Of a DNA stretch of 49,366 bases, positions 1 to 49,366 are shown piece after piece (within the stretch, counting starts at the first letter, position 1; each line of letters starts with the position of its first letter). Origin of the DNA: Candidatus Methylopumilus sp. (GTDB lineage: Bacteria; Pseudomonadota; Gammaproteobacteria; Burkholderiales; Methylophilaceae). The stretch is taken from the NCBI GenBank assembly GCA_009693175.1, contig SHXT01000008.1:1-49366 (forward strand), written 5' to 3'. The translations under genes and the position numbers were made by a program. The notes under the pieces are model-generated. The model ran no database searches, was not told where the DNA came from, and saw nothing but the letters and a program-made list of their open reading frames with translations.

Positions 1-911
1 GCAGCTTTTTTATCACTTAAGTATTTTGCGTTATAAAACTGATGATTATCAACAGCAAAAGGGAATGGTACTAATATGCTAGCAATACCAGCTGAAGAAA
101 ATTCAGATACAGTGAGTGCTCCTGCTCTTGCAATAACTAAATCTGCCCACTCATACATCTTCTCAATATTATTAAGATATGCTCTGCAATCTGCCTTAAC
201 ACCATATTTCTTGTAAGTTGCTTTTAATTCTTTATCATGTTTCTCGCCTGACTGATGGATAATGATTGGTCTTTTTTTATTATGTATTTGTTGAATGCTT
301 AATGGAACGATGTCATTAAAAAACTTAGCCCCTAAGCTCCCGCCAACCACGAGTAACCTTAAAGGACCTTTTCTATTCTTAAATCTTGAAAACGGTTCTT
401 TAATGTTGCTGATTGAATCTCTAACTGGATTGCCAATTTTATAAGACGTTTTTATGAGCTTAATTGGAAATGCAGAATAAATTCGCGTTGCAATAATAGC
501 TAATAATCTATTAGTGAGTCCTGGAATTGAATTTTGCTCATGCACGATTAGTGGCTTTCTCATGATTCTTGCTACAAATCCTCCGGGGAAAGAAACATAA
601 CCACCCATGGCTATTACTACATCCGGTTTTTCTTCTCTAATTACTTTTGCACATTGGATGCATGCAATAAAAAGTGTAGATGGGAGTTTTAGCCAACTCA
701 AAATGCTTTTACCTCTCACCCCTGTAATATCAATCATAGCTTTTTGATAAGGCTTAGCCTCAATAAGCCTATTCTCCATGCCATGTTTAGTGCCAAGCCA
801 AACAATCAACCAGCCTTTGGTTTTTAAATAATCAGCAATCGCTATTCCTGGATAAATATGCCCTCCAGTACCTCCAGCAATCATCAATATTTTTTTATTG
901 GATCTCAACAA
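1..911 (-). CDS. murG: MurG, lipid II synthase glycosyltransferase (3' end outside window)
   Basis: MurG transfers GlcNAc from UDP-GlcNAc to lipid I on the inner face of the membrane, giving lipid II. About 303 of the usual ~355 residues are visible and the C terminus lies beyond base 1. The N-terminal glycine-rich loop AGGTGGHIYPGIAIA and the HEQNSIPG motif are clear family markers. There is no good ATG at the 5' end. A TTG at 909-911 lies 7 bases after AAGAGGA, one base beyond the ftsW stop, and is the best start; a second in-frame TTG follows at 906-908. The gene is the last visible member of the dcw operon, and murC/ddl/ftsQAZ would be expected next. Confidence 0.95.
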   Translation of the reverse strand, partial: MLRSNKKILMIAGGTGGHIYPGIAIADYLKTKGWLIVWLGTKHGMENRLIEAKPYQKAMIDITGVRGKSILSWLKLPSTLFIACIQCAKVIREEKPDVVIAMGGYVSFPGGFVARIMRKPLIVHEQNSIPGLTNRLLAIIATRIYSAFPIKLIKTSYKIGNPVRDSISNIKEPFSRFKNRKGPLRLLVVGGSLGAKFFNDIVPLSIQQIHNKKRPIIIHQSGEKHDKELKATYKKYGVKADCRAYLNNIEKMYEWADLVIARAGALTVSEFSSAGIASILVPFPFAVDNHQFYNAKYLSDKKA

Positions 912-912
912 A

Positions 913-2067
913 CTATATTCCTCTTAATCCTCTTCTATTTTCCCAATCAATCCTAAGTAATATTGCTAGCGCAACAATGTTAGCTAAGATGCCGCTACCA
1001 CCATAAGATAAAAGTGGTAACGTTAAACCTTTCGTTGGTAAAAGCCCCATATTTACACCCATATTCATGATGCCCTGAATGCCAAACCAAATGCCAATAC
1101 CTTGCGATAATAAAGCCGAATAATAATTTTCATTAATGATGGCTTCTTTAGCTATCCCAAAAGCCCGAATCACTAACCACGAAAATAGTCCAATCACTGC
1201 AAGGACGCCCACAAAGCCCAGCTCTTCAGCTAGTACAGCCAAAATAAAATCTGTATGTGGCTCAGGCAAATAAAGTAATTTTTCAACGCTGCCACCTAGC
1301 CCTACGCCAAAGAATTCTCCGCGACCAAAAGCCATTAAAGAATGCTGTAATTGATAATTTTTAGTTAATGAATCTGACCAAGGATCTAAAAAGCTCAATC
1401 GACTTTCACGATAAGTAGCTGCATGAATAATTGCCCATATTGCTACGGGAGTAACAAAAAGTAGCCCTAATAAAATATTTTTATTGATCCCCCCAAGAAT
1501 TAATATCAATGCCGCAATCACAGAAATTACAACGAGCGCCCCAAAATCCGGCTCTTTAATTAATAAAAGCCCCACAATAATAATTGCTGTTGCCATCGGT
1601 AAAAAGCCTTTTAAGAAAGTGCCAATTTCTTTAGATTTTCTTAACACATAGTCTGATGCATACATAATCACAAAAAGTTTCATAAATTCTGAAGGTTGTA
1701 AATTAAAAACAACAAGCGATAGCCATCGACGACTCCCATTGACTTTGTGTCCCAGCCCAGGAATTAACACTAAAATGAGCAATACTAAGCCTATTAAGAA
1801 TAAATAAGGTGACACCTTTTGCCACCAACGAATTGGAACTAAAAAAGTAATAAAACCTGCAACAATACTTATAGCTATAAATAATGATTGCCTAATAAGA
1901 AAATATTCGGAGAAATTACCGTATTTTTTAGAGACTTCGGCAAGTGCAATGGATGATGAATAGACCATCACAAGTCCTATCCCAATTAAGATCATAGATA
2001 CCCAGAATAAACCATGATCCAATGTTGGTTTATCAATCAGTGATTTATTAGAAAATTTATCCAGCAT
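913..2067 (-). CDS. ftsW: FtsW, septal peptidoglycan polymerase (SEDS family)
   Basis: FtsW is the SEDS-family glycosyltransferase that polymerises lipid II at the division septum together with FtsI. The 384-residue protein is almost entirely hydrophobic, with about ten membrane segments. The conserved loop PEPHTDFILAVLAEELG and the C-terminal TKGLTLPLLSYGGSG segment are diagnostic of FtsW/RodA; placement between murD and murG indicates FtsW. The start overlaps the murD end by 11 bases, so translation is probably coupled. Length is normal for the family. Confidence 0.97.
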   Translation of the reverse strand: MLDKFSNKSLIDKPTLDHGLFWVSMILIGIGLVMVYSSSIALAEVSKKYGNFSEYFLIRQSLFIAISIVAGFITFLVPIRWWQKVSPYLFLIGLVLLILVLIPGLGHKVNGSRRWLSLVVFNLQPSEFMKLFVIMYASDYVLRKSKEIGTFLKGFLPMATAIIIVGLLLIKEPDFGALVVISVIAALILILGGINKNILLGLLFVTPVAIWAIIHAATYRESRLSFLDPWSDSLTKNYQLQHSLMAFGRGEFFGVGLGGSVEKLLYLPEPHTDFILAVLAEELGFVGVLAVIGLFSWLVIRAFGIAKEAIINENYYSALLSQGIGIWFGIQGIMNMGVNMGLLPTKGLTLPLLSYGGSGILANIVALAILLRIDWENRRGLRGI

Positions 2068-3412
2068 GAATTTCTTTCAACTTCAACACGCATGCTTTAA
2101 AAATATTTCCTCGTTCTACATAATTCTTAAACATATCTGTACTTGCACATGCTGGCGAAAACAAAACGACATCCCCTGTTTTGGCTAATCCAAAAGATTT
2201 TGTAACTGCATCTTCAAGATTTTTTTCAATACTTACCGGAATAGCTGAAGCGCTGAAGATCTTTTGTATTACACCTGAATCTTTGCCGATCAAAGCAATG
2301 TTTTTAACTTTCTCTTTTGAAGCATTCACTAGAGAGCTAAAATTTTGATTTTTTCCATCACCTCCAGCAACTAACAAAATAGGCTTATTCATGCTTTGAA
2401 TAGCGGCTATGGTAGCCCCTATGTTAGTACCTTTAGAATCGTTATAAAAATCGACGCCCGAAATAGAGTCAACATACTCAATGCGATGAGGCGGTGCTTT
2501 AAATTCACCTAATATTTTTTTAATGACAAATTGGGAAATATTGAATGGCTCGCAAAGCGCTAAGGCAGCCATCACATTTTGTATATTATGTGCACCTTTT
2601 AGCCGAATCTCATCTAAGGAAATAATTTCTACATTTCCTTTAGCAATAAAATATTGATTACCATTCTTTTTAATACCGTAATTTTTTACATCTGAATCAT
2701 TACCGAATGTTAGCGAATCTTGTTTAATCTTAGCCTTAAGATAATTATCACTTCTATTCAAAATACTTTTTTTTGCATGATCGAATATTTTGTACTTAGC
2801 TTTAGCATATTCTTCGATTGAGCTATATCGATCCATGTGATCCTCTGAAATATTTAACACCACTGCAGTTTCAAGCATCAATGAATGAGTTGTTTCTAAT
2901 TGATAACTCGATAATTCCAGAACATATACATCGGGTGTTTCTTGACTTAATGTATTTAATATCGGAATACCAATATTTCCTCCTACAATGGTAGATATCT
3001 GTGATGCTTTTAATAACTCCCCCACGAGTGAAGTTACTGTTGTCTTACCATTTGAGCCTGTGATTCCAATTACTCTGGAAGATGCTGATTTAACTTGTGC
3101 AAAAATTTCAATATCACCGATCACAGGAATGCCCTGGCTTAAAGCTTTCTGCAAATAGCTTTCTTTTAACGAAACTCCAGGGCTAATCACAATCAATTCG
3201 ATATCGTCAATAATGCTCTTATCAAAAGGTTCTCCAATAAAAAACTTAACTTTTTTAAATATTGTCTTTATTTTTTCAAAGCTATCAACAGTCGCTCTTG
3301 TATCAATAGCTGTAATAAAACATTCTTTATCAGCTAAAAAATGTAATACAGATTGGCCTGTATCTCCAAGACCGATGACCAAGACTTTCTTTTTGTAAAG
3401 ATCGATTGTCAT
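2057..3412 (-). CDS. murD: MurD, UDP-MurNAc-L-alanine:D-glutamate ligase
   Basis: MurD is the cytoplasmic ATP-dependent ligase that adds D-glutamate to UDP-MurNAc-L-Ala. The protein has 451 residues, normal length. The N terminus carries a nucleotide-binding-like [10 protein letters not shown] loop. The central ATP loop [14 protein letters not shown] lies at about residues 115-128, and the C-terminal domain contains the NDSKGTN segment typical of MurD. It overlaps mraY by 4 bases (ATGA arrangement) and ftsW by 11, consistent with one polycistronic message. Confidence 0.97.
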
Positions 3413-4512
3413 CTAATTTTCAGTGATGAAATACCAATTAACACAAGCATCATTGTAATAATCCAAAATCTCACAACCACTTGAGTTTCTTTCCAACCTT
3501 TTTTCTCATAATGATGATGGAGAGGAGCCATGAGAAAGATTCGCTTTCCTACTCCATATTTAAACTTAGTATATTTAAAATACATCACCTGAATTGCAAC
3601 AGAAAAAGTTTCAATCACAAAAATACCGCCCATGATAAATAAAACGATTTCTTGCCTCACGATGACTGCAATTGTCCCAATAGCTGCTCCTAATGCAAGT
3701 GCGCCTAAATCTCCCATAAATACTTCTGCAGGATATGTGTTAAACCATAGAAAACCTAAACCAGCTCCAGCCATTGCAGTACAAAATATAGCTAATTCAC
3801 CTGCTCCACTGATGTATGGTATGCCAAGATATTTTGCTATAACATAGTTACCTGCGACATAAGAAAATACTCCTAAAGCACTTGCTACCAATACAGCTGG
3901 CATGATGGCTAAACCATCAAGCCCATCTGTAAGATTCACTGCATTACTGCTTCCTATAATCACGATATAACTTAATAAAATAAATGTGAGGCCGCTCATC
4001 GTAAAACTCACGTTTTTAAAAAAGGGTACAATGAGTGATGTTTGTTCAGGCGTTACCGCGTTCGACCACAAATAAATAGACGCACCAAGACCTATTACCG
4101 ATTGCCATAAGTATTTTTGTCCAGCACTAATGCCGTTCGGATCTTTATAAATAACTTTTTTTAGATCATCTACAAATCCAACTAAGCCAAATCCAAGTGT
4201 CACGATTAATAACACCCAAATATAGTTATTTCTTATATCTGCCCATAACAAGGTCGATACAACAATTGAAACTAATATCAATCCACCGCCCATTGTCGGA
4301 GTACCAGTTTTAATTAAATGGTCTTTAGGTCCATCTGATCTGACCGCTTGACCTATGTTGTATTGATTAAGTTTTTTAATGAGCCAGGGACCAAATGCAA
4401 AAGAAATCACTAGAGATGTGATGGTCGCCATTACTGCACGCAATGTAATGTAATTAAATACATTAAATCCATGAATCTCTTTTGCTAAAAATTTAAATAA
4501 TTCGAGCAACAT
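3409..4512 (-). CDS. mraY: MraY, phospho-MurNAc-pentapeptide transferase
   Basis: MraY is an integral membrane enzyme that moves phospho-MurNAc-pentapeptide from UDP to undecaprenyl phosphate, forming lipid I. The 367-residue protein is polytopic with about ten membrane segments. Catalytic and metal-binding motifs are visible: [16 protein letters not shown] and, near the C terminus, [11 protein letters not shown]. Length and motif order match the family exactly. It sits between murF and murD as in most proteobacteria. Confidence 0.98.
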
Positions 4513-4535
4513 AATTTTTATCTTTCTTAAAAGTT

Positions 4536-5882
4536 TTAAGTAAGTGCTTTTACAACTTCTTCCATTTTCATAAAACGAGATCCTTTAACAAGTACACAAG
4601 AATTTTTTTTCATTTTCGTTTTTACATATTGAATAAGTGCTTTTTTATTATCAAACCATTTCGCATTGCCCTTACATTTGTCTATCGTATGCTTTGTTAA
4701 CTTCCCTGTTCCCGCTACATCTAATATTTTATTTTTTTTAATATAAGCCCCTATAGACATGTGATACTGGATTGCTTTTTTTCCAAGCTCGCCCATATCT
4801 CCAATAATTAATATTTTTTCTCGATCTTGATTTGTTAATACATCAATTGCAGCGCGCATCGAATCTGGATTTGCATTATAGGTATCGTCAATTACTAAAG
4901 ATCCATACAATCCTTTTTTAAATTCTAATCTTCCATTGACTGGCTTAACAGCTTCTATCCCTTTTTTAATAGTTTTTAAAGGAATTTTTAGTGCTATCGC
5001 TGAAGCTATCGCTGCAAGTACATTTTTTAAATTATGTTCACCTTGTAATTTGATCCTGATATCTATCTGTCCTTTTAGTGTTTGAATTTGTGAAACACCT
5101 TTAATCATCTTTTTTATATAGATATCAGATTTTGAATTCAGACCAAATGTAATAATTTTTTTATCTTGTACTACGCTTTTCAAAAAGCTATAGAATTCAT
5201 CATCTCGATTGATAATTGCAATTCCGTTTTTCTTTAGTCCTTCGAAAATTTCTGATTTGGCTTTTGCGATACCCTTCTTTGAAGTAAAGAATTCAATATG
5301 AGCTTCACCTACATTTGTAATTACTGCAATATCAGGCTTTGCAATCTTACTCAAATATCGAATCTCGCCCTTATGATTCATACCCATCTCAACCACAGCA
5401 CATTGATGTATTTTTTTAATATTTAATAGGGAAAATGGAAGGCCAACATCATTATTGAAATTACCTTGACTCATAAGAAGTTTTGTTTTACTTCTCAGAT
5501 GAAAGGAAAGAATACTTCCAATCATTTCTTTTGTAGTCGTTTTGCCATTGCTCCCGGTGATAGCAACGAGAGACAATTTAAATTGTGCTTTCCAATATTG
5601 AGCAATCTTACCTAAAGCTTCTCGACCGCTTTTAACAATAATTTTATTTTTTATGCCTTTAATATCTTTAGATATTAAAGCAGCGACTGCGCCTTTTTTA
5701 ATAGCACTTATTGCAAAATTATCCCCATCAAATTTCCCACCTTTAATACCTATAAAAAGATCATTTTGATAAATGTCTTTACTGTGAATTGAAATATGTT
5801 TAATCGTTTTTTTAAGTAAAGTGGGGTCGCCCTGATATCGACCAGAAACAATTTTTTTAATCTGATTTAAAGTAAGGTTCAT
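4536..5882 (-). CDS. murF: MurF, UDP-MurNAc-tripeptide:D-Ala-D-Ala ligase
   Basis: MurF is the cytoplasmic ligase that attaches D-Ala-D-Ala to complete the UDP-MurNAc-pentapeptide. The protein has 448 residues, with the ATP loop [14 protein letters not shown] at about 107-120 and a central [11 protein letters not shown] segment. [11 protein letters not shown] is characteristic of MurF and separates it from MurE and MurD. It begins at the base next to the murE stop and is followed by a 23-base gap before mraY. The gene is lysine-rich, reflecting the AT-rich genome. Confidence 0.97.
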
Positions 5883-7313
5883 TTAATATGCTTTATAGCT
5901 TTTAAGCACTTTCCTCGCATGTTTTTGATCGCTGAAAGGGTATTTCACTCCTTTAATTTCCTGATATTTCTCATGTCCTTTTCCAGCAATGAGAACAACA
6001 TCATCTTTCTTAGCATAATTGATCGCCTTTTCTATTGCTTTGTGTCGATCAATTTCTACACTATAAGGCCCTTTCATATATTTACTAATTTCATCGATAA
6101 TTTTTTTTGGATTTTCATTTCTTGGGTTATCTGAAGTGATAAAATTAGTATCTGCTAAATCAGAAGCAGCTTTTGCCATGTCTTTTCTTTTGCCTACATC
6201 TCTATTACCGCCACATCCAAATACGCAAATAAGTTTACCATCCGTTTTATCTTTCAAAGTTTTAAGCGCTTTTCTTAAAGCATCTGGCGTATGCGCATAA
6301 TCGATAAATATTTTAGGTGTTTGTTTCGTACCTAATTTTTCCATTCTTCCTGGTACTTGGGAAATATGACTGACTTGTTTCACAATTTTTTGCATTGAAT
6401 AACCAGATGCTATGAGGGAACTTATCACTGCTAAAAGGTTATAAACGTTAAATTCTCCAACTATAGGTGCTTTAACTTCATAAATTTCTTTTTTAAAGTG
6501 CATCTGAAAAATTGTGCTAGAGTTAAAGTATTGAATATGTGTTGCTCGAATATCTCCACTTTTAATGCCGTAAGTTAAAACTTTTTTCTTATTTTTTATT
6601 AGCGATAGCTTAAGTTTTTTTCCATAAACATCATCAATATTAATTACAGCTACTTTTAATGATGCAAAGTGAAATAACTTCTTTTTCTCATTAAAGTAAT
6701 TCTTAAAATTAAGATGATAATCTAAATGATCTCTCGATAAATTTGTGAATACAGCCACATCAAAAAGAATGCCATTCACCCTTCCTTGAGATAAGGCATG
6801 TGATGAAACTTCCATCACTGCTGATTTAATTTTTTTTGTTTTAAATTGTTTTAAGATTCGATGAATTGATATTGCATCAGGTGTTGTATAGGCATGTGTT
6901 TTTAATTTTTTATATCCATACCCAAGCGTACCTATTAGCCCAGCTTTTTTACCCAACAAATTTTGTATTTCTGCAATCCAATGTGCGCATGATGTTTTTC
7001 CATTGGTGCCCGTAATTCCTATAGTCAATAATTTTTTTGAAGGTTCTTTAAAAAAGACATGAGCAATTTCACCTTCTTTATCTTTTAAATCATTTACAGC
7101 GTAGTGATCAACATTCCATGACTTTTGCCATGAAAAATTTCTCTTTTCATACAATATTGCTTTAACTCCTTTTTTAAGAGCTTCTGCAATATAAGTTCTT
7201 CCGTCACTATGAGCGCCGGGGTATGCTAAAAATAAGGAATTCTTTTTTAAGTGTCTACTGTCATTCGATATATCAGAGAGATTATATTTAAATTTTTTTA
7301 ATACTCTCTTCAT
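5883..7313 (-). CDS. murE: MurE, UDP-MurNAc-dipeptide:meso-diaminopimelate ligase
   Basis: MurE adds the third amino acid of the stem peptide. The 476-residue protein carries the ATP loop GITGTNGKTSCAHW at about residues 99-112 and the substrate-specificity motif DNPRNEN near residue 395. In characterised enzymes the DNPR signature marks use of meso-diaminopimelate, the Gram-negative type. The TTPDA segment and the C-terminal AGKGHEKYQ motif also fit. The start overlaps the ftsI stop by 4 bases. Confidence 0.97.
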   Translation of the reverse strand: MKRVLKKFKYNLSDISNDSRHLKKNSLFLAYPGAHSDGRTYIAEALKKGVKAILYEKRNFSWQKSWNVDHYAVNDLKDKEGEIAHVFFKEPSKKLLTIGITGTNGKTSCAHWIAEIQNLLGKKAGLIGTLGYGYKKLKTHAYTTPDAISIHRILKQFKTKKIKSAVMEVSSHALSQGRVNGILFDVAVFTNLSRDHLDYHLNFKNYFNEKKKLFHFASLKVAVINIDDVYGKKLKLSLIKNKKKVLTYGIKSGDIRATHIQYFNSSTIFQMHFKKEIYEVKAPIVGEFNVYNLLAVISSLIASGYSMQKIVKQVSHISQVPGRMEKLGTKQTPKIFIDYAHTPDALRKALKTLKDKTDGKLICVFGCGGNRDVGKRKDMAKAASDLADTNFITSDNPRNENPKKIIDEISKYMKGPYSVEIDRHKAIEKAINYAKKDDVVLIAGKGHEKYQEIKGVKYPFSDQKHARKVLKSYKAY

Positions 7314-9061
7314 ATCGTTTCTTTAGGTTCTGCCTTTTCTTGCTGAAGTATTTTATTTTGTAATTTATCATCTTGAGGAACATTTAATATCTTCATCACA
7401 TCCGTCATGACATTACTGAATACTGGAGCTGCTACAGCGTTCCCAAAATGGCTTCCAACACTTGGCTCATCAATCATCACAGCCATAATAATTCTTGGGT
7501 TAGTTGCTGGGATTAAGCCCACAAATGAGCCTATGTTTTTATTTTTTTCATATTTCCCATTATTTGATTTTTCTGCAGTTCCAGTCTTACCTGCGACTCT
7601 ATAACCCTTTACTTTTGCATTACCGCCTGTACCTTCCTCGATAACGCCTTCCATCATTTCGACCATAGTTCTTACTGTTTCTTTTTTAAATACTTTAGTT
7701 CCTATTACCGGCTCATTTCGTTTATATAAAGTAATGGGTTTTAATTCACCATCATTTGCAAATACGGTGTATGACTGTGCTAATTGGAGTAGCGTCAAAT
7801 TAATGCCTCCATATCCATAAGAAACTGTTGCCTGACCAATCATTCCCCAATTTTTATAATTCCTCAATACACCACCTACTTCCCCAGGGAATCCCACATT
7901 AGTTCGCATGCCGAATCCAACTTTATTTAAAGTGCCCCATAGACTTTTAGGGTCTTGCATAAGTCCGATGCGGGCCGCGCCAACATTTGAAGATTTTGCG
8001 ATAACTTCTGATACGGTCATAGATAATTTTCCTGGCTCCGCATGCAAATCATGAATAACAAATGCCCCGATTTTCATAAATCCTGCAGAAGTATCAATGA
8101 CTTGATTAGGACGAATAATGCCACTATCTAATGCAGCTGAAACCACAAATGGCTTCATGGTAGATCCTGGTTCGAACACATCTGTTACCGCTCTATTTCT
8201 TGTGGGTCCATATCCAGCATTTAAATTATTTGGGTTATAAGTAGGTAGGTTAGCTAGCGCTAAAATTTCTCCAGTTTTAGCATTAATCACAACGGCTGAG
8301 CCGGCTTGCGCTTTATGTTCTTCGATGGATTTTGCTAATTCTCTGTAGGTTAAATATTGAATTCTCCGATCAATAGATAATGTGATGTCATTACCTTCTT
8401 GAGGTAACTTAATATCATCAATATCATCTACAGTTCGACCTAGCTTATCTTTTAAAACTTTTCTACGCCCTGCTACGCCAGATAAAGATTTATTTTGTGC
8501 AAGCTCAATCCCTTCTTGTCCAACATTTTCCATGTTAGTACATCCTACCAAGTTCGCTGCTACTTCAGCGGCAGGATAAAATCTTTGGAAATCATTCTCA
8601 AAAGTAATTCCTGGAATTTTGAGTGCCTTGAGTTGATCAGCATCACTGGGTGGCACACGTCTTTTAAGATAAACATTATCTTTTTGACTATTAAATATTT
8701 TTTTATCAATTTCAGTACTGCTTAATTTTAAAATACTTTCTAATTGCACTCTTTGATCCTTATTCATTTTTACTTTTGTAATCTTTGGATTAGCATTTAC
8801 AGAAAATACAGGCGTACTCCGGGCTAAAATATTGCCATATCTATCTGTAATCTTTCCCCGATCTGCAAGAAGCGATATAACTCGATTACTTGTTGCGGTG
8901 GCTTTTTCTTGTAAGAAATTTTTATTAACGCTTTGTAAATAAAATGCCCGCAAGATGAGCGTTAAGAATCCAAGTAGAAATAAAACTAATATCCATCTTC
9001 TTCTGACACCAGACAATTCAAAAAATGTTTTTTCAACCTTATTATTAATAAATATACTCAA
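7310..9061 (-). CDS. ftsI: FtsI (PBP3), septal peptidoglycan transpeptidase
   Basis: FtsI is the class B penicillin-binding protein that cross-links septal peptidoglycan. It has 583 residues, with a short cytoplasmic N terminus and one membrane segment at about residues 22-40. A dimerisation/pedestal domain with the RGKITDRYGNILA motif follows. The transpeptidase domain contains the catalytic triplets SxxK (STMK, 300-303), SSN (357-359) and KTG (492-494). It overlaps ftsL by 4 bases and murE by 4, as expected for this operon. Confidence 0.97.
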   Translation of the reverse strand: MSIFINNKVEKTFFELSGVRRRWILVLFLLGFLTLILRAFYLQSVNKNFLQEKATATSNRVISLLADRGKITDRYGNILARSTPVFSVNANPKITKVKMNKDQRVQLESILKLSSTEIDKKIFNSQKDNVYLKRRVPPSDADQLKALKIPGITFENDFQRFYPAAEVAANLVGCTNMENVGQEGIELAQNKSLSGVAGRRKVLKDKLGRTVDDIDDIKLPQEGNDITLSIDRRIQYLTYRELAKSIEEHKAQAGSAVVINAKTGEILALANLPTYNPNNLNAGYGPTRNRAVTDVFEPGSTMKPFVVSAALDSGIIRPNQVIDTSAGFMKIGAFVIHDLHAEPGKLSMTVSEVIAKSSNVGAARIGLMQDPKSLWGTLNKVGFGMRTNVGFPGEVGGVLRNYKNWGMIGQATVSYGYGGINLTLLQLAQSYTVFANDGELKPITLYKRNEPVIGTKVFKKETVRTMVEMMEGVIEEGTGGNAKVKGYRVAGKTGTAEKSNNGKYEKNKNIGSFVGLIPATNPRIIMAVMIDEPSVGSHFGNAVAAPVFSNVMTDVMKILNVPQDDKLQNKILQQEKAEPKETI

Positions 9062-9321
9062 GGCTGCTCCAACATAATAATGTTTTTAGATTCTGGCTCT
9101 TTCATCTTTAAGGACTTTTTTGCAATATCTTCAATTTTTGAATGCATAGACAAAGTGCTCTGTTCTATTTGTAATTGGCTATATTTCAAATCCAATTGTT
9201 TGCCTATATCTTTTTGATGTTCGTGCTCAGAAAATAATTTTCGATATTGATGCTCTGAGTTTACCTTGCCGAGCGCCATAAATAAAAGTAAAAAATACAA
9301 AATGAAATTTGTTCTTGTCAT
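9058..9321 (-). CDS. ftsL: FtsL, division protein
   Basis: FtsL is a small bitopic protein that forms the FtsQLB complex and activates FtsWI. The 87-residue product has one N-terminal membrane segment (about residues 5-20) and then a helical periplasmic part suited to a coiled coil. Sequence conservation in this family is weak, so identification rests on size, topology and position between rsmH and ftsI. It starts directly after the rsmH stop and overlaps ftsI by 4 bases. Confidence 0.88.
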   Translation of the reverse strand: MTRTNFILYFLLLFMALGKVNSEHQYRKLFSEHEHQKDIGKQLDLKYSQLQIEQSTLSMHSKIEDIAKKSLKMKEPESKNIIMLEQP

Positions 9322-10272
9322 TTAATATGCAGTCCTCTCTGCAACGCGCATGATACCGCTTCTCGATCTCGGATTATGTTTCACTTCTTTTTCACTTGGT
9401 CTTATAGGTTTTGTCACAATATTTAATCTAGGCTTTGGCAACTCATCACTTCTAATTGGAAAATTAGAAGGTAAGGTATCTCTATTTTTTTCATTGTTGA
9501 TAAATTGCTTCACAATTCTGTCTTCGAGCGAATGAAAACTAATTACGACCATCATGCCGCCTACTTTCAATAGCTCTAAAATTTTTGGCAGCACTACTCT
9601 TAATTCTTCTAATTCACGATTCACGTAAATTCTTAATGCCTGAAAAGTTCTCGTCGATGGATCTTGTCCGATTTCTTTTTTAGGCATATGATCCGCCACA
9701 ATTTTTGCAAGTTGTTTTGTGGTTTCTATGGAACCCACCTCATCTCTTTCTTTGATAATGGCAGTCGATATTCTTCTTGCAAATTTCTCTTCACCATACT
9801 CTTTTAAAATCTTTTCTAATTCTCTCTGCTCAATCTTCTTTAAAACATCAGCTGCAGTCATACCTTTTGTTTGATCCATACGCATATCTAGATACGCATC
9901 AAATCTAAAACTAAATCCGCGATCGCCTTCATCAATTTGAGGTGATGAAATACCTAAATCAAGAAGTACGCCATCAACTTGTGTAATGCCTTTTCCTTTC
10001 AAGACTTCATCGATCTCCGAAAAATGTGCATGCACCATTTCGAATCTCGTATCTTTAATTTTTAAACCTTCTGTATATGCAGTCTTATCGCGATCAATTG
10101 CAATCAATCTGCCTTCTTGGCTTAACTGTTCTAAAATTAATTTGCTATGGCCCCCACGTCCAAATGTGCAATCTACATAGATGCCATCTTTCTTTAAAAC
10201 TAAATGTTCAACTGCTTCATGTAAAAGTACAGTAATGTGCTCATGATTAAAATTACGCTGAGCTTGATTCAT
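9322..10272 (-). CDS. rsmH: RsmH (MraW), 16S rRNA C1402 N4-methyltransferase
   Basis: RsmH methylates the exocyclic N4 of C1402 in the decoding centre of 16S rRNA, using S-adenosylmethionine. The 316-residue protein shows HITVLLHEAVEHL near the N terminus, the SAM-binding VDCTFGRGGHS loop, LDLGISSPQID, and VISFHSLEDRIVKQF in the C-terminal half, all diagnostic. RsmI, which modifies the ribose of the same nucleotide, is encoded about 2 kb away at 12320-13165. It is the second gene of the dcw operon. Confidence 0.97.
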   Translation of the reverse strand: MNQAQRNFNHEHITVLLHEAVEHLVLKKDGIYVDCTFGRGGHSKLILEQLSQEGRLIAIDRDKTAYTEGLKIKDTRFEMVHAHFSEIDEVLKGKGITQVDGVLLDLGISSPQIDEGDRGFSFRFDAYLDMRMDQTKGMTAADVLKKIEQRELEKILKEYGEEKFARRISTAIIKERDEVGSIETTKQLAKIVADHMPKKEIGQDPSTRTFQALRIYVNRELEELRVVLPKILELLKVGGMMVVISFHSLEDRIVKQFINNEKNRDTLPSNFPIRSDELPKPRLNIVTKPIRPSEKEVKHNPRSRSGIMRVAERTAY

Positions 10273-10296
10273 AAGGTATTAAGTTAAATATCATCG

Positions 10297-10743
10297 TTAA
10301 AGAGAGAAACCTTCGAGTTCAATCGGCATGCTTGAAGCGTCTTGTTGTATAGCATTTTGCATTTGTTGGTCCCATGCCTCTTTATCCCAAAGTTCAAAAT
10401 GACTTCCTTGACCAACTAACATGGCTTGTTTATCTATCTTTGCGAATTCTCTTAAAACCTGGGAAAGTAATAAACGACCTACCGTATCAAGAGACATGTC
10501 TTCGGCATAACCTACAAGTAATCTTTGTAAGGCGCTCGATTTTTTATCAAAACTTGAAAGTGCCATAATCTTGGACTGAATAGGCTCCCAAGAAATTTGG
10601 GGGTAAATCAATAAACATCTGTGGGGGTGAGCTGTAATGACTAAGTCGCCCGAAGATTGAGTGAGCAAATTCTCTCTATGCTTAGTCGGCATAGCCATTC
10701 TGCCCTTAACATCAATATTCAAGAGATTAGCGCCTCTAAACAT
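10297..10743 (-). CDS. mraZ: MraZ, AbrB-like repressor of the dcw operon
   Basis: MraZ is a ring-forming DNA-binding protein that controls its own division/cell-wall operon. The family starts with MFRG, so the ATG at 10741-10743 was chosen (148 residues). A longer frame reaches an ATG at 10762-10764 but lacks a ribosome-binding site, while GGAA precedes the chosen start. Two SpoVT/AbrB-type repeats are visible, the first with DVKGRMAMPTKHRE and the second with LDTVGRLLLSQVLRE. Candidate operator repeats lie upstream at 10817-10830. Confidence 0.93.
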   Translation of the reverse strand: MFRGANLLNIDVKGRMAMPTKHRENLLTQSSGDLVITAHPHRCLLIYPQISWEPIQSKIMALSSFDKKSSALQRLLVGYAEDMSLDTVGRLLLSQVLREFAKIDKQAMLVGQGSHFELWDKEAWDQQMQNAIQQDASSMPIELEGFSL

Positions 10744-10816
10744 AATTTCCGACCCATTATTCAATTCAAAAAAAGTGGGAAATTACTAAATACCCTTAGT
10801 TCTACTTAGAAATTCC

Positions 10817-10830
10817 CCACAAAAAACCAC
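10817..10830 (-). promoter_or_regulatory. Candidate MraZ-box repeats
   Basis: Read on the minus strand, GTGGT and GTGGG occur in direct repeat with a 10-base period (GTGGTTTTTTGTGGGG). Known MraZ operators are short G-rich direct repeats of this kind, spaced about one helical turn apart. The position, about 75-90 bases before the mraZ start, suits autoregulation. Only two copies are clear, so the assignment is by pattern and position. Confidence 0.5.
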
Positions 10831-10860
10831 TTTTTTCTACTAAAGATACTATAGATAATA

Positions 10861-10886
10861 AAAAAGAGCTATGCAAGCTCTTTTTT
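10861..10886 (-). terminator. Intrinsic terminator downstream of rnpB
   Basis: A perfect 10-base-pair stem (AAAAAGAGCT / AGCTCTTTTT) closes a five-base loop and is followed by a T-run on the minus strand. It lies about 65 bases past the rnpB 3' end and upstream of the mraZ promoter region, so it should insulate the dcw operon from rnpB transcription. The A/T symmetry would let it work in either direction. Confidence 0.8.
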
Positions 10887-10951
10887 AAAGGTTTTTTCAT
10901 ATATGACAAGGGGTTAGAAGGGTAAAGCCAGGTGATTTTTAAGAATTAAAG

Positions 10952-11243
10952 TTGAAGCCAACCGATAAGCCGGGTTCTGTCGTGGACAGTCATTCATCTA
11001 GGCACATGATTGCTCATGCACTCAAGCAGTCTACCCGGTAGCAACACGAGCCGTGTTATTACTACCCTATTTGACTTTGCTCCAAGTGGAGGTTACCGCG
11101 TTTCACCGTAACTAAATACGCTCGTCTCTGTGGTCCTATTCCTCGTTTCACAACGTACGGCAGTTAGCCGTCACTCCGCTCTATGGAGCCCGGACTTTCC
11201 TCTCCTTGACTTAACAAGCAGCGACTGTCTAGTCAGCTTCAAG
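10952..11243 (-). ncRNA. rnpB: RNase P RNA (bacterial type A)
   Basis: This is the catalytic RNA of RNase P, which removes 5' leaders from pre-tRNAs. The 5' end reads TTGAAGCTGACTAGACAGTC and the 3' end contains CGACAGAACCCGGCTTATCG, the hallmark conserved segments. The ends pair (TTGAAGC with GCTTCAA) to form helix P1. Length of about 290 bases suits a compact type A RNA. Exact mature ends are estimated. A terminator follows at 10861-10886. Confidence 0.95.
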
Positions 11244-11292
11244 CAAATTTTAACACATCCACACAATGGACTTTTTTTATAGCCCTATAAAG

Positions 11293-12327
11293 CTATGTTA
11301 GACGCCAAGGAATTTTTCTCCCAGCATATAACGGAATAATTGCATCATCACCTACAGTAATCTTTTCAGGGACAGTCCAATCTTCTTTAATAAGATTAAT
11401 TGATGATCGATTTCTATCTAGGCCGTAAAAATCAGCCCCATAGAAACTTGCAAAACCTTCTAATTTATCAAGCACATTTAATTCATCAAACACGGCTGCA
11501 TAAAGTTCAATAGCGCTTGCTGCAGAAAAAATACCTGCACAACCACAAGTATTTTCTTTTGTTGATTTTAAGTGAGGGGCACTATCGGTACCTAAAAAGA
11601 ATTTTGCATTACCTGAAGAGACTACATTTAAAAGAGCTTGTCGATGTATTTCTCTTTTCAGGACTGGGAGACAGTAATGATGTGGATTTATACCTCCAAC
11701 AAACATATGATTTCGATTTAATAAAAGATGCTGCGGTGTAATCGTTGCTGCAATTTTTTTAGATGCACTTAAAATAAAATCAGCAGCTTCTTTTGTAGTG
11801 ATGTGTTCTAACACAACTCTTAAATTAGGAAATGTTTTGTGTAGTTTTAATAAATGGTTATCAATGAATACTTTTTCTCGATCAAAAATATCAATCACAG
11901 GGCCTACAACTTCACCATGAAGTAAAAGTGGCACATCTAGCTTTTCCATCAACTCAAAAACATTATAACGATCATCAATATTTTTGACACCTGAATCTGA
12001 ATTAGTTGTGGCTCCTGCTGGATAATATTTAATGCCTACAATTTTTTTGCAGTCAGGAATCTTTTTAATTTCCTCTAAAGATGTATTATCGGTGAGATAT
12101 AAAGTCATTAAAGGCTGAAAGTGGCTATCACTTTTCAAAACTTTTTTAATTCTCGATTCGTATTGAATCGCTTGGTCAACTGTCGTAATGGGTGTTTTTA
12201 AATTGGGCATCACAAGTGCTCTCGCAAATTGCTTTGCTGTATAAGGGACAACTGAAGCCATGAGTACATCGTCTCTTAAGTGCACATGAAAATCATCGGG
12301 TGTTGTAATCTTTAAAGTTTTAGTCAT
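11293..12327 (-). CDS. pyrC: PyrC, dihydroorotase
   Basis: Dihydroorotase closes N-carbamoyl-aspartate to dihydroorotate in pyrimidine synthesis. The 344-residue protein is the short class II (E. coli PyrC-like) type. The metal-binding DDFHVHLRD motif near the N terminus, KYYPAGATTNSDSG (carboxylated lysine region), LLLHGEV, LEHITTKEAADF and LGTDSAPH (catalytic Asp) appear in family order. The start overlaps the rsmI end by 8 bases, so the two are probably co-transcribed, although they are functionally unrelated. Confidence 0.97.
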   Translation of the reverse strand: MTKTLKITTPDDFHVHLRDDVLMASVVPYTAKQFARALVMPNLKTPITTVDQAIQYESRIKKVLKSDSHFQPLMTLYLTDNTSLEEIKKIPDCKKIVGIKYYPAGATTNSDSGVKNIDDRYNVFELMEKLDVPLLLHGEVVGPVIDIFDREKVFIDNHLLKLHKTFPNLRVVLEHITTKEAADFILSASKKIAATITPQHLLLNRNHMFVGGINPHHYCLPVLKREIHRQALLNVVSSGNAKFFLGTDSAPHLKSTKENTCGCAGIFSAASAIELYAAVFDELNVLDKLEGFASFYGADFYGLDRNRSSINLIKEDWTVPEKITVGDDAIIPLYAGRKIPWRLT

Positions 12328-13165
12328 CTTTTTTTATTTTCAAAGCTTCATTATATAAATGATTCTTGTTGATATTTAATATATCAACAGCTATCTTTAC
12401 TGCTGCATTCGTTGGCATATGACTTAATAATATTTTTAATATTCTATGCTGATCTTCAGTCAGTAATTCTTTTTTTTCATAGTGAATGGGGGACACCAAT
12501 ATGACAAACTCACCTTTCTGAAAATTGCTATCACTTTCAATAGTCTCTTTGATCTTTAAAATCTCCCCTCGATAAATACTTTCAAATGTTTTAGTAAGTT
12601 CTCGTGCCACAACAATCTCATGCTTAATCCCAAAAAAATCAGCCATATCTTTTAAAGTTTTTATGATGCGGTGCGGTGCTTCATAAAAAATCATAGGGCA
12701 TACTTGCGCATGAAGACTTTCAAAAACTTTTATTCTTTGACTGCTCGTTGTAGGTAAAAATCCATAAAAATAAAAACTGGTATATGCCATACCCGATATG
12801 GAATAGGCTGTCGTTACTGCAGATACGCCTGGAATAGGTATCACCTCGAATCCAGCGGCTACAACTTCTTTTACAATGAGGCCACCAGGATCGCTAACAT
12901 TAGGCGTTCCTGCATCAGATACCAAAGCAATATGTTTACCTTCTTTTAAATACGCAATGATTTTTTGTGCAGATGCTTTTTCATTATGCCGATGTACAGC
13001 GAACTGTTTTTTTTCAATGGAGAAATGGGATAAAAGACCCTGTGTGTGCCTTGTATCTTCAGAGGCAATAAGATCAACTGCTTTAAAAGTTTCAAGAGCT
13101 CTATAGGTAATATCTTTTAGATTGCCTATAGGTGTTGCAACGACATACAATTTTCCATTAGTCAT
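12320..13165 (-). CDS. rsmI: RsmI, 16S rRNA C1402 2'-O-methyltransferase
   Basis: RsmI methylates the ribose of C1402 in 16S rRNA. The 281-residue protein shows the N-terminal LYVVATPIGNLKDITYRAL, ASEDTRHT, VSDAGTPNVSDPG and PGVSAVTTA motifs of the tetrapyrrole-methylase-like fold. It pairs functionally with RsmH, encoded about 2 kb downstream. It is divergent from the BON-domain lipoprotein gene, with a 110-base intergenic region. Confidence 0.96.
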   Translation of the reverse strand: MTNGKLYVVATPIGNLKDITYRALETFKAVDLIASEDTRHTQGLLSHFSIEKKQFAVHRHNEKASAQKIIAYLKEGKHIALVSDAGTPNVSDPGGLIVKEVVAAGFEVIPIPGVSAVTTAYSISGMAYTSFYFYGFLPTTSSQRIKVFESLHAQVCPMIFYEAPHRIIKTLKDMADFFGIKHEIVVARELTKTFESIYRGEILKIKETIESDSNFQKGEFVILVSPIHYEKKELLTEDQHRILKILLSHMPTNAAVKIAVDILNINKNHLYNEALKIKKDD

Positions 13166-13275
13166 TGATAGTCCATGTTTTTAAGCACTTAAGCACCTAC
13201 TCAAGACATGTTTAAAAGAGATATAATCATTTTGTCACATATCAATGCTATGTTAATAAAAGTTTAGAGGAAAAC

Positions 13276-13845
13276 ATGCTTAAACATATCAAATTACTTT
13301 TTATTTCTTTTGTATTATTACAACTCTTTGGATGCCCTGCTGCAATTATAGGCGGAGGTGCCGCAGGTATGAGTACTGCTGCTGACAGAAGAACGCCTGG
13401 CATTATTCTAGAAGACTCTAATATCGAATTAAAATCTTTTGCTCGTATTCAAAAACTAGAAGGTGATATTCATACAAATGTCACGAGCTACAATGGCCAT
13501 GTGCTTATTTTAGGACAAGTACCAAATGATAAAATCAAAACAAAAATTACAGATCAAATAAAAGAACTCGCTAACGTTAAATCTGTAGTTAATGAATTAA
13601 CGATTGGGCCGGTGAGCTCCCTTTCAGCTCGTGCTGAAGATACTTTAATCACTTCCAATGTTAAGGCACGTTTTTTCAAAGAGAATAAATTCTCACCTTT
13701 TATTGTCAAAGTCATTACAGAAAATAAAGCAGTTTACCTCATGGGAATTTTGACTGAAAAAGAAGGGAAAGAAGCTGAAGATATTGCAAAAAATACAAGT
13801 AAAGTAACAAAAGTCGTTAAATTATTTGAATATAGTAACAAATAA
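13276..13845 (+). CDS. BON-domain outer-membrane lipoprotein, DolP/YraP-like
   Basis: This is probably a lipoprotein of the DolP (YraP) type, which supports outer-membrane integrity in other proteobacteria. The 189-residue protein has a hydrophobic signal ending in a lipobox-like LFGC at about residue 19. Two BON domains follow (about 50-115 and 120-189), with VYLMGILTEKEGKEAE in the second. A GAGGAAAAC ribosome-binding site precedes the ATG. Adjacency to rsmI resembles the rsmI-dolP neighbourhood in other proteobacteria. Exact role is inferred. Confidence 0.85.
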   Translation: MLKHIKLLFISFVLLQLFGCPAAIIGGGAAGMSTAADRRTPGIILEDSNIELKSFARIQKLEGDIHTNVTSYNGHVLILGQVPNDKIKTKITDQIKELANVKSVVNELTIGPVSSLSARAEDTLITSNVKARFFKENKFSPFIVKVITENKAVYLMGILTEKEGKEAEDIAKNTSKVTKVVKLFEYSNK

Positions 13846-13890
13846 GCTAAGTAGGTATTCAACTTAACTTATTGAAAATAAATAATAATT

Positions 13891-13920
13891 TAGATATGGC
13901 TGTTAAAAAAGCCGTATCTA
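13891..13920 (+). other. Imperfect hairpin between the BON lipoprotein gene and trxA
   Basis: The arms TAGATATGGC and GCCGTATCTA pair with one G-T contact around a 10-base A-rich loop. It lies 45 bases after the lipoprotein stop. No run of T follows, so it is not a standard intrinsic terminator. It may be a weak terminator or a 3'-end stabiliser. Confidence 0.35.
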
Positions 13921-14056
13921 TGTTTGATTTAATTAAAGATGTTGTTATAATGTTTTCCATAGTTTTTTCAAAAAATTCAAGTTAGTTCTAAATCCCAAAA
14001 CATTTTGCCCGTAATATTAGCTAGCTTAATTAAAGAATTATCCATTAGAGGTCGCC

Positions 14057-14383
14057 ATGAGTATAAATATTATCCATTTATCAGATGCAACATTTGAAAC
14101 TGAGGTGCTTCAATCTTCAATTCCTGTTTTAGTTGATTATTGGGCAGAATGGTGCGGCCCTTGTAAGATGATCGCTCCAATCCTTGATGAAATATCAAAA
14201 GATTACGATGGCAAACTAAAAATTGCCAAATTAAATATTGATGAAAATGCACAAACCCCATCTAAATATGGTATTCGAGGTATTCCCACACTAATGATTT
14301 TTAAAAATGGAAATGTAGAAGCAACTAAAGTAGGTGCACTATCAAAATCTCAATTAACCACATTTATCGACAGTACCATCTAA
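14057..14383 (+). CDS. trxA: Thioredoxin
   Basis: Thioredoxin is the small dithiol protein that reduces cytoplasmic disulfides. The 108-residue product has the canonical active site WCGPC at residues 32-36, the buried aspartate in VDYWAEW and the cis-proline in [11 protein letters not shown]. An AGAGGTCGCC stretch provides the ribosome-binding site. It is 55 bases upstream of rho, the same trxA-rho order found in many proteobacteria. Confidence 0.97.
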
Positions 14384-14438
14384 GTTATTTATCCTGCCAT
14401 CAACTCTTCAACGCAACACTAATCGGAAAAAATAAACT

Positions 14439-15698
14439 ATGCATTTATCTGAATTAAAACACTTACCTATTGCACAACTTGTAGAAATGGCAATTAAGGA
14501 TGAAATTGAAAATGCAAGTCGTATGAGAAAACAAGATTTAGTTTTTGCGATCTTAAAAAATAAAGCAAAAAAAGGTGATAGTATTTTTGGTGATGGTACT
14601 TTAGAAGTTTTACAAGATGGTTTTGGATTCTTAAGGTCTCCCGACGCCTCTTATCTTGCTGGTCCTGACGATATATATGTGTCTCCTTCTCAAATACGTC
14701 GATTCAATCTTCATACCGGCGATACTATTCAGGGTGAAATTAGAACACCTAAAGATGGTGAACGTTATTTTGCGCTTGTCAAAGTAGATCAAGTAAATAA
14801 TGAAGCACCTGAAAATACAAAACACAAAATTCTTTTTGAAAACTTAACACCTTTATTCCCAACAATTCCTTTAACTCTTGAAAGGGATATTAACGGTGAA
14901 GAAAATATCACAAGCCGAGTCATTGATATGATCGCGCCAATAGGAAAGGGTCAGCGTGGCTTACTTGTAGCTAGTCCAAAAAGTGGTAAAACAGTCATGA
15001 TGCAGAATATTGCTCATGCAATCACAGCTAATCATCCCGATGTATCGCTTATTGTATTACTCATTGATGAAAGACCTGAAGAAGTGACTGAGATGACTCG
15101 ATCTGTTAAAGGAGAGGTGGTTGCATCAACATTTGATGAGCCAGCATCCCGTCACGTTCAAGTTGCAGAAATGGTGCTTGAAAAAGCAAAACGTCTCGTA
15201 GAACACAAAAAAGATGTTGTAATTCTTTTAGATTCAATTACAAGACTTGCAAGAGCATACAATACGGTCATTCCCTCTTCTGGCAAAGTTCTCACAGGTG
15301 GTGTTGATGCAAATGCACTACAAAAACCAAAAAGATTTTTTGGCGCCGCCCGAAATGTTGAAGAAGGTGGTTCACTCACAATTCTAGCCACAGCATTAAT
15401 TGATACAGGTTCTCGAATGGATGATGTTATTTACGAAGAATTTAAAGGTACAGGCAATATGGAAATTCACCTTGATAGAAAAATGGCTGAAAAGAGACTT
15501 TATCCTGCTATCAATGTAAATAAATCGGGTACACGAAAAGAAGAGCTGTTAATCGCTAAGGATGCCCTACAAAAAATATGGGTCCTTAGAAAACTTCTGC
15601 ATCCTATGGATGACTTGGAAGCTATGGAATTTCTTCTTGATAAGATCAAAGCCACTAAGAATAATAATGATTTCTTTGATAGCATGAGAAGAGGTTAA
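14439..15698 (+). CDS. rho: Rho, transcription termination factor
   Basis: Rho is the hexameric RNA-dependent helicase that ends transcription at untranslated, C-rich RNA. The 419-residue protein has the N-terminal Rho domain ([18 protein letters not shown]), the cold-shock-like RNA-binding domain with GFGFLRSPD, the Walker A loop ASPKSGKT (178-185), the Walker B region [16 protein letters not shown] and the Q/R-loop region. Length is standard, with no inserts. It lies between trxA and rpmE. Confidence 0.98.
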
Positions 15699-15771
15699 AG
15701 TATAAAATTAATTGATTTTTAGTCCTAAATCATTGATAATACGAATCTATTGAACGAAAGTTGGAAAAATT

Positions 15772-15972
15772 ATGAAAGCTGATACTCACCCAAATTACCC
15801 TGAAATTAATATCACTTGCAGCTGTGGTAATAAATTCAAGACACACTCTACTATTGCCAAAGATATGAACATTGAAGTTTGTTCTCAATGTCATCCTTTC
15901 TACACAGGAAAACAAAAGATTTTAGATACAGCGGGCCGTGTTGAGAAATTTAAACAAAAATATGGCATGTAA
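15772..15972 (+). CDS. rpmE: 50S ribosomal protein L31 (zinc-binding form)
   Basis: L31 sits at the bridge between ribosomal subunits. The 66-residue protein has cysteines at residues 16, 18, 37 and 40, the zinc-binding C+ type rather than the zinc-independent RpmE2 paralogue. The HPFYTGKQK and [11 protein letters not shown] segments are diagnostic. A strong terminator follows at 15991-16017. Confidence 0.97.
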
Positions 15973-15990
15973 CGATTGTTTTTTAAATAT

Positions 15991-16017
15991 AAAGGCAGCA
16001 TAGGCTGCCTTTTTTTA
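15991..16017 (+). terminator. Intrinsic terminator after rpmE
   Basis: The stem AAAGGCAGC / GCTGCCTTT with an ATAG loop is followed by an uninterrupted T-run. This is a textbook Rho-independent terminator, closing the trxA-rho-rpmE stretch 18 bases after the rpmE stop and ending only 10 bases before the next start codon. Confidence 0.92.
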
Positions 16018-16027
16018 TTTTTTAAAT

Positions 16028-17659
16028 ATGCGATTTCAATTAGAACACGACTGGCAAGATAATATGGCAACCCCAAGAAGCCGATTAGGGGAAAGAGCCA
16101 AAATTCACTCCTTTGTTATTTTATGTATCATTTGGATTTTTGCAGGCTTATTTGGTCATGCCCCTTGGAAAGGTTACGAATCTCAAAGCATTAGTACAAT
16201 TCATTCCATTTTAAATGGGCATTTATTAGCACCTTTATCAGCAAGTGAGGATGTATTAACAAATCCACCTCTCTATTATTGGACTGCAGCCATATTTGGC
16301 AAAATACTTTCACCCCTCATGTCACTTCATGACGCAAGTAGACTCGTTAATGCTCTGTGGGTAGGGCTTACTATTCTTCTTATAGGTATGGCCAATAGGG
16401 AATTATGGGGTAGTGGTTTTGGTCGACAGGCGTCTCTTATTTTTATAGGCTCGATAGGCCTCATTTTTAATTCACATACCTTGATGCCACAAATTGCAAC
16501 ACTTACTGGCTTGACTATGGCTTTTTATGGTTTTGCACTTTCCAATAGACGGCCTTTTAGAGCGGCTATTCTTTTGGGTGTGGGACTAGGTGTTAGTTTT
16601 CTATCTACTGGCATCATGCCCGCACTTATTTTAATACTTACCGCTATCACATTGCCGCTATTATTTCAAAATTGGCGCACACATCGTTATCGTTTGGTAT
16701 TAGGTTTAAGCGGATTAGTAAGTTTACCTTTTCTCATATTATGGCCTTTCATTTTATGGCTTTATGAACACAATATTTTTATAAACTGGATCACCAACAC
16801 CCATCTTTTTGAAACCTATAATTATCTTTTTTATTTAAAAGGTCTATCTTGGTTTACTTGGCCATCTCTTCCTTTAGCGGCATGGGGTCTATGGAAATTT
16901 AGACACAAAATATCTTCTCAATCAAAATTTCAATTACCCATTATTTTTTTCATTGCCACACTTATTTTAACTTCTTCATATGCACCAATAAATCAAGTAC
17001 TTTTAATACCTTTTTTAATTCCCCTATCAACCATTGCGGCAGGTAGTGTTGAAAGTTTAAAGAGAGGCGCTGCAAACGCGCTCAATTGGTTTGGCATAAT
17101 TTTATTCTCAACACTTTTATTTATTATATGGCTTGGATGGGTTGCAATGCTTACAGGATTCCCTCATAAAGCATATGAACGCATGCAATTTTTAGCACAG
17201 ACTAATAAAGTTGATTTAAATACAGCTATGCTGATGATTGCTTTCCTTCTTTCTCTCACCTGGATATTCTCTATTATTAAAATAAGAATTACAAATCGAT
17301 CATGCACTACAAATTGGTCAGTTGGACTTACGTTGACTTGGGCTTTATTGATGGCATTGTGGCTGCCCTGGATTAACTATAAAAAAGATTTTAGTCCATT
17401 GTTTTTATCCATGGGTAAAGCCATGCAAGATAAGTCATGTCTTACAACACACAATATCAATGGCCCGCAAATTGATTTAATTGATTACTATCTTAATATC
17501 AGAGCCAACAAAGAAGCTGATGGAAGTAACTGTAGCTATCTTCTTGTATACCAACTTCACAAAAAAGATCTCCCGCCTATCAGTGAAAAGTGGAAATTAA
17601 TATGGAATAACAAACAACCAGGTGACAAAAATAATTACAAACTATTTTATAAAAAATAA
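16028..17659 (+). CDS. GT39/ArnT-like membrane glycosyltransferase
   Basis: This is a polytopic inner-membrane protein resembling the GT39 (ArnT/PMT-like) enzymes that transfer sugars from a lipid carrier. It has 543 residues and about eleven to twelve hydrophobic segments. NPPLYYW after the first membrane segment matches the family, but the usual acidic PDE motif just before it reads KGYESQ here, so the first catalytic Asp appears replaced. The second GT39 enzyme in the window (43827-45452) keeps PDETRY. Substrate unknown. It begins right after the rpmE terminator, so it may rely on read-through or a promoter inside rpmE. Confidence 0.75.
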   Translation: MRFQLEHDWQDNMATPRSRLGERAKIHSFVILCIIWIFAGLFGHAPWKGYESQSISTIHSILNGHLLAPLSASEDVLTNPPLYYWTAAIFGKILSPLMSLHDASRLVNALWVGLTILLIGMANRELWGSGFGRQASLIFIGSIGLIFNSHTLMPQIATLTGLTMAFYGFALSNRRPFRAAILLGVGLGVSFLSTGIMPALILILTAITLPLLFQNWRTHRYRLVLGLSGLVSLPFLILWPFILWLYEHNIFINWITNTHLFETYNYLFYLKGLSWFTWPSLPLAAWGLWKFRHKISSQSKFQLPIIFFIATLILTSSYAPINQVLLIPFLIPLSTIAAGSVESLKRGAANALNWFGIILFSTLLFIIWLGWVAMLTGFPHKAYERMQFLAQTNKVDLNTAMLMIAFLLSLTWIFSIIKIRITNRSCTTNWSVGLTLTWALLMALWLPWINYKKDFSPLFLSMGKAMQDKSCLTTHNINGPQIDLIDYYLNIRANKEADGSNCSYLLVYQLHKKDLPPISEKWKLIWNNKQPGDKNNYKLFYKK

Positions 17660-17667
17660 AATAGTTT
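17639..17667. terminator. AT-rich hairpin at the convergent end of the GT39 gene and fdsD
   Basis: AAACTATTTTAT and ATAAAATAGTTT form a perfect 12-base-pair stem with a five-base loop. It covers the stop codon of the glycosyltransferase gene and lies 8 bases past the fdsD stop. T/A runs flank both sides, so it could act as a weak two-way terminator. Low GC makes the stem unstable. Confidence 0.45.
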
Positions 17668-17674
17668 AAAAAAT

Positions 17675-17887
17675 CTAAAGATGCTTTTTAATTGCATCCG
17701 CCACAATTAATTCCAGGCCCTTGCCTTGTTTTTTTTCTAGATGATCTTTAATTTGACTCCGCATAGGCGGCGCCCAAAATTTCTTTAAATGATTTGCAAT
17801 TTCTTCTTTGGCCTTTTCTTGATCTGGATATGATTTAAAAAAATCACCAATTTGATTGGCCATCGTTACTAAATGATCAATATTCAT
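17675..17887 (-). CDS. fdsD: Formate dehydrogenase delta subunit FdsD (orphan)
   Basis: The 70-residue protein matches the small delta subunit of soluble NAD-linked molybdenum formate dehydrogenase: LVTMANQIGDFF, then a helix and HLKKFWAPPMRSQI. In other betaproteobacteria FdsD follows FdsC/FdhD in the fdsGBACD operon and helps assembly of the complex. Here the catalytic fdsA and fdsB genes are gone and the neighbours are broken. The reading frame is still open, but it is probably a relic unless it has been recruited by another molybdoenzyme. It starts 2 bases after the fdhD remnant. Confidence 0.85.
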   Translation of the reverse strand: MNIDHLVTMANQIGDFFKSYPDQEKAKEEIANHLKKFWAPPMRSQIKDHLEKKQGKGLELIVADAIKKHL

Positions 17888-17889
17888 AA

Positions 17890-18475
17890 TTAATTCTTTA
17901 AAATTCTTTCTGGAAACGTATAAATAACATATTGATTAAGCCTTGCAAACCCAATCAGACATACGCCATATTTTAACGCAGATCAAATCGCAAGTCCTGT
18001 AGGCGCTGATATTGCAACTAAACAAGATACGCCTAGCATAATTGTTTTCTGCACCATTTCATAACTTGCTCGACTCGTAGTGACAACAAAGCCATCTTCT
18101 AGATGCTCCCTAGCTATAATAGCGCCGATAAGTTTATCTAAAGCATTATGCCGACCTACATCTTCTCTAACTATATTGACCTCACCCTTTAAATTAACCC
18201 ATGCACATGCATGTGTAGCGCCTGTTTTTTTTGTAGGGATTGATTTAAACTAATTTTCTCAAGTGATGCAGTAATCAGGCTTTCTTTAATTTCTACTATT
18301 CTATCAATTGTTTTTTTTGGTAAACGTAATGCTTGATCTAAATTTTCTGCGCCACATAAACCACAACCTGTTCTGCCCAGTAAATTTCTTCGCTTATCTT
18401 TTAAAGATTGAAAACATTCGGATGAAATCTCAATCTGAAGCCACTGACAAACTAAGTCCTTTTGAGATGAGTGGA
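17890..18475 (-). pseudogene. fdhD: Decayed fdhD (fdsC): deleted 5' end, frameshift and in-frame stop
   Basis: FdhD delivers sulfur to the bis-MGD cofactor of formate dehydrogenases. The remnant shows [18 protein letters not shown] (the conserved CxxC), then in another frame [35 protein letters not shown] and, after a stop, LIGFARLNQYVIYTFPERI. Three lesions are visible. The first ~80 codons are missing. One A appears lost from an 8-base A-run (complement at 18225-18232), changing frame. A TGA at 17983-17985 stands where an arginine codon (CGA) is likely. It is fused out of frame to an fdsG fragment. Confidence 0.88.
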
Positions 18476-18627
18476 TAAGCAATTTCTGGTATAAATCCTA
18501 AATCATCCTGAATAGCATGAAGAAGAGGCAATAATGCACCAGGCACTGATTGATAATGCAAAATATGCTTTTCAATGACTTGGTAATCAGCAGGACTTAA
18601 AATAGCTTCTGACAAAAACTGCTCCAA
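18440..18627 (-). pseudogene. fdsG: fdsG 5' fragment (formate dehydrogenase gamma subunit, NuoE-like)
   Basis: About 62 residues match the N-terminal helical part of FdsG, the [2Fe-2S] NuoE-like subunit: [20 protein letters not shown] and then the LSLSVA turn, where intact homologues go on to AEVHGV. Homology stops there and the sequence passes directly into fdhD in a different frame. The cysteines that bind the cluster lie in the lost C-terminal part, so any product would be non-functional. The start is uncertain (TTG at 18625-18627 is the furthest). Confidence 0.85.
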
Positions 18628-18721
18628 AAAAAAATTTATGAATTGATTAAATAAAAATCTCTACGTATTATAAATTATCGCTTCATTTCTCACTTAAATA
18701 ATTTTAAAAAGAGGACACTAT

Positions 18722-20851
18722 ATGAATAATCAGACTTCTAAAGAGATAAAAAGTTTTCACGGGGGATGTCCTCATGACTGCCCGGATACCTGCTCTATGG
18801 TTTATGAAGTTCAGGATAATAAACTCATAAGTGTGAAAGGTAATTCAGATCATCCAATGACTCGTGGCGGGTTATGTGTGAAATTACAAGATTACGAAAA
18901 ACGTCACTACCATCCTGATCGATTGCTATACCCTATGAAACGCATTGGCCCTAAGGGCACAAAACAATTTCAAAGAATTTCTTGGGATGAAGCACTCGAT
19001 ACCATAGTTCATAAATGGCAATCCATCATCAAAGAATTTGGTTCACAAGCCATTATGCCCAACAGCTACTTAGGCAATCAAGGATTAGTACATGGCATGA
19101 ATGGAGGAGACTCTTTCTTTGCTCGATTGGGAGCAACTGTCACTGAAAGAACATTCTGCGGAGAGGGTTCAGCGACGGCTTGGCTTTTAACTGTTGGCCC
19201 TACGGCTGGCGTAGATCCAGAGAGCTTTATTCATTCTAAATTTATCATTATTTGGGCTTGTAATTCCGTAAGCACCAATCTCCATCATTGGCATATTGTC
19301 AAAGAAGCACAAAAGAAGGGTTCAAAAGTTGTCGTGATTGATGCTTATGCCTCAAAAACTGCTAAAGAAGCAGATTGGCATATCTGTCCTAAACCAGGCA
19401 CTGACGGCGCTTTAGTGATGGCGATGATGCATGTCATTATTGAAGAGGGGCTAATTGACCAAGATTATGTGGATAAGTACACAGTTGGCTTTAAAGAATT
19501 AGCAGAACTGGCAAAAAAGAGAAGTCCTGAGTGGGCAGAAGAAATTACAGGGGTCTTAGCAAATGACATTCGAAAACTGGCAAGAGAATATGCGACGACT
19601 CAACCCTCCGCTATACGAATTGGGGTTGCCCTTGAAAAAAGCTGGGGAGGAGGTCAGGCAATTAGAGCGGTTACATCACTTCCGGCACTTACTGGTGCCT
19701 GGCGTCATGTAGGTGGAGGCATCCTTCAATTCCCAGTGTGGGAACAACCTTACAAATTTGATGTGATTTGCAGACCTGACTTAATCCCAGAAGGGACACA
19801 AGTTGTTAATAATCTTCAGTTAGGACGTGTTTTAACGGGTGAACAAAAACTAAAAGTGCCTATCAAGTCAATGATGTGTTGGAACACAAATCCTGTCACT
19901 CAATCAACGGAAAGTGAAAAGATATTAGAGGGTTTGAAGCGCGAAGATCTATTTCTTGTTTCTGCGGAGCATTTTATTTCTGATACTGCAGCCTTTGCTG
20001 ATATTCTTCTTCCCGCATCCATGGGGGCAGAACAAGAGGATATCATTTTATCTTGGGGTCATTTATACCTCACGTACAATACAAAATGCATAGAATCACC
20101 AGGTGAAGCTATTCCAAATTATGAAATTTTTAGACGTCTTGCTAAAAGACTGGGTTTTGAAGAAGAATGTTTTAAATGGTCAGACACTGAATGTCTTCAA
20201 CATTATATCGATTGGAATTCACCAGCCTGTAAAGATATTGATTTAGATTATTTGAAAAAACATGGTTATGCAAGAATCAATGTCGGTACAAAAGACAATC
20301 GTGCACCTCATAAAGAAGGTAAATTTCCAACGCCATCGGGCAAATGTGAATTTAGGGTGGTCGGGGCTAAGAATTTTGTCGCGGGACCATTTAGGCAAAT
20401 GTATGAAGCTTTCCAGCCAGGAGATGATATTCCTGAGCTACCTGATTATGTGCCATCCAAAGAGACAGCATCAGCGAATCCAATATTAGCTAAAAAATAC
20501 CCATTAAATATTCTATCGCCAAAAAGTCATGGCTTTATTAATTCAAGCTACGCCAATATCAAAAATAAACTTAAGGCCCAAGGGGAGCAATTTGTGATGA
20601 TTCATCCATTAGATGCTGAAGAGCGAGGCATCAAACAAGGGGATCGAGCTAAAGTGTTCAACGATCGTGGTTTCTTTGAGGCCGTATCGAAAGTAACGAC
20701 TGATGTTAATAAAGGTATCGTCGTTGCAACCCTAGGCTACTGGAGACAACATAATAACGGTGTCGTCAATTCGGTTAGCTCTAATGCTTTTGGTGATATG
20801 GGAAATTCTCCAACTTCACATGATTGTTTGGTCGAAGTTCAACTAGCCTAA
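18722..20851 (+). CDS. Molybdopterin oxidoreductase, candidate FDH4-type formate dehydrogenase
   Basis: The 709-residue protein belongs to the bis-MGD (DMSO reductase superfamily) enzymes. An N-terminal [4Fe-4S] motif is visible: C16, C20 and C24 in GGCPHDCPDTC, and C52. C146 in RTFCGEGS is the likely Mo ligand; classical formate dehydrogenases have His after this Cys or Sec, but here it is Gly. The C-terminal cofactor domain (SPKSHGFINS, then GYWRQHNNGVVN) is complete. Methylotrophs use a poorly characterised enzyme of this superfamily, FDH4, for formate. Downstream moaA-mobA-moeA supports molybdenum use. AGAGGA precedes the ATG. Substrate is inferred. Confidence 0.75.
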   Translation: MNNQTSKEIKSFHGGCPHDCPDTCSMVYEVQDNKLISVKGNSDHPMTRGGLCVKLQDYEKRHYHPDRLLYPMKRIGPKGTKQFQRISWDEALDTIVHKWQSIIKEFGSQAIMPNSYLGNQGLVHGMNGGDSFFARLGATVTERTFCGEGSATAWLLTVGPTAGVDPESFIHSKFIIIWACNSVSTNLHHWHIVKEAQKKGSKVVVIDAYASKTAKEADWHICPKPGTDGALVMAMMHVIIEEGLIDQDYVDKYTVGFKELAELAKKRSPEWAEEITGVLANDIRKLAREYATTQPSAIRIGVALEKSWGGGQAIRAVTSLPALTGAWRHVGGGILQFPVWEQPYKFDVICRPDLIPEGTQVVNNLQLGRVLTGEQKLKVPIKSMMCWNTNPVTQSTESEKILEGLKREDLFLVSAEHFISDTAAFADILLPASMGAEQEDIILSWGHLYLTYNTKCIESPGEAIPNYEIFRRLAKRLGFEEECFKWSDTECLQHYIDWNSPACKDIDLDYLKKHGYARINVGTKDNRAPHKEGKFPTPSGKCEFRVVGAKNFVAGPFRQMYEAFQPGDDIPELPDYVPSKETASANPILAKKYPLNILSPKSHGFINSSYANIKNKLKAQGEQFVMIHPLDAEERGIKQGDRAKVFNDRGFFEAVSKVTTDVNKGIVVATLGYWRQHNNGVVNSVSSNAFGDMGNSPTSHDCLVEVQLA

Positions 20852-20862
20852 TTGAATTGACA

Positions 20863-21867
20863 GTGCAGAATCATTCACCTCTCAGATTAATTGATCAATT
20901 TCATCGGAAGATTAATTATCTTCGCCTATCAATTACTGATCGTTGTGATTTCAGATGTCTTTACTGCATGAATGAAGATATGAATTTTTTACCTCGTGAC
21001 GAAGTGCTCTCGTTAGAGGAATCAGCGAGGATTGTAAAAATTTTTGCTTCACTCGGTGTTACGAAAGTCAGAATCACAGGTGGCGAACCTCTGGTTAGAA
21101 AAAATGTGTCCTGGCTTTTTCATGAAATTGCTAAGATCGATCGCCTGAAAGACATTGTCTTAACGACGAATGGTAGTCAACTAAGTCATTACGTCGAAAC
21201 ACTTAAGGCTTCTAAAGTAAAAAGAATTAATATCAGTCTTGATAGTCTTGATCCTGTTCAATTTGAAAAAATTACCCGCGTGGGTGATTTACATAAAGTT
21301 CTGCAAGGCATTGAAGATGCGATTAAGATTGGTTTTGATAGCATCAAACTTAACACCGTCTTAATGCAAGGCATTAATGATCATGAAGTGATTGATCTAG
21401 TTAACTTTGCAACTGAAAAAAAGATTGATATTTCTTTTATTGAAGAAATGCCTTTAGGTGATATTGGTCACAATAGAATGAATACTTTTATCAGTAATGA
21501 TGTGGTATTAAAAAAACTACAAAGCCATTTTAATTTAATCCCTACAACATATAGCTCTGGTGGCCCTGCAAAATATTGGCAGATCGCAAACCAACATACT
21601 AAAGTTGGATTTATTTCTCCTCATAGTCATAATTTCTGTGATACGTGTAATCGCGTTAGAGTTTCCTCTAAGGGGGAATTATTTTTATGTTTAGGGCAAG
21701 AAGAAAAAATAGAGCTCATGCCTCTTTTACGTCAGCATCTCAATGATGATTGGCCTATTCAGTTTGCTATTCTTGAAAGTATGAAAATTAAACCTCAAGG
21801 ACATGATTTCAATCTTGAAAACATAAAACCTTCTGTCGTGCGTTTTATGTCACATACCGGAGGCTAA
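20863..21867 (+). CDS. moaA: MoaA, GTP 3',8-cyclase (molybdopterin synthesis)
   Basis: MoaA is the radical-SAM enzyme that starts molybdenum cofactor synthesis from GTP. It has the N-terminal CDFRCLYC cluster motif, GGEP (TGGEPLVRK), and a second cluster site CDTCNRVRVSSKG with a further C. The C-terminal Gly-Gly tail (SHTGG), needed for activity in known enzymes, is present. The frame is open back to 20824, but that would overlap the upstream gene; GTG at 20863 or TTG at 20857, just past that gene's stop, are more likely starts. Confidence 0.95.
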   Translation: MQNHSPLRLIDQFHRKINYLRLSITDRCDFRCLYCMNEDMNFLPRDEVLSLEESARIVKIFASLGVTKVRITGGEPLVRKNVSWLFHEIAKIDRLKDIVLTTNGSQLSHYVETLKASKVKRINISLDSLDPVQFEKITRVGDLHKVLQGIEDAIKIGFDSIKLNTVLMQGINDHEVIDLVNFATEKKIDISFIEEMPLGDIGHNRMNTFISNDVVLKKLQSHFNLIPTTYSSGGPAKYWQIANQHTKVGFISPHSHNFCDTCNRVRVSSKGELFLCLGQEEKIELMPLLRQHLNDDWPIQFAILESMKIKPQGHDFNLENIKPSVVRFMSHTGG

Positions 21868-21873
21868 ACTTAA

Positions 21874-22446
21874 GTGGCTGAATCTTTAGCGGTCGTTATT
21901 TTGGCCGGTGGCCAATCACAACGCATGGGCGTTAAAAATAAAGCACTCGTTTTATTTCAAGATAAACCATTCATTCAGCATGTGATTGACCAAATGAAAT
22001 TGCAAACTAACAATATCTATATCAATACTCATCGTAATCAAGATGATTTTATTAACTACAAACTTCCTATGATTGATGATGAATTTGAAAATCAAGAAGG
22101 TCCGCTGGTCGGTATGCTGACATGTCTAAAAAAAATGAATGTGGATTGGATACAATTCGTTCCATGTGATACACCTTTTTTACCTTTAGATTTAATTAAT
22201 CAATTAAAAAAAGGTATTAAGATAGATCATGCATTAGTCGCCGTTCCAAAAACTGAAGATGGGCTTCAGTCAACTTGCTGCCTATGTCACTCATCTACAC
22301 TTGAAAATCTCATTTTATTTTTTAATCATGGAGGTCGAAAAATTGAAGATTGGATTCGTCAGCTTCCTTTTTCCATTGTAGATTTTAAAGACAAAAAAAA
22401 ATTTTTAAACTTTAATACTGAAGCAGAAATCTATAAAAATTTATGA
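21874..22446 (+). CDS. mobA: MobA, molybdenum cofactor guanylyltransferase
   Basis: MobA attaches GMP to Mo-molybdopterin to form the bis-MGD cofactor used by DMSO-reductase-type enzymes such as the one encoded at 18722-20851. The 190-residue protein begins with a GTG codon and shows the nucleotide-binding loop LAGGQSQRMGVKNKAL and the FVPCDTPFLP metal site. It lies 6 bases after moaA and overlaps moeA by 4 bases. Confidence 0.94.
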   Translation: MAESLAVVILAGGQSQRMGVKNKALVLFQDKPFIQHVIDQMKLQTNNIYINTHRNQDDFINYKLPMIDDEFENQEGPLVGMLTCLKKMNVDWIQFVPCDTPFLPLDLINQLKKGIKIDHALVAVPKTEDGLQSTCCLCHSSTLENLILFFNHGGRKIEDWIRQLPFSIVDFKDKKKFLNFNTEAEIYKNL

Positions 22447-23720
22447 CGTTAAAAAATTTAAGTTTAAGTCAGTTAATGTCGCTTGGCACATCAAGCGACT
22501 ATGATCCTCATGCGATGTCTGTTAAAAAAGCAAAAACATGGATACGTTCTTTTCTTAATGTAGTCACTACAAAAGAAAATATTCCTATTCAAGATGCACT
22601 GCATCGCATCTTGGCTCAACCTATTATTGCATCTATGCATGTGCCTAATTACGATAACTCTGCAATGGACGGTTACGCTGTTCATACTGATAGATTAAAG
22701 AATGAGGGGCCTTTTACACTGAAAATCACAGGTAAAGTATTTGCAGGGAATGTACTTCAAGGCAATACCAAAGAAGCAGTGCACATCATGACCGGGGCAT
22801 ATATACCGGAAGGGCTCAATGCAGTTATTCCTCAAGAATATGTTGAAGTACATAATAAAAAAATTACATTCAATCAAAAACCTCATCCCCTTCAAAACGT
22901 TCGTCTTCGGGGTGAAGATATTCAAATAGGTCAAACCATTTTACAAAAAGGTCGCCTCATCCAACCTTGTGATCTAGGTCTTCTTGCGTCTTTAGGTATC
23001 GAAACTATTGAGGTATACCAAAAAATTAAAGTTGCTTTTTTTTCAACAGGTGATGAGATTGTTACTTTAGGTAACACACTAAAAGTAGGACAAGTATTTG
23101 ACAGTAATCGTTATAGTCTCATAGGTCTTTTAAGACGGCTCCATGTTGAGATTCATGATTTCGGTGTCATTCCAGATGACAAAGCATCCATTGAGCATAC
23201 TTTAAAAAAAGCAAGCGCATTAGCTGATGTCATCATTACCACAGGTGGTGTTTCAGTCGGTGAAGCAGATTACATAAAAGAAATTTTAAAAAAAATAGGT
23301 GAGATTTTGTTCTGGAAAATTTCTATGAAACCTGGGCGACCTCTCGCATATGGAAAAATTGGTGCATGTCATTATTTTGGCCTACCAGGGAACCCCGTAT
23401 CTACCATGGTCACCTTCTACCAATTTGTCAGAGAAGCACTTCTTATATTGTCAGGGCAAGAACCTATTCCCGCTATTCCGCTTATTAAAGCTCAATTATT
23501 AGAACCCATTAAAAAAGCACCAGGTCGGACTGAGTTCCAACGAGGTATTTTTCTACAAGACGCAACAGGCCAATTCAAAGTCAAAGCTTTAAAAGATCAA
23601 GGCTCAGGTATTTTAAGGTCGATGAGTGAAGCCAATTGCTTTATCGTTCTAGAAGAGTCTCAAGGCCCTTTAGAAAAAGATGTATATGTTGATATTCAGT
23701 TATTTGATAGCTTCTTTTAA
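22443..23720 (+). CDS. moeA: MoeA, molybdopterin molybdenumtransferase
   Basis: MoeA inserts molybdate into adenylylated molybdopterin. The 425-residue protein has the conserved NYDNSAMDGYAV segment near residue 70, HIMTGAYIPEG, FSTGDEI, TTGGVSVGEADY and PGRPLAYGK followed by FGLPGNPVSTMV. It ends the moaA-mobA-moeA set. The other moco genes (moaC, moaD/E, mog) are not in this window. Confidence 0.96.
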   Translation: MTLKNLSLSQLMSLGTSSDYDPHAMSVKKAKTWIRSFLNVVTTKENIPIQDALHRILAQPIIASMHVPNYDNSAMDGYAVHTDRLKNEGPFTLKITGKVFAGNVLQGNTKEAVHIMTGAYIPEGLNAVIPQEYVEVHNKKITFNQKPHPLQNVRLRGEDIQIGQTILQKGRLIQPCDLGLLASLGIETIEVYQKIKVAFFSTGDEIVTLGNTLKVGQVFDSNRYSLIGLLRRLHVEIHDFGVIPDDKASIEHTLKKASALADVIITTGGVSVGEADYIKEILKKIGEILFWKISMKPGRPLAYGKIGACHYFGLPGNPVSTMVTFYQFVREALLILSGQEPIPAIPLIKAQLLEPIKKAPGRTEFQRGIFLQDATGQFKVKALKDQGSGILRSMSEANCFIVLEESQGPLEKDVYVDIQLFDSFF

Positions 23721-23832
23721 AAAATCGATACGCTCCAAAAGCACTGTCTGATTCCATACGAAGTTCCTTAAAAATCAATTTTTTTTCTAAAATCTCAACA
23801 CTTTTTTATTAAAAATCGCTTAATATAGAGAC

Positions 23833-24300
23833 TTGGAAATCAACAAAAAAGTATCCTCTTTTAAACTTTCTGGCACCAGTGGTCTTCAATTTAACCTATC
23901 CGATTATAAGGGTCGTTATCTTGTGCTTTATTTTTATCCTAAAGATGCAACCCCAGGTTGTACAACGCAAGGCGTTGATTTTAGAGATACGTATAAAAAA
24001 TTCCATAAATTAGATACCGAAATATTTGGCATATCTCGAGATACCCTGAAGTCACATGAAAACTTTAAATCTAAATTTAGTTTTCCTTTCGAACTCCTTA
24101 GTGATGAAGAAGAAAAAGCTTGTGCGTTATTTGGTGTCATCAAAATGAAAAATATGTATGGTATACAAGTCAGAGGGATTGAGCGTAGTACATTTGTGAT
24201 CGATCCTAACGGAAAACTGATTAAGATTTGGCGCGGTGTGAAAGTTGAAGGTCACGTCGAAGAAGTTTTCCAATTTGTTAAACAACACAACTTAACTTAA
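23833..24300 (+). CDS. bcp: Thioredoxin-dependent peroxiredoxin, Bcp/PrxQ family
   Basis: Bcp reduces hydrogen and organic peroxides. The 155-residue protein begins with TTG after a GAGAC stretch. The peroxidatic cysteine is C43 in ATPGCTTQGVDFRD. The resolving cysteine usually found five residues later in many Bcp proteins is Val here, so the enzyme probably works as a one-Cys peroxiredoxin. LSDEEEKACALFGV and RSTFVIDPNG are typical. It is followed by the PhoH-like gene after only 3 bases. Confidence 0.92.
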   Translation: MEINKKVSSFKLSGTSGLQFNLSDYKGRYLVLYFYPKDATPGCTTQGVDFRDTYKKFHKLDTEIFGISRDTLKSHENFKSKFSFPFELLSDEEEKACALFGVIKMKNMYGIQVRGIERSTFVIDPNGKLIKIWRGVKVEGHVEEVFQFVKQHNLT

Positions 24301-24303
24301 TTT

Positions 24304-25698
24304 ATGGCCAAAAAAAATAATACAGCCAAACTCTTTGTCCTTGATACCAATGTTCTTATGCACGACCCTTCAAGTATTTTTAGATTTGAAGAGCACGATA
24401 TCTATCTTCCCATGGTGACTTTGGAAGAACTCGACAATAATAAAAAAGGTGTGAGTGAAGTTGCACGTAATGCGAGACAAACCAGTCGCAATTTAGAAGA
24501 AATTATTGGTACCAATGAAGAAACTTTAGAACATGGTCGGCCTCTTGGCATTAAAGGCAATATACATGTCACAGGAAAACTTTTCCTACAAACAACTTCG
24601 CTCCCTCATGATTTGCCTATGCTTGCCGGAAGTAAAGCTGACAATCAAATTTTAGGTATCGTCGCTTATCTCAAGCATCAAGATCCGAAACGTCAAGTTA
24701 TCCTTGTCAGTAAGGACATTAATATTCGCATTAAAGCGCGTGCCTTAGGTATAGCCGCTGAAGACTATTTTAATGACAAGGTTCTTGAAGATACTGAGAT
24801 GCTCTATACGGGCATGACAGAATTACCTGAAGATTTCTGGGAAAAACACAGTAAAGATATGAAGTCATGGCAAGAAAATGGCAAAATGTTTTATCGACTG
24901 ACAGGTCCGATGTGCCCTAATTTCTTTATTAATGAATTTATTTTTTATGACTTTGATAAACCCTTCCATGCAATAGTACGAAAAATTTTAGGTAAAACTG
25001 CAACGCTCGAAATCATTAAAGACTTTGTTAATGCTAAACATAATATATGGGGCATTAATGCTAGAAATCGTGAACAAAATTTTGCGCTCAATTTGCTGAT
25101 GGATCCTGACATTGATTTTGTGACACTCCTTGGTCAAGCAGGCACAGGTAAAACATTGCTTACTCTTGCAGCGGGTCTTACACAAACACTCGATAAAAAA
25201 ATCTACAACGAAATTATTATGACGCGTGTGACGGTTCCTGTAGGTGAGGATATTGGATTCCTTCCTGGCACTGAAGAAGAAAAAATGACGCCATGGATGG
25301 GAGCGTTAGAAGACAACCTCGATGTCCTCAATAAAACAGATGAAGAAGCTGGCGAATGGGGAAGGGCTGCGACACAAGATCTTATTCGTTCACGCATTAA
25401 AGTGAAATCACTTAATTTTATGCGTGGTAGAACTTTTCTACATAAATTCCTCATCATTGATGAAGCGCAAAATTTAACGCCGAAGCAAATGAAAACGCTC
25501 ATTACGCGTGCAGGCCCCGGTACTAAAGTTGTATGTCTTGGCAATATTGCACAGATCGATACACCTTACCTCACGGAAGGGAGTTCAGGGCTAACTTACG
25601 TCGTCGATCGTTTTAAAGGTTGGGATCATAATGGTCACATCACACTCGTGCGTGGTGAACGTTCACGCTTAGCTGACTATGCTGCTGAAACGCTTTAA
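24304..25698 (+). CDS. PIN domain-PhoH ATPase fusion (YlaK-like)
   Basis: The 464-residue protein joins an N-terminal PIN RNase-like domain to a PhoH-type ATPase. The PIN domain starts with LFVLDTNVLMHD and has further acidic residues in LEELDNN and VSKDINIRIKARALG. The ATPase domain has the Walker A loop LGQAGTGKTLLTLAA and the Walker B motif LIIDEAQNLTP. PIN-PhoH proteins are RNA-unwinding RNases linked to stress and toxin-antitoxin contexts in other bacteria. Its role here is not defined by the neighbours. Confidence 0.92.
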   Translation: MAKKNNTAKLFVLDTNVLMHDPSSIFRFEEHDIYLPMVTLEELDNNKKGVSEVARNARQTSRNLEEIIGTNEETLEHGRPLGIKGNIHVTGKLFLQTTSLPHDLPMLAGSKADNQILGIVAYLKHQDPKRQVILVSKDINIRIKARALGIAAEDYFNDKVLEDTEMLYTGMTELPEDFWEKHSKDMKSWQENGKMFYRLTGPMCPNFFINEFIFYDFDKPFHAIVRKILGKTATLEIIKDFVNAKHNIWGINARNREQNFALNLLMDPDIDFVTLLGQAGTGKTLLTLAAGLTQTLDKKIYNEIIMTRVTVPVGEDIGFLPGTEEEKMTPWMGALEDNLDVLNKTDEEAGEWGRAATQDLIRSRIKVKSLNFMRGRTFLHKFLIIDEAQNLTPKQMKTLITRAGPGTKVVCLGNIAQIDTPYLTEGSSGLTYVVDRFKGWDHNGHITLVRGERSRLADYAAETL

Positions 25699-26866
25699 TT
25701 TAAATGCTTCAAAAGGGTTTGTTCCACTTCTGCTTGCTCAATTTTTATCAGCACTTGCTGATAATGCACTTTTATTCGCAGCAATTGCATTACTCGCTCA
25801 ACTTAATGCACCAGATTGGCATCAGCCACTTTTGCTTCAATTCTTTGTCATTTCCTATATTATTTTGGCACCTTTTGTAGGGGGTATTGCAGATGCTTAT
25901 CCTAAAGGTCGCGTGATGTTTTATTCCAACGCCATAAAATTCTTAGGTAGCTTGTTTATGCTATTAGGTATGCAGCCACTCTATGCTTATGGCATAGTAG
26001 GCATTGGCGCGGCAGCATATTCGCCAGCTAAATATGGGATTTTAACGGAACTACTTCCACCTAAAGAACTTGTGATGGCAAATGGATGGATGGAAGGATC
26101 TACAGTTGTCGCCATTATTTTAGGTTCAATTATTGGTGGAGCGCTTGCTCAATTCGATCCACTTATAGCGATCATTTTAATCACAGGGCTTTATCTTCTT
26201 GCTGCCATTTTTAATCGTTATATTCCTGTACTCGCAATTGATCACAGATTGCCTAAAAAAAATCCTTTATTCATGATGAAAGATTTTTGGCATGCATTTA
26301 AAGTGCTATGGAAAGATCCTGAAGGTCAACTTTCTTTAGCAGTCACAACGTTATTTTGGGGTGCGGGCGCTTCGTTAAGGTTAATTGTCATTGCTTGGGC
26401 AGGATACGCCTTACATTTTAATTTAGAAGAATCTACGCGGCTCACTGCGATGGTCGCTGTTGGCATTGCTATAGGATCCTTTATTGCTGCTCGCTATATT
26501 AGTCTCAAAGACTCAGTAAAGGTTTTACCTGCGGGCATTCTCATGGGTGGATTTGTTATGAGTATGGTTGTGATTCAAGATTGGTATATTGCAGGACTTA
26601 TTTTTCTACTCATCGGCGCTCTTAGTGGTTTTTTTATTGTGCCACTCAATGCGCTTTTGCAACACCGAGGTCATTTACTTATTGGTGCAGGCCATTCAAT
26701 TGCGGTACAAAATTTTAATGAGAACATTGGAATATTATTACTAAGTGGAACTTACACCTGGATGGTAAGGGAAGAGCTTTCTATCAATACCATTATCATT
26801 CTTTTAGGTTTATTTGTGAGTATTACAATGCTTATAATCTATAAGCATTATAAAAAAATAATTTAG
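25679..26866 (+). CDS. lplT: LplT-like MFS lysophospholipid transporter
   Basis: LplT flips lysophospholipids across the inner membrane for re-acylation. The 395-residue protein has about twelve membrane segments. The N-terminal FVPLLLAQFLSALADNALLF and AAYSPAKYGILTELLPP are strongly LplT-like. The partner acyltransferase Aas usually lies next to or fused with it but is absent here. It overlaps the PhoH-like gene by 20 bases and ends 11 bases before the converging pntB gene. Confidence 0.88.
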   Translation: MLLKRFNLNASKGFVPLLLAQFLSALADNALLFAAIALLAQLNAPDWHQPLLLQFFVISYIILAPFVGGIADAYPKGRVMFYSNAIKFLGSLFMLLGMQPLYAYGIVGIGAAAYSPAKYGILTELLPPKELVMANGWMEGSTVVAIILGSIIGGALAQFDPLIAIILITGLYLLAAIFNRYIPVLAIDHRLPKKNPLFMMKDFWHAFKVLWKDPEGQLSLAVTTLFWGAGASLRLIVIAWAGYALHFNLEESTRLTAMVAVGIAIGSFIAARYISLKDSVKVLPAGILMGGFVMSMVVIQDWYIAGLIFLLIGALSGFFIVPLNALLQHRGHLLIGAGHSIAVQNFNENIGILLLSGTYTWMVREELSINTIIILLGLFVSITMLIIYKHYKKII

Positions 26867-26877
26867 AACTAATAGAC

Positions 26878-28233
26878 TTAATCTATTGCTTTAACAATGT
26901 CATCAGTAACTTTTTTTGCATCTCCAAATACCATCATAGTTTTATCTAAATAAAATAATTCATTATCAAGTCCTGCATAACCTGCAGACATTGAACGCTT
27001 ATTTACAACAATAGTTTTCGCTTTAAATGCTTCTAGAATAGGCATTCCATAAATAGGACTTCCAGGTTTTTTCGCTTGTGGATTAACGACATCATTCGCT
27101 CCTATCACAAGGACAACATCTGTTTCACCAAACTCGTGATTAATATCTTCCATTTCAACAATCATCTCGTAAGGGACATCTGCTTCGGCTAACAATACAT
27201 TCATATGTCCAGGCATCCTTCCTGCAACTGGATGAATTGCGTATTTAACCTTAATGCCCTTACTGATAAGTTTTGTAGTCAATTCTTGTAAAGCATGCTG
27301 AGCTCTTGCTACGGCTAAGCCGTAACCAGGCACAATAATTACTGAATCTGCATTCGATAATAAAAATGCAACATCCTCAACCGAACCTGATTTTGCTATT
27401 TTTTGACTTTGAGAAGAATCGTGTAATGCAGAAGTATCTGCACCAAAACCACCTAATAACACAGAAACAATAGAACGATTCATTGCTTTACACATAATAT
27501 AAGAAAGAATTGCGCCTGAAGCACCCACACATGCACCTGCAATAATTAAAACAGAGTTATTAAGAGAAAACCCGATACCTGCAGCAGCCCATCCTGAATA
27601 ACTATTTAGCATCGAAACTACAACTGGCATATCTGCACCACCGATTGGTATAATAAGAGTCACTCCAAGTACAAATGCAATAAAGCACATCAAAAGAAAT
27701 ATAGAAGTATTGTGTGTGCTATAAAAAAAGATACCTGCTGAAATCATTGCAATAAATAAAAATAGATTTAAAAAATGCTGACCTTTAAATTGAATCATTT
27801 TTGCACTGAATTTTCCAGAAAGCTTTCCGAATGCAACGACTGAAGCTGAAAACGTAATAGCGCCAATAAAAGCACCAATGAATAATTCAATTCTCTGGGC
27901 ATCACTGTGGAGATTGTTTGTATTAAATACTGCAGCAATTGCAATGAGCACTGCAGCTAAACCTACAAAGGAATGCATTAAAGCGACAAGCTCAGGCATG
28001 CTAGTCATCTCAACTTTTTTGGCTGCAAAAATTCCGATCAAAGCACCAATCAGTATTGCAAGACCTATCATAGGAACAATTAAGTTATGCCCAATATTGA
28101 ATGTAGTTAGAATTGCAACTACCATTCCAATCATACCGAGCGTATTACCTAGTCTCGATGTTTTAGGTGAAGAGAGGCCTTTAAGAGAAAAGATAAATAA
28201 TACCGCTGAAAATAAATATAATAATGAAGCCAT
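26878..28233 (-). CDS. pntB: PntB, NAD(P) transhydrogenase beta subunit
   Basis: PntB carries membrane segments of the proton channel and the NADP(H)-binding domain of the proton-translocating transhydrogenase. The 451-residue protein has about nine N-terminal hydrophobic helices. Its soluble domain has the NADP-binding VIIVPGYGLAVARAQH, AIHPVAGRMPGHMNVLLAEA and LVIGANDVVNP motifs. With PntAA and PntAB upstream it makes the full enzyme, which converts NADH and the proton gradient into NADPH. Confidence 0.97.
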   Translation of the reverse strand: MASLLYLFSAVLFIFSLKGLSSPKTSRLGNTLGMIGMVVAILTTFNIGHNLIVPMIGLAILIGALIGIFAAKKVEMTSMPELVALMHSFVGLAAVLIAIAAVFNTNNLHSDAQRIELFIGAFIGAITFSASVVAFGKLSGKFSAKMIQFKGQHFLNLFLFIAMISAGIFFYSTHNTSIFLLMCFIAFVLGVTLIIPIGGADMPVVVSMLNSYSGWAAAGIGFSLNNSVLIIAGACVGASGAILSYIMCKAMNRSIVSVLLGGFGADTSALHDSSQSQKIAKSGSVEDVAFLLSNADSVIIVPGYGLAVARAQHALQELTTKLISKGIKVKYAIHPVAGRMPGHMNVLLAEADVPYEMIVEMEDINHEFGETDVVLVIGANDVVNPQAKKPGSPIYGMPILEAFKAKTIVVNKRSMSAGYAGLDNELFYLDKTMMVFGDAKKVTDDIVKAID

Positions 28234-28236
28234 GAT

Positions 28237-28545
28237 TTAATTTTTGTTAATATGTTCTTTCTTTTTAAACATATCCAACATTCTTTTTGTCACCATAAAC
28301 CCTCCAAAGATATTAACTGAGGTAAGTAATATCGCAGTGAATGCTAATACACTCGTTAAGTTAATTTCATTACCATTGATAGGGACGGCTTGTAAAATTG
28401 CACCTACAATCACAATACCAGAAATAGCATTGGTAACAGACATAAGAGGTGTATGTAGGGCAGGTGTGACGTTCCACACAACGTGATAGCCAACAAATAT
28501 AGCCAATACAAAAATTGAAATGTTTTGGATAGTCATTAAATCCAT
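28237..28545 (-). CDS. pntAB: PntAB, transhydrogenase alpha subunit, membrane part
   Basis: This 102-residue membrane protein corresponds to the C-terminal membrane part of E. coli PntA, encoded separately here as in Rhodospirillum-type three-subunit enzymes. About three to four hydrophobic helices are visible, with the conserved [19 protein letters not shown] segment. It starts one base inside the pntAA stop and is followed by pntB after 3 bases. Confidence 0.95.
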
Positions 28546-29687
28546 TATATGTTTACCTTTCTTTCATTAAATAACTTACCTTCACGCGTCATTAATGATG
28601 CGCTTAGCAATTCATCATCGTAATCAATATCTAACTTTCCATCAGCATTGATTAATAACTTTAGAAATTCATATACATTCTTTGCAAAAAGCACCGATGC
28701 ATCATGGCTCACTAAACTTGGGAGATTTGTATAACCCACAATAGTGACACTTTTATGTTCAATGACTTTATCTGCTTGAGTCAGTGGACAATTACCACAA
28801 CCGTTTTGCCCTGTACCTGCAGCAAGATCAATAATGACAGAGCCTTGCTTCATGCCCTCTACAGTATCTTTAGAAATTAACTCTGGGGGAAACATGCCAG
28901 GAATAAGTGCTGATGTAATTACAATATCTGCTTTCTGGGCATGTTCTGATACAACATTTGCTTGTCTTTTTAACCATGCTGCAGGCATTTTTTGAGCATA
29001 CCCACCTTGCCCTGAAGCAATATTTTTTTCTTCTTCTGTTTCAAATGGGACATCGATAAATTTTGCACCTAGTGATTCGATTTGTTCTTTAACTGCAGGC
29101 CTCACATCAGATGCTTCCACAATAGCGCCTAATCTTTTTGCGGTTGCAATCGCTTGTAGTCCAGCAACACCAGCACCTAAAATCAAAACTCGAGCTGCTT
29201 TCACTGTGCCTGCTGCCGTCATGAGCATAGGCATAAATTTTTTATAAAATTGTGTAGCTAATAATACAGATTTATAGCCAGAGATATTTGCTTGTGAAGA
29301 TAAAACATCCATGCTTTGAGCTCGCGAGTTTCTTGGAAGTGCTTCGAGCGCAAAACATGTTAAACCTTGAGTAGCCATGATTTCTTTTAATGAGTGATTA
29401 AAAGGTTCTAGCAAACCAATAATAATAGTGTCTTTTTTAAGAGATTTAATTTCATCGTGACTTGGCGCGCGTACTTTAAGAATAATTTCTTTGTCGATGA
29501 CCTTGCTCTTGGATTTAACGATTGCACCTTCATTTATAAATGCTTGGTCTGAAATATGAGCTTTTAACCCTGCATCTTTTTCGATAAACACTTCGCATTT
29601 CATTTGAATTAATTTTTTAACGATTTCAGGCGTGATAGCTACGCGACTTTCTCCATCAACTATTTCCTTAAGAATACCAATTTTCAT
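28545..29687 (-). CDS. pntAA: PntAA, transhydrogenase alpha subunit, NAD(H)-binding part
   Basis: PntAA binds NAD(H) and delivers hydride to the NADP domain of PntB. The 380-residue soluble protein resembles alanine dehydrogenase: [15 protein letters not shown] at the N terminus and the Rossmann loop [20 protein letters not shown] in the middle. It ends near residue 380 without a membrane part, so the subunit is split as in alphaproteobacteria and some other groups. No clear ribosome-binding site is seen before the ATG. Confidence 0.96.
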
Positions 29688-29732
29688 TTGTGAGTTTTTT
29701 TATAAATTAATATATTAATGATGTGCTTATAA

Positions 29733-31040
29733 TCAGTGAAGCTTAACCTGTGCCTCGGTTCTGCGTGTAATGATTCTAGCCAAAGTCTGAAGGGCCATAC
29801 TCATAAACCCATGTAAAGCCATTAAATGCATTTTATAAAGCGATTGATACATTAATCGTGCAATGAGACCTTCGATAAACATAGAGTCCCCTATGAGAGA
29901 GCCCATTAAATTACCGACAGTTGAATATGCTCCAAGATTCACAAGTGAGCCATAATCTTTATACACGTAGCGAGGTAAATGTGTTTTTCCTTTAATACGC
30001 AACTTCATACTTTTAAAAAGAAGATTTGCTTGCTGATGTGCAGCCTGTGCTCTTGGAGGAACATATATATCAGTACCTTCAATCGGACATGCAGCACAAT
30101 CGCCAAAAGCAAAAATTGAATCATCCTTAGTTGTTTGTAATGAATTATTCACCATCAATTGATTGATGCGATTAGTTTCTAAGCCATCAATATTCTTTAA
30201 GAAATCTGGAGCCTTCACACCCGCAGCCCAAACGACAAGGCCTGAAGGAAGAAATTTTTTAGTGTATGTCTTAATACCTTTTGCAGAAACTTCAGTCACA
30301 CGCTCACCCAGATAAAGATGTACATGTAACTTACGTAACTCCAACGCTACAGAATGAGATAATTTTTGTGGGAGTGCAGGCAATAATCGAGTGCTCGCTT
30401 CTACAATGGATATCTTAATATCGCGATCAGGATTAATGCGATCAATACCATAAGCTGTCATTTCACGTGTTGCCTTGTGAAGCTCAGCTGCAAGTTCAAC
30501 GCCTGTTGCACCAGCACCTACAATAACAACCTCTAATTGTCCAGGCTGTACTTTTTGTTTTTGTGTTTGCGCTTTTAAAATGGCATGGTGTAATTTTTTA
30601 TGGAACTCTTCGGCTTGCGCTTGTGTGTCTAAAGCAATTGAATGCTTTGCAGCGCCTTTAATGCCAAAATCGTTTGTGGTACTTCCAACAGAAATAATTA
30701 ATGTATCGTACTTAAAACTTCTTCTTGGAATAATTTCTTGGCCTGCTTCATCGCAATAAGGTGCAATGGACACCTCCTTCTTACGTCGATTCAATTGATC
30801 CATGCGACCTAATCGAAAGCGAAAGTGATGCCAATGGGCTTGTGCCATATACTCTAACTCATGCTTATCTGGATTCATGCTACCTGCAGCAATTTCATGC
30901 AGCAGCGGTTTCCAGACATGTGTCTTTGTGGAGTCAATTAAGGTAATTTCAGCTTTATTTTTTTTGCCTAATGTATCACCTAACTTTGTTACAAGCTCTA
31001 ATCCACCTGCGCCACCTCCCACAATGACAATCTTATGCAT
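29733..31040 (-). CDS. ndh: NDH-2, type II NADH:quinone oxidoreductase
   Basis: NDH-2 is a non-proton-pumping flavoprotein on the inner membrane that oxidises NADH and reduces ubiquinone. The FAD loop IVGGGAGGLEL starts at about residue 5, and a second Rossmann loop VIVGAGATGVELAAEL binds NADH. FAFGDCAACP fits the family. The ATG at 31038-31040 (435 residues) is preceded by AAAGGA; the longer frame to 31079 would run into the upstream terminator and was not used. The C-terminal ~60 residues are amphipathic. Confidence 0.94.
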   Translation of the reverse strand: MHKIVIVGGGAGGLELVTKLGDTLGKKNKAEITLIDSTKTHVWKPLLHEIAAGSMNPDKHELEYMAQAHWHHFRFRLGRMDQLNRRKKEVSIAPYCDEAGQEIIPRRSFKYDTLIISVGSTTNDFGIKGAAKHSIALDTQAQAEEFHKKLHHAILKAQTQKQKVQPGQLEVVIVGAGATGVELAAELHKATREMTAYGIDRINPDRDIKISIVEASTRLLPALPQKLSHSVALELRKLHVHLYLGERVTEVSAKGIKTYTKKFLPSGLVVWAAGVKAPDFLKNIDGLETNRINQLMVNNSLQTTKDDSIFAFGDCAACPIEGTDIYVPPRAQAAHQQANLLFKSMKLRIKGKTHLPRYVYKDYGSLVNLGAYSTVGNLMGSLIGDSMFIEGLIARLMYQSLYKMHLMALHGFMSMALQTLARIITRRTEAQVKLH

Positions 31041-31064
31041 TTCAATCCTTTTATAACGACCAAC

Positions 31065-31100
31065 AAAAAAACCACTCATGAATTATACAGGAGTGGTTTT
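31065..31100 (-). terminator. Intrinsic terminator after xoxG
   Basis: AAAACCACTC and GAGTGGTTTT make a perfect 10-base-pair stem with a 13-base loop. A T-run follows on the minus strand. It lies 38 bases beyond the xoxG stop and upstream of the ndh start, so it should separate xox transcripts from ndh-pnt transcripts. Confidence 0.82.
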
Positions 31101-31137
31101 TTATTAATTTCTAGAAACTAGTAAAAATTAATTATGA

Positions 31138-31626
31138 TTACTCATTACCATTAATTGATCCTTGAGTCCTCACCCATGCGATTATTTTAAGAAGTTCGTC
31201 TGGTGTAATGCCATTTTTTGGATCTGTTGAATCCATTAAACCAACACCTTTAGCGCCCATACCGCCATTTGTGCCATTCCATATAGTTTCAAACATACCT
31301 TTGTTAGTAGCATCCTTTGTATATTTAAAAGTCGGTCCGACTAAGCCTGGGCCTACTTGACCTTTAGCTGCTGGTCCATGACATTGTGTACATGAATACA
31401 TACCAAAAATCTTTTTGCCTTTAGCAACTGCTTCGGCATTGCCAATGTATGGATTTTTTCCTGTCGCTAAAAATTCTTTTGCAGCAGGTGTATCAAATAA
31501 AGCCTTATCAATTTTTAATTCGCTACCATCTGTTGTTTTTGTAAAAGAAACATCTGCTGACGATGAACATGCAAATGTCATGATAGAGACTAAAAGTGAT
31601 GACATAAGCACTTTTTTTACGAACAT
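31138..31626 (-). CDS. xoxG: XoxG, c-type cytochrome electron acceptor of XoxF
   Basis: XoxG is the periplasmic cytochrome cL that accepts electrons from the lanthanide methanol dehydrogenase. The 162-residue protein has a secretion signal (about residues 1-24) and one haem site, CTQCH, with C79, C82 and H83. The likely distal ligand is Met123 or Met131 in NGGMGAKGVGLM. VGPGLVGPTFKYTKD is a cytochrome-cL-type stretch. A strong AGGAG site precedes the ATG. Its place behind xoxJ fixes the assignment. Confidence 0.94.
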   Translation of the reverse strand: MFVKKVLMSSLLVSIMTFACSSSADVSFTKTTDGSELKIDKALFDTPAAKEFLATGKNPYIGNAEAVAKGKKIFGMYSCTQCHGPAAKGQVGPGLVGPTFKYTKDATNKGMFETIWNGTNGGMGAKGVGLMDSTDPKNGITPDELLKIIAWVRTQGSINGNE

Positions 31627-31774
31627 AATTTCTCCTAAAAATTGTGTCTATCTTGACTCATGCTGACATCAAAATATAAAAATATAAAAAGTTTTGACAT
31701 AACGAAATAAGTTTAAACCTTAGAATAATATTACTCATTTTTGGCTATAAAGTCACCTATTTCGGAGTGCCTTT

Positions 31775-32632
31775 TTAATTTTGATTTCCAATTTTATCGC
31801 CAGTCACAACAGGTACATGAGGAATGCCATAATCATCTAAAATTTTAATAATTTTGGCTTGATTGCGATCAATTGCGCCCTGCACCATCTCCATGCGATC
31901 TTTATCTTTTTTACGAACAGCGACAGAGATATTCCACTCTTCCTTGCCTTTAACATTAACCGATTTATACTCAGGAATTGGCACGACTACAAGTGGTTCT
32001 TTAGACTGTTTTGCAAAATAACCGCCAATCGGTCCCCATACAATCGCAACATCAATTTTGCCAGCAACTAAATCGTCAATCATTAAGCTTGGTGGAAAAT
32101 TAAGGTCGCGCTGTAAACGATAAGGTCGCGCATTCGTCATCAACCCATAGTCACGTAATGGAATAGTTGGTGGGCTTTCGCCTACTATGCCAATAAAACC
32201 TTTCTTAAGATCTTCTGCATCCCAATCTTTGATCGTATAGTTACTTGATTTGCGATACACAAACACATAGCCTGAACGGTAATAAGGTTTAGAGGTGCGT
32301 AAGCTATCTACATCACTCCCCATACCAATAATCACATCACAACGTTGTGCGTTAATAGTATTTCTTAAGTAGCCTTGTCGGTCAAGCCAGAATTCATATG
32401 TAAGATCTTTCCCTAAATCTTTGGCTAACACTTCTGCGATCTTATTTTCAAAGCCCTCACCTTTTTGAGTGGAGTAAGGCATATTGTCTGGATCGGCACA
32501 GACTCTAAATTCTTTTGCATCGGGCGTTCTGTAAGGCATCCCTGGTAAACCATCTTCTCTATCTGCGCCAGCTGCAAATACAAAACCCACGTGAGTGATA
32601 CATGCAACCAATAACAACATTTTTTTAAACAT
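31775..32632 (-). CDS. xoxJ: XoxJ (MxaJ-like) periplasmic solute-binding-type protein
   Basis: XoxJ is an extracellular-solute-binding-fold protein thought to help activate or mature XoxF. The 285-residue protein has a signal peptide ending near VGFVFA, then the fold markers RVCADPDNMPYST, GFENKIAEVLAKDLGK, DVIIGMGSDVDSLRTSKPYY and GKIDVAIVWGPIGGYFA. It is the standard middle gene of xoxFJG. It is separated from xoxF by a strong terminator. Confidence 0.94.
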   Translation of the reverse strand: MFKKMLLLVACITHVGFVFAAGADREDGLPGMPYRTPDAKEFRVCADPDNMPYSTQKGEGFENKIAEVLAKDLGKDLTYEFWLDRQGYLRNTINAQRCDVIIGMGSDVDSLRTSKPYYRSGYVFVYRKSSNYTIKDWDAEDLKKGFIGIVGESPPTIPLRDYGLMTNARPYRLQRDLNFPPSLMIDDLVAGKIDVAIVWGPIGGYFAKQSKEPLVVVPIPEYKSVNVKGKEEWNISVAVRKKDKDRMEMVQGAIDRNQAKIIKILDDYGIPHVPVVTGDKIGNQN

Positions 32633-32671
32633 TTTTTTTCTACCTATTAAGTGATGAAATTACTAGCCCCA

Positions 32672-32705
32672 TAAAAAAACACCCCACTTAAGAAGCGGGG
32701 TGTTT
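32672..32705 (-). terminator. Intrinsic terminator between xoxF and xoxJ
   Basis: AACACCCC and GGGGTGTT form a GC-rich stem with a loop of about 11 bases, followed by seven Ts on the minus strand. It stands about 50 bases past the xoxF stop and 40 bases before the xoxJ start. It should stop most xoxF transcripts and let a minority continue, giving more XoxF than XoxJ and XoxG. Confidence 0.88.
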
Positions 32706-32753
32706 ATAGGACATACTAACTAACAGTTAGTTCTATAAAAATCTTTCGATTAA

Positions 32754-34631
32754 TTATAGGCTAAATACTGTTAAAGCACCGCCGCCAGGAGCAGCATTGT
32801 ACTTAGTAAGTTCAGCATAACCACCAGCAGCACCAAGAGCGTCTGTTGGGTTAGTTAAGCCAAGGTTCATCGCAACGCCAGCCCAACCACCAATACCTGA
32901 TAAAACACCCACGTATTGTTTGCCACCGTTTGTATATGTGAATGCATTACCAATCACACCAGAACCTACTTGGAATTTCCAAAGTTCTTTACCTGACTTA
33001 GCGTCAAGAGCTTTGAACCAACGATCAAGCGTACCGTAGAAAACTAAGTCTGTAGCAGTTGTTAAAGCACCGCCCCATGCTGAGAATTTCTCTTTGTTGT
33101 ACCAAGCTTTTTTGTTAGTCATTGGATCATAAGCGCCGAAGCCACCCATAACACCGTCTGGACCAGCAAACATAGTTAATGTTGCACCAACCCATGGTTG
33201 ACCTGCTACATACTTAGACTCAACTGGTTCGTATGTCATACATACGTGGTTAAGTGGTGTGTAGATAAGGCCAGTCTTAGGTGAGTAAGCAGCTGGTTGT
33301 TGGTCTTTTGTACCCAATGCAGCTGGGCAAACACCCTTAGCATTGTAGTCTTGGTGAGTAGAAGCTGTAGCTAACTTGTTAGGTACACCAGATTTTTTGT
33401 CAACGTCAGTTGCCCAGTTAACAAATGGATGTACTTTTTCTGCAGCAACTAAATTACCGTTGTCAGCTTGCCATGTATAAGCAAAACCGTTACGGTCATG
33501 GTGCCATGCATATGTCTTACCACCATTGTCAAATAAGATCACTTCGTTAACACCGTCGTAATCCCACTCGTCATGTGGAGTCATTTGCATACCCCAGCGT
33601 GCCATACCAGTATTTAAGTCACGTGCGAAAACAGTCATAGACCATTTATTGTCGCCTGGACGTACATCTGGATTCCAAACTGATGGGTTACCTGTACCGT
33701 AGAACACTAAGTTTGTTTTTGGATCATACGGCCACCAGCCCCATACAGAGCCACCACCATGTTGCCAACCATCTTTAACTGCTTGTGGTTTCAACCATGT
33801 TTTAAGACCTAGATCTGTTACGCCACCTTTTAACTTAGCAGTATCAATCTTCTTGAATGAACCGCCTTGTTTGTTACCACCAGCTACGTCTTCATAAACT
33901 GAAAGAGCTGAGTAAAGTGGATTTTCTTTGTTGAAGTCTTTACCGATTAACACTTCGGAATCAGGACCTGTTGAGTAAGCTTTCCATGCTGTTGAACCGT
34001 CTTTGATGTTGTACGCTTGAATGAAGCAACGAACACCGAATTCAGCACCAGAACAACCTGTTAAAACTTTATCTTTAATTACGTGTGGAGCATTAGTGTT
34101 TGTAGCACCAACTTTAGGATCAGTATTTCTAACATCCCATACTTTTTTACCTGAAGCAGCATCTAAAGCAACTAACATACCATCGTTTTGTTGTAAGAAA
34201 ATTTTACCATCGCCATAACCAAGACCACGGTTCACGTTATCGCAGCAAAGAACTGCTTGAACTGATGGATCTTGTTTTGGGAAGTAAGACCAAACAACTT
34301 TTTGATTGTCATTTAAGTCAAGCGCGTAGATGTTATTTGGGAACGCTGTATGAACATACATCATGTTACCAATAACAAGTGGAGCGCCTTCATGACCACG
34401 GTTTACACCAGTGCTCAAAGACCATCCAGCTTTAAGGTTTTTTACGTTACCTTGGTTGATTTGTGTCAATTGGCTATATGCTTGATTAGTGTGGTTACCA
34501 CGTGGGTGAGCCCAGTTATCAGCATTAGCAATTGCTTTTTCTTGATCAGCAGCTGCTGAAGCGATCATTGGCATTGCCACTGAAAGACCAGCTACTAAAC
34601 CAAGAGCTAACTTGATTTTGTTAAATTTCAT
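32754..34631 (-). CDS. xoxF: XoxF, lanthanide-dependent PQQ methanol dehydrogenase
   Basis: XoxF oxidises methanol in the periplasm using PQQ and a lanthanide. Signature residues are visible: vicinal cysteines C129-C130 in VLCCDNVNRG, Glu197 in GAEFGVR, Asn315 in YGTGNPSVW, and D357/D359 in HDEWDYDGVNE. The second Asp of DYD, which is Ala in calcium-type MxaF, marks lanthanide use. The chosen ATG at 34629-34631 (625 residues) follows GGAG and begins a good signal peptide ending ASAAA; the frame extends 26 codons upstream but without that logic. Third positions are more GC-rich than in neighbours, which fits very high expression. Confidence 0.97.
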   Translation of the reverse strand: MKFNKIKLALGLVAGLSVAMPMIASAAADQEKAIANADNWAHPRGNHTNQAYSQLTQINQGNVKNLKAGWSLSTGVNRGHEGAPLVIGNMMYVHTAFPNNIYALDLNDNQKVVWSYFPKQDPSVQAVLCCDNVNRGLGYGDGKIFLQQNDGMLVALDAASGKKVWDVRNTDPKVGATNTNAPHVIKDKVLTGCSGAEFGVRCFIQAYNIKDGSTAWKAYSTGPDSEVLIGKDFNKENPLYSALSVYEDVAGGNKQGGSFKKIDTAKLKGGVTDLGLKTWLKPQAVKDGWQHGGGSVWGWWPYDPKTNLVFYGTGNPSVWNPDVRPGDNKWSMTVFARDLNTGMARWGMQMTPHDEWDYDGVNEVILFDNGGKTYAWHHDRNGFAYTWQADNGNLVAAEKVHPFVNWATDVDKKSGVPNKLATASTHQDYNAKGVCPAALGTKDQQPAAYSPKTGLIYTPLNHVCMTYEPVESKYVAGQPWVGATLTMFAGPDGVMGGFGAYDPMTNKKAWYNKEKFSAWGGALTTATDLVFYGTLDRWFKALDAKSGKELWKFQVGSGVIGNAFTYTNGGKQYVGVLSGIGGWAGVAMNLGLTNPTDALGAAGGYAELTKYNAAPGGGALTVFSL

Positions 34632-34685
34632 ATAAATCTCCATAGTTTTTACTAAGGGTTTTAAAAGAAGTAAACTATCCTTAGT

Positions 34686-34703
34686 CACTTTAAATTTAAA
34701 GTG
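34686..34703. promoter_or_regulatory. Perfect palindrome in the probable xoxF leader
   Basis: CACTTTAAATTTAAAGTG is a perfect 18-base palindrome. A further copy of its half, CACTTTAA, starts at 34708. It lies 55-72 bases before the xoxF start. It could be an operator for an unknown regulator or fold as a leader hairpin in the RNA. Only the symmetry is seen directly. Confidence 0.5.
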
Positions 34704-34717
34704 TTTCACTTTAAGAC

Positions 34718-34732
34718 TCGAAGGTACTTCGA
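34718..34732. promoter_or_regulatory. Second inverted repeat upstream of xoxF
   Basis: TCGAAG-GTA-CTTCGA has perfect 6-base arms and a 3-base centre. It is close to the start point predicted from the promoter-like elements at 34745-34774, so a bound protein could block or assist transcription. Function is inferred from position. Confidence 0.4.
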
Positions 34733-34744
34733 AGGCTTACTTTT

Positions 34745-34774
34745 AGCATAATTTTACTTGTGCTTGAATAGCAA
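34745..34774 (-). promoter_or_regulatory. Possible xoxF promoter
   Basis: On the minus strand TTGCTA and TATGCT are separated by 18 bases, resembling -35 and -10 elements. Transcription would start near 34738 and give a leader of about 107 bases that contains both inverted repeats. Matches are partial (four of six at each element, roughly). Confidence 0.35.
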
Positions 34775-34915
34775 TATATGCCTATTTTTTTTAAATTGCA
34801 ACAATTTCGTTACAATTTATTAACATATTTTTGTGGCTTTGTTTAAAGAACCCTTGACCTAAGCAATTTTTGTTAAAATACCTAATAAAATCAATGAGAA
34901 ACCCTATCATTTTCT

Positions 34916-35878
34916 ATGCCAACTGAGATACCCTATACCTTATACCCAGAGATTTCTCCCTACAATGCCACTTGGATAGAGAGACCCCAGCACCATAAAA
35001 TCTATATGGAGCTTTCTGGAAACCCCCATGGAATACCTATTATTTTCCTTCACGGTGGTCCAGGCGGGGGTACCAACCCCAAACAAAGGCAATTTTTTGA
35101 TCCAAACCATTATCAAATCATTCTTTTTGATCAAAGAGGCTGCGGACAAAGCAAACCTTTAGGAGAAGTTAAAGAAAATACGACGCAAGATCTCGTCGGT
35201 GACATCGAAGCAATTCGTAAACATCTTAAAATTAAAACCTGGATTATTTTTGGGGGCTCATGGGGAAGCGCATTAGCATTAGCTTATGCCACAATCTATC
35301 CGCATCAAATCAAAGGGCTTATCTTGCGTGGCATTTTTCTAAGTCGCATCAGTGAACTTCATTGGTTCTTAGATGAAGTAAAACAGTTTTTCCCAGAAGC
35401 ACATCAAAAGCTTGTTAACTTTTTACCTGAAGGTAAGCGTGATGATCTTGTAAAAAGTTATAGTGATCTCGTTTTTTCAGAAGACAAAAATATCAGCGGG
35501 CCTGCTTCGATGACCTGGAATCATTTCGAAGACAGTCTCTTAAAATTATTACCACAACCAGAAGAAAATAAACCTATCACAGATGAAGATATTGAAAATG
35601 AAATCGCGCGTGCACGCGTTCAACTTCATTACATTAAAGAACAATGTTTTATAGATGGGCAAAAAATATTAAACGAAGTTAAAAAATTAAAAGATGTTCC
35701 TACAACAATTATTCAAGGACGTTACGATATGGTTTGCCCACCGATAACAGCATACGAACTCTATAAAAAAATGCCTCATGCACATTTTGTGATGGTACCC
35801 GATGCAGGCCACTCAGCTTCTGAACCATCGATGATACATGAACTTATTAAAGCTACTAACACTTTTAGAACATTATAA
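34916..35878 (+). CDS. pip: Proline iminopeptidase
   Basis: This alpha/beta-hydrolase releases N-terminal proline from peptides. The 320-residue protein has IFLHGGPGGGTNPKQRQFFD (oxyanion region), LFDQRGCGQS, the nucleophile serine in FGGSWGSALALAYA, a late Asp in IIQGRYDMVCPP and the catalytic His in PDAGHSASEP. These match the Pip (S33) family from end to end. It is divergent from xoxF and leads into the YihY-type gene after 2 bases. Confidence 0.94.
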   Translation: MPTEIPYTLYPEISPYNATWIERPQHHKIYMELSGNPHGIPIIFLHGGPGGGTNPKQRQFFDPNHYQIILFDQRGCGQSKPLGEVKENTTQDLVGDIEAIRKHLKIKTWIIFGGSWGSALALAYATIYPHQIKGLILRGIFLSRISELHWFLDEVKQFFPEAHQKLVNFLPEGKRDDLVKSYSDLVFSEDKNISGPASMTWNHFEDSLLKLLPQPEENKPITDEDIENEIARARVQLHYIKEQCFIDGQKILNEVKKLKDVPTTIIQGRYDMVCPPITAYELYKKMPHAHFVMVPDAGHSASEPSMIHELIKATNTFRTL

Positions 35879-35880
35879 CG

Positions 35881-37119
35881 ATGATTAAACTGCACCCTCT
35901 TTTTAAAAATCTTTATCAGAAAAAAGATGAGCCACTCCCTATTTTTATGATGAAAGAAACATTGGCGGGTTGTAAACGTCATAATGTATTTGGTTTAACT
36001 GCATCACTTTCTTTCTTTTCTCTCTTTGCGCTCATCCCAATGATTCTACTTATTTTCTTTTTTTTAAGTCATTGGTTAGTGAATTCTGAATATGCTTTAG
36101 GAAGATTAGTAATTCTCACAAGCGATCTACTGCCACAGATGAGTAAAAAAATTATGCTCGAAGTTTATAAAGTCTCCAGTCATACAAAGGCTTGGGGCAT
36201 TGTAGGTATGTTAATTTTGTTGTGGGCTGCCACACCACTTACAAGTTCACTTCGTTCAAGCTTGCTCGTCATTTCTGCGACCGAAGAAAATCCATCTTTT
36301 TTAAAGAATAAATTAAGAGACATCATCGCTATCATCGGAATCCTCTTTCTTTTCTTTCTCTTTACTTTATCTGGGATTGTTTTTCAAAAGGCAGCGCTTT
36401 TCTTTGGAGAATATTTGAGTGTTTTAAATTCACAAACAATTTATTTCATAGGCTCATTTTCTTTTGTAGTAATTTCTTTAGCACTCTTTAATCGATTCTT
36501 TTTCCCAATTAAAGTAAATGTAAAACATTTACTATTAGGATCATTGCTTGCCGCATGTTTATGGTTGGTATTACGTTCAACCTTCGATATCTTTTTATCC
36601 TTAAGCCAATCTTATGGCACCTTTTTTGGTGGCATGCGAAATCTTTTTATCTCACTCATTTGGCTCTATCTCAATATCTTGTCTTATTTACTTGGCGTGG
36701 AACTTATTGCAACACTACATAAAAAAGATATGTTGCTTCTAAAAAAATTATTTGATGATTCCACATTACCTTCAAGTTCTTTTATGCATTACTTGGCGTC
36801 ACTCTACGGAAAAATTTATCGGAAAGATGAAATGATTTTTAAACAAGGGAACTGTGACCACAATATATATTATATTGTCCGTGGTTCAATCAATCTCGTT
36901 CAGGATAATAAAGTGATACGCGCTTTAAAAGCACATGAATACTTCGGTGAAATGGCAGTTCTAAATGAGACCCCTACGATTGCTTCAGCAGTCTCAACCT
37001 CAAATGAATCTGAAATTATTACTATTCAAAAAAATCATCTTGGAATGATGTTAGCGGATGAACCTAAAGTCGCAATGAAATTTTTAAAGAAAATGTCTCT
37101 TCGCTTGCAACAACGTTAG
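35881..37119 (+). CDS. YihY/BrkB-family membrane protein with C-terminal cNMP-binding-like domain
   Basis: The N-terminal ~290 residues form a YihY (formerly RNase BN) membrane domain with about six hydrophobic helices: GLTASLSFFSLFALIPMILL, then WGIVGMLILLWAATPL and FGGMRNLFISLIWLYLNILS. The last ~105 residues look like a cyclic-nucleotide-binding beta-roll, with EMIFKQGNCDHNIYYIVRGS and EYFGEMAVLNE. The Arg that holds the cyclic phosphate in Crp-type sites is missing: the following residues read TPTIASAV. The domain may therefore sense something else or be structural. It probably forms an operon with pip. Function unknown. Confidence 0.82.
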   Translation: MIKLHPLFKNLYQKKDEPLPIFMMKETLAGCKRHNVFGLTASLSFFSLFALIPMILLIFFFLSHWLVNSEYALGRLVILTSDLLPQMSKKIMLEVYKVSSHTKAWGIVGMLILLWAATPLTSSLRSSLLVISATEENPSFLKNKLRDIIAIIGILFLFFLFTLSGIVFQKAALFFGEYLSVLNSQTIYFIGSFSFVVISLALFNRFFFPIKVNVKHLLLGSLLAACLWLVLRSTFDIFLSLSQSYGTFFGGMRNLFISLIWLYLNILSYLLGVELIATLHKKDMLLLKKLFDDSTLPSSSFMHYLASLYGKIYRKDEMIFKQGNCDHNIYYIVRGSINLVQDNKVIRALKAHEYFGEMAVLNETPTIASAVSTSNESEIITIQKNHLGMMLADEPKVAMKFLKKMSLRLQQR

Positions 37120-38699
37120 GCGTTGGCAGGTTTTAAATCAAAAGCGATACAAATTCTTTCCTCATTGGAGCTAAAGGGAATCGTTCTGTGGAAAACAGAA
37201 GATGGGAAAAAAACCACATCACCTACCTGAGGTAGATAAAGTTTTTTTTCAAAATCATCATGTATTTTTGGATAATCATCCCCGTCAATACTTAATTCAA
37301 TACCCCCTTCATCAGGATGCTTTTTTTGTTGGGGGATCGCTAAATAAACTGCACCACTGATCCAACCTTCTTCATGAATATGAGAAGAAAGATGACCACC
37401 TGATTGCATTTTAACAAACCATGAACTACTGAACTCAATCGTTTTTGGAAACGCTTTAATAAACATGGAATCTTCTTTACTAAAGCGTTCGTAATATTTT
37501 TTAATAAGTAATGCAATCTCTTTCGCAAGTTGCTTAAATGACGCATCTGAACGTTTAAAAAGATTTCCTGAGGATTGAATGCCATTATGCAAACGACCTT
37601 GCATGCGCTCTGAAATATTCGCCTCATTAATATCACGTAGAAGTGATTGCAATAAATTACTCTTGGGATCTTTTAAAAGATCTACTTGGCCATGAAATAC
37701 AAAATGTAGTGGGTCTTTACAAAAATTATAGCCATCTTCTTTGTGAAAGTTTTTTGCAAAGTGTGTTGAAAGTGTTGCTAAAAGAGGTGAGGTATTTTTT
37801 TTCCTAGTAGCGCTGCGGAGTTCTTCTTCAAAGATATCAAATTTTTTTGTCTTGTATAAACAATAAAGAGCACGCTCTTCCCAGTCTTTTAATTGAGAGG
37901 CCTTATAAAATTTGTAAGCTTCTTGAAATTTTTTATTATCATGTAAAAAAGTTGCAAGGTTATAATTAGCAACTGGATTATCTGGATTTAATAAAACTGC
38001 TTGTCTTAAATATTGATTGGCTTCTTGAATTTCTCCTTGATGCCAAAGTGCATCACCTAAGACCGAACAAAACTCAGCGTTATTTGGATTCATCTCAATT
38101 GCCCTTCGATAAGATGAAATAGCATCTACAAGATGTCCTTGATTACGATAAGCGTTAGCTAAATTAAAATGCCCTCGTGCATGATCTATAATTTTTATTG
38201 ATTGCTTAAATGATTCGATGGCCGAATCAAAGTTATCTTGCAATAAATAAATAGCGCCAATATTGCCATGTGCCTCATAAAATCTAGGCTCTAATTCAAT
38301 AACTTTTTGATAAGCTGTTAAAGCTTTATTAAATACAGATTGACTTTGATATGCAATACCAAGATTAAAATAAGCAACTACCAAATCTGGTTTTATCTTA
38401 ATCGCTTTTTGATATTGACTAATCGCCCCCTCAACATCATCTAAATGATAAAGTGCAGAGCCTAAATTAAATTGCATTTCAGCAAATTGCGGTTGAATTT
38501 TTAAGACATTGCGAAAGCTATCCGCTGCTTCTTTGAATTTTTTTTGTGCCTCTAGAGTTACGCCTAACACATTATGCAAAATCAATTCATGTGGAAAATC
38601 TTGCAGTAAGTGTTTTGCTTTTTTTTCTGCAAGAGCATATTGGCCTGATTGATGAAGTTGAATAAGCTCATCAATATCTGGCTGCTTTAAAAACTTCAT
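37116..38699 (-). CDS. TPR protein with C-terminal 2-oxoglutarate/Fe(II) oxygenase-like domain
   Basis: The 527-residue protein begins with about eight tetratricopeptide repeats (roughly residues 15-280), many with the pattern YFNLGIAYQSQ. The C-terminal ~200 residues resemble the putative 2OG-Fe(II) oxygenase family often fused to TPRs. HIHEEGWISGAVYL supplies the first iron ligand and VFHRTIPFSSNEERICIAF supplies the second His and the Arg for 2-oxoglutarate. It may hydroxylate a protein or small molecule; the substrate is unknown. Its stop codon overlaps that of the converging YihY gene. Confidence 0.82.
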   Translation of the reverse strand: MKFLKQPDIDELIQLHQSGQYALAEKKAKHLLQDFPHELILHNVLGVTLEAQKKFKEAADSFRNVLKIQPQFAEMQFNLGSALYHLDDVEGAISQYQKAIKIKPDLVVAYFNLGIAYQSQSVFNKALTAYQKVIELEPRFYEAHGNIGAIYLLQDNFDSAIESFKQSIKIIDHARGHFNLANAYRNQGHLVDAISSYRRAIEMNPNNAEFCSVLGDALWHQGEIQEANQYLRQAVLLNPDNPVANYNLATFLHDNKKFQEAYKFYKASQLKDWEERALYCLYKTKKFDIFEEELRSATRKKNTSPLLATLSTHFAKNFHKEDGYNFCKDPLHFVFHGQVDLLKDPKSNLLQSLLRDINEANISERMQGRLHNGIQSSGNLFKRSDASFKQLAKEIALLIKKYYERFSKEDSMFIKAFPKTIEFSSSWFVKMQSGGHLSSHIHEEGWISGAVYLAIPQQKKHPDEGGIELSIDGDDYPKIHDDFEKKLYLPQVGDVVFFPSSVFHRTIPFSSNEERICIAFDLKPANA

Positions 38700-38708
38700 A
38701 GATTTGGG

Positions 38709-39227
38709 TTAGTGAGGCACAGTGCTGTCTGCAATCTTATCCATAATCGCAAAAAGTACACCTGAAATAATGAAGGTTGCATGAATACCGACCATCCAAG
38801 CCATTTGTGTATTGGTTAATATTTCACCTGGTGTTGATGCATGCATAAATGCTTTTAATAGATCGATCGCTGAGATCGCTACAATTGAACCAATCAATTT
38901 AAGCTTTAACCCAGAATAATCTACTTTACCCATCCAATGTGGTTTGTCCACATGATTATCCACATCAATTTTAGAAACAAAATTTTCATAACCACTAAAA
39001 ATAACCATGATAAGAAGATTTGCAACGAGTGTCATATCCACCAAAGCTAAAATTGACAATACAATTTCTCGCTCAGGCGTTTCAATCACAGTCATCATGA
39101 TATGAAGAAATTCTTGTCCAAATTTAATAAGTAAACATAAAAGACCACCTACAAGACCTAGATACATAGGCGCTAATATCCAGCGGCTTTTAAATACAAT
39201 TTTTTCTAAAATATCTTCAATTATCAT
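38709..39227 (-). CDS. YqhA/UPF0114-family inner-membrane protein
   Basis: The 172-residue protein has about four hydrophobic segments and matches the YqhA (TIGR00645) family: EKIVFKSRWILAPMYLGL at the N terminus, then ALVDMTLVANLLIMVIFSGYENFVS and the WMGKVDYSGLKLKL loop. Function is unknown in general. It is 9 bases upstream of the TPR-oxygenase gene and may be co-transcribed with it. Confidence 0.9.
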   Translation of the reverse strand: MIIEDILEKIVFKSRWILAPMYLGLVGGLLCLLIKFGQEFLHIMMTVIETPEREIVLSILALVDMTLVANLLIMVIFSGYENFVSKIDVDNHVDKPHWMGKVDYSGLKLKLIGSIVAISAIDLLKAFMHASTPGEILTNTQMAWMVGIHATFIISGVLFAIMDKIADSTVPH

Positions 39228-39345
39228 CTTTGCTCCATAAATTAATTCATTAGTTACAGTTAGTTGGATAAATCATATCACTGCTCAAGCAATTATATAC
39301 ATGAGTTTTGATTGAAAAAAACTAGCATTAGGATACTATTTCATT

Positions 39346-40263
39346 TTGACTTCCGTAAGTGATTTAATGTCAGCTGATTCCATCATTATTCATGGCCATC
39401 TTTTAAAAGAAACGAGAGAGTCTTCTCTTCTTTCTATTGAGGATGTTGCTCGCAGTTTAACGTTGAGTAATAAGCACATTATTTCGATGGAGGAAAATAA
39501 AAAAGATGGGTTCGTTTCTCTTCAAATGAAACTTATTTCTATAAAAAAATATGCCACATTTTTAAAGCTCGATATTACTCTTGTGATTGAGAATGCAAGT
39601 CATAAAAATAAATCTTTAAAAAATGAAATAGAGAAAGAACTTCCACTGAATAAAAAAATGTGCACTTTATTAAAAATAAAATCATTCTTTTTATGGATAA
39701 AGCATATCAAAGTATCGCATGTCTTTTATTTTGTTATTTTTATCTTTCTCTCCAACTTTATGATTGGCACATATCAAAAATATAACCTTGCACAAAAAAA
39801 CTTTGAGGGTGAAGAAGTGAACTTACCTGTTCTAGCATCGCTTCCTAACGATATTAGCACTTATGAAATAAAGCCTATGCAAGAAAAAGTAGGAGTTCTT
39901 GAGACTACACCATTAGAAACTAAAGCCACTGAAACAGAGAGTGAAGCTCTTGCAATTAAAATATGTGGCCAAGTCATTTCAAAACCGATCACGCAAATTT
40001 TCTCACCTTCAGACCCACTGAAGTCAAGTAATTATTTCCATGCAATCTCAAAACGCCAACAAACTATTTGCGTCCTTGATAGCAAAGATCAAGAGGATAA
40101 ATACACAATGGCAGAAGGAGAAAAATTAACCTATCGAAATGAATCGCCTCCCTTTAAGCTTTTGATCGATCCTACAATGACGGATATTTTTTATGAAGGT
40201 TGGTTAGTGAAACTTAAACCTGATCAAAATTACATTCAGCTTAATCCTAAGACATATAACTAA
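39346..40263 (+). CDS. RodZ-like membrane protein with cytoplasmic HTH
   Basis: The 305-residue protein has a RodZ-type helix-turn-helix at about residues 17-80 (LLKETRESSLLSIEDVARSL, then HIISMEENKKD). One membrane segment lies near 126-146 (VFYFVIFIFLSNFMIG). A periplasmic tail ends with PPFKLLIDPT, like the domain found at the RodZ C terminus. RodZ links MreB to the cell wall and sets rod shape. The conserved ispG neighbour is absent. The TTG at 39346 has AGGA upstream; the ATG at 39367 is an alternative start. Confidence 0.7.
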   Translation: MTSVSDLMSADSIIIHGHLLKETRESSLLSIEDVARSLTLSNKHIISMEENKKDGFVSLQMKLISIKKYATFLKLDITLVIENASHKNKSLKNEIEKELPLNKKMCTLLKIKSFFLWIKHIKVSHVFYFVIFIFLSNFMIGTYQKYNLAQKNFEGEEVNLPVLASLPNDISTYEIKPMQEKVGVLETTPLETKATETESEALAIKICGQVISKPITQIFSPSDPLKSSNYFHAISKRQQTICVLDSKDQEDKYTMAEGEKLTYRNESPPFKLLIDPTMTDIFYEGWLVKLKPDQNYIQLNPKTYN

Positions 40264-40286
40264 ATCTGAATTTAAATGGGCTAAAC

Positions 40287-40889
40287 TTATTTAAATTTTC
40301 GAACAGCACCTGTTACAACGCCCCATATTTCAAATTGCACACCCTCTAATACTTCGATCGGACTAAATGCTTCATTGGCAGGAAGTAAACGTGGCGATCC
40401 ATTTTTATTTTTTGCTAAAGTCTTAACTGTAAATTCACCATCTAATGAAGCCAAAACGATATCTCCGATCGAAGCCTCTTGCGAGCGATCAACAATTACA
40501 ACATCATCATCATGGATACCTGCATTATCCATGGAGGCTCCTTTAATACGCACGAAAAAAGTCGTATCAGCCTCACGAATTAAATAATCATTAAGATCCA
40601 TTCTTTTTTCGACATGATCATCAACTGCTGAGGGAAGGCCCGCTGGCACCTTATGTTCAAATAAGGGTATCTTTGTCTTGGTGAGGGCTTTATTCACCAA
40701 ATCAATCGAAACTACGTTTGAAATTTCTTGAATCTTACGTTTAGCATAAGCCTCTAGAATGTTAGATATCACAGCGGTTTGACTTTCTGGGATTCTGATT
40801 AAAGTAGTTTTTTCACCAAACTTACCTGTGCCCGACTTACGTCCAGCACCGACTCTTTTGCCACCTCGAATAGGAACGATCTTTTTCAT
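40287..40889 (-). CDS. UmuD/LexA-type self-cleaving regulator with novel N-terminal domain
   Basis: The 200-residue protein ends in a UmuD-like S24 protease core: cleavage site A83-G84 in VPAGLPSAVDDHVEKRMDLN, catalytic S119 in GASM and K156 in FTVKTL. Spacing (36 from cleavage site to Ser, 37 from Ser to Lys) equals that of E. coli UmuD. About 59 extra N-terminal residues are not the LexA winged helix. They hold a basic GGKRVGAGRKSG arm and a strand-helix TTLIRIPESQ reminiscent of ribbon-helix-helix DNA-binding domains. No umuC is adjacent. The start codon lies within a 37-base palindrome, which suggests a damage-induced autorepressor. Confidence 0.85.
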   Translation of the reverse strand: MKKIVPIRGGKRVGAGRKSGTGKFGEKTTLIRIPESQTAVISNILEAYAKRKIQEISNVVSIDLVNKALTKTKIPLFEHKVPAGLPSAVDDHVEKRMDLNDYLIREADTTFFVRIKGASMDNAGIHDDDVVIVDRSQEASIGDIVLASLDGEFTVKTLAKNKNGSPRLLPANEAFSPIEVLEGVQFEIWGVVTGAVRKFK

Positions 40890-40919
40890 TTGATTATTGT
40901 AACAATAATCAAATGAAAA
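40883..40919. promoter_or_regulatory. 37-base perfect palindrome covering the start of the UmuD-like gene
   Basis: TTTTCATTTGATTATTGT and its exact reverse complement are separated by a single A at 40901, giving 18-base arms. The start codon (complement of 40887-40889) lies inside one arm. On the minus strand the centre contains TACAAT, a good -10 element, six bases before the ATG. A protein bound here would block both transcription and RNA start, so this looks like an operator for autoregulation. Confidence 0.75.
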
Positions 40920-40990
40920 GAAAGCTTTATTTTATGTTTATAAATGACGATAGAACCCTTTTCCAATATGAAAAAAACTGTATATGACTG

Positions 40991-41019
40991 TTGACAAGGC
41001 TTAAAAATCAATGCAAAGT
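40991..41019 (+). promoter_or_regulatory. Probable hupB promoter
   Basis: A perfect TTGACA -35 element at 40991-40996 is followed after 17 bases by CAAAGT, a weak -10. The transcript would start near 41026 and have a leader of about 60 bases ending in the strong TGGAGGAATT ribosome-binding site before the hupB ATG. Confidence 0.5.
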
Positions 41020-41088
41020 ACGCCTAGACTTTCTATGACGCAATCATTGCAATGGTCTTAATTATTTTCATTTACATTTGGAGGAATT

Positions 41089-41361
41089 ATGAATAAAGGC
41101 GAATTAATCGAAGCAGTTGCAAAAGCAGCAGGTTCAACAAAAGCAGATGCTGGTCGTGCAATTGATGCAACACTTGCAGCTATCACTAAAGCACTTAAAA
41201 AAGGTGACGTAGTCACACTTATCGGCTTTGGTACTTTTAAAGTTTCTAAACGCGCTGCACGAATTGGTCGTAACCCACAAACTGGTAAAGAACTTAAAAT
41301 ACCAGCACGCAAGGCTCCAACATTCAAAGCAGGTGCTGCACTTAAATCAGCAGTTAACTAA
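41089..41361 (+). CDS. hupB: HU-beta, histone-like nucleoid protein
   Basis: HU compacts and bends DNA without sequence specificity. The 90-residue protein begins [21 protein letters not shown] and contains the signature GFGTFKV then [20 protein letters not shown], including the DNA-intercalating proline in NPQTG. GGAGGAATT upstream is a strong ribosome-binding site. It is divergent from the UmuD-like gene and ends in a strong terminator. Confidence 0.97.
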
Positions 41362-41384
41362 GCTTTAGAATTATTTATTCATAT

Positions 41385-41419
41385 AAAAGCACTTGGAGTT
41401 CGCTCTAGGTGCTTTTTTT
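41385..41419 (+). terminator. Intrinsic terminator after hupB
   Basis: AAAAGCAC pairs with GTGCTTTT and the inner GGAG with CTCT/CTC around a TTCG tetraloop, followed by seven Ts. The stable UUCG-type loop and clean T-run make this a strong terminator for an abundant transcript. Confidence 0.92.
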
Positions 41420-41508
41420 ATGCCTTAAGATAATAAGCTTACTTTATAAAGAATGAAATCTCGAATTGCTTATCTTTTTATTCGAGTAAGTTTAGGTATT
41501 GTAAATAT

Positions 41509-42456
41509 TTAATACATGCCACAGTCGCGACATTGGCCTTTAACTGCGGAAAAGCCTTTGACTGTCGGCAAGCCTTTTACATTTGTAAAAATAGCGCCAT
41601 CAACATTTGCATCTGTTAAATCTGCATTCGTAAGATCAGCGCCTGTTAAATCGGCTTGACCCAAATCGGCACGATACATATTAGTATTTTTCAAATTAGC
41701 TTCTCTTAAATCAGCAAATAGAAAACTTGCAATATTTAAATCAGCACCTTCAAAATTTGTTTTATAAAATTTACCCCCTGTGGAATCAAATTTCATTTGT
41801 CCCATCGGTTGGTTACCTACATCTAAACCAAATTGACCATACTTCACAGTAGCACCTGACATATTGACAGCACCCAAAGTACCAATCATCCGCGCACGGG
41901 TTAAATTAGCTCCAGTAAAATTTGTTTCACCAAAAATCGCCTGGAAGATAGTTGCCTCAGCAAGATTAGCGCCTGAAAAATTTGCTTTTTCAAGTCGTGC
42001 TAAATTTAAATAAGCTCTTTGCATATTTGTATTTGCTAAGTTAGCACCAATTAAATTTGCACCAAATACGCTAGTATTAAGCATCTTGCAGTGGCTTAAA
42101 TCCATACCGTGCATATCTAAATAACCCAAATCTTTATTCGAAAAATCACAGTCTGGACTCTTTATTTCAATCAATAAGTCTTCTTGTGATATTTTTTTTC
42201 GTTCCACCTCTTTATTTTTTTCATAAAAGACTGCTGCTTTTTTTATAAATTCTTCGGGCGTTTTTGAGAATATGTCTTTACTTACTTCGGCACCAAAACA
42301 ATAGACTTTATCTTTATAAGTTGTATTTACAGAGCAATCTGTTTTAAGAAAATGCCCTTCTGAAAGGCTAATCAAACAATAGTTGCCAAACTCTCCCGCA
42401 TAAACAGTGTTGACAATAAATATGAGAAGTAAAAACCAATATTTCTTAAATAACAT
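41509..42456 (-). CDS. Secreted pentapeptide-repeat protein
   Basis: The 315-residue protein has a signal peptide (about 1-20, ending VYA). A cysteine-containing N-terminal region of about 90 residues comes next. A long run of pentapeptide repeats of the A(N/D)Lxx type then covers roughly residues 105-290, for example LGYLDMHGMDL, GANLIGANL and TGADLTNADL. Such repeats fold into a right-handed beta-helix. The C terminus ends CRDCGMY. The N-terminal cysteines suggest disulfides in the periplasm. No function can be assigned; it is divergent from the SDR gene. Confidence 0.85.
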   Translation of the reverse strand: MLFKKYWFLLLIFIVNTVYAGEFGNYCLISLSEGHFLKTDCSVNTTYKDKVYCFGAEVSKDIFSKTPEEFIKKAAVFYEKNKEVERKKISQEDLLIEIKSPDCDFSNKDLGYLDMHGMDLSHCKMLNTSVFGANLIGANLANTNMQRAYLNLARLEKANFSGANLAEATIFQAIFGETNFTGANLTRARMIGTLGAVNMSGATVKYGQFGLDVGNQPMGQMKFDSTGGKFYKTNFEGADLNIASFLFADLREANLKNTNMYRADLGQADLTGADLTNADLTDANVDGAIFTNVKGLPTVKGFSAVKGQCRDCGMY

Positions 42457-42517
42457 ACTAATACTTTCGTTAGATTTTGATCTATTATAAACCTTTATAA
42501 CTTTACATTTTCTTATT

Positions 42518-43213
42518 ATGTCTCATTCTAGTTATACAGTTCTTATTACCGGCGCAAATAGAGGATTAGGTCTCAAGTTTGTTGAACGATATGCCTCAGA
42601 CCAATACCGCGTCATTGCCTGCTGTCGAAATATTAAAAAAGGTGATGCATTGCATAAGCTTCAAGATTTATTTAAGCATATCGAGATCTATAAACTTGAT
42701 GTCTCTAATTTCGCATCTATTGATATTTTTGCAAAGACATTTAAAGGTCCCATTGATATTCTTATTAATAATGCCGGTGTATACCCTGGTAGTTCATTTG
42801 AAGATATTGATATTGATGGGTGGCTTGAAGCTTTTAAAATTAATTCTTTAGCGCCATTTAAAATGACAAAAACTTTTTTGCCCCATCTTAAGAAAAGTCA
42901 ATTAAAAAAAGTAGCTTCTCTCACTAGCAAGATGGGAAGTATTGAAGATAACACAAGCGGTGGCGAATACCTTTATCGATCAAGTAAGACTGCTTTAAAT
43001 ATGATTATGAAAAGTTTATCAATTGATTTATTAACACATGGTATAGCTACCATTACACTTCATCCAGGATGGGTAAGAACTGATATGGGCGGCCCTCATG
43101 GGCTTATTGACACCGAAGAAAGCGTATCAGGCATGAAGCATCAAATAGATCAACTCACGACTAAGACTTCAGGTCAGTTTGTAGCATTTGATGGTAAAAA
43201 GATTCCTTGGTAA
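42518..43213 (+). CDS. Short-chain dehydrogenase/reductase
   Basis: The 231-residue protein is a classical SDR: nucleotide loop TGANRGLG near the N terminus, NNAG in the middle, catalytic Ser in SLTSKMG and the YxxxK pair in YLYRSSKTALNM, followed by LHPGWVRTDMGG. It resembles the carbonyl-reductase/CsgA-like group. The substrate is unknown. It overlaps the following glycosylase gene by 7 bases. Confidence 0.9.
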   Translation: MSHSSYTVLITGANRGLGLKFVERYASDQYRVIACCRNIKKGDALHKLQDLFKHIEIYKLDVSNFASIDIFAKTFKGPIDILINNAGVYPGSSFEDIDIDGWLEAFKINSLAPFKMTKTFLPHLKKSQLKKVASLTSKMGSIEDNTSGGEYLYRSSKTALNMIMKSLSIDLLTHGIATITLHPGWVRTDMGGPHGLIDTEESVSGMKHQIDQLTTKTSGQFVAFDGKKIPW

Positions 43214-43830
43214 TTCCTACAATCTCTGATCACAGTTTAAAGAAATCAATTAAATTTTTATCAAGCCTGGATTCAGATTGGGAAACGCTCATACAGAAAG
43301 TGGGTCCTTGTCTTTTAAAGCCCTATCAACGCCCCCCTTATGAATTCCTTCTAAAAACGATTGCCTTTCAACAACTTCATGCTAAGGCAGCCGAAGCTAT
43401 TTTTCAAAGATTTTTATTTCATTTCAATCATGAGTTTCCTTCTCCGCAGACGCTTCTTAAAATAGATCCAGAACTTTTACGCGCGAGTGGATTTTCTGAA
43501 AATAAAACTGAAACCCTGCTTCGCATTGCTGAGGCTTCTATAAAAAAAATTATCCCCAATCAAGATGACATTGTTCACTTAAGCGATGATGAAATTATTG
43601 AGAGACTGATCACTATTAAAGGTATCGGAATATGGACTGCGCAAATGCTACTGATGTTTAATCTTGGGAGATTAGATGTATTACCAATTCATGACCTTGG
43701 TATTCAAAAAGGCTATCAAACATTAAAAAAATTAGATGTATTACCCAAACCTAAAGCGCTAGAAAAATTAGGTTCTGCTTGGAAGCCCTATCGAACAATT
43801 GCGAGTTGGTACTTGTGGCGCGCCAATTAA
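43207..43830 (+). CDS. AlkA-like DNA-3-methyladenine glycosylase (HhH-GPD)
   Basis: This base-excision-repair enzyme would remove alkylated bases. The 207-residue protein has the LKTIAFQQLHAKAAEAIFQRF helix, GFSENKTETLLRIAEA, the helix-hairpin-helix in LITIKGIGIWTAQMLLMF, and the catalytic aspartate in VLPIHDLGI. It is compact compared with E. coli AlkA, lacking its N-terminal domain. The start is probably TTG at 43207, overlapping the SDR gene. It converges with a GT39 gene and overlaps its end by 4 bases. Confidence 0.9.
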   Translation: MVIPTISDHSLKKSIKFLSSLDSDWETLIQKVGPCLLKPYQRPPYEFLLKTIAFQQLHAKAAEAIFQRFLFHFNHEFPSPQTLLKIDPELLRASGFSENKTETLLRIAEASIKKIIPNQDDIVHLSDDEIIERLITIKGIGIWTAQMLLMFNLGRLDVLPIHDLGIQKGYQTLKKLDVLPKPKALEKLGSAWKPYRTIASWYLWRAN

Positions 43831-45452
43831 TGTTCAAGACAGAGATTGGGCTGTGACTTACAGACGCGATTAATTTCATCGGCAGAAAGAATTGCAATAT
43901 AACTACCACGATACCATGATGCATATTCAGATTTAATCTTTTCAAAATCAGGCTTACCATCAAATGTAATAATCACGCGACCTTCTGGATTTGATTTTGT
44001 CCAATCTAATAGCTGAGCGCCAGTTAAAACTTTCGGTGGGTTATTTAGTCTCCCAATAAAATCAAATTGCCCAGCATAATTACCTAAATAAGCTAAAGGT
44101 AATTTTTTGTCTTCCATTCCTTTTAATGTATAACTTAATTCTCTTAAATCATAGGCGTTACCTGTTTGATGAATCACGCCTATAAAAAGCACCCCAATCA
44201 CTAAAATATTTGCTGCAACTAGTTTCCATAAAAAATGGATTTGGTTTTTTGTTGGCCAAAGTAATAATAAAAATGCGCCCACAATTAAAACTAATCCATT
44301 TGCAATAGGAAGTGATTTTATCCAAGGCGCCATTTCATTGAAATAATGTGTCAAGCTTAGATAATAAAATAGCCCGCCTGCTACTATTAAAGGCAAAACA
44401 AGTGATACATGGTCGTACCATTGTATTTTTTTAATGCGATCAAACTCACTTGCGATGAGAAGTGCTAATGCCGGATAAATAGGTAAAAGATAGTGAGCTT
44501 GTTTTCCACTGATGAAACTAAATACGATAAAAACTGGAAAAAACCAAGCTAAACCAAAACGAAATCCCTCGTTCATTTTTTTTATAGATAATTGAAATAA
44601 TGATCGCCAAAATGAAGGCACAAAAAACCAGGGAAATATTAATAATGGTGCCATCTCTAGATACCACCACTGCGGTCTATTGTGCGCAAATGAATTCACT
44701 ATGCGATTGGCTGTTTGCCCCCAAAAGATATCATGCTGATATTGAGCGCCACCTGAAATACCTGCAGGAATTGCCCAACATAGGAGTATTGCAACACCCA
44801 CTAAAAAAGACGTTGTAAAAGATCGGTACCAAAACTTCCATGGAATATTTTTTTTAGCACTCCACCAAGGCGCAGTTAATGCGAGTGGTAATATTTGTAA
44901 AAGAATTGTAGGTCCTTTTGCAAGAAGTCCTCCTGCAAAAGCGATTGTTAAATATAAGAATCCGTATGATTTTTTTTCTTTAAGTGATATCAACATCCCG
45001 TAAATACCTAAGCATGTAAAAAATGTCAGCATCATGTCAAACATCAGCGCTGAAGAATAAACAGCCCATACACTATTTGCCAAAAGAAGTATAGCGGCTA
45101 TATTACCTACCTGATTATTTTTAACGCATAACTTATCAGCGATTTTTTTTGTTAAAAAAATCGAACCTAAAGAGAAAAAAAAAGGAATAGCACGGGGCCA
45201 CCAGTCATTAATACCAAATATAAACCAGCCAAAATTAATGAGCCAAAATAGAAGTGGTGGTTTATGGCTATAAGGAAGATGGTTTAAATGTGGAACAAGA
45301 TAATCATGGTGTAACCACATGTCCCATGCGACTGAAAGATAGCGCGTTTCATCAGGCGGAATATAATGACGTCCAATCATTGCAACGCTAAGCATTAAAG
45401 ATGCAATGATTACAATAATGAGATGAAGATTATTTTTTTTTGGTATTAACAT
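43827..45452 (-). CDS. GT39/ArnT-like membrane glycosyltransferase
   Basis: The 541-residue polytopic protein has about twelve membrane segments and the canonical GT39 first-loop motif YIPPDETRYLSVAWDM followed by SHKPPLLFWLI. These enzymes move a sugar from a polyprenyl-phosphate donor to lipid A or another cell-surface acceptor. DETRY keeps the catalytic Asp and Glu, unlike the second copy at 16028-17659. The C-terminal ~130 residues form a soluble domain. Acceptor unknown. Confidence 0.87.
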   Translation of the reverse strand: MLIPKKNNLHLIIVIIASLMLSVAMIGRHYIPPDETRYLSVAWDMWLHHDYLVPHLNHLPYSHKPPLLFWLINFGWFIFGINDWWPRAIPFFFSLGSIFLTKKIADKLCVKNNQVGNIAAILLLANSVWAVYSSALMFDMMLTFFTCLGIYGMLISLKEKKSYGFLYLTIAFAGGLLAKGPTILLQILPLALTAPWWSAKKNIPWKFWYRSFTTSFLVGVAILLCWAIPAGISGGAQYQHDIFWGQTANRIVNSFAHNRPQWWYLEMAPLLIFPWFFVPSFWRSLFQLSIKKMNEGFRFGLAWFFPVFIVFSFISGKQAHYLLPIYPALALLIASEFDRIKKIQWYDHVSLVLPLIVAGGLFYYLSLTHYFNEMAPWIKSLPIANGLVLIVGAFLLLLWPTKNQIHFLWKLVAANILVIGVLFIGVIHQTGNAYDLRELSYTLKGMEDKKLPLAYLGNYAGQFDFIGRLNNPPKVLTGAQLLDWTKSNPEGRVIITFDGKPDFEKIKSEYASWYRGSYIAILSADEINRVCKSQPNLCLEH

Positions 45453-45456
45453 GACT

Positions 45457-45493
45457 TTTATAATGACTTGATTATATCAGCCATCATTATAAA
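45457..45493. other. Inverted repeat upstream of the second GT39 gene
   Basis: TTTATAATGA and TCATTATAAA are exact reverse complements separated by 17 bases, with a smaller TGATTATATCA repeat inside. It ends 5 bases before the GT39 start (reading minus) and begins 17 bases past the preceding gene's stop. No T-run follows directly, so it may be an operator or a weak terminator. Confidence 0.3.
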
Positions 45494-45509
45494 TCTAATT
45501 TAAAAAAAC

Positions 45510-46247
45510 TTAGAACTCATACTCTAATTGCATGCGAGATGTATAGTTAGGTGCAGCATCATTCACACCATATAAAAGAGCTGCATTATATTTAAATTTT
45601 TGGGCTGCACCTATATTAATTTTTCCAAATACAGCAGGGCCCCATCGATGATTTTGATTCTTGTATTTATCCCAGTCATTCCACTCACCTAATTCTCCAA
45701 ACCCCTGCAAACCAAATTCAAATTCTTTGCGATATCTATATTTTGTTTGAAATTGATATCCTAATTCTGTAATACGTTTTTCATGTTTTGGATTAGGTCC
45801 AAATTCACGCTCAAATAAAAAATTGGCATTTAATTGCACACGATTTATATCTGTTTGAAATAATGGGCCAAGTTTTAATTCATAAGGATTGTGTTTTTGC
45901 AAAGGCGCCTCAATTTCTGTGATCATACCAACCTCAAAAAGGTATTTACCCGTTTCAGTAAATTGAAATTTATTTTCCCATTCGGCAATCGTTAAACCAT
46001 GTCCACCTTCTTTTTCTCTCATTGCATATACCTCTGTAAACCAATAATCTGTTGGCGAATACCCCAAGCCTAATTTCGATACATTTTTACGCACCCCCGA
46101 ATCATTTTTCGATGTGCCATATTTAAAATCAATTTCTCTTTCACCTTTAGTAATTACAGGTAAATACATGTAATCTGCTGGGCCCGAAAAAACTTTAGCG
46201 CTTGCAAGCAAAGTGAACGCTAATGCTAATTTTAACTTACTTAACAA
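45510..46247 (-). CDS. Putative outer-membrane protein, partner of the cupredoxin
   Basis: The 245-residue protein has a signal peptide (about 1-21, ending VFSG). It then shows alternating-hydrophobicity strands with many Tyr, Phe and Trp, and a terminal MQLEYEF ending in Phe, all features of an outer-membrane beta-barrel. I do not recognise a named family with certainty. It overlaps the cupredoxin gene by 11 bases and would share its Fur-controlled transcript. A role at the outer membrane in metal handling is an inference from this context only. Confidence 0.65.
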   Translation of the reverse strand: MLSKLKLALAFTLLASAKVFSGPADYMYLPVITKGEREIDFKYGTSKNDSGVRKNVSKLGLGYSPTDYWFTEVYAMREKEGGHGLTIAEWENKFQFTETGKYLFEVGMITEIEAPLQKHNPYELKLGPLFQTDINRVQLNANFLFEREFGPNPKHEKRITELGYQFQTKYRYRKEFEFGLQGFGELGEWNDWDKYKNQNHRWGPAVFGKINIGAAQKFKYNAALLYGVNDAAPNYTSRMQLEYEF

Positions 46248-46557
46248 TCACTTCTCCTTTAGCGGTTTTTGGATGTAATTCTCCATGAAACTCGTAGCGA
46301 CCAGGCTTTAAAGGTCCTATATATAAATCAGATGTCGAATTAGCAGGAATAATTTTTTCACGCGCTAAATCATAACTTTCAAATTCTTCAGGCGTATTGT
46401 CTTTATTAATCAAGATTAATTTTATCTTTTTATCTGCAGGTATTTCAATGGCACTTGGCTGCATTTGATGGTTTTCAATGGTCAATGTAACCTCCTGTTC
46501 AGCACTGAATACCAAGTTTGATAATAATAAACTAGCTGTAAATATTAGTTTTTTCAT
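46237..46557 (-). CDS. Periplasmic cupredoxin-like protein, EfeO-N/FTR1-associated type
   Basis: The 106-residue protein has a signal peptide (about 1-18, ending VFSA) and one cupredoxin-fold domain with IENHQMQPSAIEIPADKKI and PEEFESYDLAREKII. It has no cysteine, so it is not a blue type-1 copper protein; this pattern is typical of the EfeO-type domain found with iron permease systems. A clear Fur box sits 33 bases upstream, so expression in iron limitation is likely. No FTR1 permease is in the window. Confidence 0.82.
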   Translation of the reverse strand: MKKLIFTASLLLSNLVFSAEQEVTLTIENHQMQPSAIEIPADKKIKLILINKDNTPEEFESYDLAREKIIPANSTSDLYIGPLKPGRYEFHGELHPKTAKGEVIVK

Positions 46558-46589
46558 ATTTTTTCTTTAAATTTTAAGATTTTCTAAAT

Positions 46590-46608
46590 GAGAATGATTA
46601 TCATTATA
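46590..46608. promoter_or_regulatory. Fur box
   Basis: GAGAATGATTATCATTATA matches the classical 19-base Fur consensus (GATAATGATAATCATTATC) at 16 of 19 positions. It lies just upstream of the cupredoxin gene on the minus strand. Iron-loaded Fur would repress the cupredoxin and outer-membrane-protein pair. Confidence 0.82.
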
Positions 46609-46663
46609 ATTTAGAAATAAAATTATGTCAAAAAAATTAAGATTTTTTTAAAGAAGAGAGTGA

Positions 46664-46699
46664 TAAAAAAATAGCTAAAAGTGATTAACTTTTAGCTAT
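46664..46699 (-). terminator. Intrinsic terminator after the SoxYZ-like gene
   Basis: ATAGCTAAAAGT and ACTTTTAGCTAT form a perfect 12-base-pair stem with a five-base loop, followed by a T-run on the minus strand. It begins 26 bases after the SoxYZ-like stop and separates that gene from the Fur-controlled pair. Confidence 0.83.
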
Positions 46700-46725
46700 A
46701 AATCAGAACTAGTAAATGGATCAGG

Positions 46726-47499
46726 CTAATTCGTTAACGAATTTTTATTTAAATACTGCTTACCTTGTGTGTCGATGGCAATTACTTTTAAACTACCTTT
46801 AATTTTTTGCGTATCAAATACAAAATAGGGATTTTCCGACGTACTACCGCCACCAAAGTCTGCGCTCCAAATTTCTTTTTCGTCATCTGTCACACTCACA
46901 GAAGTAAGATGCCACTCAGGCAAAATATAGAGCCCAGTATAATTAGTTAAATTAGCTTGAAAACCATTGTGTTGAGGATGTTTAATAAATACAGAGGCTC
47001 TCGTATCAGTGTTTAAAACCTTCATTGTGCCGACTTCTTTTAAAACGGCATCCGCGTCATAAGTTACCCCAGCAGAACATCCACCAGCAGAACGAATCGC
47101 AACTTGGTTATAGAAAAATTTACCATTCTCATCTTCTGCAATCACATCTACAAAACTATCTTGTTCCATTCTGATATTTGTTTCAAATTTAAAGGGAGCC
47201 ACCTTTGGATGCATGGTGAGCGCTAATGATCCGATACCTGGTAATTGATGTGGGTTCCCTTCTACAACAACTGAAATATTTTTATATTTCTTATTCACAG
47301 TAAATTTAAAAGGCACTTGAGTTCCATCGAGTCCTCTTTTGGCGACATCAAATATAATGTCATCCGATTTCATGAGTGTCTTACCTTTAAAGTATTTGTC
47401 TACAACACCTTCTAAAAGATTAGGTGTCTCAGCTTTTACAATATTTGCTATCAAACTTATAGCTAACAGTAAAATAACTAAAAAGTAACTTTTTTTCAT
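46726..47499 (-). CDS. Quinoprotein-dehydrogenase-associated SoxYZ-like carrier
   Basis: The 257-residue exported protein fuses SoxY-like and SoxZ-like domains. After a signal peptide (about 1-23) the SoxY part ends in SAGGCSAG, with the cysteine that carries substrates in SoxY proteins. The SoxZ-like part follows (KVLNTDTRASVFIKHPQHNG and later the GGGSTSENPYFVF segment). Proteins of this type occur with PQQ alcohol dehydrogenases in methylotrophs, where their role is unknown. Here it is 12 kb from xoxF with its own terminator. Confidence 0.87.
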   Translation of the reverse strand: MKKSYFLVILLLAISLIANIVKAETPNLLEGVVDKYFKGKTLMKSDDIIFDVAKRGLDGTQVPFKFTVNKKYKNISVVVEGNPHQLPGIGSLALTMHPKVAPFKFETNIRMEQDSFVDVIAEDENGKFFYNQVAIRSAGGCSAGVTYDADAVLKEVGTMKVLNTDTRASVFIKHPQHNGFQANLTNYTGLYILPEWHLTSVSVTDDEKEIWSADFGGGSTSENPYFVFDTQKIKGSLKVIAIDTQGKQYLNKNSLTN

Positions 47500-47575
47500 C
47501 CGAAATAACCTTTTTTCAAAAATATAACTTTGTTGTCAACATAAATTTTTATGTAATACAAGTCAAGCAATAAAA

Positions 47576-47857
47576 TTAATAAAGAATCTTATTGATTTGA
47601 TCCGCTAAATTAAAATCTTTATCTGTAATACCTTTTTTATCATGTGTCATCAGCTCAATCACAATTGAGGTGTAGGTAATTTTTAAATCTGGATGGTGAT
47701 CAGAAGTATCAGCTAACTTAGCAATTTGATTGGCTATATCAATCGCTTGATTAAAATTTTGCGTCTTAATCGTTTTTTTAATACACGGTGATTCATAAGT
47801 CCATCCATCTAATTGGCTTCTCAACTTCTTTTGAATTTTTTCAATAGTATAAATCAT
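47576..47857 (-). CDS. phhB: 4a-hydroxytetrahydrobiopterin dehydratase (PCD/DCoH family)
   Basis: Pterin-4a-carbinolamine dehydratase recycles pterin cofactors. The 93-residue protein keeps the active-site motif SDHHPDLKITYTSIVIEL and LDGWTYE near the N terminus. A phenylalanine hydroxylase gene is not present here, so the partner is unknown; in methylotrophs some PCD-like proteins have been linked to pterin C1 carriers. It is 12 bases downstream of the trypsin-like protease gene. Confidence 0.92.
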   Translation of the reverse strand: MIYTIEKIQKKLRSQLDGWTYESPCIKKTIKTQNFNQAIDIANQIAKLADTSDHHPDLKITYTSIVIELMTHDKKGITDKDFNLADQINKILY

Positions 47858-47869
47858 GATGTATCTTAA

Positions 47870-48874
47870 TTATTTAGTTTGCTTTTCTAATGCGTTATAT
47901 TCGTCTTCATCAATATTTTTTACAGCATCTTTAATTTTTTGAAAAGAAGTAAGGTCTTTTTCTTTAAACGCTAATTGAGCTAATAAGACTAATGCATCTA
48001 GATGCCTTGAATTTATTTGTGTGGCTTTAGATAAATGTAATTTTGCATGTGAAAGATCATTCGACTCATATTCTGAAACACCTAAAAAATACCAGCTGTC
48101 TGAATTATTCGATTCCAATGTTGACCACTCAGAAGCCAGTCTTTTAAGTTCAAGCCAATCGTGATTTTGATAAGGGATCACAACGCGCATAAAGTAAGGT
48201 CTTTTAGTTTCTTCCAGCGCCCAAAAGGGAACTTCATTGGTATTTAACGTAAAAACTTCTTTACTCTTCATGGTATTTTTTATCCATTCCACCGGCATGC
48301 TATAAAAATAACCTTGCGGTCCAGGACTCTTAAAACTTGTGATGCCAATTAAATTAAATTGCTGATCAAACAATGCGCCTCCACTTGAGCCTAAGCCAAA
48401 TGAAGCCGACGTTCGAATAATAAAACTTCCATCGAATGGATAAATTGCTTTAACACTTCCAAAAGAAGATTGTGGCACATTAAATCCAATGGGATAACCT
48501 ACAGAAAATACCTCTTCTTCGTATTTTAAAGTTGAGCTATCTCTCATCTTGACTGGCTTAAATGGTAATGGGTCAAACTTAAGCATACATAAATCATGCT
48601 TCCAATCTGCTTTAATAGCGGTTGGCTTAAAAGCATCACCGTTTTTATTGATACTCACACCTTTGGTATTAGCTAAGATGTGGCAATTCGTTGCAACGTA
48701 CTCAGGGGTAATGACAACACCCGTTCCAGTCCCGGTACTTCCATGATCTAACTCTGAAGATATCTGAACCATCGAGTCATGAAGAAGAAGCTGATGCTCG
48801 ATGTCAGGTTGCGCAATACTTATGTTAACCACGCATAATAATGCAATACCACATAAAACTACTTGAGTGTTCAT
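47870..48874 (-). CDS. Secreted trypsin-like serine protease with TPR tail
   Basis: The 334-residue protein has a signal peptide (from MNTQVVLCGIALLC) and a trypsin-like domain. The catalytic residues are His in VATNCHILA, Asp in DWKHDLCMLKF and Ser in FGLGSSGGALFD. There is no PDZ domain, so it is not a DegP/HtrA. The last ~110 residues look like TPR-type helices (WYFLGVSEYESNDLSHAKLH). The ATG at 48872-48874 was chosen: it starts a signal peptide and avoids overlap with the next gene, whereas the frame runs on to 49000. Substrate unknown. Confidence 0.88.
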   Translation of the reverse strand: MNTQVVLCGIALLCVVNISIAQPDIEHQLLLHDSMVQISSELDHGSTGTGTGVVITPEYVATNCHILANTKGVSINKNGDAFKPTAIKADWKHDLCMLKFDPLPFKPVKMRDSSTLKYEEEVFSVGYPIGFNVPQSSFGSVKAIYPFDGSFIIRTSASFGLGSSGGALFDQQFNLIGITSFKSPGPQGYFYSMPVEWIKNTMKSKEVFTLNTNEVPFWALEETKRPYFMRVVIPYQNHDWLELKRLASEWSTLESNNSDSWYFLGVSEYESNDLSHAKLHLSKATQINSRHLDALVLLAQLAFKEKDLTSFQKIKDAVKNIDEDEYNALEKQTK

Positions 48875-48896
48875 ATTAATATTTTTTACCAAAAAA

Positions 48897-49157
48897 TTAA
48901 GTCGCTGGTGATGCTGGTGCTTTTCTACCTGGTGCTGCAGGAGGTGTATAGCCAGCAATACGGCACTGAATACCTTCAATGAGCTTACCTTTTGCACCAT
49001 GCTGAATGACTGTACATGTTTGGATAAGGTTTTTGGATGCTAATTCAGAAATAGTTTTTCTGACTTCTTTAATATCAAGGCCTGTATCTTTAACGATTTC
49101 ATGATCAATTTTTTGACCGTATTTTTTTAAATATTTTAAAACGACTTCTGTTGTCAT
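48897..49157 (-). CDS. Small winged-helix DNA-binding protein
   Basis: The 86-residue protein is mostly one winged-helix domain: VLKYLKKYGQKIDHEIVK, then DIKEVRKTISELASKNLIQ as the recognition helix and wing. A Pro/Ala-rich tail (YTPPAAPGRKAPASPAT) follows. It looks like the small regulators seen near rpoD and tRNA genes in betaproteobacteria. The target is unknown. It stands between the CAU tRNA and the protease gene. Confidence 0.75.
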   Translation of the reverse strand: MTTEVVLKYLKKYGQKIDHEIVKDTGLDIKEVRKTISELASKNLIQTCTVIQHGAKGKLIEGIQCRIAGYTPPAAPGRKAPASPAT

Positions 49158-49179
49158 ATATCTATCCCTTAAGTTAATT

Positions 49180-49256
49180 TGGTGGGCCCACCTGGACTCG
49201 AACCAGGGACCAAAGGATTATGAGTCCTCTGCTCTAACCAACTGAGCTATAGGCCC
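49180..49256 (-). tRNA. tRNA with CAU anticodon, probably tRNA-Ile2 (lysidine-modified)
   Basis: A 77-base cloverleaf starts GGGCCTATAGCTCAGTTGG and ends GGTTCGAGTCC...CCA, with CCA encoded. The anticodon loop reads CTCATAA, so the anticodon is CAU. The acceptor stem has C4-G69 and C5-G68, pairs that TilS uses to recognise tRNA-Ile2 in E. coli, whereas elongator tRNA-Met has U4-A69 and A5-U68. This makes tRNA-Ile2 more likely than tRNA-Met, but gene-finding by anticodon alone would say Met. Confidence 0.93.
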
Positions 49257-49267
49257 TATGGATGGGT

Positions 49268-49366
49268 TTATTCTTTACTGTTTTCTAAGAAACTACGTAA
49301 TCTTTCTGAGCGCGTTGGGTGCCTTAGTTTTCTTAAAGCCTTCGCTTCAATTTGCCTAATACGTTC
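49268..49366 (-). CDS. rpoD: RpoD (sigma-70), C-terminal end only
   Basis: The last 32 codons read [27 protein letters not shown], the region 4.2 tail of the main sigma factor that contacts the -35 element. The rest lies beyond the window edge. It is upstream of the CAU tRNA on the same strand. Confidence 0.95.

Follow-up and report, generated by a model that had tools for sequence, protein, structure and literature searches.

The closest described system to the locus reported here is UmuDAb of Acinetobacter (A1S_1389 type), for which both repression and self-cleavage have been shown (PMC4807011 and PMC11332147). Acinetobacter is stated to be without LexA (PMC11332147), the UmuDAb operator is given as TTGA(N4)GTWAC(N4)TCAA (PMC11332147) and DdrR is described as Acinetobacter-specific (PMC11332147). 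A self-repressing UmuD in a LexA-less host is already known from Acinetobacter. In E. coli, by contrast, transcription of UmuD is controlled by LexA (PMC8565304). Further S24 proteins that are not LexA, namely HdiR and the Bacteroidetes and Francisella FddR regulators, took over damage control where canonical LexA is missing; they differ from the protein studied here in being kin of phage repressors and not of UmuD, and the Bacteroidetes operators differ as well. Searches of a collection of open-access papers, at the level of titles, abstracts and selected passages, found no UmuDAb-type regulator outside Acinetobacter, nor did they find Methylopumilus treated together with lexA.

Here we describe a umuD-like gene in a stretch of 49,366 nucleotides (hereafter the window, meaning the whole of the DNA that was analysed). 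A PQQ-dehydrogenase-like gene recognized on reading the window, together with the closest named relatives, which are Methylophilaceae records, points to a streamlined methylotroph of that family, a betaproteobacterium, as the host. Judged by its sequence and by analogy with UmuDAb, the product of the gene is quite probably an autorepressor of the UmuDAb type, on which RecA-driven self-cleavage would act to lift repression. Its plan would be that of LexA, a dimeric S24 repressor that is inactivated through self-cleavage, but no winged-helix domain was found in it.

A umuD-like gene starting within a perfect palindrome

The gene and the residues of its S24 domain that are relevant to processing are as follows.

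40287-40889, minus strand: umuD-like gene of 200 aa (open reading frame with ATG start; PF00717, E 2.6e-29)
40887-40889, minus strand: ATG start codon, within the outer arm of the palindrome (sequence and open reading frame)
40638-40643, minus strand: self-cleavage site A83-G84, invariant in alignment A2 and paired with the C-G of E. coli UmuD
40533-40535, minus strand: catalytic Ser119, invariant in alignment A2
40422-40424, minus strand: catalytic Lys156, invariant in alignment A2

A83-G84, S119 and K156 align with E. coli UmuD without a gap, so their spacing is that of UmuD, as an earlier reading of the sequence alone (hereafter the sequence-only reading) had claimed. The 200-aa protein scores 137.4 bits against the Pol V UmuD model NF007621, above its cut-off of 110, and falls below the cut-off of the LexA model TIGR00498 (87.7 versus 110.95 bits). 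It thus shares the S24 domain, the cleavage site and the dyad spacing with the Pol V UmuD of E. coli, but the E. coli protein (139 aa) is without the N-terminal domain described below. No umuC is adjacent to the gene in the window.

The divergent neighbour of umuD resembles HU, as judged by eye. Convergent to umuD lies an HTH_25 protein with a TTG start (39346-40263, plus strand), which is weakly RodZ-like and far below the cut-off of the RodZ model. Farther away, a 412-aa open reading frame (35881-37119, plus strand) fuses a BrkB/YihY-type membrane domain to a C-terminal cyclic-nucleotide-binding domain.

The start codon of umuD is embedded in the following elements.

40883-40919, no strand: perfect 18+1+18 palindrome that includes the start codon (two arms of 18 nt, 100% complementary and separated by 1 nt)
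40890-40912, no strand: conserved candidate operator TTGA-N5-GTTAC-N5-TCAA, 23 bp, abutting the ATG (conserved in the genus; enriched with arm-bearing UmuDs)
40899-40903, no strand assigned, read on the minus strand: operator core GTTAC, consistent with the GTWAC core published for UmuDAb (PMC11332147)
40896-40901, minus strand: putative -10 element TACAAT within the core of the operator, separated from the ATG by 6 nt (from the sequence)

Both the perfect palindrome around the start codon and the TACAAT at its centre had been reported by the sequence-only reading and are borne out. With spacers of 0-8 nt allowed, the palindrome is the longest dyad of the window, the next longest having arms of 12 nt; in 20 mononucleotide shuffles (spacer 0-1) the longest arm was 12 nt versus the 18 of the palindrome. 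The 37-bp sequence is single-copy in the 1.17-Mb, 97%-complete genome when up to three mismatches are allowed. A sigma-70 promoter scan left the TACAAT site unlisted, no good -35 element was seen for it and no Shine-Dalgarno sequence was seen before the ATG. Because TACAAT lies only 6 nt before the ATG, the umuD transcript is probably leaderless.

Homology with UmuDAb

The N-terminal domain comprises three recognizable parts.

40722-40889, minus strand: predicted DNA-binding N-terminal domain, residues 1-56, with a basic arm, a strand-like segment and one helix (alignments A1 and A2, model)
40836-40865, minus strand: GGKRVGAGRK arm, residues 9-18 (G9, G10, R12, G16 and R17 invariant in 57 N termini)
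40788-40808, minus strand: strand-like segment T28-P34, TTLIRIP (R32 and P34 invariant; paired by hhalign with the RHH_1 strand)

Among the 40 tblastn rows listed, UmuDs of Acinetobacter, Legionella and a Synechococcus plasmid align over residues ~8-200 at 40-44%. One Acinetobacter match sits 5' to 5' with an 83-aa open reading frame and has the upstream site TTGAAAATGTAACTTTTTCAA. Both open reading frames and the site match the umuDAb/ddrR primers and the EMSA probe of PMC11332147, and the mutants E24K and K40P/N41P of the same paper fit the numbering of the Acinetobacter protein, which identifies the pair as UmuDAb and DdrR. Across 23 aligned sequences, UmuDAb among them, residues G9, G10, R12, G16, R17, T28, R32 and P34 are invariant. 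By these alignments the N-terminal domain, with its GGxR..AGRK arm, strand-like segment and helix, is homologous to that of UmuDAb. The sequence-only reading had contrasted the DNA-binding fold of the protein with that of UmuDAb; since the N-terminal domains are homologous and the operators nearly the same, this contrast fails.

The two systems therefore share near whole-length homology, including the N terminus, TTGA/TCAA arms around a GTWAC core before the regulator's own gene, and hosts in which no LexA has been found. They differ in that each operator spacer is N5 in the window and N4 in UmuDAb, that is, one base longer here, and in that the box abuts the ATG in the window, whereas it lies 44 nt upstream in UmuDAb. 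The divergent gene is HU-like here (by eye) and DdrR in Acinetobacter; our search for DdrR, run without a positive control, found no match. Moreover, the regulon seems to consist of umuD alone, and the host is probably a betaproteobacterial methylotroph.

Genomic setting and regulon

Profile searches with PF00717 and PF01726 found no canonical lexA in this genome: the one match to PF00717 (S24 peptidase) in the 97%-complete assembly is this umuD, and LexA_DNA_bind (PF01726) has zero matches in this genome and in 15 congeners. Exactly one UmuD/LexA-like match (E<=1e-6) is present in 14/16 genus genomes, this one included, and the remaining two, without such a match, are 68% and 81% complete. 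The genome has recA, with no box seen upstream of it by eye. A umuC gene (418 aa) is found on a separate contig (C11; G000:C11, L003/L208), in agreement with the observation of the sequence-only reading that none is adjacent to umuD. The gene is found in 14/16 genus genomes; in the two in which its upstream stretch could be read, the box is absent (by eye). Five loci of the sister genus have umuC immediately downstream of umuD.

Further copies of the palindrome before DNA-repair genes, which the sequence-only reading had suggested looking for, were not found. A relaxed search for the box (<=2 mismatches) gave 45 places in the genome, of which one is exact, one has one mismatch and 43 have two, versus 37 places for a reversed control pattern. 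The exact box occurs only at umuD itself and the one-mismatch site falls within a reading frame, as do all nine different one-mismatch sites listed for the genus, each viewed in one genome. With a single exact box and one-mismatch sites that lie inside open frames, the simplest reading is a predicted regulon of umuD alone, a one-gene loop. UmuDAb represses several umuDC/umuC genes; here, umuD's own box was the only one found and umuC has none.

The candidate operator is conserved and accompanies the N-terminal arm

The full perfection of the 37-bp palindrome is peculiar to this genome, and in the 13 other genus genomes with the gene 15-16 of the 18 positions pair. The conserved portion is the inner 23 bp, which is exact and abuts the ATG in 14/14 genus genomes that have the gene, counting this one.

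We then examined relatives drawn from viral contigs as well as from GTDB genomes, in which the box was searched from -130 to +15 of the start; a first viral scan with a single-sequence query had found no relative. Excluded from the counts were L122, with its 82 aa, L109 and L206, which lack the cleavage motif, and an arm-less locus whose upstream stretch was too short. Of 78 arm-bearing UmuDs, 23 have an exact box and nine have one with a single mismatch, where dinucleotide shuffles lead one to expect 0.0 and 0.05, respectively. None of 53 UmuDs without the arm has a box within two mismatches, in a control set that is redundant, comes largely from phage contigs and includes L117, the frame of which looks mis-read. 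Clustering at 70% identity leaves 10 exact and five one-mismatch boxes among 46 arm-bearing groups, and none within three mismatches among 14 arm-less ones. A form with a 4-bp core, TTGA-N5-GTAC-N5-TCAA, is exact at five and has one mismatch at 13 of the 78 arm-bearing loci, and is not found within three mismatches at the arm-less ones. Control patterns gave 0 exact and three one-mismatch sites with the core GATC, 0 and 0 with CAWTG, and 0 and 0 with changed arms among the same 78. A box of any of three forms is present within two mismatches at 61/78 arm-bearing loci; the 17 without one include L180, a false positive that is counted within the 78. It is left out of a set of 77 loci, 27 of which have no box within one mismatch. 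The distance from box to ATG ranges from 0 to 45 nt among the relatives. What the box accompanies is the N-terminal arm, not UmuDs in general. Four arm-less loci (L172, L176, L200 and L202) have an exact 21-bp box of the UmuDAb type and are perhaps targets of UmuDAb in trans.

The combination of domain and operator extends to records named as Beta-, Gamma- and Alphaproteobacteria, Cyanobacteria, Opitutia (Verrucomicrobia) and marine Actinomarina, some of which are metagenome bins in which contamination is possible. Arm-bearing UmuDs with boxes also occur on the predicted viral contigs L153-L156, hinting at mobility of the module. A TIGR00498 search covering 44 of the 80 genome loci found LexA above the cut-off in 6/44 genomes, a count made with genome completeness not stated and with noncanonical LexAs liable to fall below the cut-off; in 24/44 there is a single match (E<=1e-5), presumably UmuD itself. 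All six LexA-bearing genomes (L087, L095, L107, L108, L119 and L135) have an operator with the GTAC core, two exact and four with one mismatch, and the core type may track coexistence with LexA.

Residue 30 covaries with the operator core

One codon of the strand-like segment tracks the length of the operator core.

40800-40802, minus strand: codon of L30 (covariation with the GTWAC/GTAC core)

Over 50 boxes, core type is most strongly associated with the alignment column of L30 (z 16 in a comparison with shuffled labels, versus 12 for the next column); as the column was chosen post hoc from these 50 loci, it was checked on held-out ones. Across 83 loci, residue 30 is Ala or Pro in 24/24 cases with a GTAC core; with a GTWAC core it is one of Val, Leu, Thr, Ser and Ile in 55/59, the exceptions being L125, L127, L128 and L134, so that the rule holds overall in 79/83 loci, held-out ones included; loci without a box within one mismatch are omitted from this residue table. 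The rule holds for 19/19 held-out loci from outside the genus, or ~15 once near-identical rows are merged, and these loci share at most ~75% identity with the discovery set. Six more held-out loci with boxes within one mismatch (L020, L021, L050, L060, L062 and L065) also follow it, among them L060 with a GTAC core and Ala; two of the six, L020 and L021, seem closely similar to the discovery loci L073 and L076. These six, L063 and L068, the last of which has no box within two mismatches, are outside the 83-locus set.

Relatedness is not fully removed from these statistics. A tree built from the C-terminal domain alone provides 10 independent pairs with unlike cores, of which seven are concordant, three uninformative and none discordant. 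When columns are ranked by the number of fully separated pairs, L30 falls outside the best eight, three of the ten pairs having Ala or Pro on both sides, and residue 30 may act on core choice indirectly. That core length tracks L30 points to DNA reading by a strand and not by a LexA-like helix-turn-helix.

These data bear on whether the protein is instead an ordinary Pol V subunit, with some other repressor using the palindrome and the arm serving, for example, to tether UmuD to DNA or RecA. Such a role would fit its NF007621 score, as well as the umuC-like DNA found downstream of 50/73 arm-bearing UmuDs (four further ones being unjudgeable). It would, however, leave the box following the arm and not UmuD, and the core length following an N-terminal residue of UmuD; furthermore, no other S24 repressor was found in the genome, and the same-armed UmuDAb binds the same kind of box (PMC11332147). 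We consider this explanation improbable.

Structure of the N terminus

AlphaFold2, run with 60 sequences, yields a confident S24 domain and a block of residues 21-50 with pLDDT values of 80-95, residues 1-20 being in the 60s. In the full model an unassigned stretch is followed by one helix (residues 35-56); the N terminus modelled alone forms a single long helix (35-71) after an unassigned segment. A three-helix wing domain and a second helix are both absent from the monomer models. Residues 28-34 are given no strand, and since the monomer models assign no secondary structure there, the strand is one that we infer.

In profile comparisons with hhalign, the N terminus matches RHH_1 with a score of 18.2 over 24 columns (probability 16.5%), strand and first helix being in register, versus 11.6 over six columns for LexA N termini. 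Twenty column-shuffled controls score <=8.3 against RHH_1, but RHH_1 against LexA, an unrelated pair, itself scores 14.2, so the likeness to ribbon-helix-helix proteins is weak and the margin modest. Pfam RHH_1 is matched by 1/57 N termini (E 0.047), and profile searches of Pfam and of PDB sequences with the N terminus returned nothing convincing. Foldseek of the full model against the PDB is uninformative on this region, as its 40 matches with E <= 0.001 are all UmuD, LexA or phage-repressor chains. In some relatives ~35-45 residues precede the S24 domain, and the short stretch between the strand-like segment and that domain, for example in L149, implies that both a second helix and a wing are dispensable.

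The sequence-only reading had described the N terminus as resembling ribbon-helix-helix proteins and not the LexA winged helix. What stands is a weak resemblance to RHH_1 (NikR/CopG type) in the strand and first helix, better than that to LexA. The full ribbon-helix-helix fold finds no support: the monomer models have one helix, the hhalign probability is 16.5% and some relatives are too short to hold a second helix. We call the N terminus ribbon-like, not ribbon-helix-helix. The 163-aa UmuD at L149:2492-2980 has an N terminus that is almost only arm and strand-like segment, a putative natural minimal DNA-binding domain, and carries the one-mismatch palindromic box TTGATTATTGAAACAATAATCAA upstream. 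Quite speculatively, the arm may be similar to an AT-hook (GRPKG) lying in the AT-rich spacers.

A second alternative keeps the autorepressor and gives it a LexA-like (winged) helix-turn-helix, as has been proposed for UmuDAb from secondary-structure predictions, I-TASSER and AlphaFold, and from helix mutants that derepress (PMC11332147, PMC4807011). The missing strand at residues 28-34 of the monomer models agrees with this proposal, but the same models have a single helix in place of three and a wing, hhalign favours RHH_1 over LexA by a modest margin, and the ~35-45 residues before S24 in some relatives are few for such a domain. In addition, the UmuDAb helix mutants were only slightly reduced in binding and the operator core mattered most (PMC11332147), which, carried over by analogy, fits reading of the core by a strand. 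A helix-turn-helix is, on these grounds, unlikely.

Proposed mechanism

The sequence-only reading had proposed a damage-sensing repressor that controls itself, and such a role gains support from LexA not being found, from an operator conserved in the genus and beyond, and from its association with the arm. A third possibility, that the palindrome, which includes the start codon and might base-pair in the transcript, is a hairpin masking that codon for translational control and not a protein operator, is very remote, given that most of it would be untranscribed if TACAAT is the -10, that the position of the box before the ATG varies among relatives (0-45 nt) and that specific bases, matching a published protein operator, are kept and not symmetry alone.

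In the autorepressor model, intact UmuD would dimerise through its C-terminal S24 domain, and the dimer would bind TTGA-N5-GTTAC-N5-TCAA via two N-terminal elements, made up of the GGKRxGAGRK arm, a core-reading strand and one helix. As the operator covers the putative -10 and adjoins the start codon of an mRNA that is probably leaderless, bound UmuD would silence its own gene. Upon DNA damage, RecA filaments would trigger self-cleavage at A83-G84, stripping off the DNA-binding end, which would lift repression and yield UmuD', the partner form of UmuC. A single cut would in this way both open the gene and activate its product. The loop appears to control only itself here, umuC being elsewhere and without a box. 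Binding, repression, RecA-dependent cleavage and the polymerase role are what we infer for this protein by analogy; the dual role is uncertain, because UmuDAb did not complement or act as a polymerase accessory (PMC4807011).

Implications

Within the literature searched, the new elements are the presence of such a system, and its single-gene form, in a streamlined betaproteobacterium, the spread over several phyla with a conserved operator, and a candidate specificity residue. The balance tips slightly towards a broader view, in which self-repressing UmuDs would form a widespread class, usually with umuC next to them and often in genomes in which no LexA is found, and UmuDAb would be one of its branches. 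Members would use a minimal new DNA-binding element of ~35-56 residues (an AT-hook-like GGxRxGAGR[KP] arm, one strand and one helix), residue 30 would set a 5-bp GTWAC or a 4-bp GTAC core, and the cut that frees the promoter would also make the polymerase subunit. If this is true, UmuDAb is not an Acinetobacter oddity. The data name one residue that is likely to read the operator core. They also suggest that many LexA-less lineages keep a one-gene damage switch inside the mutagenic polymerase itself.
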